Assembly (NCBI GenBank): GCA_030603445.1
Contig: JAUVXU010000008.1
Coordinates: 1 to 64,000, forward strand
Source: Methanomicrobia archaeon
GTDB lineage: Archaea > Methanobacteriota_B > Thermococci > Methanofastidiosales > NM3
Length of the DNA stretch: 64,000 bases
Direction: 5' to 3'
Within the stretch, counting starts at the first letter, position 1. The number at the start of each line of letters is the position of its first letter. A program made the translations under genes and the position numbers. Shown here one piece after another: positions 1-64,000 of the stretch. Under the pieces are notes generated by a model that was not told the DNA's origin, ran no database searches, and saw only the letters and a list, made by a program, of their open reading frames with translations.

Positions 1-132
1 GTTGCAATTGTCATTGCAAATACAGGTCTTGTTCAGGGCGTTATTGCACAACCAGGTTATTCTTCAGTAATAGTTATGGCCTTTGTTACTACTCTAATTA
101 CTCCTCCATTGATGAAACTGCTTTTTAGATAG
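1..132 (+). CDS. Cation/proton antiporter, C-terminal end (partial)
   Basis: Frame 1 is open from the first base to a TAG at 130-132 and gives 43 residues. They form a hydrophobic helix, a short polar turn (GLVQGVIAQPGYS) and a second helix ending TTLITPPLMKLLFR. That ending is typical of the last transmembrane helix of Kef/NapA-type (CPA2) monovalent cation/proton antiporters, which exchange Na+ or K+ for protons across the cytoplasmic membrane. Everything upstream lies outside the window, so the substrate and any regulatory domain cannot be seen. The family call rests on this short C-terminus and is moderate. Confidence 0.55.
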   Translation, partial: VAIVIANTGLVQGVIAQPGYSSVIVMAFVTTLITPPLMKLLFR

Positions 133-233
133 GTTTACTACTACCAAAGGAGCACTCAAAAGATAAAAACAGCAGATAGAAAACTAAAAATAAGAGATAA
201 TCATAATTCTCTATTACCGAAAAGGAGGAAGAT

Positions 234-677
234 ATGTTGGAAGACGATAAGAGCAAACTAATTGGTTATTGTGGATTGTATTGCAAAGATTGTTTTAATT
301 ACAAAGGAGAAATTGCAGATTTAGCCAGAGATTTGAGAAAGAAGCTTAGGGAAGAGAAGTTCAGTTTAGCAGCAGTAGGCCTTTCAAAATATTTCAAGCA
401 GTTCAAGGAGTACGACACTTGTTATGAAGTGCTTGGTGCAATGGTCAGGCTACGCTGCAAACATGCGTGTAAAGATGGTGGTGGGAACCCGTCATGTAAA
501 ATCCGTAAATGCTGCCAGAAAAAAGAAATAGTTGGTTGTTGGAAATGCACAGAATTCGAAAAATGTGAAAAGCTAGATTTTTTAAAACCTATTCACGAAA
601 ACACGCACCTAAAGAATCTATCCAAAATAAATAAACACGGGATTGATGCATTTCTTTCTTGGAAAGACAATAAATAA
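234..677 (+). CDS. DUF3795-type cysteine-rich protein
   Basis: This 147-residue soluble protein opens with a GYCGLYCKDCFNYKGE segment, the hallmark of the DUF3795 family. More Cys residues follow in the middle (CKHACKDGGGNPSCKIRKCC) and near the end (CWKCTEFEKC). About a dozen cysteines in CxxC-like spacings suggest a zinc or iron-sulfur site. DUF3795 proteins are common in anaerobic archaea and bacteria and have no established function. An AAAGGAGGAAG ribosome-binding site lies just before the ATG at 234. The gene follows the antiporter after about 100 bp and probably has its own transcript. Confidence 0.75.
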   Translation: MLEDDKSKLIGYCGLYCKDCFNYKGEIADLARDLRKKLREEKFSLAAVGLSKYFKQFKEYDTCYEVLGAMVRLRCKHACKDGGGNPSCKIRKCCQKKEIVGCWKCTEFEKCEKLDFLKPIHENTHLKNLSKINKHGIDAFLSWKDNK

Positions 678-768
678 ATCATTTAAAGCCTCTTTCCAGA
701 TGTATATTTTCCAAAATAAGGATATTATTTTATATGATTAATTACATAGTTAATATGAGGTAAACTGA

Positions 769-1176
769 ATGTATAAAAAAACATTACAAGAAAAATTGAG
801 CGCCCATAAAAAATGGCTTATGGATAAGCCCTCAGGCAAACGCGCCGACTTGAGCAGAATCGATCTTCGTAATGTTGACTTACATGGTGCTGACCTTCGA
901 CGAGCTGACCTGAGGGATGTCGATTTGCGCGACGCTGATCTTCACGAATCCGACTTCTGTGGTGCTGATCTTCGACGAGCTGACCTTCGTGAAGCAAATC
1001 TTAGTTATGCGAACTTCTGTGATGCCGATTTGCATGATGCGAACTTCTGTGGTGCTGATCTAACAGGCACTGCCCTATGTGGTGCTGATTTAAGCGGCGC
1101 AAAATTAGATGGAGCAAATCTCCATAATGCAGACCTAAGCGGGGCCAACTTAGGAAGAACTATCCTTAAAAAATAA
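769..1176 (+). CDS. Pentapeptide repeat protein
   Basis: This 135-residue protein is built almost wholly from about 20 tandem five-residue repeats of the form A(D/N)LxX (for example GADLRRADLRDVDLRDADL) from residue 27 on, after a short charged N-terminus. Such repeats fold as a right-handed quadrilateral beta-helix. Some family members mimic DNA and bind gyrase, but most have no known role, and nothing here points to a specific one. The repeats are also visible in the DNA as recurring GGTGCTGATCT-like units, so the length may vary by slippage. It is transcribed alone, with AT-rich sequence on both sides. Confidence 0.85.
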   Translation: MYKKTLQEKLSAHKKWLMDKPSGKRADLSRIDLRNVDLHGADLRRADLRDVDLRDADLHESDFCGADLRRADLREANLSYANFCDADLHDANFCGADLTGTALCGADLSGAKLDGANLHNADLSGANLGRTILKK

Positions 1177-1218
1177 AATTTTATCTTTTCTCTTTTTATT
1201 TAAAAAATTGACTTTTTT

Positions 1219-2082
1219 CTAAATATCTTTCCCATGAATTAAGATACCTGAAACTATAATCAACGCACCCCCTACCGTTTGTACAGCTGAAAACGATTCC
1301 TTTAGTATAAATACACCTATTATTGTTACAATAAGGGGGGTTGCCATCGACATCATGCTCAAATAGCACGCACTTGTTATTTGTAGTGTGCGATACAACA
1401 TTATCTGCATCATCGCAAGCAATATTCCAGTAACTATCACGAGATTATAATCTACAACAACATAAAAATTCCGACAAAATAAAGGCATTAGCAATAACAA
1501 AAAAAATGCCCCAAATGTTAAACGAAATAGTGCTACAACATCTGCAGGAATATCGCGAAGTACAGTTTTTGCAACCGTATTTGCCAATGCATAGAAAAAT
1601 GCACTCATAACGATAAGTATATCAAATCTATTTGGCACAAGTGCAACACCTTTTGTTGTTATAAGATAAACACCTGCAAGCAAAGCTATCATGAGTATTA
1701 TCTTGTGCGAATCTATCTTCTCGTCAATAAGAAAATGTGATAGCACTATCGTGAAGAACACAGCAGTCTTTACAAGAAAACCATAGCTTACGGATGTAGA
1801 ATGCTCAAGGCCGTAATAACCAAGCGTATTTGCCACAGCAGTTCCGATAAAAGCTATAAGAAGGAGTTTTCGCATATCTTGTCTGTGCACCAGTCGAAGA
1901 GTGTTTTTCTGAAAAATAAGAATATATACTAACAGTATAATAGCGGCAACTATCATTATTTGAAAAAGAAATGCAAAAGCAGATGCACCATTATTAAGAG
2001 CAATCTTTGACATAATTATTTGCAAAGCCCAAATAATAGAAAATATCATTACAAACAAAAGGCCTTTGCTCCTCCCATCCAT
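1219..2082 (-). CDS. EamA/DMT-family transporter
   Basis: This polytopic protein of 287 residues has about ten predicted transmembrane helices in two halves, the layout of the drug/metabolite transporter (EamA, RhaT-like) superfamily. These usually export small metabolites or amino acids. The second half carries the typical SMATPLIVTIIGVFILKES pattern. The frame is open to a TTG at 2130, but a TATA-like element (TTTATATT, plus-strand about 2103-2113) lies 25 nt ahead of the ATG at 2082. A leaderless start at MDGRSKG is therefore preferred; ATGs at 2091 and 2097 are alternatives. The substrate cannot be told. Confidence 0.8.
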   Translation of the reverse strand: MDGRSKGLLFVMIFSIIWALQIIMSKIALNNGASAFAFLFQIMIVAAIILLVYILIFQKNTLRLVHRQDMRKLLLIAFIGTAVANTLGYYGLEHSTSVSYGFLVKTAVFFTIVLSHFLIDEKIDSHKIILMIALLAGVYLITTKGVALVPNRFDILIVMSAFFYALANTVAKTVLRDIPADVVALFRLTFGAFFLLLLMPLFCRNFYVVVDYNLVIVTGILLAMMQIMLYRTLQITSACYLSMMSMATPLIVTIIGVFILKESFSAVQTVGGALIIVSGILIHGKDI

Positions 2083-2167
2083 ATAAATCATGGGCATGTT
2101 CACAATATAAAAATGCTTTGCTACATCCAAATAAAATTATAAAAATTAGGTAAGAAAAATAAAAAAG

Positions 2168-2440
2168 TTATATTTTCGTGCTTGCAGTGCTCGCAGTGTT
2201 TGTCTGGCGCGCATAGTTTCTTGTAAGCAGAAGATATAATGACTCTTCTAATTCCATAACTGCCATCGCTTCGCCGATGAGAGTGATATAAGTACCATTC
2301 TTTCCTTTTTTTGTGTCAACTTTGACAGAGGAGGGAATAGTAAGTGACTGCAAAACATCAGTATCCTCTTCATCAACAAGTATTGAAACAGTGTAATTCT
2401 TGGAAGCTCTCTCTATACCTCTCTTTACAATATTGTTCAT
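2168..2440 (-). CDS. Small conserved-looking protein, possibly Pcc1-like
   Basis: This 90-residue protein starts MNNIVKRGIE. A GGAG sits 8 nt upstream of the ATG at 2440 and decides this start over an in-frame GTG at 2449. Residues about 15-75 alternate strand, helix, strand, strand and long helix, with a hydrophobic final helix (MAVMELEESLYLLLT). That order recalls the small KEOPS dimerization subunit Pcc1, but the helix after the first strand is short and no diagnostic motif is present. I do not recognise it with certainty. It lies upstream of nadM in the same direction, 64 bp away, and may be cotranscribed with it. Confidence 0.6.
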   Translation of the reverse strand: MNNIVKRGIERASKNYTVSILVDEEDTDVLQSLTIPSSVKVDTKKGKNGTYITLIGEAMAVMELEESLYLLLTRNYARQTNTASTASTKI

Positions 2441-2504
2441 CAACATCACTCCAATCTAATACATAATAATATATACTATTATATAAAAGTTTCGATTAAC
2501 AGTT

Positions 2505-3023
2505 TTATTTTATGTCATTACTATTGATACGTTTTATCCTGTCAATTCCGCCAATTTTCAATATTATCCTTTTAGTAGGAATTGACACTAAGTTATCCCA
2601 TGATTTTCCTTCAAGAATCATTTTTCGTATATTTGTTGATGAAAATTCACTACGCGAAAACAAACGCGTTTCTTGTACTTTGTACCCTTCTTCCTCAAAA
2701 AGAAACCTTGTTAACGGTTCGTTTGTATAAACTATATCAAACTTTGGAACAACGCTCCTTACATGCGCCACCCATATAGCATTTCGCTTCACATCTTCTA
2801 CAGGCACCATATAAATTTTTGATAAGTCATAAGGTTCTTGTGCAATTGTGGCTCGTATCATCTCAAAACGTTCCCCGGCAGTAAAAGGATTTTTTGGTGT
2901 ATGTGATTCCTGTGCGCTCCCTATAGCTATAATTAGTTCTTCATGTTCTGATAGGATATTTTTAACTACCTCTAAATGACCATTATGAAAAGGTTGGAAT
3001 CTTCCAATATACAAAGCACGCAT
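2505..3023 (-). CDS. nadM: Nicotinamide-nucleotide adenylyltransferase
   Basis: This 172-residue protein belongs to the archaeal NadM family and makes NAD+ from NMN and ATP in the cytosol. The N-terminus MRALYIGRFQPFHNGH contains the nucleotidyltransferase GRFQPFHxGH motif that binds the ATP phosphates. The second signature is FSSTNIRKMI near residue 128 (ISSTxIR type). Length matches the family (about 165-185). The N-terminal methionine sits 90 bp from divergent trmY. NadE, the preceding enzyme for nicotinate-derived NAD, is also in this window at 28.8 kb, so two NAD-forming routes are represented. Confidence 0.95.
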   Translation of the reverse strand: MRALYIGRFQPFHNGHLEVVKNILSEHEELIIAIGSAQESHTPKNPFTAGERFEMIRATIAQEPYDLSKIYMVPVEDVKRNAIWVAHVRSVVPKFDIVYTNEPLTRFLFEEEGYKVQETRLFSRSEFSSTNIRKMILEGKSWDNLVSIPTKRIILKIGGIDRIKRINSNDIK

Positions 3024-3113
3024 TATGCAGATGTGTACTACTACCTATTTAAAGATTTTTAATTTCTGGCAATTAAAAAGGATTTGCAAAGTTTTTTATG
3101 TAAAAACAGTGCA

Positions 3114-3704
3114 ATGCATTTTGTGATTACATTCTTAATAAAAGGCAACAAAACCCTCACCTCCCCCGATTTCTCTCTAAAGGACATTCCTGGATCAGGA
3201 GGCCGGATGGATATTATGTGCAGATGTCTCACAAGCTCCCTCCTAGTTTCACATGGTATACGTAAGAACATCGAAGTTTTCCTTTGTTTAGAAGGAGAAC
3301 CAAATCCGCCTAGATGCATAAGGGTTCGTGGGGATCAGGTACGCCATCTTTCGCCAGATGAGAGAAGCACAGCAATAATAATACAAAAAGCACTTCGAGC
3401 CTATATGCCTGGAAAAGAGATGGAATCTACACCTGGTGTTTTTATCTCGGACACAACATTTTCCGAGCTTGTGGAACGCTTTAAAGAAAGACTAATCGTG
3501 CTTGATGAGAATGGTGAAAAACTTACCAGTCGCATTCCTTTTGATGACCCTTGCTTCGTATTGGGGGATCATCTAGGTTTTTCGAAAAAAGAAGAAGAAC
3601 TACTTGCCAGGGCCAAGCTAAAAATAAGTGTGTCACCTCTAATACTACACGCTTCGCATTGTATAGTGTTAGTCCTGCATAGACTAGACGAGATGAAACT
3701 CTAA
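3114..3704 (+). CDS. trmY: tRNA (pseudouridine(54)-N1)-methyltransferase TrmY
   Basis: This 196-residue SPOUT-class enzyme methylates pseudouridine 54 in the T-loop of archaeal tRNAs using S-adenosylmethionine. Family signatures are TSPDFSLKDIPGSGGRMD near the start, RCLTSSLLVSHGIRK, the PNPPRCIRV stretch and SPDERSTAIIIQKAL. The frame is open to a TTG at 3084, but the ATG at 3114 fits the family N-terminus (MHFVITFLIKGNK) and lies about 25 nt after an AT-rich TATA-like element, suggesting a leaderless mRNA. It faces the OB-fold gene tail to tail, with a 4-bp overlap of the coding ends. Confidence 0.93.
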   Translation: MHFVITFLIKGNKTLTSPDFSLKDIPGSGGRMDIMCRCLTSSLLVSHGIRKNIEVFLCLEGEPNPPRCIRVRGDQVRHLSPDERSTAIIIQKALRAYMPGKEMESTPGVFISDTTFSELVERFKERLIVLDENGEKLTSRIPFDDPCFVLGDHLGFSKKEEELLARAKLKISVSPLILHASHCIVLVLHRLDEMKL

Positions 3705-4420
3705 AGGCGTTTGTACAAGCCGTCAACCTCGAATGCCTCGCCGCCTTCAAGTAACTCTTTAATGGAGAGCATGACGTCTATTTCATCAAGTCCGGTCTTT
3801 TGTATTATGTCTTCCTTTGATATTCCTTTGTCAGACAACGACTCAAGGACCACGCGCGTAATCTCGTCATCATCAAATACTATGTTATCCTCTTCAAATG
3901 ATCCTTCAACAGATTCTGTAAGGTCGTGGTCAGGTGAGCTTTTGGGTATGTTATAATCATCCTCATAAGTTTGTGTCGTAGGCATGTCCGGTGAATCTAA
4001 TTGTGGCGCAATAACATCCTTCCATTCGCCCTTCTCACGTAACTGTTTTATAGATAGTGCTACCTCTAAGTGAAACTTTAAGAATGTGTTAATATCTGTT
4101 TTGAAAATATTTACTGGCTGCACATAAATCTCGCCGTTGTACTCTCCAACTGTGCCAATAATATCTAGTATATCGCCTTTTTTAATCTCATCTAAACGAG
4201 TTATATCGCCACGCCAGAATTTAGCCATGATTGTTTCTGATCCATCATCGAGTACAAAATTACCATATGTCGCCTCGTCATTGATAAATTTTGATATTGC
4301 TGTTCCACAAAGCCGTACTTCCTCAAAATTACCAAAATTCGTCGATATATTTAGTAGACGCCCTTGTTGCCCTATCATTCCAAAAACGACATCCTTAATC
4401 CTAACCTTTCTTGCAGCCAC
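3701..4420 (-). CDS. RPA-like OB-fold single-stranded DNA-binding protein
   Basis: This 239-residue protein resembles the archaeal replication protein A-associated family COG3390. Residues about 35-110 form an OB fold (VRLCGTAISKF, GNFVLDDGSETIMAKFW, GDILDIIGTVGEYNGEIYV). An acidic linker at 140-180 (many D/E) follows. A C-terminal winged-helix-like segment (ISKEDIIQKTGLDEIDVMLSIKELLEGG) resembles the RPA32 C-terminus. The likely role is binding single-stranded DNA in replication or repair, together with a large RPA subunit encoded elsewhere. It overlaps trmY by 4 bp at the 3' ends. Confidence 0.8.
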   Translation of the reverse strand: MAARKVRIKDVVFGMIGQQGRLLNISTNFGNFEEVRLCGTAISKFINDEATYGNFVLDDGSETIMAKFWRGDITRLDEIKKGDILDIIGTVGEYNGEIYVQPVNIFKTDINTFLKFHLEVALSIKQLREKGEWKDVIAPQLDSPDMPTTQTYEDDYNIPKSSPDHDLTESVEGSFEEDNIVFDDDEITRVVLESLSDKGISKEDIIQKTGLDEIDVMLSIKELLEGGEAFEVDGLYKRL

Positions 4421-4489
4421 TATATCACGATACGTAGTTAATCCTATCCATTAAATAATTTTTTGTGTTAAATAGTCATGAAAAAAGAT

Positions 4490-5338
4490 TTATCCCATGT
4501 CAATGCCATAAAGATAAGATATTAAATCCTGATGTATGTATGCGGCGTCCTCTTCTGATAATATCCCTCTTTCAATGAACTGCAACGTTCTTTTAGGCAC
4601 TGTTTTTGGTCCAAGGACCGCACCAGGACGGGTTATATCGTCAATATAATCAGTCTCCATCAAAAAATGGGGTGAATCCTTTATAGCAGTAGCTATTGCA
4701 TCTTTTGAAGATACTATTGATGCCGTGACCCCGCATTCTTGTGCTTTTGTTGGTAGGGGGGGGCTAAAATGCTTGATAACTTTTTTTGGATTTCCTGCAT
4801 GTTGCACCATAACGAAAAGTTCATCGAATTTTTCCTCTGTAAAGTGTTCTGTGTGTAATTGTATGGGGCAATTCAAATCCGCTGCTCTTTTTAAATACTC
4901 CATCAAGAGATTATTTGACGCATCAAGAAGTTTAACGTCAACAGGAAAATGCGGGCGCCCAATCTCCCCAATACCATAGATGCGGCGCTCTTCGTAAAGA
5001 TTTTCTAATATATCTAAAAGATCCAATCCAAGAGAATATGCATGCTCAAGCCCATATGCACCAGCCAATCCTATAAACTCTGATGGGTGAAATCCCACTA
5101 TGGGATATGCCTTAGCATCAGTCTCAGAGTTAATAATATCTGCCAAATGTATCGTCTTCTCATATGCATTTTGGAAATCATCAACATTCTTTGCCTCAAT
5201 TCCCCAGTCGCGTGCCGTTTTTCCAACTAGGATTATGTGCGTCCCCCCGGCACTAGTGAACTGTTTAACAGCTTTTAGGCCTAGTCCATGGAGTGGATCT
5301 ATATGCATATGATTGTCTGTTATGAATTCGTTCCACAC
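4490..5338 (-). CDS. TatD-related metal-dependent hydrolase (COG1099-like)
   Basis: This 282-residue TIM-barrel hydrolase starts MWNEFITDNHMHIDP, whose HxH binds the first metal. Further ligand candidates are IVGFHPSEF, GIGEIGRP, the LHTEHF histidine pair and the late METDYID aspartate. The pattern matches the archaeal TatD-like family COG1099 rather than bacterial TatD itself. The substrate is unknown; relatives are nucleases or deacylases. It is the last gene of a leftward run behind serS (22 bp gap), so it is probably cotranscribed with surE and serS. Confidence 0.85.
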   Translation of the reverse strand: MWNEFITDNHMHIDPLHGLGLKAVKQFTSAGGTHIILVGKTARDWGIEAKNVDDFQNAYEKTIHLADIINSETDAKAYPIVGFHPSEFIGLAGAYGLEHAYSLGLDLLDILENLYEERRIYGIGEIGRPHFPVDVKLLDASNNLLMEYLKRAADLNCPIQLHTEHFTEEKFDELFVMVQHAGNPKKVIKHFSPPLPTKAQECGVTASIVSSKDAIATAIKDSPHFLMETDYIDDITRPGAVLGPKTVPKRTLQFIERGILSEEDAAYIHQDLISYLYGIDMG

Positions 5339-5360
5339 ATATATCTACCTTAGAATAATA

Positions 5361-6623
5361 TTACTGAGAAACAATCTCCTTCTTGTTGCCCATATAAGGG
5401 CGCAATACTTTGGGTATAACTATCGATCCGTCTTCTTGTTGGTAATTCTCAATGATTGCAACAAGCGTCCTAGTTGTTGCTATTGCCGTCGAATTTAGCG
5501 TATGACACATTTTGTTTCCTTCTTTTGTACGATATCGAACGTTTAGGCGGCGGGCTTGGTAGTCAGTGCAGTTTGAGCACGATACAAGTTCGCGGTACAT
5601 TCCCTGAGCAGGCATCCATGCCTCCAAATCGTATTTTTTTGCTGCAACCGTGCCTATATCGCCGGTGCATATGTTTACAATACGATATGGAATCTCAAGC
5701 TGTTTGTAAATAGATTCAGCGTTGCTAATTAGCTCTTCAATAAAGCCCCATGAATCCTCTGGTTTGCAAAAGATAAATTGTTCCACTTTGTTGAATTGGT
5801 GTACCCTGAAGATGCCTTTTGTATCCTTTCCATGGCTCCCCGCTTCTTTCCTAAAACATGGGCTAATACCTGCATACTTGATTGGTAATTCATCAGGATC
5901 GAAAATCTCGCCCATATGCATTGCAGCCAGTGGGTGCTCGGATGTTGCAATTAGATAAAGGTCCTCCCCATCTATCTTGTACATAACATCTTCAAAATCC
6001 CCAAGGTCCGTGACCCCTTCATAAGGTTTACGCTTCATCATATAGGGGGGTTCGATTAGTGTGTAATTTATTTCTTGCATATAATCTAACGAGAACTTGA
6101 TAAGGGCATAATCCAACATGACAAGATCACTTTTAAGAAAGTAAAAACGTGAACCAGATATTTTTGCAGCACGCTCCATATCAACTTTTCCTAATCCTTC
6201 AAGCACATCAATATGGCTTTTTGCATCAAATGAAAAAACGTCTTTTTTGCCCTGTTCCCTAATAGTAACATTCTCATCACCTATTGGCACAGTGTCATGC
6301 AAAATGTTTGGCATTCGCATGAGTTCTCTATTAAGTAGTATTTGTGTTTCCTTAACCTTGGCATCAAGATTGACTATATCCTCTTTGAAGGACTGCATTC
6401 GAGTAACTTCTTTTGATATGTCGTCTCCTCTTGATTGCATATTTCTTATTTTCAAGGCAACATCGTTACGTTCCTTCTTAAGATCATTTACTTTGGTTAT
6501 TAATTTTCTTCTCTCGTTATCAATATTAATGATTTCCTGGACCTTTTTTGTGTCCATTCCCCGCTTTTGTAAATTATTGATTATATTCTCTGGTGAATCT
6601 CTAAAAAGACGAATATCAAGCAT
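5361..6623 (-). CDS. serS: Seryl-tRNA synthetase
   Basis: This 420-residue class II synthetase charges tRNA-Ser with serine. An N-terminal coiled-coil arm (residues about 25-105, rich in K/E/R) binds the tRNA long variable arm. The catalytic core carries motif 2 (SPCFRKEAGSHGKDTKGIFRVHQF) and motif 3 near the end (NSTAIATTRTLVAIIENYQ). It is the common SerRS, not the rare methanogen type. An AGGTG lies 5 nt before the ATG at 6623, so the longer frame to 6644 is not used. Gene order surE-serS-hydrolase is tight and leftward. Confidence 0.96.
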   Translation of the reverse strand: MLDIRLFRDSPENIINNLQKRGMDTKKVQEIINIDNERRKLITKVNDLKKERNDVALKIRNMQSRGDDISKEVTRMQSFKEDIVNLDAKVKETQILLNRELMRMPNILHDTVPIGDENVTIREQGKKDVFSFDAKSHIDVLEGLGKVDMERAAKISGSRFYFLKSDLVMLDYALIKFSLDYMQEINYTLIEPPYMMKRKPYEGVTDLGDFEDVMYKIDGEDLYLIATSEHPLAAMHMGEIFDPDELPIKYAGISPCFRKEAGSHGKDTKGIFRVHQFNKVEQFIFCKPEDSWGFIEELISNAESIYKQLEIPYRIVNICTGDIGTVAAKKYDLEAWMPAQGMYRELVSCSNCTDYQARRLNVRYRTKEGNKMCHTLNSTAIATTRTLVAIIENYQQEDGSIVIPKVLRPYMGNKKEIVSQ

Positions 6624-6649
6624 GCAAACACCTACTTTCCACAATTTTC

Positions 6650-7399
6650 TTATAATTTATTATTCTTTCGGTAATTAAAAAATTGTCGTAACTCCTTAAC
6701 TTTCGTGTAATCCGTAAGGTCAAGGCTAATGGGTGTAATTGAAATATACCCATTCTTTGTTGCATAAATATCAGAATCTGTATCAACGATCTCCTTAGGA
6801 GCGCCTGATATCCAAAAGTATGGTTTGTTGCGAGGATCCATGCGTTCCTGCACATTGTTTGACCAAAGACGCCTGCCAAGTTTTGTTATTCGCAGTTCAT
6901 CCTTATGATTCGAAGGAATGTTCACATTAAGAAAAAATGGCTTTAAGATATCATCATATCCATCTAAAATTCTTGTGACTATTCTTGCTGCATCCTCATA
7001 ATCAGGATTATCATAATCGAGCACTGATATCGCAAGTGCATTTATGCCGTATAGTGCTGCCTCAAATGCTGCTCCGACTGTGCCTGAATAAGTGACATCA
7101 TCGCCTAAGTTCGCACCAGGATTTATGCCAGAAATAACAATATCGGGCTTGCCTAACTTAAGCATGCCAAGAATCACACAGTCAGCAGGAGTCCCAGACA
7201 CTGCCCATCCAACACTTCCATCAGAGAGAGTACATGGGTAGAATCGGAGTGGATGATGGGTAGTAATAGCATGTGACGATGCCGAAGCTTCCTTTTCAGG
7301 GGCAACTATCTCAACCTGTCCATAACGCACTAGTGCATCGCGCAGGTACACTAAAGCAGGACTGTGAACGCCATCGTCGTTAGTAATTAAAATCCTCAT
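6650..7399 (-). CDS. surE: 5'-nucleotidase SurE
   Basis: This 249-residue protein of the SurE family is a metal-dependent nucleoside 5'-monophosphatase. The N-terminal MRILITNDDGVHSP holds the metal-binding DD pair, followed by WAVSGTPADCV and VISGINPGANLGDDVTYSGTVGAA, all diagnostic. The start codon overlaps the stop of the upstream deaminase by 4 bp (ATGA), so the two are translationally coupled. Together they could recycle nucleotides and S-adenosyl-derived nucleosides. Confidence 0.95.
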   Translation of the reverse strand: MRILITNDDGVHSPALVYLRDALVRYGQVEIVAPEKEASASSHAITTHHPLRFYPCTLSDGSVGWAVSGTPADCVILGMLKLGKPDIVISGINPGANLGDDVTYSGTVGAAFEAALYGINALAISVLDYDNPDYEDAARIVTRILDGYDDILKPFFLNVNIPSNHKDELRITKLGRRLWSNNVQERMDPRNKPYFWISGAPKEIVDTDSDIYATKNGYISITPISLDLTDYTKVKELRQFFNYRKNNKL

Positions 7400-8652
7400 T
7401 CCAATTTCTCCACCAGTTTTTGCGCATGTTCTGATGCCTTCTTGTAAATCTTTTCTTCATTTAGATTAATGATCTTTCTATCTAACATAACGAACTTGCC
7501 ATTAATCATGACGTGGCTTATTGCTTCTGTATTCATAGAATAAACAATGTTTGAAATAATGTTATTTGAAGGTATCATAGAATGATGTAAAGGATTAATA
7601 AACAATATATCGGCAGCATATCCTGGGGAAAGCTCACCAATATTCAAGCCTAGAGCTTGTCCGCCATGTTTTGTGGCTATGGAAAAAGCCGTTTTAGCAT
7701 CTATATGTGTTGGATCATTTAATTTATGTATAAGTGCCATCGACTTCATCTCTTGTTGCATATTAAGGCTGTTATTAGATGATGCACCATCGGTTCCCAA
7801 AGAAACGTTGATGCCTGCAGACATCATGTCATTTATAGGTGCTATTCCTGATGAAAGTTTTAGGTTGGAATTAGGACAATGTGCAACAGAAACGCCACAT
7901 TTTGCCATAATGGAAATATCTGAATTTGTTAAATGGACACAATGCGCCAACACAACGTTTTCATCCAAAAAAGACAAAGACTCAAGATATTCTACAGGTG
8001 TCATGCCCCTCTCTTTTTTAATGTCTTGTACTTCTTTTTGAGTCTCTGCAAGGTGTATGTGGATACGTAAAGCATGCTCTTGCGCGTATCGCTTGATTTC
8101 TAACAAGAACTCCTTTGAACACGTATAAGGGGCATGGGGGCCCATCATAAACGTGATATTTGGTTCTTCTTTACAGATACGCTGGATCCTTATAGATTCC
8201 CTCATCTCAGCATTAGCCTTGCTTTTATTACCTAAATCAAGTATCCCTTGTGTAATGCAAGCTCGCATGCCACTTTCCTTTATAGCTTGAACTGCACTAT
8301 CCATATGAAAGTACATGTCGTTAAAACATGTTGTTCCTGTACGAATCATTTCAACTATGCCTAACATATTTCCCCAGTAGCAATCCTTAGTTGTCAGATT
8401 AGCTTCTAAAGGCCATATGCGCTCTTCAAGCCACTTGTGTAGTGGCACGTCATCTCCAGCCCCACGAAAAAGCGTCATGGCAAGATGAGTGTGTGTATTG
8501 ACAAAACCAGGTATTAATATAAAATTCCTGGCATCAAATACGTCCTCCCCAGACACTTCCTTTCCTAATGAAGAAATTATTCCATTAGTAACGCCGATAT
8601 CGCGCCGTACAAATTTATCATCAGCATACACAAGCCCCCCTTTTATAAGCAT
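7396..8652 (-). CDS. Amidohydrolase: SAH/MTA/5'-deoxyadenosine deaminase
   Basis: This 418-residue amidohydrolase belongs to the MtaD/DadD family, which deaminates S-adenosylhomocysteine, methylthioadenosine and 5'-deoxyadenosine to inosine products. Metal ligands are visible in GFVNTHTHLAMT, HIHLAET, VLAHCVHLT and SLGTDGASSNN. In methanogens the enzyme (DadD) salvages SAM by-products, including 5'-deoxyadenosine made by radical SAM enzymes such as the one at 55.3 kb. The start ATG at 8652 is 92 bp from divergent metG, and the end overlaps surE by 4 bp. Substrate preference cannot be settled from sequence. Confidence 0.9.
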   Translation of the reverse strand: MLIKGGLVYADDKFVRRDIGVTNGIISSLGKEVSGEDVFDARNFILIPGFVNTHTHLAMTLFRGAGDDVPLHKWLEERIWPLEANLTTKDCYWGNMLGIVEMIRTGTTCFNDMYFHMDSAVQAIKESGMRACITQGILDLGNKSKANAEMRESIRIQRICKEEPNITFMMGPHAPYTCSKEFLLEIKRYAQEHALRIHIHLAETQKEVQDIKKERGMTPVEYLESLSFLDENVVLAHCVHLTNSDISIMAKCGVSVAHCPNSNLKLSSGIAPINDMMSAGINVSLGTDGASSNNSLNMQQEMKSMALIHKLNDPTHIDAKTAFSIATKHGGQALGLNIGELSPGYAADILFINPLHHSMIPSNNIISNIVYSMNTEAISHVMINGKFVMLDRKIINLNEEKIYKKASEHAQKLVEKLE

Positions 8653-8744
8653 GACATCACGAACTACCTAAAAAAGCTAAACTATTTAAATATAACTTCT
8701 TAGTTTTCAATTAATTGTTTTTGTGTAAAAAAAGAGGTGTAAAG

Positions 8745-10757
8745 ATGCCAAAGAAAAAAATCCTAATTACCTGTGCATTACCATACGTAAACAACATCCC
8801 TCATTTAGGAAATATTATCCAAGTGTTATCTGCAGATGTTTTCGCACGATACCAACGCCATACTGAAAATGAAGTGATCTACATTTGTGGAACAGATGAA
8901 CATGGCACTACAACAGAGACAATAGCATTAAAAGAAGGGCTTTCGCCTCAAGAGGTCTGTGACAAGTATTATACTAAACACAAAGAGATATATGAGTGGT
9001 TCAACGTATCGTTCGACCATTTCGGCAGAACCTCAACACAGTTCCAACATAATATAACTCAAGATATCTTTCTCAAAGCTTATGACAATGGATACATCTT
9101 CGAAAAGGACCTAGACCAGACTTACTGCCCCAAGTGCAAAAAGTTCCTAGCAGATAGATTTGTAGAAGGGACATGTCCCCATTGTGGGGGCAATAACGCA
9201 CGAGGGGACCAGTGCGAAGACTGTAGCAAGGTGCTAGATGCAAAAGAACTCATCAATCCCACATGTACTTTATGTAGGGCCACTGCAGAGATTAGGACAT
9301 CACGCCACCTATTTCTAGATCTGCCACAATTGTCAGACAAGCTTAAGGAATGGATAGAATCAAAAAACAATTGGTCCCAAAATGCCAAGAATTTCTCTCT
9401 TGGATGGATTAAGGAAGGACTAGAACCCCGTTGTATCACACGTGATCTAAAGTGGGGAGTAAAAGTGCCACTTAAAGGGTGGGAGCACAAAGTATTCTAT
9501 GTATGGTTCGATGCATGCATAGGCTACATATCCATCACAGCGGATTATTGCAGCAAAAAAGGAGAAGATTGGGAAATGTGGTGGAAGAACCAGGAAGTTT
9601 TACTTTATCAATTCATGGGCAAAGACAATGTTCCATTCCATGCAATAATGTTTCCATCAACTCTCATTGCTGCAAACGACAATTATGTATTAGTCCACCA
9701 AATTTCAAGCACAGAGTATCTAAACTATGAGGGTGGGGCATTTTCGAAATCTCGCAATAGGGGAATTTTTGGGACTGATGTTATAGATAGTAAAATCCCA
9801 GTAGATATTTGGAGATATTATATTTATATCAATAGACCAGAAAAATCAGATGTAGATTTTACATGGGAAGACTTTCAAAAACGCAATAACGAAGAGCTTG
9901 TTGGTAATTTAGGGAACTTCGTCTACCGTGCGCAGTCTTTTGTTAACAAGTACTACGAAGGCATTGTGCCCGAAGTAGAAGACGGCCCAGAAGATATTGA
10001 GTTTTATCGGCAAGTTTCAGATATTGTGGACGAGATGCAAACAGAACTTGAAAAAACACATCTTAAAACTGGACTGAAGCTAGCAATGAAGATTTCCAGG
10101 ATGGGAAATCAATTCTTCCAGGAAAATGAACCTTGGAAGAATGAAAAACGACGCGCCCAGACGGTCAAGACTTCTTTAAATCTTTGTGCTACTCTAGCAA
10201 TAGTGCTTGAACCATACCTTCCTGAAACAACAGAAACAATATGGAAAAGCTTAAATCTTAATGCAAGCAACCACCATCTATTATGGAGCGAAGCAAAACA
10301 AATCCACCTAAAAGGTGGAGAGAAGATGCGAAAACCAAAAATTCTATTCAAGAAGCTAGAAGAAGATTTCATTAAAAAATTAAAGGAAAAATACGTTGGC
10401 AGCAAAGAAGAAATAAAAGAGGATAATGTGAGCAATATGATAAAATACGAAGATTTTTCAAAATGTGAGTTTAAGGTAGCTCTTGTTGAGAGTGTAGAAA
10501 AAGTAGAAGGATCCAAAAAACTGCTCAAATTAATAGTGGATATTGGCAATGAGAAACGCCAGATTGTCGCAGGGATGGCAGAGCATTACAGCCCAGACGA
10601 ATTGATTGGGAAAAAAATAATAATCGTTGCAAATCTTGAGCCGGCAAAACTCTTCGGCATAGAAAGCCAAGGTATGCTTCTTGCAGCAGAAACTGATAAA
10701 GATGTAACAATTCTTACAGTCGACAAGGATATTGAAGCTGGAGCTAAAATAAGATAA
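8745..10757 (+). CDS. metG: Methionyl-tRNA synthetase with C-terminal tRNA-binding domain
   Basis: This 670-residue class I synthetase carries CALPYVNNIPHLGN (HIGH motif), a zinc knuckle region with four CxxC pairs (residues about 130-175) and FSKSRNRG as the KMSKS equivalent. The last 110 residues form a fused EMAPII/Trbp111 OB-fold (GSKKLLKLIVDIGN, IVAGMAEHYSPDEL, IESQGMLLAA), which binds tRNA. In many archaea this domain is a separate gene. A GAGGTG 6 nt before the ATG at 8745 decides the start over an in-frame ATG-less extension from 8715. Confidence 0.96.
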   Translation: MPKKKILITCALPYVNNIPHLGNIIQVLSADVFARYQRHTENEVIYICGTDEHGTTTETIALKEGLSPQEVCDKYYTKHKEIYEWFNVSFDHFGRTSTQFQHNITQDIFLKAYDNGYIFEKDLDQTYCPKCKKFLADRFVEGTCPHCGGNNARGDQCEDCSKVLDAKELINPTCTLCRATAEIRTSRHLFLDLPQLSDKLKEWIESKNNWSQNAKNFSLGWIKEGLEPRCITRDLKWGVKVPLKGWEHKVFYVWFDACIGYISITADYCSKKGEDWEMWWKNQEVLLYQFMGKDNVPFHAIMFPSTLIAANDNYVLVHQISSTEYLNYEGGAFSKSRNRGIFGTDVIDSKIPVDIWRYYIYINRPEKSDVDFTWEDFQKRNNEELVGNLGNFVYRAQSFVNKYYEGIVPEVEDGPEDIEFYRQVSDIVDEMQTELEKTHLKTGLKLAMKISRMGNQFFQENEPWKNEKRRAQTVKTSLNLCATLAIVLEPYLPETTETIWKSLNLNASNHHLLWSEAKQIHLKGGEKMRKPKILFKKLEEDFIKKLKEKYVGSKEEIKEDNVSNMIKYEDFSKCEFKVALVESVEKVEGSKKLLKLIVDIGNEKRQIVAGMAEHYSPDELIGKKIIIVANLEPAKLFGIESQGMLLAAETDKDVTILTVDKDIEAGAKIR

Positions 10758-10796
10758 GCATATTTTTTTTTATTTAACAATAATAAATTAATTAAT

Positions 10797-10819
10797 CCGC
10801 TAGCCAATAGAACTAGCGG
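10797..10819. terminator. Hairpin between convergent metG and ftsZ
   Basis: CCGCTAG (10797-10803) and CTAGCGG (10813-10819) form a perfect 7-bp stem with a 9-nt loop. It lies in the 76-bp gap between the metG and ftsZ stop codons, next to T-rich sequence, and can serve both strands. Archaeal termination usually needs only a U-tract, so this role is inferred. Confidence 0.5.
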
Positions 10820-10833
10820 CTCGTTCTAAAAGA

Positions 10834-11949
10834 TTATTTTATCCTATGGATGCCAAAATCAGCCCAATTAATGCCGCCTTTACGCTTTGCCCCAAACTGA
10901 TTGAAATCTTTAAAGTTTATCGTGCCGCCATCAGCTTCACGCCCTGATATCCAAGGAGAAGTGACTCCGGTCAATATTAGCATAACTCGCATTGAATCCT
11001 TTAAATTATCATCAACACGTGCGCCCCATGTAACATTTGCATCTTTTCCAATCTGTTTGCATACAAGCTCTCCGACAAAGTTTGCCTCAGAAAGACTCAT
11101 GTCTGGGCCACCGGATACATGGACCAATGCGCCCCTGGCATTACTAAAATCAACCTCTAGTAGCTTGTTTTTGAGTGCTTCGTGTACTGCCTCTTCGGCC
11201 CTATTCTTAGTGTTTGATTCCCCAACTCCTATCATTGCGTATCCTCCACTTTGCATAACTGACCTGATGTCAGCAAAATCAAGGTTGACAAGGCTTGGGG
11301 TTGTTATTGTCTCAGAAAGCCCTTTTACCATTTCGGCTAGCACTTCATCTGCAACGGAAAAAGCATAATTTACAGGTTGATTTGGAACGAGCTCAAGCAA
11401 CTTATTATTGTCAAGAGTAATAACTGTATCTGCAATTGAATTAAGCATATTAAGGCCCAACTCAGCCTTTTTCTGGCGAGGTACACCCTCCATCTTAAAA
11501 GGCAGTGTTACTACGCCGATAACCAATGCACCCATAGATTTGGCAATCTCTGCTACGACTGATGCAGAACCTGTTCCAGTTCCGCCGCCCATACCTGCAG
11601 TAATAAACACCAGGTGTGCTCCTTCCATGACTGCCTTGAGCTCTTGTCGGCTTTCTTCTGCCGCTTTATAACCGCATTCAGGATCTCCACCTGCTCCGAG
11701 ACCTTGGGTCAGTTCTTTGCCTATCAAAATTTTAGCATCTGCTTCCGTTATCGCCAAATGTTGCTTATCTGTGTTTATCGCTAATGTTTGTGCACCAGAT
11801 ATCCCACCTAACAGATGTAATCTGGTGATTGTATTATTTCCTGCCCCACCACAACCGACGACAGCGATACGTGCTTTTCCAAAAGAATCTTCATTTATCA
11901 CATTAGTGCCATTAGTGTAACGGTTTGCATTTTCAATAATGCTTTTCAT
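10834..11949 (-). CDS. ftsZ: Cell division GTPase FtsZ
   Basis: This 371-residue tubulin-like GTPase forms the cytokinetic ring. The N-terminal GCGGAGNNTITRL loop, the tubulin signature GGGTGTGSA near residue 125, ITLDNNKLLE and the T7-loop stretch NLDFADIRSVMQSGG are all present. The C-terminus ends in a short basic motif (KRKGGINWADFGIHRIK) that could bind a membrane tether such as SepF. An AGGAGGAAC ribosome-binding site precedes the ATG. The gene follows a small ribbon-helix-helix gene by 37 bp, an arrangement seen for haloarchaeal ftsZ2, so it may be an FtsZ2-type protein; that subtype is not proven here. Confidence 0.96.
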   Translation of the reverse strand: MKSIIENANRYTNGTNVINEDSFGKARIAVVGCGGAGNNTITRLHLLGGISGAQTLAINTDKQHLAITEADAKILIGKELTQGLGAGGDPECGYKAAEESRQELKAVMEGAHLVFITAGMGGGTGTGSASVVAEIAKSMGALVIGVVTLPFKMEGVPRQKKAELGLNMLNSIADTVITLDNNKLLELVPNQPVNYAFSVADEVLAEMVKGLSETITTPSLVNLDFADIRSVMQSGGYAMIGVGESNTKNRAEEAVHEALKNKLLEVDFSNARGALVHVSGGPDMSLSEANFVGELVCKQIGKDANVTWGARVDDNLKDSMRVMLILTGVTSPWISGREADGGTINFKDFNQFGAKRKGGINWADFGIHRIK

Positions 11950-11986
11950 CTATTAGTTCCTCCTTATGTATATTTTATAGTTGAAA

Positions 11987-12208
11987 TTATAATTCATTAA
12001 TGTCCTCATTGCTTGATTCACGAACACCAAGATTATTTAGCATTAGCTGTGATTCTCTTATGCCTTTGAGGCCTCCAAGCTCCTTTTCTAATAGATCTCT
12101 AATGGCACTGCGAATAGCTTCACTGCGATTAGGAAAATAACCATACACCACGAGTATATCTATGCCTGCAATATATGCCTCAGGAATTTGTATTGAAACT
12201 AGTTGCAT
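11987..12208 (-). CDS. Ribbon-helix-helix regulator upstream of ftsZ (CdrS-like)
   Basis: This 73-residue protein starts with a beta-strand MQLVSIQIPEAY, followed by two helices (YIAGIDILVVYG, NRSEAIRSAIRDLLEKEL): a complete ribbon-helix-helix DNA-binding fold, with the NRSEAIRxAIR signature. In haloarchaea a short RHH protein, CdrS, is cotranscribed with ftsZ2 and controls its expression and cell division. Size, fold and position just ahead of ftsZ match, so it is likely the equivalent regulator. It lacks the C-terminal metal-sensing domain of NikR. AAAGGT lies 9 nt before the ATG. Confidence 0.82.
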   Translation of the reverse strand: MQLVSIQIPEAYIAGIDILVVYGYFPNRSEAIRSAIRDLLEKELGGLKGIRESQLMLNNLGVRESSNEDINEL

Positions 12209-12233
12209 TTTTATCGTACCTTTATAGTATGAG

Positions 12234-12276
12234 GATATTATCTGAATACATATAGAGATAATATTACTTATAAAAG
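12234..12276 (-). promoter_or_regulatory. cdrS-ftsZ promoter with inverted-repeat operator candidate
   Basis: Read leftward, CTTTTATAAG (12267-12276) is a good TATA box, predicting a start of transcription near 12245. An inverted repeat, GATATTATCT (12234-12243) and AGATAATATT (12256-12265), matches at nine of ten positions and straddles that start. A ribbon-helix-helix dimer typically binds such repeats, so autoregulation by the first gene is a reasonable inference. Confidence 0.5.
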
Positions 12277-12388
12277 TTTCGGTGTTATAAGGTAGTTAAT
12301 TATTACAAAGGTGTAAAGTAAGTTTATGATTCATATACATTAAATGATACAAAAGAAAATTTATATTATATAGGGTATTATATTTATT

Positions 12389-12796
12389 ATGGAAGCATAT
12401 ATCATACCCATAAAGAACCTTCAAAGGATGATAAAAAGGTACAATGACAAAATACTTGTATTTAATCCAACGTATGTGTATTCCAAAGAACAAGTTTTAT
12501 TAGCGGCCACACTTGCACAACGTGTATTTGAAAATGGACATAATGTAGCAAAAAAACTTCCCATAGAGTTCCTTATAAGATTATCTGGAAAGAAACAGAT
12601 ATCAAAAGCCGTATCATTTGGCATAAAAGAATTAAGAGATGCTGCGGGTATAGTAATATTGGATGACGAAATAGAAAAGAATGTAGAAGAAGTAGAGATA
12701 ATAAAAGATGAATCCCTTCTACAAAAAATGTATGAAATAAAAGGAGAAAATATAGAAAAAGAAATATATGAAAAGATGGCCTTAATAGATCTTTAG
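12389..12796 (+). CDS. cgi121: KEOPS complex subunit Cgi121
   Basis: This 135-residue protein resembles archaeal Cgi121 (TPRKB homologue). Features are an opening strand MEAYIIPIKN, the helix YSKEQVLLAATLAQRVFENG, then the typical segment LPIEFLIRLSGKKQISKAVSFGI followed by the AAGIVIL strand. In the KEOPS complex Cgi121 binds the 3' CCA end of tRNA and recruits it for t6A37 synthesis with Kae1, Bud32 and Pcc1. A TATA-like ATTTATATTA lies about 30 nt before the ATG. Its end overlaps the convergent phosphoesterase gene by 4 bp. Other KEOPS genes are not evident nearby. Confidence 0.85.
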   Translation: MEAYIIPIKNLQRMIKRYNDKILVFNPTYVYSKEQVLLAATLAQRVFENGHNVAKKLPIEFLIRLSGKKQISKAVSFGIKELRDAAGIVILDDEIEKNVEEVEIIKDESLLQKMYEIKGENIEKEIYEKMALIDL

Positions 12797-14241
12797 CGCC
12801 TTTTCTTTATAATGCCTATAGCAATTACGACTACAATTAGTGCAATGCCTGCATACAATATTATTGTATTATTGGTGTCGGTATCTACAGTCAAAAGTGA
12901 TTCAAGTACTGAATCGATTGTGACACTTGCATATAATGCATACGTGTAAGACGTATTTGCAGAAGAAATACTATCATGCCAAAAGCCATTCATATTATAT
13001 TCATTTGCAGCATTAAGATTACTCAATGCAATAGTTAAGCTGGATTGAGCATCATTTAGCATATTTAAACAATATTCCACCTCAACTCCTTTTTTTGTTA
13101 ACTCATCGACCTGATCTTTTGCCTGGATGTATGTTTTACAAGATTCATCATACAGTATCTGTGCCTTCTGAATCCTTTCAGCAGCAATTTCTGGGGTAAA
13201 TAACGGAGAAATAACTTTTATAACTTCATGGGATATCGTATCCCCACTCACGTTCACGATAGTATAATGGAAAAATCCGCCTTCGGATTCTAGTGCATAA
13301 AGTGGGGCACCGCCACCTGCAGAAATAACATAGTCCACACCTTTTAGTGAACGATAATCATACAAGTGAATATGTCCACATAAAACAAGATCAATCCCCA
13401 CATCCGCAGCAAAATCGATGAACTTAGATGCATCTTCACCTTTTAGGCAATGGTTTTCTCCTTCCCGGGGATCAAAAGGAGGAATATGGCATGCCAATAT
13501 AACGTTTTCCTTCTTACTATCCAATATGCTTTGGCGCATCCATTCGTACGTCTCATCCTTAATAGTATAATTAGAATTATCAAGTATTATGAAATGTGTA
13601 TTGCAATAATCAAAAGAGAACGTGGGGTCTCCTAAAAACTCACTTGCAAGTTCTGGAGAGTTGTTGTTAAGATCATGATTACCTATAGAAACGTAAAGAG
13701 GAATTGATAACCCCTCCACAACGCTCATGAAAGACTCAAACTGTTCTTTGCGTCCAGAAGGGACGATATCTCCTGTATTGATACAAAACGCATAATTAGT
13801 AGAGTCTATTTCCTTAAGTAACTCCGAAAAAGTCTCTGGCCCATCCCTGTTATCTCCTACTACAACGAAACTAAATGCGTCAAGCCCTTTGGAAACATTG
13901 CTTATCACAATATGGGCATGACCAGACACATGGACTTCAAAAGATATTTTGGAAGGAGACACTATACAAAATGACCCTATTCCCTCAATTTGTATTCCTT
14001 CGGCCTTTATATTTTCTACAATAATTGTTAGCGTTTCGTTGCATGAACTATCAAGAGTTATATCTATAACATTAGAAAATGCACGTAGGCAGACCGTGTC
14101 TACTTCTATATATTTTATGATGGCCCCTTCAATACAAATATTGGAACATCCAATAGTGCCCTCCTTGATTGGTTGGGCAGAAACTGTTGTATAAGAACAT
14201 AAAAATAAAAGAACTATGCACAATCCAATGAATTTATTCAA
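12793..14241 (-). CDS. Exported, membrane-anchored calcineurin-like phosphoesterase
   Basis: This 482-residue protein has a signal peptide (residues 1-22, ending VSAQP) and a C-terminal transmembrane helix followed by KKRR, so the enzyme faces outside. The central domain has the full metallophosphoesterase set: VVGDNRD, CINTGDIVPSG, SIGNHDL, LACHIPPFDP and CGHIHLYD. Residues about 350-455 are helical and Asn/Ser-rich. It probably releases phosphate from external phosphoesters or nucleotides; the substrate is unknown. It lies 8 bp downstream of the ABC permease gene in the same direction, so it may belong to that operon. Confidence 0.85.
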   Translation of the reverse strand: MNKFIGLCIVLLFLCSYTTVSAQPIKEGTIGCSNICIEGAIIKYIEVDTVCLRAFSNVIDITLDSSCNETLTIIVENIKAEGIQIEGIGSFCIVSPSKISFEVHVSGHAHIVISNVSKGLDAFSFVVVGDNRDGPETFSELLKEIDSTNYAFCINTGDIVPSGRKEQFESFMSVVEGLSIPLYVSIGNHDLNNNSPELASEFLGDPTFSFDYCNTHFIILDNSNYTIKDETYEWMRQSILDSKKENVILACHIPPFDPREGENHCLKGEDASKFIDFAADVGIDLVLCGHIHLYDYRSLKGVDYVISAGGGAPLYALESEGGFFHYTIVNVSGDTISHEVIKVISPLFTPEIAAERIQKAQILYDESCKTYIQAKDQVDELTKKGVEVEYCLNMLNDAQSSLTIALSNLNAANEYNMNGFWHDSISSANTSYTYALYASVTIDSVLESLLTVDTDTNNTIILYAGIALIVVVIAIGIIKKRR

Positions 14242-14249
14242 TATATCAC

Positions 14250-16052
14250 CTAAAGTCCTGTCATTACTGACGTCTTGCTCTTTAATAAATGATTTGTTGT
14301 AATAATAGAAATCGTTTGTACAACCATCAGAAGCACCCCCATTGCAGCAGCCTCATTAAAATCTGCATGGAAAAACAATTCCTTAATTTTCCAGGTAATT
14401 GGGGCCATGTCCGGATTAGTGGCCCCCAAAAGAATACTTGTTGAAACTTCAGAAATAACATAAACAAATGACAACATAGCACCAGCAACGATGCTCATGG
14501 ATATCAACGGCAAGGTAATCTTTAAAATTGTCTTTATCTTTGATGCACCAACGTTTAGCGAAGCCTCCTCTAATGCTTCGTGCGTCTGTTGCAACCCCGC
14601 ATATGCTGCACGCACAGCAAATGGTATCTTACGTACGACATATGCCGCAACAATGACAAACGCAGGGTTTGTTGGAGGGAAAATACCTGTTCCATAGAAA
14701 ACTACAAATAGGCCGATACCCAGGACTATGCCTGGTATTGCCAAAGGCATTGTAACTAGCATGTCTAATGCCAAAATACCGGGGAATTTTTTCCTTGAAA
14801 TAATATATGCGGCCATCGTCCCTATAATAATTATCAAAAAAACAGATGCAAATGAATACATCAAACTATTTTTTATTGGTGTATACATATGCACATTAGA
14901 AAACATATATGTGTAATTAGCAAGTGTTAAACCACCCATTCCTCCTTTAGTAAGCGACAGCTTGAGTATTCCTATGTGGGGCATGAGCGCCAATGATAGA
15001 ACCCCAATGATAAACGTTAAAATTAAAATAACCTGTTTACGAGATGCTTTTACCGTTAAAGACTGCCAAGTGCCTCCTTTTGACATCATGGCATACTGCT
15101 TAAGACTAATGTACTTCCGTATAACAACAAAGCAAACCAACGCAATTGCTAGTAGTAAGACGCAAAGCGCCATGACTTTGTAATTGTATTGCCCTATGTA
15201 TTGGGGTGCCCAGTTATTGAGAATATAAAGAGTAATTGTGTGTCGTGCAGGGTAGCTGTATGCACCCTGTGAGAATATTATGGGGGTGCCTAGGTCTTCC
15301 AAGGATAATATAAAAGTAAGTATGGCGCCAGCCTCGATTCCTGGCATTGCAAGAGGCAGTGTTATAGATCTAAACTTGAAAAAACCCCTAGAACCCATAT
15401 TTTCTGCCTGTTCCTCTAAGCTAGGATCGATATTTGAAAATGAAGAATATGTAGTTAGGTATACTAACGTGTAAAAATGAAGTGTCTCAACTAGGACGAT
15501 TGCAGGTATTCCTGTTATCCATATGGCTTTCGGAAGAATATGAAGATTTTCAAAAAATATCTGATTGATAATACCATATTGAGATATGAACTCCTTGACA
15601 CCAAGAGCTCCGACAAATGGTGGTGCTATAAGGGGAACTAGAATCAATGCCTTGAATATGCCTTTTCCGAAAAAACTATACCTGTACATAATATATGCCA
15701 GCGCTACCCCTATTATAGTTGAGAATAACGTTGTAAAAATAGCTATAAACAAAGAGTTAAAAATCGCCCCACAATCAGTAAGGCCAATTATAAGTACCCT
15801 TTCTGTATTACGCATAAAAGTTAGATCCCATTGACCTGGGGTACGCCAAAGTTCTGAGTCACTAAATACGGCATTCATGTTTTGCATTGTGAAACCATTG
15901 TCCCAAAACGCCCCCCCTATAATAGACAATAGGGGATAAATCATAAATGTACCAAAAACGAATAGAATGATAATAAGTTGGATTGTAGTAAGTCTATCTA
16001 GTTCTCTTCTGAGGCTATGGACGAACCTAATAAACCTATTTTTTTTATGCAT
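14250..16052 (-). CDS. ABC transporter permease, fused double unit (iron type)
   Basis: This protein of about 600 residues has twelve or so transmembrane helices and two repeated permease halves. Each half carries an EAA coupling loop (the first around SLEEQAENMGSRGFFKFRSITLPLAMPG, the second around ALEEASLNVGASKIKTILKITLPL). This layout matches FbpB-type Fe(III) permeases. The frame is open to an ATG at 16082, but that codon sits in the loop of a hairpin; an AGGA 6 nt before the ATG at 16052 favours MHKKNRF. It follows the binding-protein gene by 49 bp, and the ATPase is probably the gene at 21334. Confidence 0.88.
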   Translation of the reverse strand: MHKKNRFIRFVHSLRRELDRLTTIQLIIILFVFGTFMIYPLLSIIGGAFWDNGFTMQNMNAVFSDSELWRTPGQWDLTFMRNTERVLIIGLTDCGAIFNSLFIAIFTTLFSTIIGVALAYIMYRYSFFGKGIFKALILVPLIAPPFVGALGVKEFISQYGIINQIFFENLHILPKAIWITGIPAIVLVETLHFYTLVYLTTYSSFSNIDPSLEEQAENMGSRGFFKFRSITLPLAMPGIEAGAILTFILSLEDLGTPIIFSQGAYSYPARHTITLYILNNWAPQYIGQYNYKVMALCVLLLAIALVCFVVIRKYISLKQYAMMSKGGTWQSLTVKASRKQVILILTFIIGVLSLALMPHIGILKLSLTKGGMGGLTLANYTYMFSNVHMYTPIKNSLMYSFASVFLIIIIGTMAAYIISRKKFPGILALDMLVTMPLAIPGIVLGIGLFVVFYGTGIFPPTNPAFVIVAAYVVRKIPFAVRAAYAGLQQTHEALEEASLNVGASKIKTILKITLPLISMSIVAGAMLSFVYVISEVSTSILLGATNPDMAPITWKIKELFFHADFNEAAAMGVLLMVVQTISIITTNHLLKSKTSVMTGL

Positions 16053-16070
16053 AAAATTCCTGCCAAAAAT

Positions 16071-16092
16071 AACTCTACCCATAGGTAGAGTT
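16071..16092 (-). terminator. Intercistronic hairpin between binding protein and permease
   Basis: AACTCTACC (16071-16079) and GGTAGAGTT (16084-16092) form a perfect 9-bp stem with a 4-nt loop. It starts 10 bp after the binding-protein stop and, in the direction of transcription, is followed by an ATTTTT run. This looks like an attenuator or 3'-end stabiliser that lets the binding protein be made in excess over the permease; that role is inferred. Confidence 0.6.
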
Positions 16093-16101
16093 AATTATAT
16101 T

Positions 16102-17448
16102 TTAAAGATTTTCTATCTCTTCTTTTATCTGGTCGTAAAGTTCGGCTTTCTCGTCTGCCCATTCAACAGATTTTGCATTAGAAAATGTAGAATCCTTAAG
16201 CATAGAATCATTTATTTCCTGAGCCTCCTCAAGAGTTATTAGCGGCGCTCCCATTATGCCTACATAGTAATCCCATTGTGTTTGAGTAAGCCTGCCCTCA
16301 TCTTTAGCTTTAATCATGGCCCTCCAAGCACTTAGAAGATTTCCATGAGGTTTATTCAAAACAGCTGACCAGTAAGGCACCACAGTGCCTTCATAGGAGC
16401 TGGCAAGTGCATCAGAAAATTCAATACCTTGATTGGCAATCGTTAATTCATAAAGATCTTTAAGTTTGGTTCGCGTTTTTCCAAATTCCGTATCAAATGC
16501 ATCTGCACGAACAGGCATCCTATTAATAGTATCATCTAACCACAGGGATTGCCCTTCGGGAGAAAGTACGAACTTAATAAATGCCTCAGCCGCTGCCACC
16601 TTCTGTGTATTATACATAATGGCAATAGGGTCACCATTGAGCAACGATTGTCCACGGGGAATAACATATTCTGTATCGGGGAAATCTTCCATTGCAGAAT
16701 ATCCATAAAAATCAATAGTCGTTCCAATGGCTATTTCTCCTGTTTCAACAGCGTTAAGCACATCGACTGATCCATAATAAATTCCAGAATTAGCTGCAAT
16801 TTCAGTAAGCTTTATCCATCCCTCTTCCCATCCATAATTCTGAAGTATTATTTCATAAATACGGGTGTTAGACGTCGTGTCCGGTGCATTGCCAATCCCA
16901 ATAATAGGCGGATCCTTAAAATAAATTGGATCTGCAAGATCATCCCATGTCTCTGGTTTGACCAAACCATAAAAATCTAGGACTTTATGATTAACTGTGA
17001 AACCAAAAGATGATATGGCAGCAGCAACCCACGCGGGATCGTCCCCATATTCAGATATATATCGTTTCATAGGGGCGCCGCCAATCGTATCTTCTATTTC
17101 TGATAGGATGTCGCCAAGTGTTTCCTCTGAAAGGGGCATAAGATATCCTAGGTCTGCAAGCTGATCAAAAAGTGTGGGGCCTCCCCCCCATGCAACATCT
17201 ATTCCTCCATTATCTATTGCCGTAGGCCATAGGCCTGGAACAGGTTGCATATATCGTATCTTAGTTATACCTGCTTCAACAGCGTATGTTGAATCCAAAA
17301 ATGGATTCTCAAACACTTCTTGAATTGACGTATCATGGCGAGTGATAATTGTCAATGTTATTCCTTCTGCTTCATCGTCTCCACCCAAACATCCTGAAGA
17401 GAAAAGAATCATGATTACCAAAGCTATGCTAATAATAAATTTCTTCAT
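16102..17448 (-). CDS. ABC transporter substrate-binding lipoprotein (iron-type)
   Basis: This 448-residue protein starts MKKFIISIALVIMILF and has a lipobox SSGC at about residues 18-21, so it is lipid-anchored outside the cell. The mature part is a two-lobed periplasmic-binding fold of the Fe(III)/polyamine class (VDVAWGGGPTLFDQLAD, a late AEAFIKFVLSPEGQSLW). The ATG at 17448 is chosen because it yields a proper lipoprotein signal; the frame extends to 17514 without one. It is first of the leftward unit with the permease and phosphoesterase. The ligand is uncertain: Fe(III) is likely, other anions possible. Confidence 0.88.
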   Translation of the reverse strand: MKKFIISIALVIMILFSSGCLGGDDEAEGITLTIITRHDTSIQEVFENPFLDSTYAVEAGITKIRYMQPVPGLWPTAIDNGGIDVAWGGGPTLFDQLADLGYLMPLSEETLGDILSEIEDTIGGAPMKRYISEYGDDPAWVAAAISSFGFTVNHKVLDFYGLVKPETWDDLADPIYFKDPPIIGIGNAPDTTSNTRIYEIILQNYGWEEGWIKLTEIAANSGIYYGSVDVLNAVETGEIAIGTTIDFYGYSAMEDFPDTEYVIPRGQSLLNGDPIAIMYNTQKVAAAEAFIKFVLSPEGQSLWLDDTINRMPVRADAFDTEFGKTRTKLKDLYELTIANQGIEFSDALASSYEGTVVPYWSAVLNKPHGNLLSAWRAMIKAKDEGRLTQTQWDYYVGIMGAPLITLEEAQEINDSMLKDSTFSNAKSVEWADEKAELYDQIKEEIENL

Positions 17449-17521
17449 AGAGTTGTTATTATTATACCAAATAATATGTGCCAACTTGTTCATTGAAAAA
17501 CACCATAATTCCATTTTATGG

Positions 17522-17537
17522 AAAGTATATATACTTT
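17522..17537. promoter_or_regulatory. 16-bp perfect palindrome over the ABC operon promoter
   Basis: AAAGTATATATACTTT is its own reverse complement. It contains the TATA element for the leftward binding-protein operon and lies in the 185-bp gap ahead of the divergent gene at 17634, whose own TATA (ATTTATATAA) is near 17560. A repressor on this palindrome would block TBP; identity unknown. Confidence 0.5.
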
Positions 17538-17633
17538 TTGATTTAAACCAAAGAAAAATTTATATAACGTTTTGTCAAACTATAATATGGGATGTTACAT
17601 CTTTGTGTAAATATCTCAAAGGGGTGAAAATGA

Positions 17634-18617
17634 TTGAATAAAAAAAACTTAGCATCATTGTTCGTTCTTTTTGCTTTGCTATTTTCAATGGTCGCAGCAG
17701 CAAGCGCTGAAGATACAACACCAGCAAAGGTTGTTATAGACGCAGCGCATGATACCCGACACGCGGGGGACCTTGAAGATTTGCCGGCATTGCTTGAAGA
17801 GTGGGGTTATACTGTAGAAGTGGTAACTGATGAGATAACAGCCGATGTTCTCTCGGGTGCAAAGATACTTCTTGTTCCTGTGCCACAAGGTATTCCATAC
17901 TCTCAAGACGAACTAAACGCAGTTAAAGCATGGTTTGATGAAGGTAATGTAGCCATATGGGTAGCTGGTGACAGCGACTATGACGGACCAGAAATTATTC
18001 CAGCAACTAACGCCATCCTAACTAAAATAGGATCTAACATCATGATTGAGAACGCAAGCATTGAAGAACCAACTGAAGATTACAATGATGGTTCAGCCTA
18101 CAGGGTAGTCGCGTCGAACTGGAACGCAGAGTTGTCAATTTCAACTGGTGTGTTAAAAGAAGTTTTCCACGGTCCAACATTTTTATATGGGCTTGATGAT
18201 GGTACGCCTGTTAATCTAACAACAGAGAGCATCAAAAATGTGAACTGGGTAGCCAAGACCAGTGAGGAAGCTGTTGTAGTGGTCCATCACCTTACACTGA
18301 TTAAAACACCAGGAATTGAAGACGGTTCAAAAGGACAGTTTGTGATGATGGCAGTTCAGGAGAAAGCAGGTGCTAACAAATCATCCAAGATCGTGGTTTC
18401 TACAGAAACACTATTTTGTTCATACAAGAACATGAACAAGGATGGACCTTCAGAAAAAGGAAATCATGAGATTCAGGGAGAAACTCTTCTAAAGAATACT
18501 CTTGAATGGATGCAACTAGAATCTGAAGAAGGATCAAACACAATGCTTTATGCGGGGATCGTGATACTTGTATTAATCGTCCTTGGTGCGGCATCGTTCA
18601 TGATGAAAAAGAAGTAA
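17634..18617 (+). CDS. Exported membrane-anchored protein, DUF4350-like
   Basis: This 327-residue protein has a signal peptide (cleavage near SAEDTT), an external domain and a C-terminal transmembrane helix ending MMKKK. Residues 30-110 (KVVIDAAHDTRH, AKILLVPVPQG, LNAVKAWFDEGNVAIWVAGDS) follow the glutamine-amidotransferase-like fold seen in DUF4350/ThuA-type surface proteins, without an obvious catalytic Cys. Start is TTG at 17634, 7 nt after GGGGTG. An ATG at 17630 in another frame reads only Met-Ile-Glu-stop. It is divergent from the iron-type binding protein and may share its control. Function unknown. Confidence 0.72.
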   Translation: MNKKNLASLFVLFALLFSMVAAASAEDTTPAKVVIDAAHDTRHAGDLEDLPALLEEWGYTVEVVTDEITADVLSGAKILLVPVPQGIPYSQDELNAVKAWFDEGNVAIWVAGDSDYDGPEIIPATNAILTKIGSNIMIENASIEEPTEDYNDGSAYRVVASNWNAELSISTGVLKEVFHGPTFLYGLDDGTPVNLTTESIKNVNWVAKTSEEAVVVVHHLTLIKTPGIEDGSKGQFVMMAVQEKAGANKSSKIVVSTETLFCSYKNMNKDGPSEKGNHEIQGETLLKNTLEWMQLESEEGSNTMLYAGIVILVLIVLGAASFMMKKK

Positions 18618-18736
18618 ACAACCTCTCTTCTTTTATTTTTTATTTTATATTTTTACTTTTTTTCGACCATTTTTGTATAAATTGAACTAATAAAAAATAA
18701 TGCCAAAATTAAATAACAAAAACGTATGGTGAGGGT

Positions 18737-19105
18737 ATGCAACTTGAGACAATCCTACAAAATATTACAAATGATAAAATAGAGAAGATATATGGGGCAG
18801 TAGATGGTAAAAGAACGCCAATAGAAGGCATTGCAACATTAGAAGAGATAAAAAGCATACTTATCGTTTTTGAGAATGAATATAGGAAAAAAAACGTTGG
18901 CACTTCACTTCACAGATCTTATGTGTCCCTAATAAACAAACTAAAGCTGATATTTCCACAGTTGGATAGGATTGTAAGAGAGCTTCATGAAGGGAAAAAT
19001 CCAAAAACCACAGGTGCTGATGCGCGTAATATTGTATCCAATTTTCACCTGTTAATAAACAGTTTGAAAGAAGTGGCAAGATCTATTGATAAAAACACTA
19101 AATAG
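18737..19105 (+). CDS. Hypothetical helical protein
   Basis: I do not recognise this 122-residue soluble protein. It is predicted to be almost entirely alpha-helical (residues 1-15, 35-60, 65-90, 95-118), with no cysteines, signal peptide or membrane segment and a neutral to slightly basic composition. GAGGGT lies 5 nt before the ATG. It stands alone in a surface-protein neighbourhood; a structural or regulatory partner role is possible but unsupported. Confidence 0.55.
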   Translation: MQLETILQNITNDKIEKIYGAVDGKRTPIEGIATLEEIKSILIVFENEYRKKNVGTSLHRSYVSLINKLKLIFPQLDRIVRELHEGKNPKTTGADARNIVSNFHLLINSLKEVARSIDKNTK

Positions 19106-19253
19106 TTTTTATGAATTATAATTTTTCAACAAACAATATTGTACAATGATATATAATATTGTAATAATATTCTATTAATATAGCCATATTCCATTGAAAC
19201 TACTCTATCCAACATAAACATAATAAATTCATATAGAGTAGGAGTAATTACAT

Positions 19254-20294
19254 ATGAAAAAGAAGACAAAAATAATATGTCTGCCCTTTCTTATTTTCGC
19301 TTTTATGGCGCTAGCCATGCCAATGCTGTATGCAGAAAGCGGAAACATCACGGCCACAGCACAGATAAACCCTATTGCACCAGGTATCAATAGCATTGCT
19401 ATTCTTGACACCAATCATGATGTATGCACAACTTTGGATGTTAACAAAGAGTACTTTCTCAAAGTATCAATAATAGAGAAGAATGGCATGCAAGACATAA
19501 ATTCTATTACAGCTAATATATATTATGCAAAAGACGGCATGTTCCAACCTGCTGGAATCGACAAGCGATCAAATTATGTATTTGTTTGGAACAATTCTCA
19601 GTCTGGAGGCACATGGGGCTGCACACCAGGCGGCTATCTCAATGAGGCAGCTTGTACTTATGAGATAGAATCTCCGTATATAACATCTTTTTTCTTTGTA
19701 TTCAAGTTAGACAAGACAGCTATGCCTTCTGGACAACAAAAAACATGGAAAGCAGTTGTGAATATTATAGATACGGCATCTTTGAATTCTACAAGTGAAT
19801 CATTTCTCTTTGATGTAAATGATTATATAGAATGGTCTGGAATCCCGGCAGAAGTGAATCTAACAACCACAGGTTTAGATCCTGAAAGCACATGGGATCT
19901 CACATCCCCCATTTCAATTAATGCAACTGTAATATCAAATACAGAAGTAACTACCTGTTTTCAGGCAAGTAACTTGCAATTAGGATCATCCCTCATTGAA
20001 GCAGACAATTACTTTATAATACAGGCCACGAGCATCCTAACTGGTGGAACCATCGTCAACGATTATTTAATTGCACATCCTGTGCCAATGACTAAAACAG
20101 CTATCTACATAGGCGTTTATGATACTCAATGCCTCCTAGACCCTTCTGTAAAAGGATATTCAGAAGGAAATATCCCTCTAATCTCATTTATTGTAGACGC
20201 AGCAGAAGGAAAATTAGTGCCAAATATCCCTGCCGGGACCTACGTAGCTACATGGACATTTAGTTTAGAAAGGGGAGAAGGAGCCACTGCTTAA
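19254..20294 (+). CDS. Secreted protein of unknown function
   Basis: This 346-residue protein has a clear signal peptide (residues 1-27, cleavage near LYAES) and no later membrane helix. The mature part is beta-rich and Thr/Ser/Asn-rich, with several N-glycosylation-type sequons (NIT, NNS, NST, NLT, NAT) and two cysteine pairs (around residues 60 and 118-130). It looks like an S-layer-associated or extracellular structural protein with Ig-like domains. It is followed by another exported protein 24 bp downstream, and both lie ahead of the ABC ATPase. I cannot name a family. Confidence 0.65.
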   Translation: MKKKTKIICLPFLIFAFMALAMPMLYAESGNITATAQINPIAPGINSIAILDTNHDVCTTLDVNKEYFLKVSIIEKNGMQDINSITANIYYAKDGMFQPAGIDKRSNYVFVWNNSQSGGTWGCTPGGYLNEAACTYEIESPYITSFFFVFKLDKTAMPSGQQKTWKAVVNIIDTASLNSTSESFLFDVNDYIEWSGIPAEVNLTTTGLDPESTWDLTSPISINATVISNTEVTTCFQASNLQLGSSLIEADNYFIIQATSILTGGTIVNDYLIAHPVPMTKTAIYIGVYDTQCLLDPSVKGYSEGNIPLISFIVDAAEGKLVPNIPAGTYVATWTFSLERGEGATA

Positions 20295-20318
20295 AAATAC
20301 TATCTATGGAGCACTTAT

Positions 20319-21236
20319 ATGAAATATAAGTATCTGATAATACATTGCACTATTTTTTTTATAATGATGCAATGTGCTATGGCCCAAGCCGATATAGGTT
20401 TAGGGATATCTGGCAACAATCAAGCTCTTGTCATAGAATCATTCCCTTTTACATATTCTAACTCAATAAGTATCCACAATGCTGGCGACGAAAAAAGCAT
20501 ATATTGTGTTAAAATTGTAGGCGAATACACAGATATAGTGGGATGGATTGACGTTAATCCTAAAATTATGGTAATAGAACCAGGGGGTTATGCCAACGTA
20601 CAATACAGCGTTTATGCAGAGGAAGGGTATACAGGAACGTATATTACTTATCTGGAAATCACTGCTTATAAAGAAAGTGTTAAGAGCGCTACGCTGCAAG
20701 AAACTCCAATGTCATATGTACAATCAAGCGGGATAATCCGTATATCTATTGAAGTAAGTGAGGAAGCAGGATTAAACTCAATGGGAATTCAACATCCGTC
20801 GCTTAACTATGAAGAGATGCCATCTGGGCCCTTTAAACTAGTGGTGGAGAATATAGAATCATGCTCTTCTGGAGTATCTATTGAAACATTCGATCGCCCA
20901 TTATATATTGACATTCCCCATCAAGTGATAAAAAACAAACTAATTCCTTTATCAGGAGGATATATCGGAGAAGGGGAACCTGAAAGCATGAAAATTATCC
21001 TCAATGCCCCAAGCGGAGAAACGTATACTCTCGCCCCATCCACATCATTTATCTTCAACGAGGAAGGCACGTGGCATGCTATACTCGTTTTAGGAAATCA
21101 GCCGATTATAGGGAAAGCAATAGAAGTCCTCCCCGAAAAAAGAGGGATATGGCCATACGTGGGAAAGAGTTCTTTAATAGCCATATCACTTTTTGCAGCA
21201 ATTATGTGTATTAAAAAATATCATTTGCCTCATTAG
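20319..21236 (+). CDS. Exported membrane-anchored beta-sandwich protein
   Basis: This 305-residue protein has a signal peptide (about residues 1-22), two beta-sandwich-like regions and a C-terminal transmembrane helix (SLIAISLFAAIMCI) with a short basic tail. The first region (SNSISIHNAGDEKSIY, VNPKIMVIEPGGYANVQYSV) resembles bacterial and archaeal NEW3/COG1470-type Ig-like domains that sit on cell surfaces. The gap to the preceding secreted protein is 24 bp and the end overlaps the upstream flank of the ABC ATPase gene, so the three may be one transcript. Function unknown. Confidence 0.65.
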   Translation: MKYKYLIIHCTIFFIMMQCAMAQADIGLGISGNNQALVIESFPFTYSNSISIHNAGDEKSIYCVKIVGEYTDIVGWIDVNPKIMVIEPGGYANVQYSVYAEEGYTGTYITYLEITAYKESVKSATLQETPMSYVQSSGIIRISIEVSEEAGLNSMGIQHPSLNYEEMPSGPFKLVVENIESCSSGVSIETFDRPLYIDIPHQVIKNKLIPLSGGYIGEGEPESMKIILNAPSGETYTLAPSTSFIFNEEGTWHAILVLGNQPIIGKAIEVLPEKRGIWPYVGKSSLIAISLFAAIMCIKKYHLPH

Positions 21237-21333
21237 TAGGCGCGATATCATAAAATATTCAATCAATCAAAAAGGTTTATATATTCTTATAAAGGGACTA
21301 TATATATCAGTTATACGGCTTGGAGGATATTAT

Positions 21334-22404
21334 ATGGTAATTGTCCGTCTCAAAGAAGTGACAAAGAAATTTTCTGACGTAATTGCTGTTAATAATGTAA
21401 CATTAGAAATAAATGATGGGGAACTATTTACTCTCTTAGGTCCAAGTGGTTGTGGCAAAACTACATTGCTAAGATCAATTGCAGGATTCTATTTAGCTGA
21501 AGATGGAAAAATATTCTTTGACGATCTTGATGTTACAAATATACCCCCTAATTTGAGGGAAACCGGGATGGTATTTCAAAATTATGCCCTTTGGCCACAC
21601 ATGTCCGTTTTTGATAACGTAGCCTATGGCCTTAAAATACGTAAAATGGAAAAAACTGAAATCGAAAAGAAAGTAAATGAGATACTTGAACTTGTAAAAC
21701 TTGAAGGCATGGCAAAACGTTACCCTTACCAACTTTCAGGGGGGCAGCAGCAGCGTGTTGCTCTGGCCCGTGCCCTTGTAATAGAACCTAAAGTGTTGTT
21801 ATTAGACGAGCCCCTCTCAAATCTCGATGCAAAACTAAGAATAGAGATGAGAAATGAGATATCCCGCATACAAAAACGGCTTGGTATAACTACTATCTAC
21901 GTAACCCACGACCAGGAAGAAGCATTGGCTATATCAGACAGGTTAAGTATAATGGATAGGGGAATATTACAACAAATAGGTACACCCCATGAGATTTACT
22001 CCTTGCCCAAGAATCTATTTGTAGCAGACTTCGTTGGTGAATGCAACATCATCAAAGGAAAAATAACGTCTGTAGGAAAATACATAGAACTTGAAACAGA
22101 TTCAGGGGCTAAGCTTACCGGTATTGCAGAAGAGTACAGAAGAGACGAATATAAGGTGGGCGATGAAGCATATGCAACAATACGCCCAGAGAACTTTGAA
22201 CTTGTAAATACAACGAAAAAAGACAATCACGTTACAGGCTATGTAAAGTATACACAGTACTTCGGTAAGATTAACAGGCTTTTTATTGATGCCCTAAACA
22301 TGCATATAATGGTCGATGCAGATCCTATAAAGACGCGTGATGTCGCGCATAAAAACATCGATATATACGCAACTCCAGAATCAACTCTCATCCTTCCTAA
22401 ATGA
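21334..22404 (+). CDS. ABC transporter ATP-binding protein (iron/spermidine class)
   Basis: This 356-residue ATPase has Walker A GPSGCGKTT, Q-loop VFQNYALWPHM, signature LSGGQQQR, Walker B VLLLDEPLSNLDAK and H-loop VTHDQ. C-terminal TOBE domains (residues about 240-355) are typical of FbpC/PotA/CysA importers. GGAGGA 6 nt ahead of the ATG at 21334 sets the start; the frame is open to 21193 without support. It is the natural partner of the binding protein and permease at 14.2-17.4 kb, though it is encoded on the other strand 4 kb away. It overlaps the convergent glmU-like gene by 24 bp. Confidence 0.93.
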   Translation: MVIVRLKEVTKKFSDVIAVNNVTLEINDGELFTLLGPSGCGKTTLLRSIAGFYLAEDGKIFFDDLDVTNIPPNLRETGMVFQNYALWPHMSVFDNVAYGLKIRKMEKTEIEKKVNEILELVKLEGMAKRYPYQLSGGQQQRVALARALVIEPKVLLLDEPLSNLDAKLRIEMRNEISRIQKRLGITTIYVTHDQEEALAISDRLSIMDRGILQQIGTPHEIYSLPKNLFVADFVGECNIIKGKITSVGKYIELETDSGAKLTGIAEEYRRDEYKVGDEAYATIRPENFELVNTTKKDNHVTGYVKYTQYFGKINRLFIDALNMHIMVDADPIKTRDVAHKNIDIYATPESTLILPK

Positions 22405-23637
22405 TGAACAAGTGCATTCTTGTTTTACCTGCACTATCGTCCATGGCATTACATTTTTTTCAACAATTACTCCTGGGCCAATTCCACAATCATTGCCTAT
22501 TTTTCTTCCCTCATATATTGTAACATTGATGCCTGTTTTTGTGTTATCCCCAATAATAACGCCCAACTTACGTCTGCCTGAAGAGATGACCTTACCACGT
22601 ATCTCCATCTTCACGGGATCCTTCTTGTGGCGAAGATTAGCAATAAGAGTGCCAGCGCCAATGTTACAGTTTGAACCTATCACCGAATCTCCCACATATG
22701 ATAAATGCGCAGCGTTCGTGTTATCAAACAACACGGAGTTCTTTATCTCTGTGGCATTGCCTATATGGCAGTTGTTCCCCACTGTAGTAAATGGCCTTAT
22801 GAAACAGTTTGGGCCTATATCGCAGTGCTCTCCTATTCGTACTGGCCCTATTATATAAGCGCCATTGCGAATTATAGTTCCCTTTCCAACATGGATATTG
22901 CCTGAGTATGTTACATTCTTCTCAATAACGCCTTCAATACGTTCTTCTTGATTTTTAACCATATACTCATTTACATCAAGTAATGACCAAGGGTAACCTA
23001 TGTCATTCCAATACCCCGAATACTTCACTACGGCGAAATCCTCTTTTTGCATCAGTATAGAGTCTGTAAGTTCATACTCGCCACGTACAGAAAGAGGGGT
23101 GTCCCTTATTGCAGAAAAAATATTTGGTTTAAATACATATACTCCTATGTTGACCAATGATTTTTTGGACAATCCTGTTTTCTCAAAAATGTTATCAAGT
23201 TTTCCATGCCTTTCCACAACTGAACCATAACTTCCATCATTGTCCATATTCTTTACGGATATTACCTGGTTCCCTGTTTTTTTGAATACCTCTATTGCAT
23301 TTTTTATGCAATCCCTCTCCACAAAAACATCGCCATTTAAGCATACAAATGGTTCTTTTATATCTTGGGCAGACATTACTGCTGTAGCAGTGCCATTCAC
23401 ATCCTTTTGGACTACGTAACGTACATGCAAGCCTGGGTGAAACTGAGTAACGTAATCCCTTATCATGTCTTGTTTATAATTTATAACAAAGACAAATTCA
23501 TCAACCATTCCTTCAAGTGACATGATGACATGCTCTATTAAAGGTATGTTTCCAAGGGGGATTAATGCTTTTGGCCTTGTGTTTGTAATAGGATGAAGCC
23601 TTTCACCCTTTCCCGCCATAAGAATAACAGCTTTCAT
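22381..23637 (-). CDS. Bifunctional sugar-1-phosphate nucleotidylyltransferase/acetyltransferase
   Basis: This 418-residue protein has an N-terminal nucleotidyltransferase domain (MAGKGERLHPITNTRPKAL motif, VCLNGDVFVE metal site) and a C-terminal left-handed beta-helix of hexapeptide repeats (residues about 240-400, such as GKGTIIRNGAYIIGPVRIG). This is the archaeal GlmU-like layout, making UDP-GlcNAc from GlcN-1-P. Members can act on several sugar-1-phosphates. It overlaps the downstream end of glmM by 4 bp as the second gene of the pair, so the two steps are coupled. Confidence 0.88.
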   Translation of the reverse strand: MKAVILMAGKGERLHPITNTRPKALIPLGNIPLIEHVIMSLEGMVDEFVFVINYKQDMIRDYVTQFHPGLHVRYVVQKDVNGTATAVMSAQDIKEPFVCLNGDVFVERDCIKNAIEVFKKTGNQVISVKNMDNDGSYGSVVERHGKLDNIFEKTGLSKKSLVNIGVYVFKPNIFSAIRDTPLSVRGEYELTDSILMQKEDFAVVKYSGYWNDIGYPWSLLDVNEYMVKNQEERIEGVIEKNVTYSGNIHVGKGTIIRNGAYIIGPVRIGEHCDIGPNCFIRPFTTVGNNCHIGNATEIKNSVLFDNTNAAHLSYVGDSVIGSNCNIGAGTLIANLRHKKDPVKMEIRGKVISSGRRKLGVIIGDNTKTGINVTIYEGRKIGNDCGIGPGVIVEKNVMPWTIVQVKQECTCSSFRKDES

Positions 23638-24968
23638 AGTAACGCACTGACCTTTTTTCTTGCTAAAACTAATAATTCTTTCGCCCTTTCTCTAGAACAT
23701 GCCTCAACGGTTATTCTAAATGCCGGTTCTGTACCAGAGAAACGATAAAGAACCCAAGAATCTCCATAGTCCATACGTATGCCATCAATTGTAAGCATAG
23801 ACTCATGCTCTTCACTATACAAACTCTCAGAAAGTCTTACTTCAAACGCTTCTCTATCAATATCCCCCATAGTTATCTTATCTCGTAGTGTCACAAGTGG
23901 TGGGACGTTCTTACGCTCTTTGGAAAGTATGATGCCAGAATCCTTCATTTCAAGCAGTTTAACTGCAGACAACACGCCATCTGGAGTAAGCCAATGCGAA
24001 GGAAATATCCAAGTGCCGCTAGGTTCTCCACCAAAAATAGCCTTATGGCCAACAACATCCCTAGCCAATGCCACATCGCCCACGCAACTACGAACTACTT
24101 TTCCTCCAAAAGATTCGACATATTTATCTATGCACATAGATGCATCAACAGTTGTTACAATTATTGGATGTGCTTTCTTTGAAATGCTGCATTCGAATCC
24201 TGCGATGAGTGAAAGTAAAATATCGTAGTCTATGTACTTGCCTTCTTCATCTATTGCACCTATCCTGTCCGCATCCCCATCATTTGCAATCCCGATGTCG
24301 CAATTAAATGACGAAACGGCATGCGATAAACTTTGGAGATTTACGCAGCTAGGTTCTAGGCCTCGAGAAAAAAATCCTGTCGGTTGACAATTTAATGAAA
24401 AGACCTGCATTCCCAAACGCTCGAGTAAATAAGGTGTAATAACACTTCCAGCGCCGCCGCCACAATCAACAGCAACACGATAGGAACCATCGAATGAAAC
24501 TGTGTTAATTATTTTATCAATATGTAGATTTATAGAGGGCCGTTTGATTATATCGCCCATAGATTTCCATGATGAATTAGAATAAGCGCCTGTTGAAATT
24601 ATTTGCTCTATTTGTTCTTCTAAAGAAAAATAAGCAACCCCATCCTTATCCCATATCTTCATGCCATTATATTCTGGGGGATTGTGTGAAGCAGTGATTA
24701 TAATTCCTGCATTGCACCCGTATTCGCGAATAGCTACACCCAAAGTAGGTGTCGGTGCTAATCCAATATCATAGACAGTATTGCCTTGTGAAACGATCCC
24801 TGCAATCAAGGAGTTTTTAAGGCTTGGTCCTGAAGTACGAGAATCCATCCCTACAGCCACCGAACCATCTAGAAGAGTTCCAATAGCTTTTCCAACGTTA
24901 AGTGCCAAACTCTCAGTGATCTCTTGTCCGTATAAACCACGAATTCCGGATGTTCCAAAAAGTTTCAT
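23634..24968 (-). CDS. glmM: Phosphoglucosamine mutase-like phosphohexomutase
   Basis: This 444-residue alpha-D-phosphohexomutase has the phosphoserine loop IITASHNPPEYNG, the metal loop GIANDGDADRIG, the sugar loop GGEPSGTWIF and a C-terminal phosphate-binding RFSGTEPAFRITVEA. It converts GlcN-6-P to GlcN-1-P for the next enzyme. Start is the ATG at 24968 (MKLFGTSGIRGLYG), matching family starts; the frame extends to 25025. Phosphomannomutase activity cannot be excluded, but pairing with a GlmU-like gene supports GlmM. Confidence 0.88.
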   Translation of the reverse strand: MKLFGTSGIRGLYGQEITESLALNVGKAIGTLLDGSVAVGMDSRTSGPSLKNSLIAGIVSQGNTVYDIGLAPTPTLGVAIREYGCNAGIIITASHNPPEYNGMKIWDKDGVAYFSLEEQIEQIISTGAYSNSSWKSMGDIIKRPSINLHIDKIINTVSFDGSYRVAVDCGGGAGSVITPYLLERLGMQVFSLNCQPTGFFSRGLEPSCVNLQSLSHAVSSFNCDIGIANDGDADRIGAIDEEGKYIDYDILLSLIAGFECSISKKAHPIIVTTVDASMCIDKYVESFGGKVVRSCVGDVALARDVVGHKAIFGGEPSGTWIFPSHWLTPDGVLSAVKLLEMKDSGIILSKERKNVPPLVTLRDKITMGDIDREAFEVRLSESLYSEEHESMLTIDGIRMDYGDSWVLYRFSGTEPAFRITVEACSRERAKELLVLARKKVSALL

Positions 24969-25059
24969 GTTATCATTTTTCGTATCATGTATGAAAAATA
25001 TATACTTTTCCACTACAATCCCCATAAAATTTTAAAGCAATGCTCAAAGACAATATATA

Positions 25060-26157
25060 ATGGCAAGGGATTTGAAAAAGAGAATACTCATATTTGTTAT
25101 TGCATACCTAATAATGTCAACCATCTTAGCATACTACTTTAGAGAAGATAGCTTAAACTCCATAAATGAAACAATAGAATCCAATGGCAAGAAGGTCAAT
25201 ATAAAAGTTTTCTTTTCAGAGAATGAAGAAATTTGGGCTCAAGAAACCCTGGCCTTAGCAAGTGGCACTATAGAATCATTGATAAAAGGGTATGATAAAA
25301 ATTCTCCCCATAATACAATATCGATTTATGCTTCGTCACTTGATAAAACAAACAACTATCCCTTTAAGCTAGAATACTCCTCCGATCGCTTAACCATGGC
25401 AAAAGATTACCCTATAAATCCTGTTGTATGGGGAATATCCCAAATGTGGCTAAAAGATGGAAATACTCGCCTTCCGGATTGGATAGTACATGGTCAATCT
25501 GCATATATAACATACTGGGCGCTTGATGATGCAGGATTCTCACAAGATGCATGCTTATTCAAAGAAATGCTTGCAACAAATGCTAAAGGATTTGAGGATA
25601 TATTTGCATTAGATGAATACGTTCTACCAAAAAATGCAGATGAGAAAGAAGTACATTATTTATTTTATGAATCTTTTCAAGTCTTTGAATCCCTTTATCA
25701 ACAAACATCACTTGCCACCATGGCCTCTATCACAAAAGATGTGATGTCTTCTCAAAACACACAATGGGATACAACCCGTTACATATCATTTGTCAATGAA
25801 CATGCCGAGATAGATGTTGAAGCCATATTTTCACCTGTCTTTTTAGGAGATGTTAGCCATAAGATTTCAACATGGAAACTTTATCACTACTTGGAACTTG
25901 CTGGTGCGGCAATTGTAGTTTTGCTTATATTCATATGGGCCTTCTGGAACAAGATAAAACAAAGACTATCATTTTTAGCCATACTAAAGGAAAGAAATCC
26001 CATGAAAAGAGAACTAATAAAAAAGTATAGGACAAAGGAACGCATACTTATGGAGCTAGAAAGTTACTTTAAAATGAGAATACCTGAAGATCAGTTCGAC
26101 TTATTCGTCAAAAGGTTCTACTATGAAAAACATACAAAAGACCAGGAACAATCATAA
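25060..26157 (+). CDS. Membrane protein with degenerate metallopeptidase-like domain
   Basis: This 365-residue protein has a transmembrane helix at residues 8-27, an outer domain and a second helix near 283-303, with a basic cytoplasmic tail of about 60 residues. The outer segment PVVWGISQMWLKDG...RLPDWIVHGQSAYITYW has the layout of gluzincin (peptidase MA-like) domains, where HExxH and a LPxWLxEGxA stretch carry zinc ligands. Here HExxH is absent and the second motif's Glu is His. It is probably a non-catalytic relative. It lies 46 bp ahead of lonB and may be cotranscribed. Family call is tentative. Confidence 0.6.
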   Translation: MARDLKKRILIFVIAYLIMSTILAYYFREDSLNSINETIESNGKKVNIKVFFSENEEIWAQETLALASGTIESLIKGYDKNSPHNTISIYASSLDKTNNYPFKLEYSSDRLTMAKDYPINPVVWGISQMWLKDGNTRLPDWIVHGQSAYITYWALDDAGFSQDACLFKEMLATNAKGFEDIFALDEYVLPKNADEKEVHYLFYESFQVFESLYQQTSLATMASITKDVMSSQNTQWDTTRYISFVNEHAEIDVEAIFSPVFLGDVSHKISTWKLYHYLELAGAAIVVLLIFIWAFWNKIKQRLSFLAILKERNPMKRELIKKYRTKERILMELESYFKMRIPEDQFDLFVKRFYYEKHTKDQEQS

Positions 26158-26203
26158 CGATATATTTTTAAACTAATTTATATTATTTTAGGGTACGATA
26201 TAT

Positions 26204-28075
26204 ATGTCAAATTCTAATAAAAAGACTGTTGAGGTAGATGATGGTATTGGTTACAAGTTCAAACATACAGGAGAACTTGAAATTCCAAAACGTATCATTG
26301 ACCAGGTAGTTGGCCAAGACGAAGCAGTCGAAATCATCAAAATTGCCGCAAAACAGCGCAGAAATGTATTATTAATAGGAGAGCCAGGTACCGGTAAATC
26401 CATGCTAGGGCAAGCTATGGCAGAACTACTACCTCGTGAAGAGTTAGAAGATATTATCTGTTATCCAAATATTGAAGACCCTAATACACCTAAGGTAAGG
26501 GCTGTGCGTGCCAATGACGGAAAAGCCATCGTTAAACATCATAAACAACGTGCCAGTCAGCAGGAAAACGGCAAGTATATAGTTCTTTTCTTTGTTATAG
26601 CAATAGTAATGTTCTTGTCATTCACATCAGGGCAACTACTCACAGGCATCCTGATTGTGGTGCTTTTGATTTTCCTCATGCAGAATATGACGCGCTCAAA
26701 AGGAACCGCACTTATACCAAAATTATTAATTGATAATTCAGAAAAAATCATATCTCCATTTATTGATGGAACTGGTGCACACGCAGGAGCGCTTCTTGGA
26801 GATGTGCGTCACGATCCATTTCAATCAGGAGGGCTAGGAACTCCGCCGCATGAGCGTGTTGAAGCTGGAATGATTCATCGGGCGCATAAAGGCGTTCTTT
26901 TCATTGACGAGATATCCACATTCCAGATCAAGATGCAGCAAGCAATACTTACTTCCTTGCAGGAAAAGAAATACTCTATCACAGGACAAAGCGAGATGTC
27001 ATCCGGTGCGATGGTACGCACCGAAGTTTGTCCATGTGATTATGTACTTATTGCAGCAGGCAACCTTGAAACTGTTAGTGGTATGCACCCTGCACTCAGA
27101 TCTCGTATTCGTGGATATGGATATGAGATATTTATGAATGATGTGATGAAGGACACATTAGAAAACAGAAGAAGGATTGTCCAAGTCGTAGCTCAAGAAG
27201 TTACAAAAGATAAGAAAATTCCCCAATTTACCTATGATGCCGTAGTAGAAATAGTAAATGAAGCACGAAGACGTGCAGGCAGAAAAGGATACATTACGAT
27301 GAAGATGCGTGAACTTGGCGGACTTATTCGCACAGCAGGTGATCATGCTCAAAAGAAAGGAAAAGAACTTGTTGAAGTAGAAGATATCTTAGAAGCAAAG
27401 AACAAAGCAAGAACATTAGAACACCAGCTAGCCGACAAGTACATTGAGAAAAGAAAAGAGTATCAAATAATTAGGACAAAAGGCCAGGCAATTGGTAGGA
27501 TAAACGGTCTTGCTGTTGTTGGTGATAGTGGTATCATCTCAACAATTGAGGCAGAAGCCGCTCCTTCTGCAAGCAAGGAAGAAGGAAAGATCATTGCAGC
27601 TGGAAAATTAGGAGATATTGCAAAAGAATCTATTCAAAACGTTTCAGCGCTTGCAAAAAAATACATAGGAAAAGACATATCCAATTATGACATACATGTC
27701 CAATTCATACAAGCTTATGAAGGGGTGGAAGGCGATTCAGCATCCATATCAATCGCCACTGCAGTAATATCTGCCCTTACTGGCATCCCAATACGACAAG
27801 ACATCGCTATGACTGGTTCACTGTCTGTTAGAGGAGAAGTACTCCCGATAGGAGGAGTAAACGCAAAGATTGAGGCTGCAATAGATGCAGGAATAAAAGA
27901 AATAATAGTCCCTGACTCGAACAAAGCAGATATACTACTTGATGCAAGACATAAGAAACGGGCAAAAATTAGGACTGTAAAGACAGTTGCAGAAGTTTTT
28001 GAATATGCTTTCGCAGGTGAGAAAAAAGAAGAGCTCGTGAAGAAAATCAAGACTCTCATGACAGATAATATATAA
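26204..28075 (+). CDS. lonB: Archaeal Lon protease (LonB), membrane-anchored
   Basis: This 623-residue ATP-dependent protease of the archaeal LonB type has AAA+ Walker A GEPGTGKS and Walker B VLFIDEIS. Two transmembrane helices are inserted between them (residues about 125-165), which anchor it to the membrane. The C-terminal serine protease domain has the catalytic EGDSASISIA serine and the GGVNAKIEAAIDAG lysine of the Ser-Lys dyad. It degrades unfolded and regulatory proteins. A TATA-like AATTTATATT lies about 25 nt before the ATG. Confidence 0.96.
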   Translation: MSNSNKKTVEVDDGIGYKFKHTGELEIPKRIIDQVVGQDEAVEIIKIAAKQRRNVLLIGEPGTGKSMLGQAMAELLPREELEDIICYPNIEDPNTPKVRAVRANDGKAIVKHHKQRASQQENGKYIVLFFVIAIVMFLSFTSGQLLTGILIVVLLIFLMQNMTRSKGTALIPKLLIDNSEKIISPFIDGTGAHAGALLGDVRHDPFQSGGLGTPPHERVEAGMIHRAHKGVLFIDEISTFQIKMQQAILTSLQEKKYSITGQSEMSSGAMVRTEVCPCDYVLIAAGNLETVSGMHPALRSRIRGYGYEIFMNDVMKDTLENRRRIVQVVAQEVTKDKKIPQFTYDAVVEIVNEARRRAGRKGYITMKMRELGGLIRTAGDHAQKKGKELVEVEDILEAKNKARTLEHQLADKYIEKRKEYQIIRTKGQAIGRINGLAVVGDSGIISTIEAEAAPSASKEEGKIIAAGKLGDIAKESIQNVSALAKKYIGKDISNYDIHVQFIQAYEGVEGDSASISIATAVISALTGIPIRQDIAMTGSLSVRGEVLPIGGVNAKIEAAIDAGIKEIIVPDSNKADILLDARHKKRAKIRTVKTVAEVFEYAFAGEKKEELVKKIKTLMTDNI

Positions 28076-28164
28076 AAATAACAACATTTTAAATTTATAT
28101 CTCTTTTTTAATTTTTTTTATTTTGTAGAAAAAATCTTTAAAGCCAAAAAATTACTACAAGATA

Positions 28165-28770
28165 ATGATATATGAGATTATTTCATCCACATACAGCTCG
28201 AATTCGTATATTCTTACAGGAGAGTATACCATACTTATAGACCCTGGGCTTCCAGAAAATATTCCTTTAAAATCATTTCTGCAAAAGAAGATGCTTACAA
28301 TAAACTGCATTATAAACACACACTGCCACTATGATCATATTGGAGGAAATTTTGGAGAAGAAATATATGTGCATGAGAACGATGCCAATGCCATTGAGAC
28401 AGGAAACTACAAGACAGCATATATGAATTTTATTTCAGAATTTAATGGATTTCCTGTTAAACGCCGATTGAAGGAAAACGACGTTATATCCGCCGGAGAT
28501 CATTCGCTTAAAGTATTACATACTCCTGGCCACACGTCAGGAAGCATATGCCTTTTAGATGCCAACACCAACACATTATTTAGCGGCGATACGTGGTTTA
28601 TGAATGGGATAGGTAGAACAGACCTTCCATCAGGGAATCTCAACGACCTAGAAAAAAGCCTCATGAAACTAGCAAAGATAGATGCAAAACATATATGCCC
28701 CGGACATGGCATGCCTTTTGAGAACAATATTGAAAATATTATTCGTAACTTCTTCCCGGAGGATTGGTGA
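28165..28770 (+). CDS. Metallo-beta-lactamase fold hydrolase (glyoxalase II-like)
   Basis: This 201-residue MBL-fold enzyme has the metal motif NTHCHYDHIGG, plus HTPGHTSGSICLL, FSGDTWF and CPGHGM. Size and motifs match the short glyoxalase II-like group, which hydrolyses thioesters. The real substrate is unknown, as archaea often lack glutathione. Its TGA shares one base with the ATG of nadE, so the two genes are translationally coupled. Confidence 0.88.
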   Translation: MIYEIISSTYSSNSYILTGEYTILIDPGLPENIPLKSFLQKKMLTINCIINTHCHYDHIGGNFGEEIYVHENDANAIETGNYKTAYMNFISEFNGFPVKRRLKENDVISAGDHSLKVLHTPGHTSGSICLLDANTNTLFSGDTWFMNGIGRTDLPSGNLNDLEKSLMKLAKIDAKHICPGHGMPFENNIENIIRNFFPEDW

Positions 28771-29546
28771 TGAGGGAGTTATCAAAAAAAGAACTAATAT
28801 CTGTAATAAAACTACTTCAAGAAGATATTACAAAAAGAGTAAAAAAATCTGGTTCAAATGGTGTAGTCATTGGCATATCGGGAGGGATAGATTCAGCAGT
28901 TACGTGCGCATTGTGTGCAGGGGTAGTTGATACCCTGGGACTTTTTATGCCTGAAAAAGAAATTACACCTCCGGAGGACGCAGATGATGCGCTTTTCCTT
29001 TGTAGGTCTTTGGACGTGCCATACAGAAAGATAGATATAACTAAACCTTTGCATTGCATGATTGACGCATATCCCTTACCTTTAAACAAATATTGTATAT
29101 CAAACATCACACCCAGACTTAGGATGTCTTATCTATATGCCACCGCAAACCTCGAGAAAAGAATAGTGGCCGGGACGTCTAACAAAACAGAACGTTTACT
29201 TGGATATTCCACTAAATGGGGGGACAATGCATCTGATTTTTGCTCTATAGGAAATTTATGGAAGACAGAAGTTTTCAAAATTGGGAAGATACTTGGCATC
29301 CAAAAATCAATACTAGAAAAAGCTCCTTCTGCCAGATTATTTGTCGGTCAGACTGATGAGAATGATCTCGGAGGAAAATATGAAGTAATAGATGAAATAC
29401 TCTACTTGATGACCGAGAAAAACAAAACTCCAGAAGAAGCCGGAAGACGTGTTGAAAACATAACACTTGCCATTTCACTTAACAAAAGAATAAAAGATAA
29501 CGCCCACAAACGTGTTATGCCCCCGTGTCCTGAAGTGGGGCTGTAA
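28770..29546 (+). CDS. nadE: NH3-dependent NAD+ synthetase
   Basis: This 258-residue ATP pyrophosphatase converts nicotinate adenine dinucleotide to NAD+ with ammonia. The PP-loop is GISGGIDSAV, followed by VAGTSNKTERLLGYSTKWGD, a strong NadE signature, and LVFGQTDE-like text (ARLFVGQTDENDLG). No glutaminase domain is attached. The ATG at 28770 has GGAGG 6 nt upstream within the end of the MBL gene; a TTG at 28764 is in frame but unlikely. The 3' end overlaps convergent alaS by 32 bp. Confidence 0.95.
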   Translation: MRELSKKELISVIKLLQEDITKRVKKSGSNGVVIGISGGIDSAVTCALCAGVVDTLGLFMPEKEITPPEDADDALFLCRSLDVPYRKIDITKPLHCMIDAYPLPLNKYCISNITPRLRMSYLYATANLEKRIVAGTSNKTERLLGYSTKWGDNASDFCSIGNLWKTEVFKIGKILGIQKSILEKAPSARLFVGQTDENDLGGKYEVIDEILYLMTEKNKTPEEAGRRVENITLAISLNKRIKDNAHKRVMPPCPEVGL

Positions 29547-32175
29547 CAACGCCTTGGGCAAATTCATCAGTTCCTCCACCTTTTCCATAGTCACATATGA
29601 CCTTGTTTGCCTTGAATCCCTTCTTTTGTGCATTTATTCCGCATACAATCACAAGAAGCTTCCCATTTGAAAGAACAACAATAGAATCATCATCGGCAAG
29701 TGAGAAAGCTGTTTTTCGCAATACTTCCGAATCACCCTCAATAGTAGCTATTAATTGGCGAATGCCATCCTTTTCCACGAACGCATCCCCAAGAGAGGAT
29801 TGCTTAATCTTTGAGAGTTCGAGTTTGAGGCCTTCTATCTCTTTTACGCCTTTTTTCCATTCTTTGAAGAAACGATCGCACGTAGCTACAAGATGCATCT
29901 TGTCAACACGAAAAATAGATGCTGATTTCCTGATGATGCGAGCATCCTCCTGCATTGAGCGCACCGCCTGCAATCCTGCCGTGTACTCAAGGCGCACTAT
30001 GCCATCTTGTATCTTTTCAGATTTTATTATTTTAATAGGCCCAACTTCGCTTGTTGAATTGCAGTGAGTCCCACCACACGCTTCCACATCAAGGCCTTCA
30101 ATAGAAACAATACGCAACACGCGGCCTGGTACAGCCCCACCCTGATAAATCCTAAATCCATAGCGCTTTTCCGCCTCGTCCCTTTCCATAAAAGTCTTGA
30201 CAACAGGCTTATCATCCAGTACATATTTGTTGGACAGATACTCTATTTCCTCTAGTTCTGTATCTGTTAACGATACGTAGTGTGTAATATCTAATCGCGC
30301 CTTCTCTACTGTCTTTTCGGCGCCTGCCTGCCAGATATGATTACCCAACACTTTACGCGCAGCAGCATTTATTATGTGTGTTGCAGTATGATGGCGGGTA
30401 AGTGCCCTCCTGCGCTCCTTATTAACAGTGCAAAAGACTTTTTCACCTACAGAGAAGATGGCCTCATCAACTGTATGAATCACAATAGGCCCATATTTTT
30501 TAACTGATAAAACATTAGCAGCACCTATGGTCCCTAAATCTTGTTCCTGCCCTCCCCCCACAGGATAAAAACATGTCCTGTCAAGCGCTATCTCGTTGCC
30601 CTTAATCCATAATATCTCTGCTTCAAAATCATATTTGTCATCATTATCATAATAGAGCAACTTAGTTGGAAGCACATCGAACTGGCGTTGTTGTTTTTTC
30701 TTTTTTTCAGGTTTTTGGGCCTCGTGTCGCTCAGTTACCTGAATATAAAAATCGTTGGGAATATCAACTTTAACTCCAAGCTCATCCGCCTGTGCCTTTA
30801 CAAGCTCTGGTGTTACCCCATGTGAATCGTACATCTCTATGAGCTTGTCTGATGATATCTTATTTTTTGTAAGCATTGATCGAACTATTTTCTTTGCTTT
30901 TGTCTTGGAATTCCCATATTTTTCTTCTTCTACTTTTAATATGCGTTCTACATCGTCGATTGTCTCATCAGAGAAGGGAAACTCCTTTTCAAGATACTCT
31001 GCATGCAGCCTGCACAGTTCACCTATGGATGTATCAAACCCATACATGTCTATGAAATACTGGGCACGCCTAAATAACACGCGAAGATTATAACCACCCC
31101 CCACATTAGATGGCAAAGCCCCATCAGCCAATGCAAACAATAGTGAACGTGAATGATCAGCAATGGAATAATTCGCAGCAATTGGAAGCACTACATTTTT
31201 AAGAGTATCAACATCGCATCCAATAGACTGCGCTATATTTGCCCAGGTGGTTTTTATATCTTCATTCTCATCTACATTTAACATGCCTGAGTATGGGGCA
31301 AACTTCTTAAAAATGTCAAAATCTGGTTCTAAAGACGAATGTTTGTACAGGTGGTCTATAACTGTGGGGAATACAGAATCATAAATTGATGGGGTTCCTT
31401 GGGAAAACCATGTGAATCGCTCCTGGCCTGCCCCCATATCTAAAACTTTAAGATCAAGTTCCCTGTATCCAGAAGATGTCATTTCGTAAAGGATGTAGAC
31501 TTGATTGCCAAGCTCAACGCCATGGGAGAAAAATTCCATACATGGGCCAAAATTTCCGCCGCCAGCCCAGCCATCTTCATGAAATATTAAATCTTTTTTT
31601 GGTATTTCCATTCCTGATGTAAGCCAAAAATATATGTCCCGGAAATATTTTTCTTGGTCGAACTCATGTTTTTTTGTAAATGCATGTTGTCCTATCATGA
31701 CAAAACCTGTAAAGGATCTTCCAGAGATTCCAACATTGTCCGTATCAAGGAAACGTAAGCAAAATTGTGGTACAACAAGGGGATTTGCAGGAGGAGTAAT
31801 AGAACCTGAAACAACATGTGGTTGGAAATCGTATATTGATGCTTGGACAAAATCCGTGTCATCTCTCCATCTAGCAACCACAGGATATCGGGGAATAGTT
31901 TTATACCCCATATCTCCAAAAGCATTTGAGAATCTCTCCCATGTTTCTATATAATCCATGGAACGGGCAGGAGAGTTGCCTATGAATGAATATCCTCCCT
32001 CACAATCAGGATCGCCACACACTTCGCGATCACTAGTTGACCAGAAATATTTGCCACATTTCTTACAAATACCTCTTTGAAATCCTTTTTCTTCTAAAAC
32101 ATCGACCGCAAAATACTTTTTATAGTCCTTAGATGCCTTCTCTCTGAACTTAGCCTTCAATGTCTTTGTATCCAT
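29515..32175 (-). CDS. alaS: Alanyl-tRNA synthetase, archaeal type
   Basis: This 886-residue enzyme charges tRNA-Ala. The N-terminus carries the archaeal zinc motif (GICKKCGKYFWS with a second CGDPDC pair). The class II core follows (PVVARWRDDTDFV region and the acceptor-binding helices). An editing domain has HHTATHIINAAARKVLG and CGGTHCNSTSEVG, the zinc site that clears Ser- and Gly-tRNA-Ala. The C-terminal domain (residues about 740-886) is DHHA1-like with glycine-rich GKGGGTDEFAQG. A run of lysines (EKKKKQQ, about 490) links the halves. Confidence 0.96.
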   Translation of the reverse strand: MDTKTLKAKFREKASKDYKKYFAVDVLEEKGFQRGICKKCGKYFWSTSDREVCGDPDCEGGYSFIGNSPARSMDYIETWERFSNAFGDMGYKTIPRYPVVARWRDDTDFVQASIYDFQPHVVSGSITPPANPLVVPQFCLRFLDTDNVGISGRSFTGFVMIGQHAFTKKHEFDQEKYFRDIYFWLTSGMEIPKKDLIFHEDGWAGGGNFGPCMEFFSHGVELGNQVYILYEMTSSGYRELDLKVLDMGAGQERFTWFSQGTPSIYDSVFPTVIDHLYKHSSLEPDFDIFKKFAPYSGMLNVDENEDIKTTWANIAQSIGCDVDTLKNVVLPIAANYSIADHSRSLLFALADGALPSNVGGGYNLRVLFRRAQYFIDMYGFDTSIGELCRLHAEYLEKEFPFSDETIDDVERILKVEEEKYGNSKTKAKKIVRSMLTKNKISSDKLIEMYDSHGVTPELVKAQADELGVKVDIPNDFYIQVTERHEAQKPEKKKKQQRQFDVLPTKLLYYDNDDKYDFEAEILWIKGNEIALDRTCFYPVGGGQEQDLGTIGAANVLSVKKYGPIVIHTVDEAIFSVGEKVFCTVNKERRRALTRHHTATHIINAAARKVLGNHIWQAGAEKTVEKARLDITHYVSLTDTELEEIEYLSNKYVLDDKPVVKTFMERDEAEKRYGFRIYQGGAVPGRVLRIVSIEGLDVEACGGTHCNSTSEVGPIKIIKSEKIQDGIVRLEYTAGLQAVRSMQEDARIIRKSASIFRVDKMHLVATCDRFFKEWKKGVKEIEGLKLELSKIKQSSLGDAFVEKDGIRQLIATIEGDSEVLRKTAFSLADDDSIVVLSNGKLLVIVCGINAQKKGFKANKVICDYGKGGGTDEFAQGVVTAPLQDTGA

Positions 32176-32323
32176 GGTCGCACCACAATGTATTCTTAAT
32201 CATGGTAAATAATTGTTATTAATAAACCTTTTTATTTTTATTAGATTTATTGCTAGATTAGTTAATTTTTGTAAATAATTATTAAAAAAAGCTAATTCGG
32301 GGGATGTTAATAAATAGAAAAAA

Positions 32324-33019
32324 TTATTGTCTCTCCAATATGTATTTACGTTCAAGCATTTCAAGCACAATAGAGACTTCTCCCTCATCAACTCTTAGTC
32401 TGTTAGATAGGTCTTTAGAGGATAATGTTCCTCCTGCATTGACTACCTCTAATACCACCCGTTTCTCAATATCAGTTAATCCGAGCTTCTCACATAAAAT
32501 TAATGCCTGTTGGCGAACTTGTTCTACCTTATATTCTAGATACTCTTTTGCCTGTATTATCTTTTCAAGTTCACTGATCAAAGAGGACATAACAAGAGAA
32601 AGCTCCCCTATCTCATGAATATGTTGCGTCTTCTTAACTTCATCTTCAAATGTTTTAAGTTGGGGGAATTCTATAAAAATATCTGAAAAATCGGAATCTA
32701 AAAGGTCCTCAAGGTTTGTATCGAAACGATATGGCCCAACTGAAAACTCCATATGAACTCTCTTGTTTATCTTAAAATATTTCCTTGGGCTTCCGCGACT
32801 TTGTTTCTTTATATAAAGTTCAACTATATCGGCTTCCTGCAAAAGCCTCATATGCTCATTTATGGCTTTTTGTCCAATATTTAGTTTATCTGCAATCTCT
32901 GTGGTGTAACATGGCCCCGAAGCAAGCATCTTTAGTATCAGTCTCCTGGTCTCGTTTCCCATAAGATTAAAAAGAATGTCCTCATCCATCAGATCATCGC
33001 CATATTTACCCGCAATCAC
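32324..33019 (-). CDS. ArsR-like winged-helix transcriptional regulator (COG1777-like)
   Basis: This 231-residue protein has an N-terminal winged helix (LMGNETRRLILKMLASGPCYTTEIADKL, IGQKAINEHMRLL). The wing contains GSPRKYFKI. A middle helical segment follows, then a second HTH-like C-terminal domain (SSKDLSNRLRVDEGEVSIVLEML). Such two-HTH regulators belong to archaeal family COG1777. Start is GTG at 33019, about 22 nt after a TTATACTT TATA-like element, so it is likely leaderless; an ATG at 32989 is an alternative. It is divergent from the gene at 33186; its target is unknown. Confidence 0.8.
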   Translation of the reverse strand: MIAGKYGDDLMDEDILFNLMGNETRRLILKMLASGPCYTTEIADKLNIGQKAINEHMRLLQEADIVELYIKKQSRGSPRKYFKINKRVHMEFSVGPYRFDTNLEDLLDSDFSDIFIEFPQLKTFEDEVKKTQHIHEIGELSLVMSSLISELEKIIQAKEYLEYKVEQVRQQALILCEKLGLTDIEKRVVLEVVNAGGTLSSKDLSNRLRVDEGEVSIVLEMLERKYILERQ

Positions 33020-33138
33020 GAGTATTCTTATCTAAAGTATAAGTTAACTTTATGTTCATTTAAATATTTTATATAATTTATTTATAAAACTTTTGGTAGA
33101 TATAGTATTAAGACAAAATTATGATAAGATTTATATAC

Positions 33139-33150
33139 AACATCGATGTT
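33139..33150. promoter_or_regulatory. 12-bp palindrome behind a TATA box
   Basis: AACATCGATGTT is a perfect palindrome placed just after the TATA-like GATTTATATAC (33128-33138) of the rightward gene at 33186. It lies in the region between this gene and the divergent winged-helix regulator, a natural site for that regulator. Binding is inferred only. Confidence 0.4.
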
Positions 33151-33185
33151 TTAAAAATAATAACTATCTTTAATTGGTGTTTTAT

Positions 33186-33872
33186 ATGGAACAGGAAAAA
33201 AGTGTGACCCATATAGTGCATGAAATCCTTGATTCGCTCCCTCTTATAAGCGATTACCTCCTTAACAATATTATCAACTACAAGGGGCTTGCAAGATGGA
33301 TACAAAAAGATGTGGAAAAGAGAATAAAAAAAGAAGTATCTATAGAGTCCATATCTGTCGCAATCCAAAGATATCATTTTAAAGAAGGTTTAGGCGAGGA
33401 CAAAAAACTTACAAATGCCATTTCTCGTACAAAACTTATCCTGAAAAATGATATAACAAATGTCGCATTTTTAAAAAATTATGAACTAATAAAGAAAATA
33501 GATTCATTTTCCGAAAAAATAAGGTGGGAATATGGTGAAACATTCTTCACTGTACAGTCATCCCAAGAGCTTTCCGTTGTTTTGGAGCATGATAGATTAT
33601 CTGAGTTCTTGACATTCACAACAGCATATAAACCATTATCAGTAGTAGAGGATGTCACCACAATAAACTGCAAGTATCCTGAGCATATAGTCCATATACC
33701 CGGATACCTCTATTCTCTTCTCAGAGCCATAACAATGGCAAAAGTGAATGTAATTGATATATTCTCAACATTCACCGAGTTCGTCTTCTTGTTCAGGAAA
33801 TCCGATGCCCTTAAAGCATACGGGGTACTTGAGCAGCTCATCAACGAAGCACGAGAAAGAGAATTACGATAA
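33186..33872 (+). CDS. Conserved-looking archaeal protein, possible ACT-type fold
   Basis: This 228-residue protein is mainly helical in its first half, with a winged-helix-like stretch (ISDYLLNNIINYKGLARWIQKDVEKRI) and a RxKLILKNDITNVAF segment. The second half (residues about 110-228) shows beta-alpha-beta-type repeats with VEDVTTINCKYPEHIVHIPGYLYSLLRAI and FTEFVFLFRKSDALKAYGVLEQLI, recalling ACT domains of amino acid sensors. I cannot name the family. The ATG at 33186 has GGTG 8 nt upstream. Its end overlaps the convergent purP-like gene by 9 bp. Confidence 0.6.
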   Translation: MEQEKSVTHIVHEILDSLPLISDYLLNNIINYKGLARWIQKDVEKRIKKEVSIESISVAIQRYHFKEGLGEDKKLTNAISRTKLILKNDITNVAFLKNYELIKKIDSFSEKIRWEYGETFFTVQSSQELSVVLEHDRLSEFLTFTTAYKPLSVVEDVTTINCKYPEHIVHIPGYLYSLLRAITMAKVNVIDIFSTFTEFVFLFRKSDALKAYGVLEQLINEARERELR

Positions 33873-35018
33873 GATCTCATCCAAACGCTCTTCTTCCAAG
33901 CCCCGTTTTATTTCCATTGCAATTCTTCTACCTGTGGACATGGTTGTCCTGTATAGCGAGTTTCCGTATGGGTGCCCTACAGCAAGATGCACATTAGTGC
34001 CCCCTCCAACTCGTGGCGCAACGTCATATATATGATAATTCAAGTCCTTATCTATGCACGTCTGCAAACAAAAAGGTCCTATTACTCCTGGATTATAATG
34101 TTCCTGGGCTACTTTAACGAATTTTTCTGCAAGGTCAAATGCACTCTCAAGCAAAGATTCTCGCACTGTTGCAGAATTATGGCCACAGACAGTATACTCT
34201 GGAAGGAACTGTTTCTCGTTGAGGTTAATCTGTTGGTCTGCAGGAAGTCTCACATGTCCATCAAGAGATGTTTCAAATCTCCAATCCACCCCAAGAAGCT
34301 CGATTTTAGAATACTCCTCCTCCAAAGGAGAATAGAAGAAGTCGAAGTTGAAAACTGGGCCTATAATATAGCGTTCAATACGGGCAGTTTTGAGATCATC
34401 TGCTGTAATTACGCCTTGTTTTATCAATTTTTCTGATTTTTCAACATATTCCTCATATGAGGCTGCTGTAAAGAACCCACGTTCTAGTTTTTTCTTTGCA
34501 TGGTGCAACTTCACAACGACAAGTTCATCAATATCAGCTGGATTTTTTATCTCTTCTGGGAAGGGAAGGCCGCCTTTTTCAAGCACCCAATAATAAGACT
34601 GTTGTTCAGTGCGTTCTTCCATTCGCAACATGTCACGAGACCCGAACATAGGAACTTTGAACCCATCCTCTACAACATCCATAGGGATATAAGAGGTAAA
34701 GGATCTATTGGGAATAAATATTACGCTGTCATTAATCATTCTTTGTTGTTCTTGTGGGGCTACCATATCCTTAAATTTGTCATATACATAAAATTTGTCG
34801 ATCATTCCCCTGACAATCTTCCCATCGATGCGTTTTGCCTTAAAATATTTCCCATAAGTATTTTCTCTTCCTTTTTGACAGTAAAGTACTGTGTGAAATC
34901 CCTCTTCAATCGCACCATCTGCAATATCAAGGGCAGAGTGTGAGGCAAGAGCCCCCACCATGACCTTATTCTTATCATAGCGCTTAGCAATATCAATAAT
35001 CTCAGTCTTATCTATCAT
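33864..35018 (-). CDS. PurP-family ATP-grasp enzyme, divergent paralogue
   Basis: This 384-residue ATP-grasp protein of the archaeal PurP family has ASHSALDIADGAIEEGF near the start and DVAPRVGGGTNVHL near the end. Canonical PurP (5-formaminoimidazole-4-carboxamide ribonucleotide synthetase) uses formate and ATP to turn AICAR into FAICAR. The glycine-rich ATP loop of PurP (such as KLFGAKGGMGYF in the neighbour) is replaced here by KLHHAKKKLERGFF, so activity may differ. It overlaps the neighbouring PurP gene by 4 bp, and both are divergent from purC. Confidence 0.85.
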   Translation of the reverse strand: MIDKTEIIDIAKRYDKNKVMVGALASHSALDIADGAIEEGFHTVLYCQKGRENTYGKYFKAKRIDGKIVRGMIDKFYVYDKFKDMVAPQEQQRMINDSVIFIPNRSFTSYIPMDVVEDGFKVPMFGSRDMLRMEERTEQQSYYWVLEKGGLPFPEEIKNPADIDELVVVKLHHAKKKLERGFFTAASYEEYVEKSEKLIKQGVITADDLKTARIERYIIGPVFNFDFFYSPLEEEYSKIELLGVDWRFETSLDGHVRLPADQQINLNEKQFLPEYTVCGHNSATVRESLLESAFDLAEKFVKVAQEHYNPGVIGPFCLQTCIDKDLNYHIYDVAPRVGGGTNVHLAVGHPYGNSLYRTTMSTGRRIAMEIKRGLEEERLDEILS

Positions 35019-36037
35019 GTAGTAACCTCCTTTAGACTATCTGTGGCAATTGCATCTTTTATCTCCATCGCTATGCGCCTGCCACAACTTATGTCTTTCC
35101 CATACTTTGCATATGTATAAGGTGATGATGGAACAAATGGATTAGTGCCTGCAACTATACGTGCCGATATTTCGAACGTTATTATGTCAAGATCAGCTGT
35201 GCATATAGTTTCTAGACAAAACGGCCCTAAAATTCCCTTCTCACTTATATTTTGTGATTCTTTTACCACCCTCTCACCTATATCAAATACATCCTCCAAT
35301 AACGACTCCCTAGCAACTATAGGGAAGTTTCCCACAACAGAATATGAAGGTGATAGACCAAGGTGCTTCTGATCCGCACCAGGTATGCGTCCTATAGCGT
35401 CTACATTTGACTCATAACGCTTGTCGATGGATAGTAGTTCCAACTCTCTTTTAAGAGGCGAATAAAAGAAGTGAAAGTACATTGGAACACCTACAATATA
35501 CTCTTGGATCTGATAACTGCCCTTGATACCTTTGATCTTTCTTTCAAAGTCTTCATGATCATATGCAACAAAATACCCCATTCCGCCTTTTGCACCAAAT
35601 AATTTTATTATAACAGGCCTGTCTATCTCCAAAGGATTTTCAAAAGACATAGGGATTTTTATGCCTGCACCTTCCAACCATTTTCTCTCTAGATGCCTAT
35701 CAGACTCCCATTTGAATAGGTATTTATTACCTGCCATCGGTACCGAAAATATATTTTCTATAAAATCAAGTGACAAGTATGAAATAAAGCTACCATGGGG
35801 TACCATTATGGTGTCTTCAGGAATCTCATCAGAACAATTATGCAAAAATTCACCCATATTATCAGTATATATTATATCGTCTGCTACACCAAATCTTTCA
35901 TAGAAAGTCCTGCTTCTAGAAGCTATTAGAAGTGTACTTAACCCTTCATCTTTTGCCCCTCGCAGTATATTGAGTGCAGAGTGTGAACCAATGGTTGCTA
36001 CGGTTGTTATAGTATCACCTGCTTTAATTACCTCATT
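35015..36037 (-). CDS. purP: Formate-dependent FAICAR synthetase PurP (start codon anomalous)
   Basis: An ATG at 35857 gives 280 residues, but the same frame stays open to a TAA at 36038-36040. The extra 60 codons encode the expected PurP N-terminus (VATIGSHSALNILRGAKDEG). No ATG, GTG or TTG exists in that extension. A one-base-shifted ATG at 36036 reads Met-Arg-stop. The core is canonical: VPHGSFISYLSLD, the ATP loop KLFGAKGGMGYF, and the FEISARIVAGTN end. It is the closer match to characterised PurP. Either a rare start such as ATA/ATT is used, or a base was lost near 36033. Confidence 0.75.
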   Translation of the reverse strand, partial: NEVIKAGDTITTVATIGSHSALNILRGAKDEGLSTLLIASRSRTFYERFGVADDIIYTDNMGEFLHNCSDEIPEDTIMVPHGSFISYLSLDFIENIFSVPMAGNKYLFKWESDRHLERKWLEGAGIKIPMSFENPLEIDRPVIIKLFGAKGGMGYFVAYDHEDFERKIKGIKGSYQIQEYIVGVPMYFHFFYSPLKRELELLSIDKRYESNVDAIGRIPGADQKHLGLSPSYSVVGNFPIVARESLLEDVFDIGERVVKESQNISEKGILGPFCLETICTADLDIITFEISARIVAGTNPFVPSSPYTYAKYGKDISCGRRIAMEIKDAIATDSLKEVTT

Positions 36038-36140
36038 TTAGATTATTATAAAAAGTTTTGCCTAAATTATACATATTTATGTAAAAAAAGATTTAAATAC
36101 ATAAATTTTTCCTCACATATATGAGTATGGTGGTATGATT

Positions 36141-37040
36141 ATGAGTTCACAAAAATCCGGTTCTGTAAAGGAGATTATATTTATAGATGATAACACGTTA
36201 GAGTTTGAATTTACTGATAGAATTTCTATTTTTGATAAGCTTATCCCCTCAACTATTCCGGGAAAAGGTACTACCTTATGTAATGAAGGCGTATTTTGGT
36301 TTCAGAAGGTAGAAAATTTAGACATAAAAACACATTTTATAAAACAAGTTGCCCCAAACAGGATGCGTGTAAAAAGAGTGAGAATAATTAGAGATTATAA
36401 CAAGATAGACACGACATCTACAAATTATCTAATACCCTTAGAATTTATAGCACGCCACTACGTAGCAGGTTCACTTTATGAACGGGTCAAAAAGAAGAAT
36501 ATTTCTGCAGAAACACTTGGTTTTAAGCCAGGTCATGTTGTTACTTATGGCGAGAAACTTCCAACACCATACATCGAAACGTCTACAAAGCTAGAAGCAG
36601 TTGACAGACTACTTGATAAGGAAGAAGCACTAGCCATATCAGGATTAACTGAGAAGGAATATAATACCATATTTGACACCATACTAAAAATAGACGAATT
36701 AATCGAACATGAAGTATCAAAGCGCGGATTAATCCATGTTGATGGTAAGAAGGAATTCGCATTTGACGATAATAGGGAATTAATGGTAATCGATGTATTT
36801 GGAACTGCTGATGAGGACAGATTTTGGGACAGGTCTGTTTGGGAAAATGGAGAATGTGTTGAAATGTCAAAAGAATTTGTACGAAAATACTACGAACTCA
36901 TAGGATATAAGAAGGCCCTTTACAAAGCTCGTGACGAAAAAGCACCTGAACCAGATATGCCCGTCCCGCCTGATGAATTAATTGAGCAAGCAGTGCAGCT
37001 GTATAAACTAATGCAATACAAAATCATGGGTGTTGAGTAA
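36141..37040 (+). CDS. purC: SAICAR synthetase
   Basis: This 299-residue enzyme joins CAIR and aspartate with ATP to give SAICAR. Signatures include EFTDRISIFDKLIPSTIPGKG (SAICAR N-terminal loop), LEFIARHYVAGSLYERVKKK and LIHVDGKKEFAFDD near residue 195. GGTGG 7 nt before the ATG at 36141 selects it over the ATG at 36135. It opens the rightward purine operon, about 100 bp from the divergent purP gene; purS starts 1 bp after its stop. Confidence 0.93.
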   Translation: MSSQKSGSVKEIIFIDDNTLEFEFTDRISIFDKLIPSTIPGKGTTLCNEGVFWFQKVENLDIKTHFIKQVAPNRMRVKRVRIIRDYNKIDTTSTNYLIPLEFIARHYVAGSLYERVKKKNISAETLGFKPGHVVTYGEKLPTPYIETSTKLEAVDRLLDKEEALAISGLTEKEYNTIFDTILKIDELIEHEVSKRGLIHVDGKKEFAFDDNRELMVIDVFGTADEDRFWDRSVWENGECVEMSKEFVRKYYELIGYKKALYKARDEKAPEPDMPVPPDELIEQAVQLYKLMQYKIMGVE

Positions 37041-37041
37041 G

Positions 37042-37287
37042 ATGGGAAAAAAAGAAGTTATTGTCACAGTCGGTCTTAAAGAAGGCATTTCGGATCCTGA
37101 AGGAAAAAATGTCAAGAAAGCTCTTTCATTGCTTGGATTCAAAGAAGTTGAAGAAGTAAAGATTCTAAAAAGTTATAAAATAACGATAAATGAAAATAAA
37201 TGTAAAGATATAGATGAAAAAGTTAAGGCTATGGCAGAGGGCCTCCTCACAAATCCAGTAGTGCATGACTATGAGATCTCCTGGTGA
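37042..37287 (+). CDS. purS: FGAM synthase subunit PurS
   Basis: This 81-residue small subunit of phosphoribosylformylglycinamidine synthase bridges PurL and PurQ in the archaeal and Gram-positive complex. The sequence VTVGLKEGISDPEGKNVKKALSLLGF is the PurS signature. It starts 1 bp after purC ends and is followed by purL after 4 bp, so it is firmly in the operon. The longer frame from 37030 is not supported. Confidence 0.95.
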   Translation: MGKKEVIVTVGLKEGISDPEGKNVKKALSLLGFKEVEEVKILKSYKITINENKCKDIDEKVKAMAEGLLTNPVVHDYEISW

Positions 37288-37291
37288 AAAA

Positions 37292-39592
37292 ATGAGTGAT
37301 GTTGCAGAGATAAATCTAGAAGTATCTGATTTTGAACTAAAAAAAATTAGCGAAGAAACAGGGATAGGATTATCTGTAGATGAACTTAAAGTTGTGCAAG
37401 AATATTTTCAAAAAAAAGGAAGAAAACCTACTGACATAGAACTACAAGCACTCGGTCAAGCATGGTCAGAACACTGTTGTTATAAATCCTCTAAATACTA
37501 TTTAAAGAAATACCTATTCCACCTTAAAGCGCCACAAAACATCAACGTTATCAAAGAGGATGCAGGAATTATCGAATTTGACAAAGATCATGCTTACGCA
37601 GTAGCATTAGAAAGCCACAACCACCCCTCTGCAATTGAACCATATGGGGGCGCTGCAACAGGGATAGGGGGCATACTCAGGGACGTAGTATGTATGGGGG
37701 CTCAACCAATTGCACTTATCGACCCAATATTTTTCGCTCTTCCTACTACTAAATCCTCAGTAATTCCAAAAAGTGTCAAACATCCCAAATTCATATTTTC
37801 TGGTGTTGTTGATGGCATACGTGACTATGGCAACAGGGTGGGTATCCCAACAATTGCTGGGATGACTTGCTTCCATTCAGGATATTTGGGAAACTGCCTG
37901 GTAAATGTTGGCTGTGTAGGCATAGTTAACAAAAAAGACATCATATACTCAAAAGTAGGAAACGTTAGTGATTACTTCGTGTTGGCAGGAGGAGGAACTG
38001 GCAGGGATGGTATCCACGGTGTCACTTTCGCTTCAAAGGAATTAGACGATGATTCTGCAACAGCTTCACGTTCTGCAGTGCAAGTTGGAGATCCAATAAC
38101 AAAAGAACCGTTAATACATGCTTGCCTGGAAGCTAATGAAAAAAAGCTTCTCACAGGCATGAAAGACCTAGGCGGTGGTGGCCTTTCTTGTGTAGTGGGT
38201 GAAATGGCGCTTGCAGCAGGTTTTGGTGCAAAAGTACAACTAGAAAATGTCCACCTCAAAGAAAAAGATCTCAAACCATGGGAAATTTGGGTAAGCGAAT
38301 CACAGGAACGCATGATGATGTCAGTACGAGAAGAGCATCTAAAAGAAGTGCTAAAGATATTTGAGAAATGGGATGTCCCTGCAGTAATAATAGGTCAAGT
38401 AATCCCAGAAAAACGAATGGAACTCACCTGGAAAGGAGATAAAATTTATGATATGGACCTAGAGTTCGTTACTACTGGTCCCTCATACAAGAGACCCATA
38501 CGACCTGTGCGCATCAACAATGAACACAATAACTACTCTGAACCAGAAAATTATGAAGTAATGATAAAAACTATTATTAATTCACTCAATTGTGCTTCAA
38601 AAGACTGGGTAATACGTCAATATGACTTTGAAGTGCGTGCAAGAACCATATCTTCCTCACTTGTAGGCCATATCAATAATGAGACGCACGCTGATGCAGC
38701 AGTCATAAAGCCTCTTGAATCCTCGCAAAGAGGACTTGTATTCACATCTGATGTAAATCCAAACACTGTAGCAATTGACCCGTTTTGGGGTAGTGCAGGA
38801 GCAGTGGACGAATGTGTAAGAAATATCGTTGCCACAGGTGCAAGGCCCCATTCGTTCGCAGATTGCCTCAACTTTGGAAATCCTGAAAAACCAGATAAAA
38901 TGTGGGAGTTCTCACAAGCTGTGCAAGGGCTTGCTCATGTTGCCGGAAAGATTGGAGCCACGTTTGTTTCAGGTAATGTGTCCCTTTACAATGAAGGTCC
39001 CGCAGGCGCTTGCCCGCCTACTCCAACTATACTTGGAATAGGCATAATAGATGATGTAGACGACATAATCACCGTTCCTTTCAAAAAAGAAGGAAACCTT
39101 GTTTACCTTGTAGGAAAAACACGTGATGAAATGGCTGGTAGTGTCTACTTCAATCTTAGATCACTTGAAGGAGGAAAAGTCCCGAAGGTCAATCCATATG
39201 AACTTGCAAACGCTTCAGCAGGACTACTTGAACTAGCAAATATGAATAAAATATCATCATGCCACGACATTTCAGAAGGAGGATTGATCCTGGCCCTAGC
39301 AGAAATGTGCATAGGTAATGGCATAGGCGCATCCATCCACATAAAAGACCTGCTTAGAGGTGACATATCACTGTTCTCTGAATCCAACACAAGATGGATT
39401 TGTGAAGTAGAAAGCAAGGATAGCGATGCTTTTGAAAGCAACTTACAAGCACACTGCACCTCATTCGCCCTAATAGGCACAACAGGCGGGACATCACTTT
39501 CAATAACACATAACAAAAGGAAGCTAGCTGACCTTCCTATCTCTGAACTAATAAAAGAGTGGCAGGCGCCACTCTGGGAAATAATGGGATGA
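37292..39592 (+). CDS. purL: FGAM synthase large subunit PurL
   Basis: This 766-residue synthetase subunit converts FGAR to FGAM with ATP and ammonia channelled from PurQ. Visible motifs are the HNHPSAIEPYGGAATGIGG loop, LSCVVGEMALAAGFGA and CHDISEGGLILALAEM in the second half. These belong to the AIRS-like fold it shares with PurM. Length fits the small PurL class that works with PurS and PurQ, both adjacent. GGTGAAAAA precedes the ATG at 37292; the frame to 37265 would overlap purS. Confidence 0.95.
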   Translation: MSDVAEINLEVSDFELKKISEETGIGLSVDELKVVQEYFQKKGRKPTDIELQALGQAWSEHCCYKSSKYYLKKYLFHLKAPQNINVIKEDAGIIEFDKDHAYAVALESHNHPSAIEPYGGAATGIGGILRDVVCMGAQPIALIDPIFFALPTTKSSVIPKSVKHPKFIFSGVVDGIRDYGNRVGIPTIAGMTCFHSGYLGNCLVNVGCVGIVNKKDIIYSKVGNVSDYFVLAGGGTGRDGIHGVTFASKELDDDSATASRSAVQVGDPITKEPLIHACLEANEKKLLTGMKDLGGGGLSCVVGEMALAAGFGAKVQLENVHLKEKDLKPWEIWVSESQERMMMSVREEHLKEVLKIFEKWDVPAVIIGQVIPEKRMELTWKGDKIYDMDLEFVTTGPSYKRPIRPVRINNEHNNYSEPENYEVMIKTIINSLNCASKDWVIRQYDFEVRARTISSSLVGHINNETHADAAVIKPLESSQRGLVFTSDVNPNTVAIDPFWGSAGAVDECVRNIVATGARPHSFADCLNFGNPEKPDKMWEFSQAVQGLAHVAGKIGATFVSGNVSLYNEGPAGACPPTPTILGIGIIDDVDDIITVPFKKEGNLVYLVGKTRDEMAGSVYFNLRSLEGGKVPKVNPYELANASAGLLELANMNKISSCHDISEGGLILALAEMCIGNGIGASIHIKDLLRGDISLFSESNTRWICEVESKDSDAFESNLQAHCTSFALIGTTGGTSLSITHNKRKLADLPISELIKEWQAPLWEIMG

Positions 39593-39596
39593 TCAT

Positions 39597-40367
39597 ATGA
39601 AACCTGAAGATATCAACATATGCATCCTTCGTATAGAAGGGACGAACAATGAACAAGAGATGTATGACGCATTCAAACGCTTAGGTACTAAACCACATCT
39701 AGTACATCTTAACGAACTTTCTTCCCTTAAACCTTATCAATGTCTAATGATACCTGGAGGATTCTCGGCAGGAGATTATATCCGCGCAGGTACTATCTTT
39801 GCCTCACGCATAAAAAGCAATTTCATGGACGAACTCAATAACTTTATCAAAGAAGGATATGCGGTAGGAGGGATATGTAATGGTTTTCAGGTCTTAGTGG
39901 AATTGGGCCTTCTACCAGGAAACCCAAAAGGTAACGGGACCATAACAGCCTGCCTATCTCGAAACGATTCTGCACGTTTTGAGTGCAGACACAGCATTCT
40001 TAAACATGTCTCTTCTAAAAAATGTGTTTTTACATCACTGCTTCCGCAAAATGAGCAGCTTATCGTGCCTTCCGCACATGCAGAAGGAAAGTTTCTACTC
40101 TCTGGCGGTAAGAAAGCGTATGAAAAATTGGAAAAAAACGGGCAGATAATATTCAAATATGTGAATTATAAAGGAGAAACGAATGCCCCATATCCATGGA
40201 ATCCAAATGGGTCCCCATATAATATCGCAGGAATATGCAACAAAAGAGGAAATGTATTTGGTATGATGCCCCATCCAGAAAGATCATTTTTTTCCAAAAA
40301 CGAGCACGGGTATTCTGGAAAAATCCTGTTTGAATCAGTAGTAAAATACATAGGAGGAACGTTCTAA
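39597..40367 (+). CDS. purQ: FGAM synthase glutaminase subunit PurQ
   Basis: This 256-residue class I glutamine amidotransferase supplies ammonia to PurL. The nucleophile is in VGGICNGFQVLVELG (Cys near residue 94) and the His-Glu pair in MMPHPERSFF near the end, with the MIPGGFSAGDYIRAG oxyanion loop. It starts 4 bp after purL ends, and its TAA shares a base with the ATG of purF (TAATG). Confidence 0.95.
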   Translation: MKPEDINICILRIEGTNNEQEMYDAFKRLGTKPHLVHLNELSSLKPYQCLMIPGGFSAGDYIRAGTIFASRIKSNFMDELNNFIKEGYAVGGICNGFQVLVELGLLPGNPKGNGTITACLSRNDSARFECRHSILKHVSSKKCVFTSLLPQNEQLIVPSAHAEGKFLLSGGKKAYEKLEKNGQIIFKYVNYKGETNAPYPWNPNGSPYNIAGICNKRGNVFGMMPHPERSFFSKNEHGYSGKILFESVVKYIGGTF

Positions 40368-41782
40368 TGTGTGGAGTTATCGGCTTGAGCAGTGACAATG
40401 TAGCCTGGGAGGCGTACAGGGGACTTCTTTCCATCCAACACAGGGGGCAAAATTCAGCAGGGATTGTGACATTAAACAATAAATTTTATCGAAAACAGGG
40501 AAATGGACTCGTATCTAAGGTCTTTGAAAACTTCGAGTTAGATGAATTAAAAGGAAATATTGGAATTGCGCATGTTCGCTACCCGACCTCCGGGAACGGG
40601 CCTGTAAGTGAATCACAACCTCTTTTTATCAATTACCCATATGGCCTAGCCTTGGCACACAATGGAAATCTTACGAATTATAAGGAGTTAAAACAGTTCT
40701 TACATGATAAAAAAAGATCTTTGCAGACGGATTCTGATACTGAGGTGTTGCTTAATCTGCTTGCACATCAAATCTCAAGACACGACATAGACACTGCACT
40801 AGAGCATACTATGAACAATGCAGAAGGTTCCTATTCTGCTGCCATGTTGTTATGCAAAAATGGTGGCAAAATGATAGCATTCAGAGACCCAAATGGCATT
40901 CGTCCACTTATTATTGGAAAACGTGAAACGGAAACTGGATGTAACTATATTGTATGTAGCGAAAGTGTTGGGCTTGATGTAACTGGCTATGAAACAATAC
41001 GTGATGTCAAGCCAGGAGAAGCCGTTTCGTTCTCCCGTGACGGGATAGAATTCAAGCAAATACGGCCCGCACGCCCTGCACACTGTATGTTTGAGTATGT
41101 TTATTTTTCACGACCAGATTCGATAATAGAAGGAAAAAGCGTGTATGAAGTACGCTTCAAACTAGGAGAAAACTTAGAATTTGACAAAGACATTGATACT
41201 GTTATACCTGTGCCAGATACGTCACGTACAGCAGCACTAGGATTTGCATTAAAATATAATATACCTTACAGAGAAGGCCTCATAAAAAATAGGTATATAG
41301 GTAGAACATTCATCATGCCAACGCAGCCGTATAGGGAATCAGCAGTCATTGAAAAGCTTAATGTGATAAAAAAAGAGGTAAGTGGCAAGCGCATAGCGCT
41401 AGTTGATGACAGTATAGTAAGAGGAACTACGTCCAGAAGACTAGTCAATCTGCTTAGGCGCAACGGCGCAAAGGAAGTACATTTCATTTCCAGTTGCCCA
41501 CCTATCAAATATCCCTGTTTCTATGGCATAGACATGACAATGAAGAATGAACTAATAGCATCAAGCTACATTGAGGATATTAAAAATAAAATTGGTGCAG
41601 ATTCGGTAACATACCAATCGATAGAAGGATTGGTAAAATCAATAGGATTACCAAAATCGCACATGTGCCTCGCATGTCTTAACGGTGATTATCCGACAGG
41701 AATAACATGCGAAAAAGCTGAAATACTTGGCAAGAATCGAGAAAAGGAAAGAAAAAATTGGAAAGGAATTAGGAGCAAATAA
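40367..41782 (+). CDS. purF: Amidophosphoribosyltransferase PurF
   Basis: This 471-residue protein commits PRPP and glutamine to purine synthesis. The N-terminus MCGVIG gives the catalytic Cys after Met removal. Glutaminase residues are intact: QHRGQNSAG, HVRYPTSG, AHNGNLTN and QTDSDTE. The PRPP loop is ALVDDSIVRGTTSRR. Cysteines in HCMFEYVYF, YPCFYGIDM and MCLACLNG match the 4Fe-4S ligands of oxygen-sensitive PurF. It is directly followed by a second PurF-like gene. End-product inhibition by purine nucleotides is expected from the family. Confidence 0.96.
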   Translation: MCGVIGLSSDNVAWEAYRGLLSIQHRGQNSAGIVTLNNKFYRKQGNGLVSKVFENFELDELKGNIGIAHVRYPTSGNGPVSESQPLFINYPYGLALAHNGNLTNYKELKQFLHDKKRSLQTDSDTEVLLNLLAHQISRHDIDTALEHTMNNAEGSYSAAMLLCKNGGKMIAFRDPNGIRPLIIGKRETETGCNYIVCSESVGLDVTGYETIRDVKPGEAVSFSRDGIEFKQIRPARPAHCMFEYVYFSRPDSIIEGKSVYEVRFKLGENLEFDKDIDTVIPVPDTSRTAALGFALKYNIPYREGLIKNRYIGRTFIMPTQPYRESAVIEKLNVIKKEVSGKRIALVDDSIVRGTTSRRLVNLLRRNGAKEVHFISSCPPIKYPCFYGIDMTMKNELIASSYIEDIKNKIGADSVTYQSIEGLVKSIGLPKSHMCLACLNGDYPTGITCEKAEILGKNREKERKNWKGIRSK

Positions 41783-41783
41783 T

Positions 41784-43034
41784 ATGGCAGGAATTTGTGG
41801 GATTTATGCATTTGATGAAATATGGGATGTTTCACGATTCATATACTATCAATTGATAGCAACCCAATCAAGGGGACAGGAAAGCGTGGGCATATCTATC
41901 TCTGATTTCAAAAAAATAAACAGTATTGCTACAAAAGGGACTGTTCAAGAGAAATTGGATTCAGAGCAAGTTAACAAACTCATTGGAAGTGCGGGCGTAG
42001 GAGGGGTTTTTACCCGTGATATCGGAGGATATCTTTCTGATGATATTTCCATATATTATGATGGAAGTATTACTATTACTGAGAAATCAGTTCAAAAGTT
42101 TCGCCAAAATTTAGAAAATATGAAAGATGAAGATGCAGTGAAAGCTTTTCTTGAAACACTCAAGGGGGCTTATTCGATGCTAATTCTAACTAAAGATAAG
42201 ATGATTGCAACACGAGACAAGAGAGGTATAAAACCAATGGTTATCGGTGGTGTTGGATTTGACCTAGCAATTGTTGCATCAGAAACAGCAGCACTTGATG
42301 TTATAGGGGCAGAACTCTCGCGTGACATAGAACCAGGTGAAATAGTCATAATAGACCGTAACTACATAGAAGAGATCAAAAAAGATAATCTCCCCTCGCC
42401 TGCGAACTGTATATTTGAGTACGTATACCTCTCTCGCATAGATTCCAAGATAAACGGCACCTACATTCATGATATACGAAGCAAGATAGGCAAACTTTTG
42501 GCAAAAGAAAAGCCTGTTGAAGCTGATGTCGTTATAGGGGTGCCGGAAACTGCAATCCCATTTGCCATGGCCTATGCAAATGAGGCTTCTATACCAATAG
42601 ATGTGGGTTTTATGAGGACCGGAAAGCATATACGAACAGCCATTCGTCCAACGCAAATGGAACGAATGATTGGAGTACAGCTCAAACTCAATCCTATAAG
42701 AACGGCAATACGTGGAAAACGCGTTGTCCTAATAGACGACTCTGTAGTAAGAGGCACTACCATGCGTAACATAGTCACTCTTCTAAGAAAGCGTGGTGCA
42801 AAAGAAGTGCACGTGCGCATAGGAAGCCCAAAACTAATCTCATCCTGCCCATTCGGAACAGAAGTACCAACAATAGATGAACTTATCGCAGTGGAAAATA
42901 CAGAGGATGAGATTGCAAGGATAATCGATGCTGATAGCTTTGGATACCTTGATTTAAAAGACCTAAAAGAAACGCTTGGAAGTGAGAATTTCTGTACAGG
43001 ATGTATGTCTGGAATATATCCCGAGGTGGACTAA
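41784..43034 (+). CDS. PurF paralogue with degenerate glutaminase domain
   Basis: This 416-residue relative of purF begins 1 bp after it. It starts MAGICGIYAF, so a Cys is kept after a four-residue leader. But HRG is SRG (ATQSRGQES), the RYPT arginine segment is FTRDIGGYL, HNGNLTN is YYDGSITIT, and the TDSE segment is absent. The PRPP loop VVLIDDSVVRGTTMRN and cysteines in ANCIFEYVYL, SSCPFGTEV and CTGCMSG remain. It probably binds PRPP but cannot hydrolyse glutamine normally; ammonia-dependent activity or a regulatory partnership with PurF are possibilities. Overlapping starts at 41727 are excluded. Confidence 0.88.
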   Translation: MAGICGIYAFDEIWDVSRFIYYQLIATQSRGQESVGISISDFKKINSIATKGTVQEKLDSEQVNKLIGSAGVGGVFTRDIGGYLSDDISIYYDGSITITEKSVQKFRQNLENMKDEDAVKAFLETLKGAYSMLILTKDKMIATRDKRGIKPMVIGGVGFDLAIVASETAALDVIGAELSRDIEPGEIVIIDRNYIEEIKKDNLPSPANCIFEYVYLSRIDSKINGTYIHDIRSKIGKLLAKEKPVEADVVIGVPETAIPFAMAYANEASIPIDVGFMRTGKHIRTAIRPTQMERMIGVQLKLNPIRTAIRGKRVVLIDDSVVRGTTMRNIVTLLRKRGAKEVHVRIGSPKLISSCPFGTEVPTIDELIAVENTEDEIARIIDADSFGYLDLKDLKETLGSENFCTGCMSGIYPEVD

Positions 43035-44471
43035 ATGAAGTTTATGATAGTAGGAAGTGGAGCTCGTGAGCATGCCATTGCCGAAAACGCAATTTCTTGT
43101 GGATATGAAGTTTATGCGGCTAGTGAGATACGAAACCCAGGTTTGCTCAATCTTTCAAAAAAGCTTTACGAAGTAAACATTCTTGATAGCGATGCCGTAA
43201 CAAACGTTGCAAAAAAAGTCATGCCAGATGCGATATTTATAGGCAGTGAAGAATCCCTATTTGCAGGTGTTTCTGATGCTTTGCGCGCAGCTGGATTCTT
43301 CGTTATAGGGGCATCGAAAAAAACCGCAGACATAGAAAAGTCAAAAGGTTTTATGAGAAATCTTATGGAAAAATACAATTTATATGGGAGATTAAGATTC
43401 AAGACTTTTTCAAACATAGAAGAAGCCATAATATATATTGACGAATATGCAGGATCAGTTGCTATAAAACCAACGCGACAAGCCGGGGGAAAAGGAGTAA
43501 AGGTCATAGCAGACCTGCAAGCATACCTAAAAGAAGAGAAAAATGCTGCAAAGAAACGCCACGTTTCTGATATCGTAGAGCAAAATCTCTCCCAGGATTT
43601 AGAAGATCCCATCCTTATAGAAGAGAGGGTAGAGGGTGTTGAATACACTATGCAGTGCTTTACTGATGGGAAGAACATAATCCCATTAAAGATAGTTGAG
43701 GACCATCCCCATGCCTTCGTAGAGGACATAGGACCAGAGACAGGAGGTATGGGGTCTATATCAGGCGATCAGGACAACTTGCCTTTCCTATCTGAAAAAG
43801 ACTACCAAACCTCATACGAAATAATAGAAAAAGTTATCCATGCTATAGAAAAGGAAACAGGAGAACCATATTTTGGAGTGCTTTCTGGGCAATTTATGCT
43901 AACAGACAAGTGGGGGCCTACGGTAATAGAGTTCTATTCTAGGCTTGGTGACCCAGAAACAGTAAATATAATGCCCCAACTACAAAACTTTGATGAAATA
44001 GTTGAAGGGATGAAAAGAGGGAACCTAGAAAATGTGGTTGCTCGATTTGAACAAAAAGCAACAGTAGTAAAGATAATCTCACCGAAAGGCTACCCCAACA
44101 ACAGGGACATCGGCAAAGGACACGAGATTCATATAGACATAGAGGCTATTGAAAAGATTGGTGCTAAGGCATATTTTGGTTCTATTTACGAAAAAGATGG
44201 GAAATACTACACAGGCGGTTCGCGCGCTTTAGAAATATATGCTGCAGCTGACAGCATAGAAGAGGCTAGTGCCATCGTTGATAAGGCTGCTACATTTGTG
44301 AAGTCTGACTGGAAGCTTTTCTACCGAAAAGACATAGGGACAAAAGCCTTGCTTAAAAAGCGATTTGAGCAGGCAAATCTTGCAAGAGACATATTCCATT
44401 ATAGGGCAGAAAGAGGACTAATCGGAAAGACGATAGATTGGATACCCGGAATAGGAAAGATTGAAACATGA
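43035..44471 (+). CDS. purD: Phosphoribosylamine-glycine ligase
   Basis: This 478-residue ATP-grasp ligase makes GAR from phosphoribosylamine and glycine. The start MKFMIVGSGAREHAIAE, the ATP loop KPTRQAGGKGVKVI, DIGPETGGMGSIS and FYSRLGDPETVNIMPQL are diagnostic. The C-terminus carries about 40 residues beyond the usual end (HYRAERGLIGKTID), which are not recognised. It abuts the PurF paralogue with no gap, the step just after PurF. Confidence 0.93.
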   Translation: MKFMIVGSGAREHAIAENAISCGYEVYAASEIRNPGLLNLSKKLYEVNILDSDAVTNVAKKVMPDAIFIGSEESLFAGVSDALRAAGFFVIGASKKTADIEKSKGFMRNLMEKYNLYGRLRFKTFSNIEEAIIYIDEYAGSVAIKPTRQAGGKGVKVIADLQAYLKEEKNAAKKRHVSDIVEQNLSQDLEDPILIEERVEGVEYTMQCFTDGKNIIPLKIVEDHPHAFVEDIGPETGGMGSISGDQDNLPFLSEKDYQTSYEIIEKVIHAIEKETGEPYFGVLSGQFMLTDKWGPTVIEFYSRLGDPETVNIMPQLQNFDEIVEGMKRGNLENVVARFEQKATVVKIISPKGYPNNRDIGKGHEIHIDIEAIEKIGAKAYFGSIYEKDGKYYTGGSRALEIYAAADSIEEASAIVDKAATFVKSDWKLFYRKDIGTKALLKKRFEQANLARDIFHYRAERGLIGKTIDWIPGIGKIET

Positions 44472-44483
44472 GGTGTAATTGTT

Positions 44484-45788
44484 ATGGCAAAATACGATAG
44501 GAAGAAAAGAGAGGTTCTTGGAACACCCCTTACTAAAAACAGGGCAAAAATAATGCTGCTTGGGTCAGGCGAAATCGGAAAAGAAATAATAATCGAAGCA
44601 CAACGCCTTGGTATTGAGACCGTTGCTATTGACAGGTATGCACGCGCGCCGGCACAACAAGTGGCACATAAGAGCTACACAATAGATATGAAAGATGCAA
44701 ATGCACTTCGCTCTATTATCGAATGCGAACAACCTGATGCCATAGTCCCCGAGATAGAAGCAATAAATCTAGACTGCTTGCAGGAACTTGAGAATGATGG
44801 ATACAACATCATTCCAAACGCGCGGGCAACATATATCACCATGCACCGTGAACGCTCACGAGAAATGATATCAAAAGATGCGGGTGTAAAGGCATCAAAG
44901 TACGAATATGCAAGAAGTTTGGATGAATTAAAGGAAGTTTGTGAAAAGATAGGTTATCCTTGTTGGTCAAAAGCGATAATGTCATCCTCTGGATATGGCT
45001 CCTACTTCGTAGAAGGCCCAGAAGATGTGGAGAAAGCATGGAAAGCGGCTAATGAGAAAGCACGAGGCCATGGAGACTGGGTCATCGTAGAAGAGCATAT
45101 TGAATTTGACATTGAGATAACAGAACTCGCAATACGCCATTTTGATGAGAATGGCAACATTACCACCACTTTCCCAAAACCTGTAGGACACTATCAGATA
45201 GAAGGAGACTACCACGCGTCATGGCAGCCAGCAGAAGTAAGCGACAAAGCGGAAAAAAACATCTACAAGACAACTGAGAAGATTACAAATACCCTTGGAG
45301 GTCTAGGCCTGTTTGGTTGTGAGCTCTTCGTTAAGGGAGATGATGTCTGGGCAAATGAGATTTCACCCCGACCACATGACACAGGTATGGTAACCATGAT
45401 GACCCATGCACCAGGTTTCTCAGAACAAGGATTACACGTACGCGCTATTATGGGACTACCGATACCATCCATAAAAAAAGATGGATTCAACATTATAGAG
45501 CCACTCAAGGCAGGTGCCTCGCATGTTATTAAATCCCCTTACGAAGGGTGGGATGCAGAGTTTGGCAATATCTATAATGCGATGAATATGTACCCTGAGT
45601 CTTCAATAAGGCTCTTTGGTAAGACACAGGCACGAATGCACCGCAGGATGGGTGTAGCGCTTGCTTTAGCAGATACTGTCCAAGAAGCAAAGATACGCGC
45701 TGAGAAGATGGCACATGCAGTCGAGATGCGCATCCCGGGAAGCCCCATGTTGTCACAAGACGAAAAGAGAAAGCATTTGGTGCAGTAA
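44484..45788 (+). CDS. purT: Formate-dependent GAR formyltransferase PurT
   Basis: This 434-residue ATP-grasp enzyme forms FGAR from GAR, formate and ATP, without folate. It has IMLLGSGEIGKEIIIEAQRLG at the N-terminus, the VPEIEAINLDCL core, a glycine loop SSSGYGSYFV and VWANEISPRPHDTGMVTM near residue 285. Use of formate here and by PurP fits an anaerobe with little folate. AGGTG lies 12 nt before the ATG; a 12-bp gap follows purD. Confidence 0.94.
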   Translation: MAKYDRKKREVLGTPLTKNRAKIMLLGSGEIGKEIIIEAQRLGIETVAIDRYARAPAQQVAHKSYTIDMKDANALRSIIECEQPDAIVPEIEAINLDCLQELENDGYNIIPNARATYITMHRERSREMISKDAGVKASKYEYARSLDELKEVCEKIGYPCWSKAIMSSSGYGSYFVEGPEDVEKAWKAANEKARGHGDWVIVEEHIEFDIEITELAIRHFDENGNITTTFPKPVGHYQIEGDYHASWQPAEVSDKAEKNIYKTTEKITNTLGGLGLFGCELFVKGDDVWANEISPRPHDTGMVTMMTHAPGFSEQGLHVRAIMGLPIPSIKKDGFNIIEPLKAGASHVIKSPYEGWDAEFGNIYNAMNMYPESSIRLFGKTQARMHRRMGVALALADTVQEAKIRAEKMAHAVEMRIPGSPMLSQDEKRKHLVQ

Positions 45789-46172
45789 ATGGAAGACATA
45801 CTAATAATTGCTGGTAGTGCATCGGATATGCCTATTATCGAAAAGATAGAGCAGACCCTAAAGGATTATGATGTCAGTTATTCTGTGGAAATCGCATCTG
45901 CACATCGCAATCCTGAAAAGGTATCGGAACTATCGCAAAGGGACGTGAAGGTCTTCATAGCTGTTGCAGGCCTATCGGCCGCACTTCCTGGAGTAATCGC
46001 CTCACAAACGAATAAACCTGTAATAGGGGTCCCTGTTGATTCTGCACTAGGGGGGCTTGATGCCCTCCTTTCCATTGTGCAGATGCCAAAGGGTGTCCCT
46101 GTTGCCTGTGTTGGTATAAATAATGGCCAAAATGCCGCATACCTTGCCTTGCGCATCCTTGGAAAACTATAG
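45789..46172 (+). CDS. purE: AIR carboxylase / N5-CAIR mutase PurE
   Basis: This 127-residue Rossmann-like protein has [12 protein letters not shown] and SAHRNPEKV, the substrate-binding motifs of PurE. No purK is in the window, so it may be the class II type that carboxylates AIR directly with CO2. Class cannot be settled by eye. It is slightly shorter than typical bacterial PurE (about 160). The start is directly after the purT stop. Confidence 0.92.
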
Positions 46173-46180
46173 GTGATAAC

Positions 46181-47176
46181 GTGGATTATGCAACGTCTGG
46201 AGTAGACATAAAAAAAGAAGAAGATGCTATAGCCTCCCTTTCCAAATATGTGAAGCAGACATTGCAACTACGTGATGGAAAAGTAGGGGCGGCCCTAACA
46301 GGGCTTGGACATTTTTCCGGCTTAGTAGACCTAGGAGATAAGGCTCTAGCCATCTCAACAGATGGTGTTGGAACAAAGATCCTCGTAGGAAAAGAACTTG
46401 GTAGATATGAAACACTATCAATTGACCTAATGGCTATGAATGTTAACGACATAATATGTATTGGTGCAACACCAATAACGTTCGTGGATACCATATCGGT
46501 GCAGACCCCGAATAACAAGATAATGGCAGATATAGGAAAAGGATTGCTAGAAGCCGCACGCCAGGCCGAAGTTACAATAGTTGGTGGAGAAACAGCAACA
46601 GTCCCTGAACTACTTGAAGGTAACGGGGACGGGATAGATCTCATGGGAACAGCTGTTGGAATAGTTGATAAAGATAAGATAATCACAGGCAAAGATATCT
46701 CCCCTGGAGACACAGTTCTCGGGGTTGAAAGCTCGGGCATCCACTCCAACGGCCTAACTCTTGCAAGAAAGGTAGTTCCAAAGAGCAAGTATCCTCTTCT
46801 TCTTGAACCCACGCGTATATATGTTGGGGCAATACTAGAATTGCTGGAGCATATAAGGCCTAATGGGTTGGTGCATATAACGGGAGGGGGGCTTCTAAAC
46901 CTCAAACGCCTAAAGGAAAATGTAGGTTTCTCGCTTCTTATGCCCCAGTACCCGGATGTTTTTCAGATAATAAAACAAAATGCCAATATAAGCAACGAGG
47001 AGATGTACAAAACATTCAATATGGGGATAGGATTTATGGTAATAGTTAAAGAAGAAGATGCAAAAAAATCCTACACTATATTAAACAAGCACTTTCCGAC
47101 ATTTGAGTTGGGAAAAGTAACTGAGACAGGCATAATAGAGGCATCTTTACCTGATGGAACAACAATAAAGCTTTAA
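46181..47176 (+). CDS. purM: AIR synthetase PurM
   Basis: This 331-residue enzyme closes the imidazole ring of AIR from FGAM and ATP. The signatures ALAISTDGVGTKILVGKE, YETLSIDLMAMNVNDIIC, GVESSGIHSNGLTLAR and HITGGGLLNLKRL are clear. The start is a GTG at 46181, 6 nt after AGGTGATAAC, 8 bp after purE. Together with its neighbours it gives a full path from PRPP to SAICAR, plus PurP; purB and the final IMP cyclohydrolase must be encoded elsewhere. Confidence 0.95.
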   Translation: MDYATSGVDIKKEEDAIASLSKYVKQTLQLRDGKVGAALTGLGHFSGLVDLGDKALAISTDGVGTKILVGKELGRYETLSIDLMAMNVNDIICIGATPITFVDTISVQTPNNKIMADIGKGLLEAARQAEVTIVGGETATVPELLEGNGDGIDLMGTAVGIVDKDKIITGKDISPGDTVLGVESSGIHSNGLTLARKVVPKSKYPLLLEPTRIYVGAILELLEHIRPNGLVHITGGGLLNLKRLKENVGFSLLMPQYPDVFQIIKQNANISNEEMYKTFNMGIGFMVIVKEEDAKKSYTILNKHFPTFELGKVTETGIIEASLPDGTTIKL

Positions 47177-47200
47177 TATTTATTCTTTTAATTTATACCA

Positions 47201-47869
47201 ATGATAACCACCATATTTTTCGATCTCGACGACACCTTGCACAATTCTACTAGACTAGCACGCCTAGCACGTAATGCAGCAGTACATATCATGGTGGATA
47301 AAGGGTTGCCTCTCACATTTGATAGGGGATGCAATATACTTGCTTCCATAATAAAAGAAAAAGGATCCAACTATCCCCGCCACTTTGATATGCTTGTTGA
47401 GCAGACCATGAACAAAAAAGACTACAAGATAATATCGGCTGGTGTAATAGGCTACCATAATACAAAATTCGCAAATATGCACCCATTTAGTGACACAATA
47501 TCCACCCTCATAAAACTCAAACAGATGCAGATGCAACTTAACATCATCACTAATGGGCGTGCAATAAAACAATGGGAAAAAGTACTACGCCTGGGGTTGG
47601 AATCGTTTTTTGATAATATTATAATATCCGAGATAATTGGGCACAACAAACCTGAACCAGAAATCTACAAAAAATCACTAGATATTTCCAATTGCACTGC
47701 AGAAGAAGCGCTCTTTGTCGACAATGACCCAGAATGTATTATGGGGGCAAAGAAATGCGGCATGCACACAATCTTAATGAACAAGCTGCAAAAGGAGGAG
47801 CCCACGATTTATTGTGATCATGTCATAACAAGCCTGTCACAAATACCTGCCATAATAAATAATCTTTAA
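47201..47869 (+). CDS. HAD-superfamily phosphatase
   Basis: This 222-residue HAD (subfamily IA) hydrolase has IFFDLDDTLHNS (nucleophile DxD), LNIITNGRAIKQWEK (motif II), a Lys in GHNKPEPEIYKKS and LFVDNDPECIMGAK (motif IV). It is the last gene of the purine run, 24 bp after purM. A nucleotide or sugar phosphatase connected to purine flux is plausible but not shown. Confidence 0.87.
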   Translation: MITTIFFDLDDTLHNSTRLARLARNAAVHIMVDKGLPLTFDRGCNILASIIKEKGSNYPRHFDMLVEQTMNKKDYKIISAGVIGYHNTKFANMHPFSDTISTLIKLKQMQMQLNIITNGRAIKQWEKVLRLGLESFFDNIIISEIIGHNKPEPEIYKKSLDISNCTAEEALFVDNDPECIMGAKKCGMHTILMNKLQKEEPTIYCDHVITSLSQIPAIINNL

Positions 47870-48117
47870 ATGTTCCTGCCAAAGAACTTGAAAAATGTTC
47901 AAAGATAGGATTGTTATTTGTGGTCATTGAAAAGGGAACTAAAAAAATCTATAAAAAGAAATATTATGTTTTTTTCTCCAGATCACTAACTTTTATACAA
48001 AAGAGGCCAATTAATCCTGCAGGAGACAGACTGCATGCCCGTAGGACTGGGGGTTTCTAATATTACAAATATTTAAATAAATTCTACTTATTATTAATTA
48101 TATATGGGGAAATTAAA
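47870..48117. other. Intergenic gap at start of the accessory segment
   Basis: About 250 bp without an ORF separates the purine locus from the oxidoreductase. It is AT-rich with one GC-richer stretch (48010-48055). A TATA-like AATATTTAAATAAAT near 48070 probably serves the downstream gene. No further structure stands out. Confidence 0.4.
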
Positions 48118-49119
48118 ATGAAAGCAGCTATTTGTACAAAATATGGCCCCCCAGATGTTCTTCAGCTTAAAGAAATAGAAAAACCTATTCCTAGGGACAA
48201 TGAAATACTGGTAAAAGTATATGCAACAACAGTAACGGCAGGGGACGTGAGACTTCGAAGTTCCACATTTCCTCCCTTGTTCTGGCTCCCCGCGCGAATA
48301 ATGTTTGGTCTCAGAAAACCAAAAAGACCCATATTAGGGATGGAGCTATCCGGGGAAATTGAAATAGTAGGCAAGGACGTAAAACGATTTAAGAAAGGTG
48401 ACCAAGTTTTTGGAACCACCACAGGATTGAGTTCTGGTTCTTATGCCGAGTATATTTGTATACCTGAAGAACCTTTATCCGCAGGTATGTTTGGAGCTAA
48501 TGTGGTAACACTAAAACCGACTAATATGGACTATGAGGAAGCTGCCGCCGTTCCTATTGGAGGGCTTACAGCACTGCATTTTCTTAGAAAAGGAGATATC
48601 CAAAGCGGACAAAAAATTCTTATCTATGGGGCTTCGGGAAGTGTAGGCACTTTTGCGGTACAGCTTGCCAAGTACTTTGGAGCAGAAGTTACCGGGGTAT
48701 GCAGTACCGCAAATTTAGAATTAGTGAAATCTCTGGGAGCCGATAAGGTGATTGATTACACTAAAGAGGATTTTAACAAAAGCGGCGAGACCTATGATGT
48801 TATTTTTGACACGGTAGGTAAGAGTTCGTTTTCAGATTGTAAAAGATCGCTAAAGAAAAATGGGTTCATTCTTTTAACCACCCCGAGGCTGTCATATATT
48901 GTTCAAGGCCTTTGGTCTTCAATGAAAGTAATAACAGGGGGAGCATCCGAAAAGCCCGAAGATTTAAACTTCCTCAAAGAGCTTATTGAAGCGGGAAAGA
49001 TAAAATCAGCCATAGATAGACGCCATCCGTTGGAACAAATTGTCGAGGCTCACCGGTATGTTGACAAAGGACACAAAAAAGGAAATGTAGTAATCACTGT
49101 GGGACATAATAACAAATAA
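48118..49119 (+). CDS. MDR-family NAD(P)-dependent oxidoreductase (quinone reductase-like)
   Basis: This 333-residue medium-chain reductase has a GroES-like N-terminus and a Rossmann domain with [18 protein letters not shown]. The catalytic zinc ligands of alcohol dehydrogenases are missing, placing it with zeta-crystallin/quinone oxidoreductases. It looks bacterial in style and sits at the edge of a segment of unrelated small genes, so acquisition by transfer is likely. A flavodoxin follows 12 bp later, hinting at a joint redox role. Confidence 0.85.
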
Positions 49120-49131
49120 ATAATAAAAAGG

Positions 49132-49587
49132 ATGGGAACAAAAGTGAAAACGTTAATAATATGTAAATCCATACATAACGGGAACACAGAAAGAATTGCT
49201 AAAAAGATGGCTAAAATATTGAATGCTGATTTGATAGAACCTGAAGAATTAAACAATATTATGGAATATGATCTAATAGGTTTTGGTTCTGGCATTTATA
49301 ATTCTAAACATCATCAATCTCTATTAGATCTAGCAGATAAATTACCAGACTTCAAAGAGAAAAAAGTTTTTGTTTTTTCAACATCAGGTGTAATACAAAA
49401 GCGATTTCACAGAAGTTTAAAGGGAAAACTAGAGGAAAAAAATGCGGTAATAGTTGATGAATTCTTTTGTAAAGGGTTTAATAAAAACAGTGTGTTGAAA
49501 TATATTGGTGGAATGAATAAAGGGAGACCTAATGAAGATGATCTCAAAAAAGCAGAGGATTTCGCAAAGAAAATGAAAGAGAAATGA
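49132..49587 (+). CDS. Flavodoxin-family protein
   Basis: This 151-residue flavodoxin-like protein has the FMN phosphate loop in KSIHNGNTERIAKKMAK and the aromatic-bearing loops IGFGSGIYNSKHH and FVFSTSGVI. Typical length for a small flavodoxin, an electron carrier or FMN-binding reductase. It follows the MDR gene by 12 bp and probably shares its transcript. A hairpin and an attC-like repeat lie downstream. Confidence 0.88.
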   Translation: MGTKVKTLIICKSIHNGNTERIAKKMAKILNADLIEPEELNNIMEYDLIGFGSGIYNSKHHQSLLDLADKLPDFKEKKVFVFSTSGVIQKRFHRSLKGKLEEKNAVIVDEFFCKGFNKNSVLKYIGGMNKGRPNEDDLKKAEDFAKKMKEK

Positions 49588-49692
49588 TATACTAATTTTT
49601 GAAATTAATTTCTAATCTTAAATAAATGAAAGTCAATTGCCACAATAGGAATTCCTCCTTCACTTTCTAGTAAAATCTTTCCAGCATGACCC

Positions 49693-49714
49693 GTTTAATG
49701 CAATAGCATTAAGC
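49693..49714. repeat. Hairpin-forming inverted repeat after the flavodoxin gene
   Basis: GTTTAATGC (49693-49701) and GCATTAAGC (49706-49714) pair over nine positions (one G-T) around AATA. It has no U-tract, so a terminator role is unclear. It lies 60 bp before the first attC-like repeat. Confidence 0.55.
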
Positions 49715-49773
49715 AAATGAGTTTACTCTCTCTTGGCCTCTTTTGTCGCTGGTAAATTAATGGCGCTACGAAC

Positions 49774-49858
49774 GGTTAACACCAGGATTATGAGGGATCT
49801 GCGAAACAAACTTGAGTGAGAGAGTACAACGAATCGGGCCTCATAAGCCGTGTTATAT
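49774..49858 (-). repeat. attC-like imperfect palindrome A
   Basis: The outer arms GGTTAAC (49774-49780) and GTTATAT (49852-49858) frame an inner pair TTATGAGG / CCTCATAA. Unequal unpaired spacers lie between the outer and inner arms, the R-box/L-box layout of integron recombination sites. The middle shares an ACAAACTTGAGTG-like core with repeats B and C. It starts about 80 bp after the stop of the leftward HD gene, the place an attC has in a cassette. Outer boxes each have one mismatch to the consensus. Confidence 0.6.
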
Positions 49859-49939
49859 GAAGTGAACGAAGCGCGAGGAATAAGAGTGCAGTATCCCGGG
49901 GCGACTGAAATGAACGAAAGCGTTGGACTGGGAGCAAAT

Positions 49940-50464
49940 TTAGGTTTCTGCAATCCCATTATATTTTTTAACCAATTCTTTGTAGAGGACTTCATCTTTT
50001 ATTACGTCTCTAGAATTTTCAATGAAATACTTCAATTTTTCAAACAGCCATTTTGATAATTCTTTTGTTGAAGCAAGATGATAATAATCAATATTATCAA
50101 AAAAATCAGCAGTTTTAATGATTAAAGCATCTTTTCCAGCTTTGCGACAACGCATGAAATTCTCTTTGTATCTTTCAGTTTTATCCTTAATACTTTCGTC
50201 AAAGCTATTTGCTTCAACTAACTTAGCAATTTTACTGCCGAATTTTGATTTAACTTCCTCAATTTTTGTGTCAGTATCCTCAACCACATCATGCAAAATA
50301 GCTGCGACCACAATGTCTTCATCATATCCTAAATTATAAAGATGAAGTCCGATTCTAATACTATGCAAAATTACTGGCTTAGGATTTTTCCCAGATTCAT
50401 GGATTGTAAAAACTAGAAACTTTATTGCTTCTTCAATTTGTTTATCAACTTCAGGACTTTTCAC
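49940..50464 (-). CDS. HD-domain phosphohydrolase, SpoT/Mesh1-like
   Basis: This 174-residue protein is a compact HD-domain enzyme. It has HSIRIGLHLYNLG, the AAILHDVVEDTDTKIEEV motif (metal-binding HD and the ED pair typical of (p)ppGpp hydrolases) and LIIKTADFFDNI. It may hydrolyse alarmones or NADPH-like phosphates, but family members differ and no synthetase domain exists here. Start is GTG at 50464, about 27 nt after TTTTTATAAT, so it is leaderless with its own promoter. It is flanked by attC-like repeats A and B. Confidence 0.85.
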   Translation of the reverse strand: MKSPEVDKQIEEAIKFLVFTIHESGKNPKPVILHSIRIGLHLYNLGYDEDIVVAAILHDVVEDTDTKIEEVKSKFGSKIAKLVEANSFDESIKDKTERYKENFMRCRKAGKDALIIKTADFFDNIDYYHLASTKELSKWLFEKLKYFIENSRDVIKDEVLYKELVKKYNGIAET

Positions 50465-50515
50465 AAGTATTAGATAAATTGATAGGTATTATAAAAATTG
50501 TTCTAGTCCAATACC

Positions 50516-50603
50516 GTATAACATCAAGATTATGAGAAATTTACACAGCAAATTTGAGTGGAACGAGATGCAACCGAGCGTAACGACATAATCCTTGTTA
50601 AGT
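50516..50603 (-). repeat. attC-like imperfect palindrome B
   Basis: Outer boxes GTATAAC (50516-50522) and GTTAAGT (50597-50603), inner arms GATTATG and CATAATC, with unpaired spacers ATCAA and CTT. One outer box matches the GTTRRRY consensus exactly, the other has one mismatch. The core CAAATTTGAGTGGAACGAGA resembles A and C. It sits 60 bp after the stop of the leftward VOC gene and before the HD gene promoter. Confidence 0.65.
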
Positions 50604-50663
50604 GAGGCGAAGCTAGAGTGCAACGTCCCGAAGGGCTGGCGAGAGTTTAAAAAAATAAAATCG

Positions 50664-51053
50664 CTACTCTTTTAGTTCAGAGAAAACCAAAATATACCCA
50701 TTGAGATCTCTTACGGCAAACTCTTTTGCCCCGTAAAATGTCTCTCTCATATCTCTGACAATTTCAACTTTCTCTTTAACAGAATCATACAAGGATTGCA
50801 CATCTTCTACTTCGATATAAAACGTTAAGCTTGCGCCAATTTTCTTTCCCTTGAGAACAGGCATCTCTTTGACCAAGCTTTCTTCTTTCTGAAAGAAAAT
50901 TTGTACACCATCTGCTTTCACAACAGCCCAGTCAAGTGGTTCATCAAGAGAATCCCCCTTGTTTGCAAACTTAAAGTTGAAAATGTCTTTATACCATTTT
51001 ACGGTTGCATTTACATCGGCGACCATAATATTTGGCGTGAGTGTTTTGTACAT
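50664..51053 (-). CDS. VOC-family (glyoxalase/bleomycin resistance-like) protein
   Basis: This 129-residue protein has the paired beta-alpha-beta-beta-beta modules of the vicinal oxygen chelate fold. LTPNIMVADVNATVKWYKDIF opens it and REFFYG-like text (TFYGAKEFAVRDLNGYILVF) closes the second module. VOC proteins include glyoxalase I, dioxygenases and antibiotic-binding proteins; the substrate is unknown. A TATA-like TTATATTTAA lies about 25 nt before the ATG at 51053, so it has its own leaderless promoter. It lies between attC-like repeats B and C. This family is common in integron cassettes. Confidence 0.88.
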   Translation of the reverse strand: MYKTLTPNIMVADVNATVKWYKDIFNFKFANKGDSLDEPLDWAVVKADGVQIFFQKEESLVKEMPVLKGKKIGASLTFYIEVEDVQSLYDSVKEKVEIVRDMRETFYGAKEFAVRDLNGYILVFSELKE

Positions 51054-51105
51054 ATTATTTAGTTAATACCTTAAATATAATAAATGTTTTGTTTTTTTAA
51101 ATTTC

Positions 51106-51195
51106 ACTTAACATCACGATTAAAAGAAGTTCGGCGCAACCAAATTTGGATGAAGAAACCTACAAGTTTTCGGAATCTTTTAATCGCTGTTAAGC
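51106..51195 (-). repeat. attC-like imperfect palindrome C
   Basis: Outer boxes ACTTAAC (51106-51112) and GTTAAGC (51189-51195) match RYYYAAC and GTTRRRY perfectly. Inner arms CGATTAAAAGA and TCTTTTAATCG are a perfect 11-bp match. Spacers ATCA and CT are unpaired, giving the R-bubble-L structure of attC. A second, weaker hairpin (TTGAATTTT / AAAAATTCAA, about 51207-51252) follows. This is the best-formed of the three copies. No intact gene ends beside it on the right. Confidence 0.7.
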
Positions 51196-51537
51196 TCTCC
51201 ACAGGATTGAATTTTAGTGCAACGTTCCGTAGCGAAGCGGAGGAAAAATTCAAAGTAAATTTGAAGTCCGTTCCTTTCAAAGAGCTTTATCGATACATCA
51301 AGAACAAGAATCAAAGGGTAGTTTTCTTATAATTATCTTCTATATCATAAAAAAAAATCCCGATTTTTTCAGGAGTTGTTTTTATTTTTGTTGAAGATTT
51401 GATTATGTACTTATAACCCTAACTACGCTCTTTTTATCTCCTATAAGCATTGAATCATTTTTTGTTGCCATCAAAAAAAGTATGCCATCAGTAAGGTATA
51501 TATATGAATAAAATTTACATATTTAAGAGGTGTACTA
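51196..51537. other. Gap right of repeat C, possible gene remnant
   Basis: These 340 bp hold a weak hairpin and a short rightward frame ending at 51332 (tail KELYRYIKNKNQRVVFL) that looks like the end of a protein but has no start or promoter outside the repeat. The last 60 bp contain TATA-like ATATATATG sequence for the lipoprotein gene. Otherwise nothing recognisable. Confidence 0.4.
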
Positions 51538-52458
51538 ATGAAAAAAGCACTATTTTTAAGTTTACTTATCATAGCACCATTACTTACATTATCAGGATGT
51601 ATTAGTGGTGACGAGAATATAGATGCCTGGAATGACCAGATAGGAACTATCAATTCGTATATAGATACGGCCAATTCCATGCAAGGCGAGATAAATGATG
51701 CTCTAGACCAAGGACATTACGACCTTGCGATTAGCAAGATAAATGATGCGATCTCAAAATATCAGACCGCCCTAAACGAGATAATAAAACTAGAGCCCAT
51801 AGCCCAAGACCTTGACAAGGATTTCCTTGATGATTATGTTGATGTGTGGCAGCTCCAAACAAACAAAGTTATAGAGAGCATTGAACATCTTAAAAAAATG
51901 GTATATACTGAACAATTTAGCATTGAACTTGATAATCTTATCCTTATCTTTAGTGGTGCCGACCAGCAGTACGTTGATGCAGTAGGATACTTCAATAATA
52001 GCAATTATGCTGCATGCGTATCTACAGCTGAACTTGCAAAACAAAAGTACAATATGATGGCAGGATATGCAGACAAGATGTCGGAGTTATCCCAACTACT
52101 CAATGTTGATCATGTGAAGCAATATGCATCATATTGTGTATCAATGATTGAGAATGCAGACATATCATTAGACAATCTTATGCTAAGTGCAAATGCCGCC
52201 TACGTCTCTGATTGGGACAATGCAAACTATTACCTTGGATTACAAAATACATATAACTCTGCTTACAATGCAGATTACGATAAAATAATTGGAATCGAGA
52301 ATACGTATCCTGAAGACTTCCCTGCACAAGGTAAAGCATTGCAATCTCTTTACAATATGTATTTTTCAAAGAAAGAACAGGCAGAACAGGCAGCTACAAG
52401 TTACACAAACACTATGAATAATATAGAAGAAGAGAATTCTGACTTCTTTGAGGAATAA
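51538..52458 (+). CDS. Helical surface lipoprotein
   Basis: This 306-residue protein has a signal with lipobox LSGC at residues 18-21, so it is lipid-anchored outside. The mature part is almost all helix, with coiled-coil-like repeats (NDALDQGHYDLAISKINDAISKY and others) resembling tetratricopeptide or DUF-type helical scaffolds. No family is recognised. AGAGGTG lies before the ATG at 51538. It ends 70 bp before the tRNA genes, which run the other way. Confidence 0.65.
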   Translation: MKKALFLSLLIIAPLLTLSGCISGDENIDAWNDQIGTINSYIDTANSMQGEINDALDQGHYDLAISKINDAISKYQTALNEIIKLEPIAQDLDKDFLDDYVDVWQLQTNKVIESIEHLKKMVYTEQFSIELDNLILIFSGADQQYVDAVGYFNNSNYAACVSTAELAKQKYNMMAGYADKMSELSQLLNVDHVKQYASYCVSMIENADISLDNLMLSANAAYVSDWDNANYYLGLQNTYNSAYNADYDKIIGIENTYPEDFPAQGKALQSLYNMYFSKKEQAEQAATSYTNTMNNIEEENSDFFEE

Positions 52459-52527
52459 TACTCCTCTTTTTTCCTTATTTTTAATAATTTAAAAAATTGC
52501 CCTTATTTTAAATATTTACAAAATAGT

Positions 52528-52601
52528 GGGCCTAAGGGGATTTGAACCCCTGACCGCCCGGTTATGAGCCGGGAGCTCCACCAAACTAAGCTATAGGCCC
52601 A
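52528..52601 (-). tRNA. tRNA with CAU anticodon (elongator Met or Ile2)
   Basis: A complete cloverleaf: acceptor GGGCCTA/TAGGCCC, anticodon stem CCCGG/CCGGG with loop CTCATAA, T-arm AGGGG-TTCAAAT-CCCCT and discriminator A. The G1-C72 pair excludes the initiator. Anticodon CAU reads AUG, or AUA if modified to agmatidine, so elongator Met and Ile2 both fit; GGGCC-type acceptors are common in Ile2. CCA is not encoded. A TATA (TTTTATATCC) is about 40 bp upstream. Confidence 0.9.
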
Positions 52602-52702
52602 AATAATAGCGTGAATCATTCTTGCATATAGGATATAAAAGGCTTTCGGACAAGGAAAAAACAAGGAAACCAAAGCCATATATCATCAAAAAAAAACGTG
52701 CA

Positions 52703-52778
52703 TGGCGCCGTCAGCAGGACTCGAACCTGCGACCATCCGCTTAACAGGCGGGCGCTCTACCAACTGAGCTATGACGGC
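52703..52778 (-). tRNA. tRNA-Asn (GTT)
   Basis: Acceptor GCCGTCA/TGACGGC, D-arm AGCTCAGTTGGTAGAGC, anticodon loop TGTTAAG (anticodon GTT, Asn), T-arm GCAGG-TTCGAGT-CCTGC, discriminator G. The CCA end is encoded (52703-52705). It is transcribed leftward, 100 bp before the CAU tRNA. Confidence 0.95.
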
Positions 52779-52948
52779 ATAAATAAGAAAACAATTTTTT
52801 TAATTTAAAAAGTTTTCGTAGGTGTTGCTATTTTATTTTATTTAATAATATTTTCGCTTCCACCTAACTGTGTTTAGGGTATTTCTTAAAAAAACTTTCA
52901 TTATTTTCAATAGTCAAATATTTAAAAGAGAAATATCCAAAAATAATC

Positions 52949-54178
52949 ATGTTAATTAAATTCAAACCTGAAGAATTCAGGGTTGAAGAAGTAAGCACTA
53001 CTCGTCACGAAAAAAACGACTGTACAATCTTCACAGTTGAAAAAACAAACTGGGACACTACACTACTTGTAAAAGAGATTGCGAAAAGAGCTGGTGTTTC
53101 ACAAAAAAGGGTAGGATATGCAGGACTAAAAGATAAAACAGCGCATTCGACCCAGAAGATGTCAATATATGGAATTGGTGAAGATGTACTACGCTTGATA
53201 AAAATCCCAAATGTTCTATTATGTGAGTTCGAAAAAGGAGACCGAATTCAAATTGGTGACCTTAAAGGTAACCAATTTTCAGTTGTGGTCCGAGACATCA
53301 ATATGGATAAATCCTCAATAGAATCCGCCATAAAGCGCTCCAATGAAAGATTCAACGCATATTATGGTTTCATAAATTACTTCGGCTACCAAAGATTCGG
53401 TATTCAGCGCCCAGTAACAGCAGAAGTTGGAAAATATATTGTTAAGAAAGACTATGAACAAGCCGCCATGACGTACCTGGCCAAACCATACCCTCTTGAC
53501 CCCAACAAAGAATTGCGACAAGAGCTTCTCAATGATTATGATTTTAAGAAGGCATATGAAACATTTCCTCCCTCTCTTAAATATGAGAGATCAATGTTAT
53601 TTATGCTAGCCAACGAAGGAAAAGATTTCAAGCAGTGTTTCAATGCGCTTCCTGAGCGCCTCCAAACACTTTTCGTGCATGCGTACCAAGCTGAAATATT
53701 TAACAGAATAGTTAAAAAAAGAATAAAAGACATACCTCCAAATGAGGCAGAAATCGGCGATATCATCATGATAGATAAATTTGAGAAAAACGCTATTACC
53801 AAAGTTAACGCTTTTAACTTTAGCAAAGTTCAAAAAATGTTAAAGGAAAACGTATCTGTAGCAGTCCCATTGGTAGGATCAAAAACAAAAATTCCTTGTT
53901 CTCGTATAGGGGAGATAACAAAAGAAGTAATGGATTTCGAAAATATTACATTTGAAGATTTTCATGATCCAGACTCCAAAACATTCTCATCTGCAGGTTT
54001 TTATAGAGGAATGCTGGGAAGATTTTCAAATCTTTGTTACGAAATATCAGAAGATGAACAATTTGGGGCAAATAAATGCATTTTTTCATTCTATCTTCAG
54101 AAAGGCCAATATGCAACAGTGTTCTTGCAACAGATATTTGATGAAGAAATCATCCCATATAGGAGCATAACGTTATGA
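52949..54178 (+). CDS. truD: tRNA pseudouridine synthase TruD
   Basis: This 409-residue pseudouridine synthase modifies U13 of tRNAs. GYAGLKDKTAHSTQ carries the catalytic aspartate, YFGYQRFGIQRP is the TruD signature, and FSSAGFYRGMLGRF lies near the C-terminus. Archaeal length. It starts MLIKFKPEEFRVEEV, matching family starts; an AT-rich TATA-like region precedes it. The stop overlaps the SpoIIM gene by 4 bp. Confidence 0.94.
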   Translation: MLIKFKPEEFRVEEVSTTRHEKNDCTIFTVEKTNWDTTLLVKEIAKRAGVSQKRVGYAGLKDKTAHSTQKMSIYGIGEDVLRLIKIPNVLLCEFEKGDRIQIGDLKGNQFSVVVRDINMDKSSIESAIKRSNERFNAYYGFINYFGYQRFGIQRPVTAEVGKYIVKKDYEQAAMTYLAKPYPLDPNKELRQELLNDYDFKKAYETFPPSLKYERSMLFMLANEGKDFKQCFNALPERLQTLFVHAYQAEIFNRIVKKRIKDIPPNEAEIGDIIMIDKFEKNAITKVNAFNFSKVQKMLKENVSVAVPLVGSKTKIPCSRIGEITKEVMDFENITFEDFHDPDSKTFSSAGFYRGMLGRFSNLCYEISEDEQFGANKCIFSFYLQKGQYATVFLQQIFDEEIIPYRSITL

Positions 54179-55062
54179 ACTACTTACCTTTTCTCATATT
54201 AATATTATTTTTATCAATAACATATATAGCGGGAAATTATCTTTGGTTAAAGATAATACACAAAGATACATATTACTTCAATTTACTATATTGTGGATTT
54301 GCAACAATATGCCTGATAATAGCATTAACATTAGTAACGCTTACACCTGAAGCAGGAGACATGTTCAAACAGCGCCTTATTATAGATTGTATCCAAAGCG
54401 CTATTGCAATAATGCTCTTAATCATGCTGCATAAGAAAGTTGTGTGGAAAGACCTACTACGCCAAATAAATAAAGATAGACAATTCATATTAATAACAAC
54501 AATATTTCTATTAGTTGGCATACTTCTTGGATTTGTTATACAAGAACAAGTGCTTGAATTTGTGGAACAACCATTTGAAAGCCTTGAAGAACTTGCAAAT
54601 TTGGCAGAAGGAAAACCATTTTGGGAAATTAGTATCCTCCTTTTTGGAAACAACTCTAGAGCTGCAATAAATATGAGCCTTGTTTTTCCCTTGATCCCGG
54701 TTATAGGTGGAATATACGTAATATTTTCTATGTTACTTAACGGCGCCATTATCGGGATTATTGGAGGAATAATAGACAAACCCGCCCTTTATCTTATTGT
54801 TGGCCTTATGCCACACGGGATATTTGAGATACCTGCAATCATACTTGCAGCAAGTATTGGTTTAAAACTAAGTATTTTTTTATCAAAAGGTATTATTAGA
54901 GCGATTCAAGATAAGGAAAGAAACGCTACATCAATTCTTATCGAGCATCTGCGTTATGGCACAGAATCTTTTAAAGTCTTATATATTGTTATCTTATTAT
55001 TGATCATAGCCGCCATTTTAGAATCCACCATCACCCCTGCACTCCTTGCATATTTAGATTAA
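54175..55062 (+). CDS. SpoIIM-family (stage II sporulation protein M-like) membrane protein
   Basis: This 295-residue protein has about six to seven transmembrane helices. The core (ISILLFGNNSRAAINMSLV, GAIIGIIGG, LPHGIFEIPAIILAA) is the SpoIIM/DUF95 signature, here LMPHGIFEIPAII. In archaea these proteins have no known job. It overlaps truD by 4 bp, so the genes are coupled. Confidence 0.85.
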   Translation: MNYLPFLILILFLSITYIAGNYLWLKIIHKDTYYFNLLYCGFATICLIIALTLVTLTPEAGDMFKQRLIIDCIQSAIAIMLLIMLHKKVVWKDLLRQINKDRQFILITTIFLLVGILLGFVIQEQVLEFVEQPFESLEELANLAEGKPFWEISILLFGNNSRAAINMSLVFPLIPVIGGIYVIFSMLLNGAIIGIIGGIIDKPALYLIVGLMPHGIFEIPAIILAASIGLKLSIFLSKGIIRAIQDKERNATSILIEHLRYGTESFKVLYIVILLLIIAAILESTITPALLAYLD

Positions 55063-55330
55063 TAAAAGGGGAAAACATTAAATTTGAAACTGTTAATTAA
55101 TCCATATAAAGAAAAATAATATACAAAAACCATAAATCTTAAATACAAGCCATATAAAAAGAGAATAAACAGAATATAGTTCGATATATTAAAACACAAA
55201 ATATATAAATAAAACATTAATAAAGCTAAATTACCAAGTTAACATGACGAACTACATTGTGCTTTTGAATGTTTAAAACGTATGATTTTGTCTACAAGAA
55301 AATAAGCATCAGAAACACAAAGGTGAGAGT
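55063..55330. promoter_or_regulatory. AT-rich leader region of the Tes-like gene
   Basis: The 268 bp have no gene. A TATA-like AAAATATATAAATAAAA is near 55198-55214, giving a leader of about 100 nt. That leader contains a 10-codon ATG frame (55244-55276); nothing shows it is translated. GGTGAGAGT precedes the ATG at 55331. Confidence 0.4.
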
Positions 55331-56830
55331 ATGAAAGAAATAAAAAAAACAAAATCTATATGCCCCGAATGTTTTCAAGTTATTGATGCAACGCTCTATG
55401 AAAAAAACGGGAAAATAATAATGGAAAAAGAGTGTAGCGAACATGGTCATTTTAGCGATATTGTCTGGTCTGATGCAAAATATTACCACTGGGCAGAATC
55501 GTATATGCATGATGGAACAGGTTTATCTAATCCACAAACAAAAGGAGATGATAACTGCCCATATGCATGTGGCATATGCAACAATCACCTTACATCCACA
55601 TTACTTGCAAATATTGATATAACAAACAGATGCAATATGCACTGCCCAATTTGTTTTGCAAATGCAGCTGCTGCAGGATATGTATTAGAACCATCAAAAA
55701 GCGAGATAACAACTATTTTAGAAAATCTGGTAAATGAGAAACCAGTACGTTGCTGGGGAGTTCAATTCTCTGGGGGAGAGCCTACAATACGAGACGATTT
55801 TCCAGAAATAATTGCTGAGGCAAAACGTCTAGGCTTTACACAAATTCAAATTGCAACAAATGGCAAGAGATTTTCAAAAGACCCAGAATTTGCCAAAAAA
55901 GTTCTAGATTCCGGAGTAAACACAGTATACTTACAATTCGATGGCATTAATGAAGCCCCATATATTGCAGCTAGAGGGTACAACGCACTTCCAGAAAAAT
56001 TGAAGGCAATTAAGAACATGCGTGACGTGGGATATACTTCTGTGGTGTTAGTTCCGACACTTGTAAAAGGAGTAAATGATGATCAAGTGGGAGATATTGT
56101 TCGCTTCGCAATGGACAATGGAGACATTATAAAAGGCGTGAACTTTCAACCAGTTTCTTTTTCAGGAAGAATCGACAAAGAAGAATTAGAGAAGAAGCGT
56201 ATCACGATTCCAGATCTTGGCAATCTTCTGGAAGAACAGACAAAAGGACAAATAGGGAAAAAGGACCTATATCCTGTACCCAGCGTCTCAGTTGTTTCGG
56301 ACATTATTGCTAAATGGAAACAAACACCCCAAGTAAGCCTTACATGCCATGCACACTGTGGTGTTGGTACTTATCTGTTCAAAAATAATGGAGATATAAT
56401 CCCAATTACACGATTTGTCGATGTTGATGGCTTGTTCAGTCTTTTAAAAGAAGTAAATGATGATATGGGAAATGGCGGGAAAATCGCAAAAGTAAAAGCT
56501 GTCACGAAGTTAAGCCGAGAAATACCTAAACTAATAGACAACTCGAAAGCACCAGATGGCCTCAATCTTAGAAACCTGCTGCTAAATATTATAACAAACG
56601 GCACAGTAGAGGATACTGCTGCTTTCCACAACAATACTTTGTTCCTTGGAGCTATGCACTTTATGGACCCATATAACTTTGACTTAGAACGTGTGTGTCG
56701 TTGTGGGATCCATTACGGCCTTCTTGATGGACGTGTTATACCATTTTGTACGTACAATACTTTGCATAGAGAAAAATTCGAAAAGAAGTATGGCATACCT
56801 CTTTCTGAATGGAAAAAACACAATAAATAA
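55331..56830 (+). CDS. Radical SAM protein, tetraether lipid synthase (Tes)-like
   Basis: This 499-residue protein has the radical SAM motif CNMHCPICF near residue 105, the SGGEP motif, and extra Cys sets: CPECF at the start with C-EHGHF, CPYACGIC before the core, and CRCGIHYGLLDGRVIPFC at the end. This set of clusters and the length match Tes (MJ0619-type), which joins two archaeol tails to make caldarchaeol (GDGT) membrane lipids. By-product is 5'-deoxyadenosine, substrate of a DadD-type deaminase as at 7.4 kb. Other Tes-like proteins exist, so GDGT synthesis is probable, not certain. Confidence 0.82.
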   Translation: MKEIKKTKSICPECFQVIDATLYEKNGKIIMEKECSEHGHFSDIVWSDAKYYHWAESYMHDGTGLSNPQTKGDDNCPYACGICNNHLTSTLLANIDITNRCNMHCPICFANAAAAGYVLEPSKSEITTILENLVNEKPVRCWGVQFSGGEPTIRDDFPEIIAEAKRLGFTQIQIATNGKRFSKDPEFAKKVLDSGVNTVYLQFDGINEAPYIAARGYNALPEKLKAIKNMRDVGYTSVVLVPTLVKGVNDDQVGDIVRFAMDNGDIIKGVNFQPVSFSGRIDKEELEKKRITIPDLGNLLEEQTKGQIGKKDLYPVPSVSVVSDIIAKWKQTPQVSLTCHAHCGVGTYLFKNNGDIIPITRFVDVDGLFSLLKEVNDDMGNGGKIAKVKAVTKLSREIPKLIDNSKAPDGLNLRNLLLNIITNGTVEDTAAFHNNTLFLGAMHFMDPYNFDLERVCRCGIHYGLLDGRVIPFCTYNTLHREKFEKKYGIPLSEWKKHNK

Positions 56831-56930
56831 TCGTGGAGTAATCATTACTTCCCCATATTTTTTTAATATTGACAAATAAAGGAACGAAACATTTATAATC
56901 ATGGATAGATTATCCATCCATGGTGATACT

Positions 56931-57323
56931 TTGGAAAAAAGAAACATGATGATGGCCGCCATAGTCGCTTTTGTTGTAATAGTCTCTATTGTAGGAACAT
57001 ATAATTACACTCAAAGGGACTCGGATAAAGCAACAGTAACGCTAATTATAGATTTCAACGGGTTTGGAGAAAACGTAACATATGAAAACGTCAAGATGCC
57101 AGAAAGTTCCACAGTGCTTGATTTGCTCAATAATAAGACGGACCTACAAACTGAAGATACGTCATTTGGAAAGATGGTAGTATCGATTAATGATGTAGCG
57201 CAAGATGCAGACAGTAACTTGTGGTGGACATACACCATAAACGATGAGTACGCTGCAGCTGGGGCAGAAGTACAGTTGCTCAACGATGGGGACATCATAA
57301 AATGGACTCTGAGTCAGTTCTAA
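56931..57323 (+). CDS. DUF4430 surface protein linked to ECF transporter
   Basis: This 130-residue protein has an N-terminal transmembrane anchor (MMMAAIVAFVVIVSIVGTYNY) and an outer DUF4430 domain: TVTLIIDFNG, STVLDLLNN, WWTYTINDEYA and NDGDIIKWTLSQF. The domain resembles the C-terminal part of transcobalamin. TTG at 56931 has GGTGAT 5 nt upstream; the ATG at 56901 lies only 5 nt after the TATA, so would not be on the mRNA. It overlaps the ECF component by 22 bp. Confidence 0.78.
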   Translation: MEKRNMMMAAIVAFVVIVSIVGTYNYTQRDSDKATVTLIIDFNGFGENVTYENVKMPESSTVLDLLNNKTDLQTEDTSFGKMVVSINDVAQDADSNLWWTYTINDEYAAAGAEVQLLNDGDIIKWTLSQF

Positions 57324-57853
57324 AATATAATGGTAGCAAAAAAATTGTACTGCTCTCAATATTCGTGGCATTGGGGGCAGTCTTTAAAGTATTCCTAGCA
57401 GTGATACCAAACGTAGAACTGGTAACTTTTTGGGTATTTGTAGTAACAATGGTCTACGGGGTAAAAATGGGATTCCTTACAGGATTTCTCTCAAATATCC
57501 TAGCTGATACGTATATCGGCGCAGGACCGTGGACCCCTTTTATTTCTCTTGCCTTTGGAATTGTAGCAATAATAACCCACTTTTATGCAAAAGCAGGATT
57601 TAACTCTAAAAAAGATTATATTTATTGTGGCATCCTTGTAACAGTAGTTTTCGATCTTTTTACAGTAGTAACAACAACGTGGCTAATACTCGGCGTCCCA
57701 CTCCCTGTAGCACTATATATGCAATATGGCATAATGCCGCCCCTATTCTATCCTTTTGGTATTGTGCATACTGTCTCCAATGCCGCAATATTCTCAATTG
57801 CCAGTGTGAAGATTATAAGTGTGCTAAAAACGAATTCCAGCATTTTTTATTAA
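57302..57853 (+). CDS. ECF transporter S-component
   Basis: This 183-residue protein has about six transmembrane helices in the ECF S-component style (AxxxV-type GAVFKVFLA, VYGVKMGFLTGFLSNILADTY). Such proteins capture a vitamin and share an EcfA/EcfT energising module, which is not in this window. With a DUF4430 partner, cobalamin or a corrinoid is a likely substrate, useful to a methanogen; that is an inference from neighbourhood. Confidence 0.82.
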   Translation: MDSESVLKYNGSKKIVLLSIFVALGAVFKVFLAVIPNVELVTFWVFVVTMVYGVKMGFLTGFLSNILADTYIGAGPWTPFISLAFGIVAIITHFYAKAGFNSKKDYIYCGILVTVVFDLFTVVTTTWLILGVPLPVALYMQYGIMPPLFYPFGIVHTVSNAAIFSIASVKIISVLKTNSSIFY

Positions 57854-57866
57854 ATAATACATAACA

Positions 57867-59060
57867 TCACTTAAGTAATGTCCTTGCTCTATCTCCAATT
57901 CTATCAGAATCAACATAGCATTGCTCAAGTCCAGGGACAACTACTCTCACAACAGATACGCCAACATCCTTGTTAGTGAGATCTACAACAGAAACTATGG
58001 GAAATCCCTTAGAAGATAATATACTTACCAACGCTTCTATATCATCACGCACATATTCTGTAGACAAAGAGGCAGTCTCTGAAAAAGATAATTTCTGATC
58101 ACTTGAAGAATACCACATCTTATTCATGCGTTTGATACGATCATAGCCTAGTTTTCTTTTGAAGGCGGATGCACTTGGATTTTCAGAATTAATCTTTATC
58201 TGGGTAAGCCTGCTTTGGGCAACTTCGGTTATGGCCCTTAAAAGTGCCACCCGGGGGTCTAAATGGGTGCCAACACCGATGTTTAAAAGAGTTGGATCTT
58301 TTAGCTTCACATCATCAGAAACTGCCACAAATGTTGGAATTCCAAGATCTGAAGTGATATCTTTTATACCAATCTCTACATCTGCATCAGAGAATTTATC
58401 AATCAATTTACATGTTTGGTTATCATTCGTATCAATCTTTACATCAAATGGTGTTCTTTTCACAATTTCTGCAAGAGACCATGCATCACGCTCTATAACT
58501 TCACATAAGGCATGCAAAATAGCTTCCTCAATACAATTGCCTGATGCCAAGCCGTTAGTATTTGAGCGAAATATCCATCCGTATCTGGGTGGAAACGGAT
58601 GAAAGACTGCATTAGAAGGAATATAAACGCCTTGTTTATCCACAAGATTAAAACCCTTGGTCCAACCAATTGTCATCCCCTCACTATAAGAATAAGGGTT
58701 TGGAAGCACCAAAGATGCGGGACGAATATAGTTAATAGGCAACTGTGAAGCTGCAGCAATTGTCACCATGTCCTCGTTTAACTCAGAACTCTGGCGTTCG
58801 ATAGCTTCCATCATTGCAGAGACTTTTGCCTCAATAGCTGTTGTTCCTTTGCCATTGTATACTTGTACTCCATTCCCATTAGAAACTGTTCTGCAAGATA
58901 TAAAAACAGGTATTCCAATCCTGTCAAGATGAGTAATCTCCTCAACGTTAGTAACGCCGATAGCAGACATCTTATTTTTTATCCTCGTGTATGTCTCTTC
59001 AGGATCAATTACCCTATGGGTGGTATCGACATATTTTTTTCTACATCGAGAAAGTTCCAT
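57867..59060 (-). CDS. YcaO-family ATP-dependent cyclodehydratase
   Basis: This 397-residue YcaO-domain protein has AIEAKVSAMMEAIERQSSE and EAILHALCEVIERDAWSL, the ATP/Mg-binding segments of the family, plus GVGTHLDPRVALLRAITEVAQSR. Methanogens use such an enzyme, with TfuA, to install thioglycine in methyl-coenzyme M reductase; others make azoline peptides. No TfuA or peptide substrate is nearby, so the McrA role is favoured only by the organism type. Stop is 14 bp from the convergent ECF gene. Confidence 0.85.
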   Translation of the reverse strand: MELSRCRKKYVDTTHRVIDPEETYTRIKNKMSAIGVTNVEEITHLDRIGIPVFISCRTVSNGNGVQVYNGKGTTAIEAKVSAMMEAIERQSSELNEDMVTIAAASQLPINYIRPASLVLPNPYSYSEGMTIGWTKGFNLVDKQGVYIPSNAVFHPFPPRYGWIFRSNTNGLASGNCIEEAILHALCEVIERDAWSLAEIVKRTPFDVKIDTNDNQTCKLIDKFSDADVEIGIKDITSDLGIPTFVAVSDDVKLKDPTLLNIGVGTHLDPRVALLRAITEVAQSRLTQIKINSENPSASAFKRKLGYDRIKRMNKMWYSSSDQKLSFSETASLSTEYVRDDIEALVSILSSKGFPIVSVVDLTNKDVGVSVVRVVVPGLEQCYVDSDRIGDRARTLLK

Positions 59061-59182
59061 AGAAAATACAAAAACAAAACACTATAATAATCTTCCCTTT
59101 TAACATAGGGACATATCTATGTATTTCCTTAACAACTAGCTATATCATGCAATGAAGTAGAAATATTAAATAGTTTCTACAA

Positions 59183-59437
59183 TTAGATGTTATATATATA
59201 ATTTGACGATGTAACATCCTTTTGATGCATAGCACCTTTTGATATAGATGTTTTCATAGGTGTCCATGAATTCATCCTATAGTCGCTTACTCTTGTCGTT
59301 GCAATTGTACCAAGACTCAATAACGCAGCACCAATGTATAACATCCAAAAAGTATTAGCTACAACTACTGGATTTTTGAATGCTAGAAATAACATTCCTG
59401 CTAAAACCGAGAACACAAACAGCATTTTTGATAACAT
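59183..59437 (-). CDS. Small two-helix membrane protein
   Basis: This 84-residue protein has two transmembrane helices (residues 1-20 and 28-46) and a hydrophilic tail containing TTRVSDYRMNS. A strong GGGTGGG lies 9 nt before the ATG, arguing it is genuine. Unrecognised; two palindromes lie upstream. Confidence 0.6.
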   Translation of the reverse strand: MLSKMLFVFSVLAGMLFLAFKNPVVVANTFWMLYIGAALLSLGTIATTRVSDYRMNSWTPMKTSISKGAMHQKDVTSSNYIYNI

Positions 59438-59457
59438 TCTTTTCCCACCCTGTATTT

Positions 59458-59521
59458 GTATAATGAAGACTCATTATACTAAATTTAATGTATATATTGG
59501 TATTACAATACCTATATACAT
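59458..59521 (-). promoter_or_regulatory. Tandem palindromes upstream of small membrane protein gene
   Basis: GTATAATGA-agac-TCATTATAC (59458-59479) is a perfect 9-bp inverted repeat. A second, ATGTATATA...TATATACAT with inner GGTATT/AATACC (59488-59521), has a 2-nt bulge. Both lie within 90 bp of the ATG at 59437 and cover likely TATA sequence, so could be operators. The rest of the gap to 59754 has no clear feature. Confidence 0.45.
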
Positions 59522-59754
59522 ATAGATATGAAGATATGTTATATTTAAATCTTTCGATAGAAAAGGTATATTAAGACCAATATTCTTTAATATACTCTAG
59601 CATGTGATACAAAATGGCATTACACTCTCTAAAAAATATGTGTCACTAGGAAAAAAATTATATAAAAACATTTTATTATCATTTTTTCAAAACTGTTACT
59701 AAACATTATATTGAATTAAAATACTAAAAAAATAAAAATAGATAAGAGGAACAG

Positions 59755-59832
59755 TGAGTCCATCGCGACTTGAACGCGAGGCTTTCTTCATGTCAAGTCC
59801 TGATATGACGTGATCGAATCATCTCTTGACTG
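59755..59832 (-). pseudogene. Decayed tRNA-like sequence
   Basis: A perfect T-arm (TCGCG-TTCAAGT-CGCGA on the minus strand, 59763-59779) is followed by acceptor-like TGGACTC and A. The 5' side CAGTCAA pairs at five of seven positions, and a D-stem-like GATG/CGTC is present. The anticodon loop TTGACAT equals that of the nearby tRNA-Val, but its stem cannot pair. It is probably a decayed tRNA copy. Confidence 0.5.
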
Positions 59833-59989
59833 CCTTTGTATATTATGTCAAATACAACAATATCTCCAAAAATATTTGATGATTTCCGGTGTTCGCCTCC
59901 TATGACGAAGGCATGAATTCTGATAATGGATAATAAGGAATAAGCGATATTCTTGGAAATCTAGCAGAAATACTGAAAATAATAAGAAA
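59833..59989. other. Spacer between tRNA-like relic and tRNA-Val
   Basis: The 157 bp contain no ORF with a start signal and no clear repeat. It may be part of a decayed duplication around the tRNA-Val gene. Confidence 0.3.
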
Positions 59990-60066
59990 TGGTGGGCCCG
60001 TCGAGATTTGAACTCGAGACCTCCGCCATGTCAAGGCGACGTCATAGCCAACTAGACCACGGGCCC
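59990..60066 (-). tRNA. tRNA-Val (GAC)
   Basis: Acceptor GGGCCCG/CGGGCCC, anticodon stem CGCC/GGCG around loop TTGACAT (anticodon GAC, Val), T-arm CTCGAG-TTCAAAT-CTCGA-like, discriminator A and encoded CCA (59990-59992). A TTTTTTAAAG TATA-like element lies about 40 bp upstream. Confidence 0.92.
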
Positions 60067-60129
60067 AATGTTATCAAGCAAAATAGGATTTTTATTTGTC
60101 TTTAAAAAACTTACTATTTGATAGCGAGC

Positions 60130-60309
60130 CTATTCTATTTTAGCCATAACAAATGCAAATATCCCTGCAAACAGCAATGCAATGATCACTGCACCTTTAA
60201 GGAAATAAATTAATTGTTGAGACCAATCAACAATACCATATGGCACCGCCAAATAAAGAGACACCGCAATCATTAATAAACCAATTATAACCCACAAAAT
60301 TTTATTCAT
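60130..60309 (-). CDS. Small two-helix membrane protein
   Basis: This 59-residue protein consists of two transmembrane helices (residues about 3-22 and 34-56) and a short polar loop (PYGIVDWSQQ). GGAGGGTG 7 nt before the ATG at 60309 supports translation; an in-frame GTG at 60318 is less likely. Unrecognised. Confidence 0.6.
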   Translation of the reverse strand: MNKILWVIIGLLMIAVSLYLAVPYGIVDWSQQLIYFLKGAVIIALLFAGIFAFVMAKIE

Positions 60310-60465
60310 AGTTAACACCCTCCAATATTTTATGGACTATGTATTTATTAGTGCTTATAAATTTACTCCCTAATAACCTATAAAATATGAATTATAATTT
60401 TATTTAAAAGATATAAAAGCCATAAAAAGAAAATACTTTAATACTAAGATTATACAATACTTAAT

Positions 60466-61431
60466 ATGCTCCCAATTACCTTCTCATCCCCGGCGCGGGT
60501 TGATTTATCCGGTGGTGCAGCAGACATCTTCGGACTTAGCACTCTTTCGGTTGCTATTGACATAAGAGCGTACTGTACTATCAAACAGAATGAACAAGGA
60601 ACGATTGTGGCAAATATTGGAAAAGGCGAAATACCTATCTCAATGGCATATGCGCCACCATACGCGATATTAAAGCATATTGTTCAGCATTTCTCATTAA
60701 ATGAAGCAATAACAATTGAGATAAAAACGGATATTCCGATGTCTGGCGGGCTTGGTGGATCAGCCTCCATTTCAGTTGCAGTGATTAGCGCCTTGAATAA
60801 ATGGAAAAATTGGGGGTTGACACGCTACCATATTGCAGAACATGCTCAAAGGGTGGAAACTGTTGAGATGAAGTTAAAAAATGGTTATCAAGATCAGTAC
60901 TGCTCGGCCTTTGGTAAATGTGTTTTTATGGACTTCAAAAATAAAGAGAATAGGGATATAGGGGAAGAACCATATGCTATAGTAGAACAGTTGCCAATTC
61001 CATACACGATTGTTGTGGCACATACAGGGATCAAACATAACTCGGGAGATGTGAATGCACAGACATATAATCTCTATCATAAAGGCGATACGAGCACTAT
61101 AAAAAACATCATGCGTCTGGACACCATAACACGAGAACTTAGGTCGGCCCTAATAGATAAAGATTTTTCTAAAACATGTAATATCATATCAGAAAATCAA
61201 GAAATAATAAAAAAGTTTAAACGATCCCTCCCAGAGAATGAAAAACTTATAGATGTAGCTATGAACTCGGGTGCTGGTGCTGCAAAGGTAACTGGAGCAG
61301 GATGCGGGGGATCGATTGCAGCACTGTGTGAAACTCCAGATATTGCACAAAATGTGGCATCTGCATTAAGAAAACATTCACAGTTTGTAAAAATATGTTC
61401 TGTTGCAGAAGGTGTGAGATATGAAGTATGA
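60466..61431 (+). CDS. GHMP-family sugar kinase
   Basis: This 321-residue kinase has SPARVDLSGGAADIFG at the start, the ATP motif PMSGGLGGSASISVAV, and SGAGAAKVTGAGCGGSI near the end, the three GHMP motifs. The N-terminus resembles heptose-7-phosphate and glucuronate kinases. It overlaps the HAD phosphatase by 11 bp; the pair could make a sugar phosphate for nucleotide sugars. The substrate is not determined. Confidence 0.87.
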   Translation: MLPITFSSPARVDLSGGAADIFGLSTLSVAIDIRAYCTIKQNEQGTIVANIGKGEIPISMAYAPPYAILKHIVQHFSLNEAITIEIKTDIPMSGGLGGSASISVAVISALNKWKNWGLTRYHIAEHAQRVETVEMKLKNGYQDQYCSAFGKCVFMDFKNKENRDIGEEPYAIVEQLPIPYTIVVAHTGIKHNSGDVNAQTYNLYHKGDTSTIKNIMRLDTITRELRSALIDKDFSKTCNIISENQEIIKKFKRSLPENEKLIDVAMNSGAGAAKVTGAGCGGSIAALCETPDIAQNVASALRKHSQFVKICSVAEGVRYEV

Positions 61432-62170
61432 TACAGTAGTCTTTGACTTAGATGGCGTTCTTTTAGAAGAAGGGAAGCTTACTTCCGAGGGAAAAATAGG
61501 AATAGAAATGCTTTTTGAGAAAGGCGTTCGTGTTATCTATTCATCCGGGAAAAATTATTGGTACACGGCCGGAGGCATCTCCTTCTCAAATATTATCAAG
61601 GACGACACAATAATCATAGCAGAAAATGGAGGCATCATATTCTTTCCATTGACAAAGGAGAAGTTGGTCTTGTCACAAGGATATGGCAATATTGCAAAAT
61701 TAGCAGAATATTTCTATAAGGAACACTGCACAAAAGATGGCAACCATACTGTGTTTAAAGACACAGGCGGTATCATATGGCAGGAGCCCAAGGAAACAAT
61801 ATTTACATTATTCCCCAAAGATAAAAACACGATCCCCATACTAAAAAAAGTACTTGAAGATATCATAATTCACTTGAATTTCCCTGTTTATGCAATAGAC
61901 CACTCTGATGCAGTTGACATAATGCCATTAAAGCAGCACAAAGGAAATGCACTCAAATACCTATCTAATAAAGGAATTATCAATATGGAAAAAACTGTAG
62001 CCTTTGGCGATGGAAACAACGATAAAGAGATGCTTGAGGAAGTTGGTATGCCAGTAACCGTTGACAACGCAAGTGACGCCATAAAACATATTGTAAGAAG
62101 TAGAGAAGGAATAATAACATCAAAAGGATATGGTAAAGGCGTGCTAGAAGCAATAGAACACTTGTTTTAA
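61421..62170 (+). CDS. HAD-superfamily (IIB-like) phosphatase
   Basis: This 249-residue HAD phosphatase has VVFDLDGVLLEEGKLT, YSSGKNYW (motif II), a Lys in PLKQHKGNALKYL and FGDGNNDKEML (motif IV). The cap domain is type IIB, like Cof or sugar phosphatases such as phosphoglycolate phosphatase of archaea. It is coupled to the GHMP kinase and probably acts on its product or precursor. It ends 8 bp from convergent sepS. Confidence 0.85.
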   Translation: MKYDTVVFDLDGVLLEEGKLTSEGKIGIEMLFEKGVRVIYSSGKNYWYTAGGISFSNIIKDDTIIIAENGGIIFFPLTKEKLVLSQGYGNIAKLAEYFYKEHCTKDGNHTVFKDTGGIIWQEPKETIFTLFPKDKNTIPILKKVLEDIIIHLNFPVYAIDHSDAVDIMPLKQHKGNALKYLSNKGIINMEKTVAFGDGNNDKEMLEEVGMPVTVDNASDAIKHIVRSREGIITSKGYGKGVLEAIEHLF

Positions 62171-62177
62171 GCAATCT

Positions 62178-63746
62178 CTATCTAATCTCAACCTCTACTG
62201 TGAAAAATACTGGGCCACGAACATCTATTTTGTTGTTCTTCATCTGGATAAAAGTGCGCATCTCATCAGGTATTGCAAGATTGACGTCTTTTAGGCGTTT
62301 TGCCATGCCAAAATAATACTGCTTTTTTCCAGTAAAAGAGGACTTGAGCAGTTCCTCTACGTCCTTTGCAACCTTAAATAGGAACGCATCGATATATGTA
62401 GTACCAGTAGAAACTCCATTCTCAGCAACATTTTCTAGCTTTCCTGACAACCCTTCCGGAGGTATTCCATATATGTTTCCCTGGTATGCATAAACCATAT
62501 TGAATGCAGCTGGTCCAAGGAGATTCTTGTTCTCCTCCTTTTCACTGATGCGGACCACTACGTTCTTTGCATACAAATCGCCCTCGAAAACCACATATTC
62601 ACAAGGGCTTTTCTCATTTCCATACTTCCTTGCTGCAGAAGATATTATTTCAATCAATGGGGCCATTTCATCTGTTTGTGGTTTCTCGATAAATGATATT
62701 GAATTGGCTATCTCCTCATCTGTAAAAGATAATGAATAAAACTCAGGATGATGCAACTGCCGCAAATCATCCTCATCCTCAAGTAACATTATCAAGCGGC
62801 CCAATCCCGGGCCAGAATTAAACACAGGGTATGGTATGCCATAATGCGCAAGCGCGATAGGGGAGTACATTCCCACTTCTGTAACCTCAACCCATCCAAA
62901 ACGATCATCTTTCACAAATACCTCATAATTAGTGCCATAAGCATAGTAAATGGCTTGATTGGGTTTTTTCTTGAATTTCAGTTTTTTGAATCCCATCCTG
63001 TTGAAAAATTCCTTTGTAATGTATATTCCGTCTGCAATATTTAGATTCTCGTCCATAGCCACCATTGAAAGATTGTAATGGGCACGCAGATGCATAGGGT
63101 CCTCACGTTGCTCCCTGCGGTAACGCCAGCCGGAAGTAAATAGCATCACCGGCAGTGATACCTTTTTAACAAATTGTGCAAGTGTGGGGAACCATGCTGT
63201 CGTGAAATGAGAGTTTAGCACCATATCTGTAGCCAATGGTTTGATATCTAACACTTCAGGGAATGCCTCATTAATAATATACATCGCATCCTCGGGAGAA
63301 ACTTTTAATCGCTTTGCTATCTCTTCGCTAAGGTCTCCAGGATCTATTTTATCAAGTTTATAATCTCTAAATATATTTTTTAGTTTCCCCATATCAAGAG
63401 AAGGCACTTTTTTAAATACTTCATTTTTTTTATCATCAGATATGCCAATATCTGGTCTTGGGAGAGTTGCAAGAAAATATAATCTATCAAGTATCGCAGG
63501 TGACTCGGGCCCATATTGCATTTCCACGTGCTTTTTAGAGAAAAATTGTTTTAGATAAACTTCATCAAAACCCATATCCAATAAAATATCACGAGATTTC
63601 AATGCATATTTGGATAGGAGATGTTCTTTTCCTTTTTTTTCAGGAAAATTAAATGTGCGTTTTCCTTCAAAATAAGATCCTGTGTTTTTCCACTCTTTAA
63701 AAAAATCTTCCTTAGAGCGTTTCAGGATATCTTCAATAGGAAACAT
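62178..63746 (-). CDS. sepS: O-phosphoseryl-tRNA(Cys) synthetase (SepRS)
   Basis: This 522-residue class II synthetase loads phosphoserine on tRNA-Cys, which SepCysS then turns into Cys-tRNA. It is related to PheRS alpha. Signatures are NSHFTTAWFPTLAQF, TSGWRYRREQREDP (motif 2), GTNYEVFV and NSGPGLGRLIMLLED (motif 3). The system occurs in methanogens and Archaeoglobus, the strongest lineage marker here. AGGTGA lies 8 nt before the ATG at 63746. Partner pscS is not in the window. Confidence 0.95.
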   Translation of the reverse strand: MFPIEDILKRSKEDFFKEWKNTGSYFEGKRTFNFPEKKGKEHLLSKYALKSRDILLDMGFDEVYLKQFFSKKHVEMQYGPESPAILDRLYFLATLPRPDIGISDDKKNEVFKKVPSLDMGKLKNIFRDYKLDKIDPGDLSEEIAKRLKVSPEDAMYIINEAFPEVLDIKPLATDMVLNSHFTTAWFPTLAQFVKKVSLPVMLFTSGWRYRREQREDPMHLRAHYNLSMVAMDENLNIADGIYITKEFFNRMGFKKLKFKKKPNQAIYYAYGTNYEVFVKDDRFGWVEVTEVGMYSPIALAHYGIPYPVFNSGPGLGRLIMLLEDEDDLRQLHHPEFYSLSFTDEEIANSISFIEKPQTDEMAPLIEIISSAARKYGNEKSPCEYVVFEGDLYAKNVVVRISEKEENKNLLGPAAFNMVYAYQGNIYGIPPEGLSGKLENVAENGVSTGTTYIDAFLFKVAKDVEELLKSSFTGKKQYYFGMAKRLKDVNLAIPDEMRTFIQMKNNKIDVRGPVFFTVEVEIR

Positions 63747-63754
63747 TGTTATTC

Positions 63755-64000
63755 TCACCTATAATCAAGTTTATTATCCATTGCAGGCGTTTTCTGTTCT
63801 TGTTTTGCACCTACCGAAGGCATTGGTATTGGGGGTATTAGTTCTAATTGCTTTGCAATAATTACCAATTCTGGCATGCAAAATCTTAATATGGCCGTAT
63901 GTATCTCTTGAGAAAGCGCAGCCGGAATCTTCTTGCTCTCTGGTTCGATGCTTGAAGTGTCAATATCCCCATACACTAGTTCTCCCTCTATTTTTACACT
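63755..64000 (-). CDS. Unidentified protein, C-terminal part (partial)
   Basis: The frame is open from the window edge to a TGA at 63755, giving 81 residues ending PAMDNKLDYR. Text such as ESKKIPAALSQEIHTAILRFC and the Pro-rich IPPIPMPSVG is not recognised. A GTG at 63976 could be a start but the frame continues to the edge, so the beginning probably lies outside. It is 8 bp upstream of sepS in the same direction. Confidence 0.55.
   Translation of the reverse strand, partial: SVKIEGELVYGDIDTSSIEPESKKIPAALSQEIHTAILRFCMPELVIIAKQLELIPPIPMPSVGAKQEQKTPAMDNKLDYR

Follow-up and report, generated by a model that had tools for sequence, protein, structure and literature searches.

The attC site of an integron folds as a single strand, its R and L boxes pairing to form a hairpin; the integrase cuts the G^TTRRRY sequence of the R' box to excise or insert a circular cassette. 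In inverse integrons, as in Treponema, the integrase and the cassettes point in the same direction. The integrase IntI recombines the folded single-strand attC at G^TT and its I2 helix is said to dock the extrahelical bases (PMC7790495, PMC9668308). It is through this helix that integron integrases are considered to have become able to recombine single-stranded attC, and the study of this step is said to be limited by a lack of intermediates (PMC7790495). Nine archaeal phyla were reported in 2022 to contain integrons, most of them CALINs (cassette arrays lacking a linked integrase), and the archaeal IntIs are stated to have the IntI domain (Ghaly et al. 2022, PMC9668308); the main text of that report names neither Thermococci nor Methanofastidiosales. 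Arrays without IntI are labelled as CALINs by IntegronFinder 2 (PMC9024848).

The window studied here is the whole stretch of 64,000 nucleotides from a methanofastidiosal draft genome (contig C24). Within 1.43 kb it holds three imperfect palindromes of 85-90 bp on the minus strand: site A (49772..49861), site B (50514..50606) and site C (51104..51198). We read these as attC sites bounding an HD-domain and a glyoxalase cassette, and thus as a CALIN in an archaeal chromosome, with a probability of roughly 85%; the recombination is inferred and the site models are our own. The CALIN criteria are met, as at least two attC sites lie less than 4 kb apart without an adjoining integron integrase, and the genes, both here and in a second cluster on contig C11, run in one orientation with an attC after each. 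The locus resembles the CALINs of archaeal metagenome-assembled genomes, in which small genes bounded by attC share one orientation and mostly lack an integrase in cis (PMC9668308). With classical integrons (class 1, Vibrio) it shares the R''/L''/L'/R' palindrome, the GTT cut-site box and the arrangement as cassette arrays, whereas the R' consensus of its site family is GTTAKVY-GAAAT and not GTTRRRY.

Along the minus strand, which encodes both genes, site C comes first, followed by the glyoxalase gene, site B, the HD gene and site A. The first cassette gene (49940..50464, minus strand) encodes an HD-domain protein of 174 aa (Pfam HD_4, PF13328, E 6e-13) and stops 81 bp before site A; the second (50664..51053, minus strand) encodes a protein of 129 aa from the glyoxalase/bleomycin-resistance superfamily (PF00903, E 3e-10) and stops 60 bp before site B. 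Site C is the attC of the preceding cassette, the gene of which is unrecognisable. We sought relatives of the HD protein in viral contigs and found none. Read on the gene strand, site A has the boxes R'' ATATAAC and R' GTTAACC (6/7 matches to RYYYAAC and 6/7 to GTTRRRY), site B has ACTTAAC and GTTATAC (7/7 and 6/7), and site C has GCTTAAC and GTTAAGT followed by GAAAT (7/7 for both boxes). An earlier sequence-only reading had located the three palindromes and their boxes correctly, including the perfect boxes of copy C, and its description of homologous copies in one orientation beside two small leftward genes also held.

That reading had suggested fold prediction as a further check; the fold energy stood out for one site only. 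The minus-strand DNA fold of site C has a z of −3.84 and none of 200 shuffles was as good, whereas the values for site A (−0.9) and site B (0.0) were unremarkable; as the folding energy is significant for C only, it is by itself no proof for A and B. The folds of sites B and C both contain a two-nucleotide bulge on the R' side. A box-plus-stem detector ranked site C at the top of the whole window and above the best match in each of 8 shuffles; in its strict form it did not distinguish A and B in the window. Judged from the sequences, it is the homology together with the covarying helices that raises all three sites above chance.

Upstream of each site we also found AGTGCAACGTCCCG-like motifs, read from the sequence on the minus strand: the decayed CGGGATACTGCACT upstream of site A (49885..49898), CGGGACGTTGCACT upstream of site B (50617..50630) and CGGAACGTTGCACT upstream of site C (51216..51229). 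All three lie on the R'' side, inside the cassette and not past R'. We infer that they are probably the 3' end of an older attC. A CGGGACGTTGCACT-like motif occurs 10-35 nt upstream of R'' in four sites of the genome (one at about 11216-11225 of L020) and may represent the 3' half of an earlier attC that remained after cassettes fused.

A search by DNA similarity alone gave one further copy in the genome in addition to chance matches. From this copy and sites A, B and C we built a covariance model (R1), and a second model (R2) was built from 12 sites; the E-values of both are rough. Two loci of another genome (L015 and L018 of G007), considered as copies of the family, turned out to be coding sequence. 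The R1 and R2 scores were 84 and 69 bits for site A, 91.7 and 80 bits for site B and 93 and 83 bits for site C, all three being training members of R1. Among the sites of the genome that were not used in training, R1 scored C11:36097 at 54 bits and others below that, with sites on contigs C11 and C8. Across the whole genome R2 matched A-C, C11:36097 and C11:33259 with E between 5e-13 and 4e-10, C8:40822 with 4.9e-8 and C11:31658 with 1.9e-6; C11:25992 was weaker (0.04), and C11:27171 and one further site on C41 were also weak matches. The C11 sites are all on the minus strand and extend over ∼10 kb.

The sites form three clusters, on C24, C11 and C8, and most of them follow a cassette-like gene of the same strand; the intervals between them contain four sense and no antisense ORFs. 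The genes of the C11 cluster encode GNAT acetyltransferases, two DUF3795 proteins, a methyltransferase, a DUF6144 protein, a glyoxalase-zinc ribbon protein, and NIF3 and BtrH_N-type proteins; nearly all are on the minus strand, and they are typical small cassette cargo. A RuBisCO-like gene (4393-5817 of L020, plus strand) lies inside this cluster on the opposite strand.

The array is followed by TruD, a SpoIIM-like protein and a Tes-like radical SAM protein, and a HAD hydrolase precedes the array. In G004, a member of the same family, the order is HAD, EamA transporter, lipoproteins, TruD, SpoIIM-like and Tes-like, without the array; a second family member, G003, has the same order, again without the array, as far as its contig extends. 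The comparison with relatives, which had been proposed for finding cassette-precise breakpoints, thus gave only part of what was hoped for: the whole array is absent at the same place in two family members, but these are too diverged for a cassette-precise reading. It shows the array to be an insertion specific to the lineage of the host. Between the HAD gene and the array the window carries alcohol dehydrogenase and flavodoxin genes (48118-49587, plus strand) where G003 and G004 have the EamA transporter gene, so these two genes may belong to the same island. A lipoprotein without a Pfam match is encoded at 51538-52458, and G004 has two tandem relatives of it beside TruD.

The same setting bears on whether the array might be mis-binned or chimeric bacterial DNA and not part of an archaeal chromosome. 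The assembly is a draft of 48 contigs, the same site family is common in Patescibacteria, and in a related genome a contig with family sites (G020:C115) looks like a contaminant because of its RecF-like gene. On the other hand the array is flanked by archaeal core genes that occur in the same order in other family members, contig C11 carries a PcrB-family (GGGP synthase) gene, and the family is present on three separate contigs of a genome of 1.62 Mb that is 96% complete with a contamination of 0.02%. We consider mis-binning very improbable and retain the CALIN in an archaeal chromosome.

Across the archaeal phylum only 2 of 115 genomes gave a match at E ≤ 1e-4, and clear family sites were found only in the host and on the probable contaminant G020:C115. 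This near-absence indicates that the arrays are a lineage-specific acquisition. We had examined G020:C115 as a complete archaeal integron and rejected it, since the RecF-like gene and a contamination of 6% make it a likely contaminant; the contig is used only as an example of attC. A weak member of the family, at 4411-4503 of an archaeal contig from the same order (G013:C200, L068), lies 7 bp after the stop codon of a methyltransferase gene and is possibly a lone cassette. A distant blastn search of three sites against plasmids gave no match, which indicates that the family does not belong to the clinical cassette attCs.

The closest arrays were found in Patescibacteria, a group of tiny uncultured bacteria. 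R1, trained on the host genome only, matched an array of the Kerfeldbacteria genome L100 (E 9e-6 in 1.07 Mb), and R2 detected further sites there, all on the minus strand behind GNAT, RidA, ACT-domain-like and other small genes (gene names read from the translations). We then surveyed 379 genomes of the phylum to which L100 (Candidatus Kerfeldbacteria) belongs; 46 of them had matches at E ≤ 1e-4. In 40 Patescibacteria regions, several of which end at contig ends, there were 109 R2 sites (E ≤ 0.01). Neighbouring sites within 4 kb were on the same strand in 61 of 64 pairs with a median spacing of 1.03 kb. The longest ORF between sites was in sense orientation in 53 of 60 intervals and antisense in 5, and the median distance from stop codon to site was 58 nt.

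The pairing of the sites was compared with shuffled and slid controls. For the 12 sites of the second model 90% of the cells were paired and we counted 35 double-change cells, compared to 12.8 in shuffles, whereas slid controls reached at most 51% paired. For the 109 Patescibacteria sites, none of which was used in training, 91% of the cells were paired with 312 double-change cells, compared to 84.8 in shuffles, and slid structures were at most 45% paired. As the alignments were fitted to the structure of the model, more weight should be given to the slide control than to the percentage of paired cells. The inner L boxes stay paired while their sequence varies under both controls. Conservation stops just past GTTRNRYGAAAT, like cassette junctions; it ends sharply after GTTAKVYGAAAT and, on the opposite side, just before RYMTAAC, and the family prefers the boxes RYMTAAC and GTTAKVY. 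A pairwise gapped-identity test of the flanks was uninformative and position-anchored conservation was used in its place; by this measure conservation is at background level past GTTRNRYGAAA. Together these edges, the covariation, the one-strand spacing and the sense ORFs are properties of attC sites in cassette arrays.

Two readings without integrons have to be weighed against these observations. A palindrome of the MITE or REP type, lying behind genes by chance, would account for copies that are homologous over their full length and for similarity that extends past the R'' box. The earlier reading had raised this similarity beyond the outer box as an objection; it does exist, but on the R'' side within the cassette, and past the other box there is only background. 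The pairs moreover covary while the sequence diverges, no target-site duplications were noticed, and the relatives are one-orientation arrays that alternate with sense genes beside integrases. Two of the outcomes that would have counted against attC were not found. In place of a repeat spread genome-wide without genes there are only three clusters in 1.6 Mb, mostly behind cassette-like genes, and the edge of the family falls at the GTT box and not outside it, where what we measured is a conservation edge. Such a repeat is thus a poor explanation with little left to support it. If the sites were terminators of transcription or structured RNA elements, alike by chance or convergence, their position ∼10-160 nt behind stop codons, on the coding strand, would fit. 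However, the Rfam search gave no match for the sites, there is no U-run, the unpaired middle is long, the outer AAC/GTT boxes are conserved with GAAAT beyond the hairpin, and the outer box with GAAAT also occurs as a half-site without hairpin beside integrases. We find this hardly credible, and attC remains the reading that we follow below.

For the integrase we searched the host genome for the IntI-type recombinase, as the earlier reading had proposed. The expectation was not met: there was no IntI, only XerA (contig C5) and a broken remnant, and this 96% complete genome contains no intact integrase of the array-linked kind. The remnant on C8 (∼39907-40319; 9908-10320 of L074) contains stops and a frameshift and lies 0.5 kb before the C8 site. 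It matches integrases lacking the IntI insert best, but it is itself too short to show whether an insert was present, since the missing part includes most of the insert region. The left edge of the fragment abuts an AsnC-like gene without its N-terminal part, and a gene of 131 aa and the attC follow.

A scan of genomes with a fragment of a related integrase gave 80 loci. In a Spirochaetota genome (L080) the sole R2 site lies 0.85 kb behind an insert-less integrase and in a Bacteroidia genome (L089) 2.1 kb behind one, with one or two genes in between; the TIGR02249 scores of these integrases, 201 and 211, are below the cut-off of 265. In the 40 Patescibacteria regions, several of them cut at contig ends, tblastn found an integrase in 16 and no IntI, despite IntI queries. 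All 16 are on the opposite strand upstream of the array, which is the canonical divergent layout; the chance of this layout was set to 0.25 for each region. In all 13 measurable array integrases 65-68 residues separate the KDR and HxLRH motifs, compared to 107 residues in all 8 measurable IntIs, and the alignment has a gap of ∼41 residues, in two parts, at the position of the IntI insert with I2. This insert is also absent from the XerA of the host and from the integrases of L080, L089, L065, L088 and L101. The integrases linked to the site family of the window thus differ from classical ones, and from the archaeal integrons of PMC9668308, in lacking the IntI-specific domain.

An attI-like core, AGTTRNRYGAAA, was present beside the integrases of L080, L089, L065, L066, L100, L249, L254, L262 and L268. 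It lies between integrase and first gene in L080, L089, L065 and L066 and in a divergent layout in L100; for the array integrase of L249 and L254 the site reads AACGAGTTRNRYGAAA. Counting both strands there are 13 copies of the core in 2.1 Mb, one of them near a true IntI (L142). The Patescibacteria relatives accordingly resemble classical integrons in both their divergent integrase and their attI-like core. L080, L089, L066 and, in outline, C8 resemble inverse integrons, with integrase, attI-like core, cassette and attC in one direction, although the full-length same-direction integrases of L080 and L089 differ from IntI in having no IntI insert. In a contig of the same archaeal order (G005:C90, L065) an insert-less integrase at 3352-4300 has a frame broken near the C-terminus, and after it come AACGAGTTGTGCGAAATGGC and a gene that the contig end truncates; this is likely a decayed integron head. 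The first genes behind the same-direction integrases of L066, L089 and L080 are DNA methyltransferase-like and restriction-like, and some same-direction integrons may carry restriction-modification cassettes. At 5426-5803 of L084 a restriction-enzyme-like N-terminus is fused in frame to the C-terminal part of a tyrosine recombinase.

The array-linked integrases score near the XerA model (NF040815) and share with XerA the lack of the I2 insert. Nevertheless a PMSF tree separates IntI, the Patescibacteria array integrases and the same-direction ones from XerC/D and the XerA of the host by a branch with support 100/99, and the array-linked ones, unlike the Xer proteins, adjoin cassette arrays. 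IntI forms one clade (100/100), support for the branch order among the integrases is weak (86/68), and the tree is drawn merely with a midpoint root. As the tree joins the insert-less integrases with IntI, they could be missing intermediates in the origin of integrons. An AlphaFold2 model of the L089 integrase (pLDDT 82, pTM 0.54) matched XerA (5hxy) best and the Vibrio IntI (2a3v) second.

These results leave two candidates for the writer of the array. The sites could be ordinary attC written elsewhere by a classical IntI with the I2 insert, the insert-less integrases being bystanders or serving another purpose. In favour of this, many archaeal attCs can serve as substrates for IntI1 (PMC9668308), CALINs without any integrase nearby are common (PMC9024848), and the integrase fragment of the host genome is broken. 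Against this, no IntI exceeded the TIGR02249 cut-off in any of the 21 genomes of the order, R2 found no site in 11 IntI loci, IntI is missing from the Patescibacteria regions in which every integrase found is divergent and upstream, and the attI-like core stands between insert-less integrase and first cassette. We regard a classical IntI as unlikely here. Our own suggestion, which we hold to be only slightly more likely than not, is that the insert-less integrases recombine attC and represent an integron class that is frequent in Patescibacteria and also occurs in some archaea and other bacteria, and that the window array is a relic of this class.

If so, the window cassettes would have been written by an integrase of the class without the IntI insert. 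In Patescibacteria this class stands divergently beside arrays with attC of the same family, and in a few other genomes it points in cassette direction. These enzymes would use the sites perhaps with the help of a two-base asymmetry of the spacers. The cassettes possibly came from Patescibacteria and would now be stranded because the local integrase is broken, both points being inferred. With only a broken fragment, apparently of such an integrase, beside the C8 attC the array is probably a fixed relic, unless it is mobilised in trans.

We found no report of Patescibacteria integrons or of attC arrays with insert-less integrases; subscription papers and preprints were outside the search and priority is not established. 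Arrays that combine attC, an attI-like core and a divergent insert-less integrase would supply the intermediates named as missing, in a form testable in E. coli. Pipelines that insist on the IntI domain would then count whole integrons as CALINs and underestimate the integrons of Patescibacteria and archaea. For the host, the finding would add cassette capture to a lineage whose phylum also has apparent Thermococcus-type genomes.
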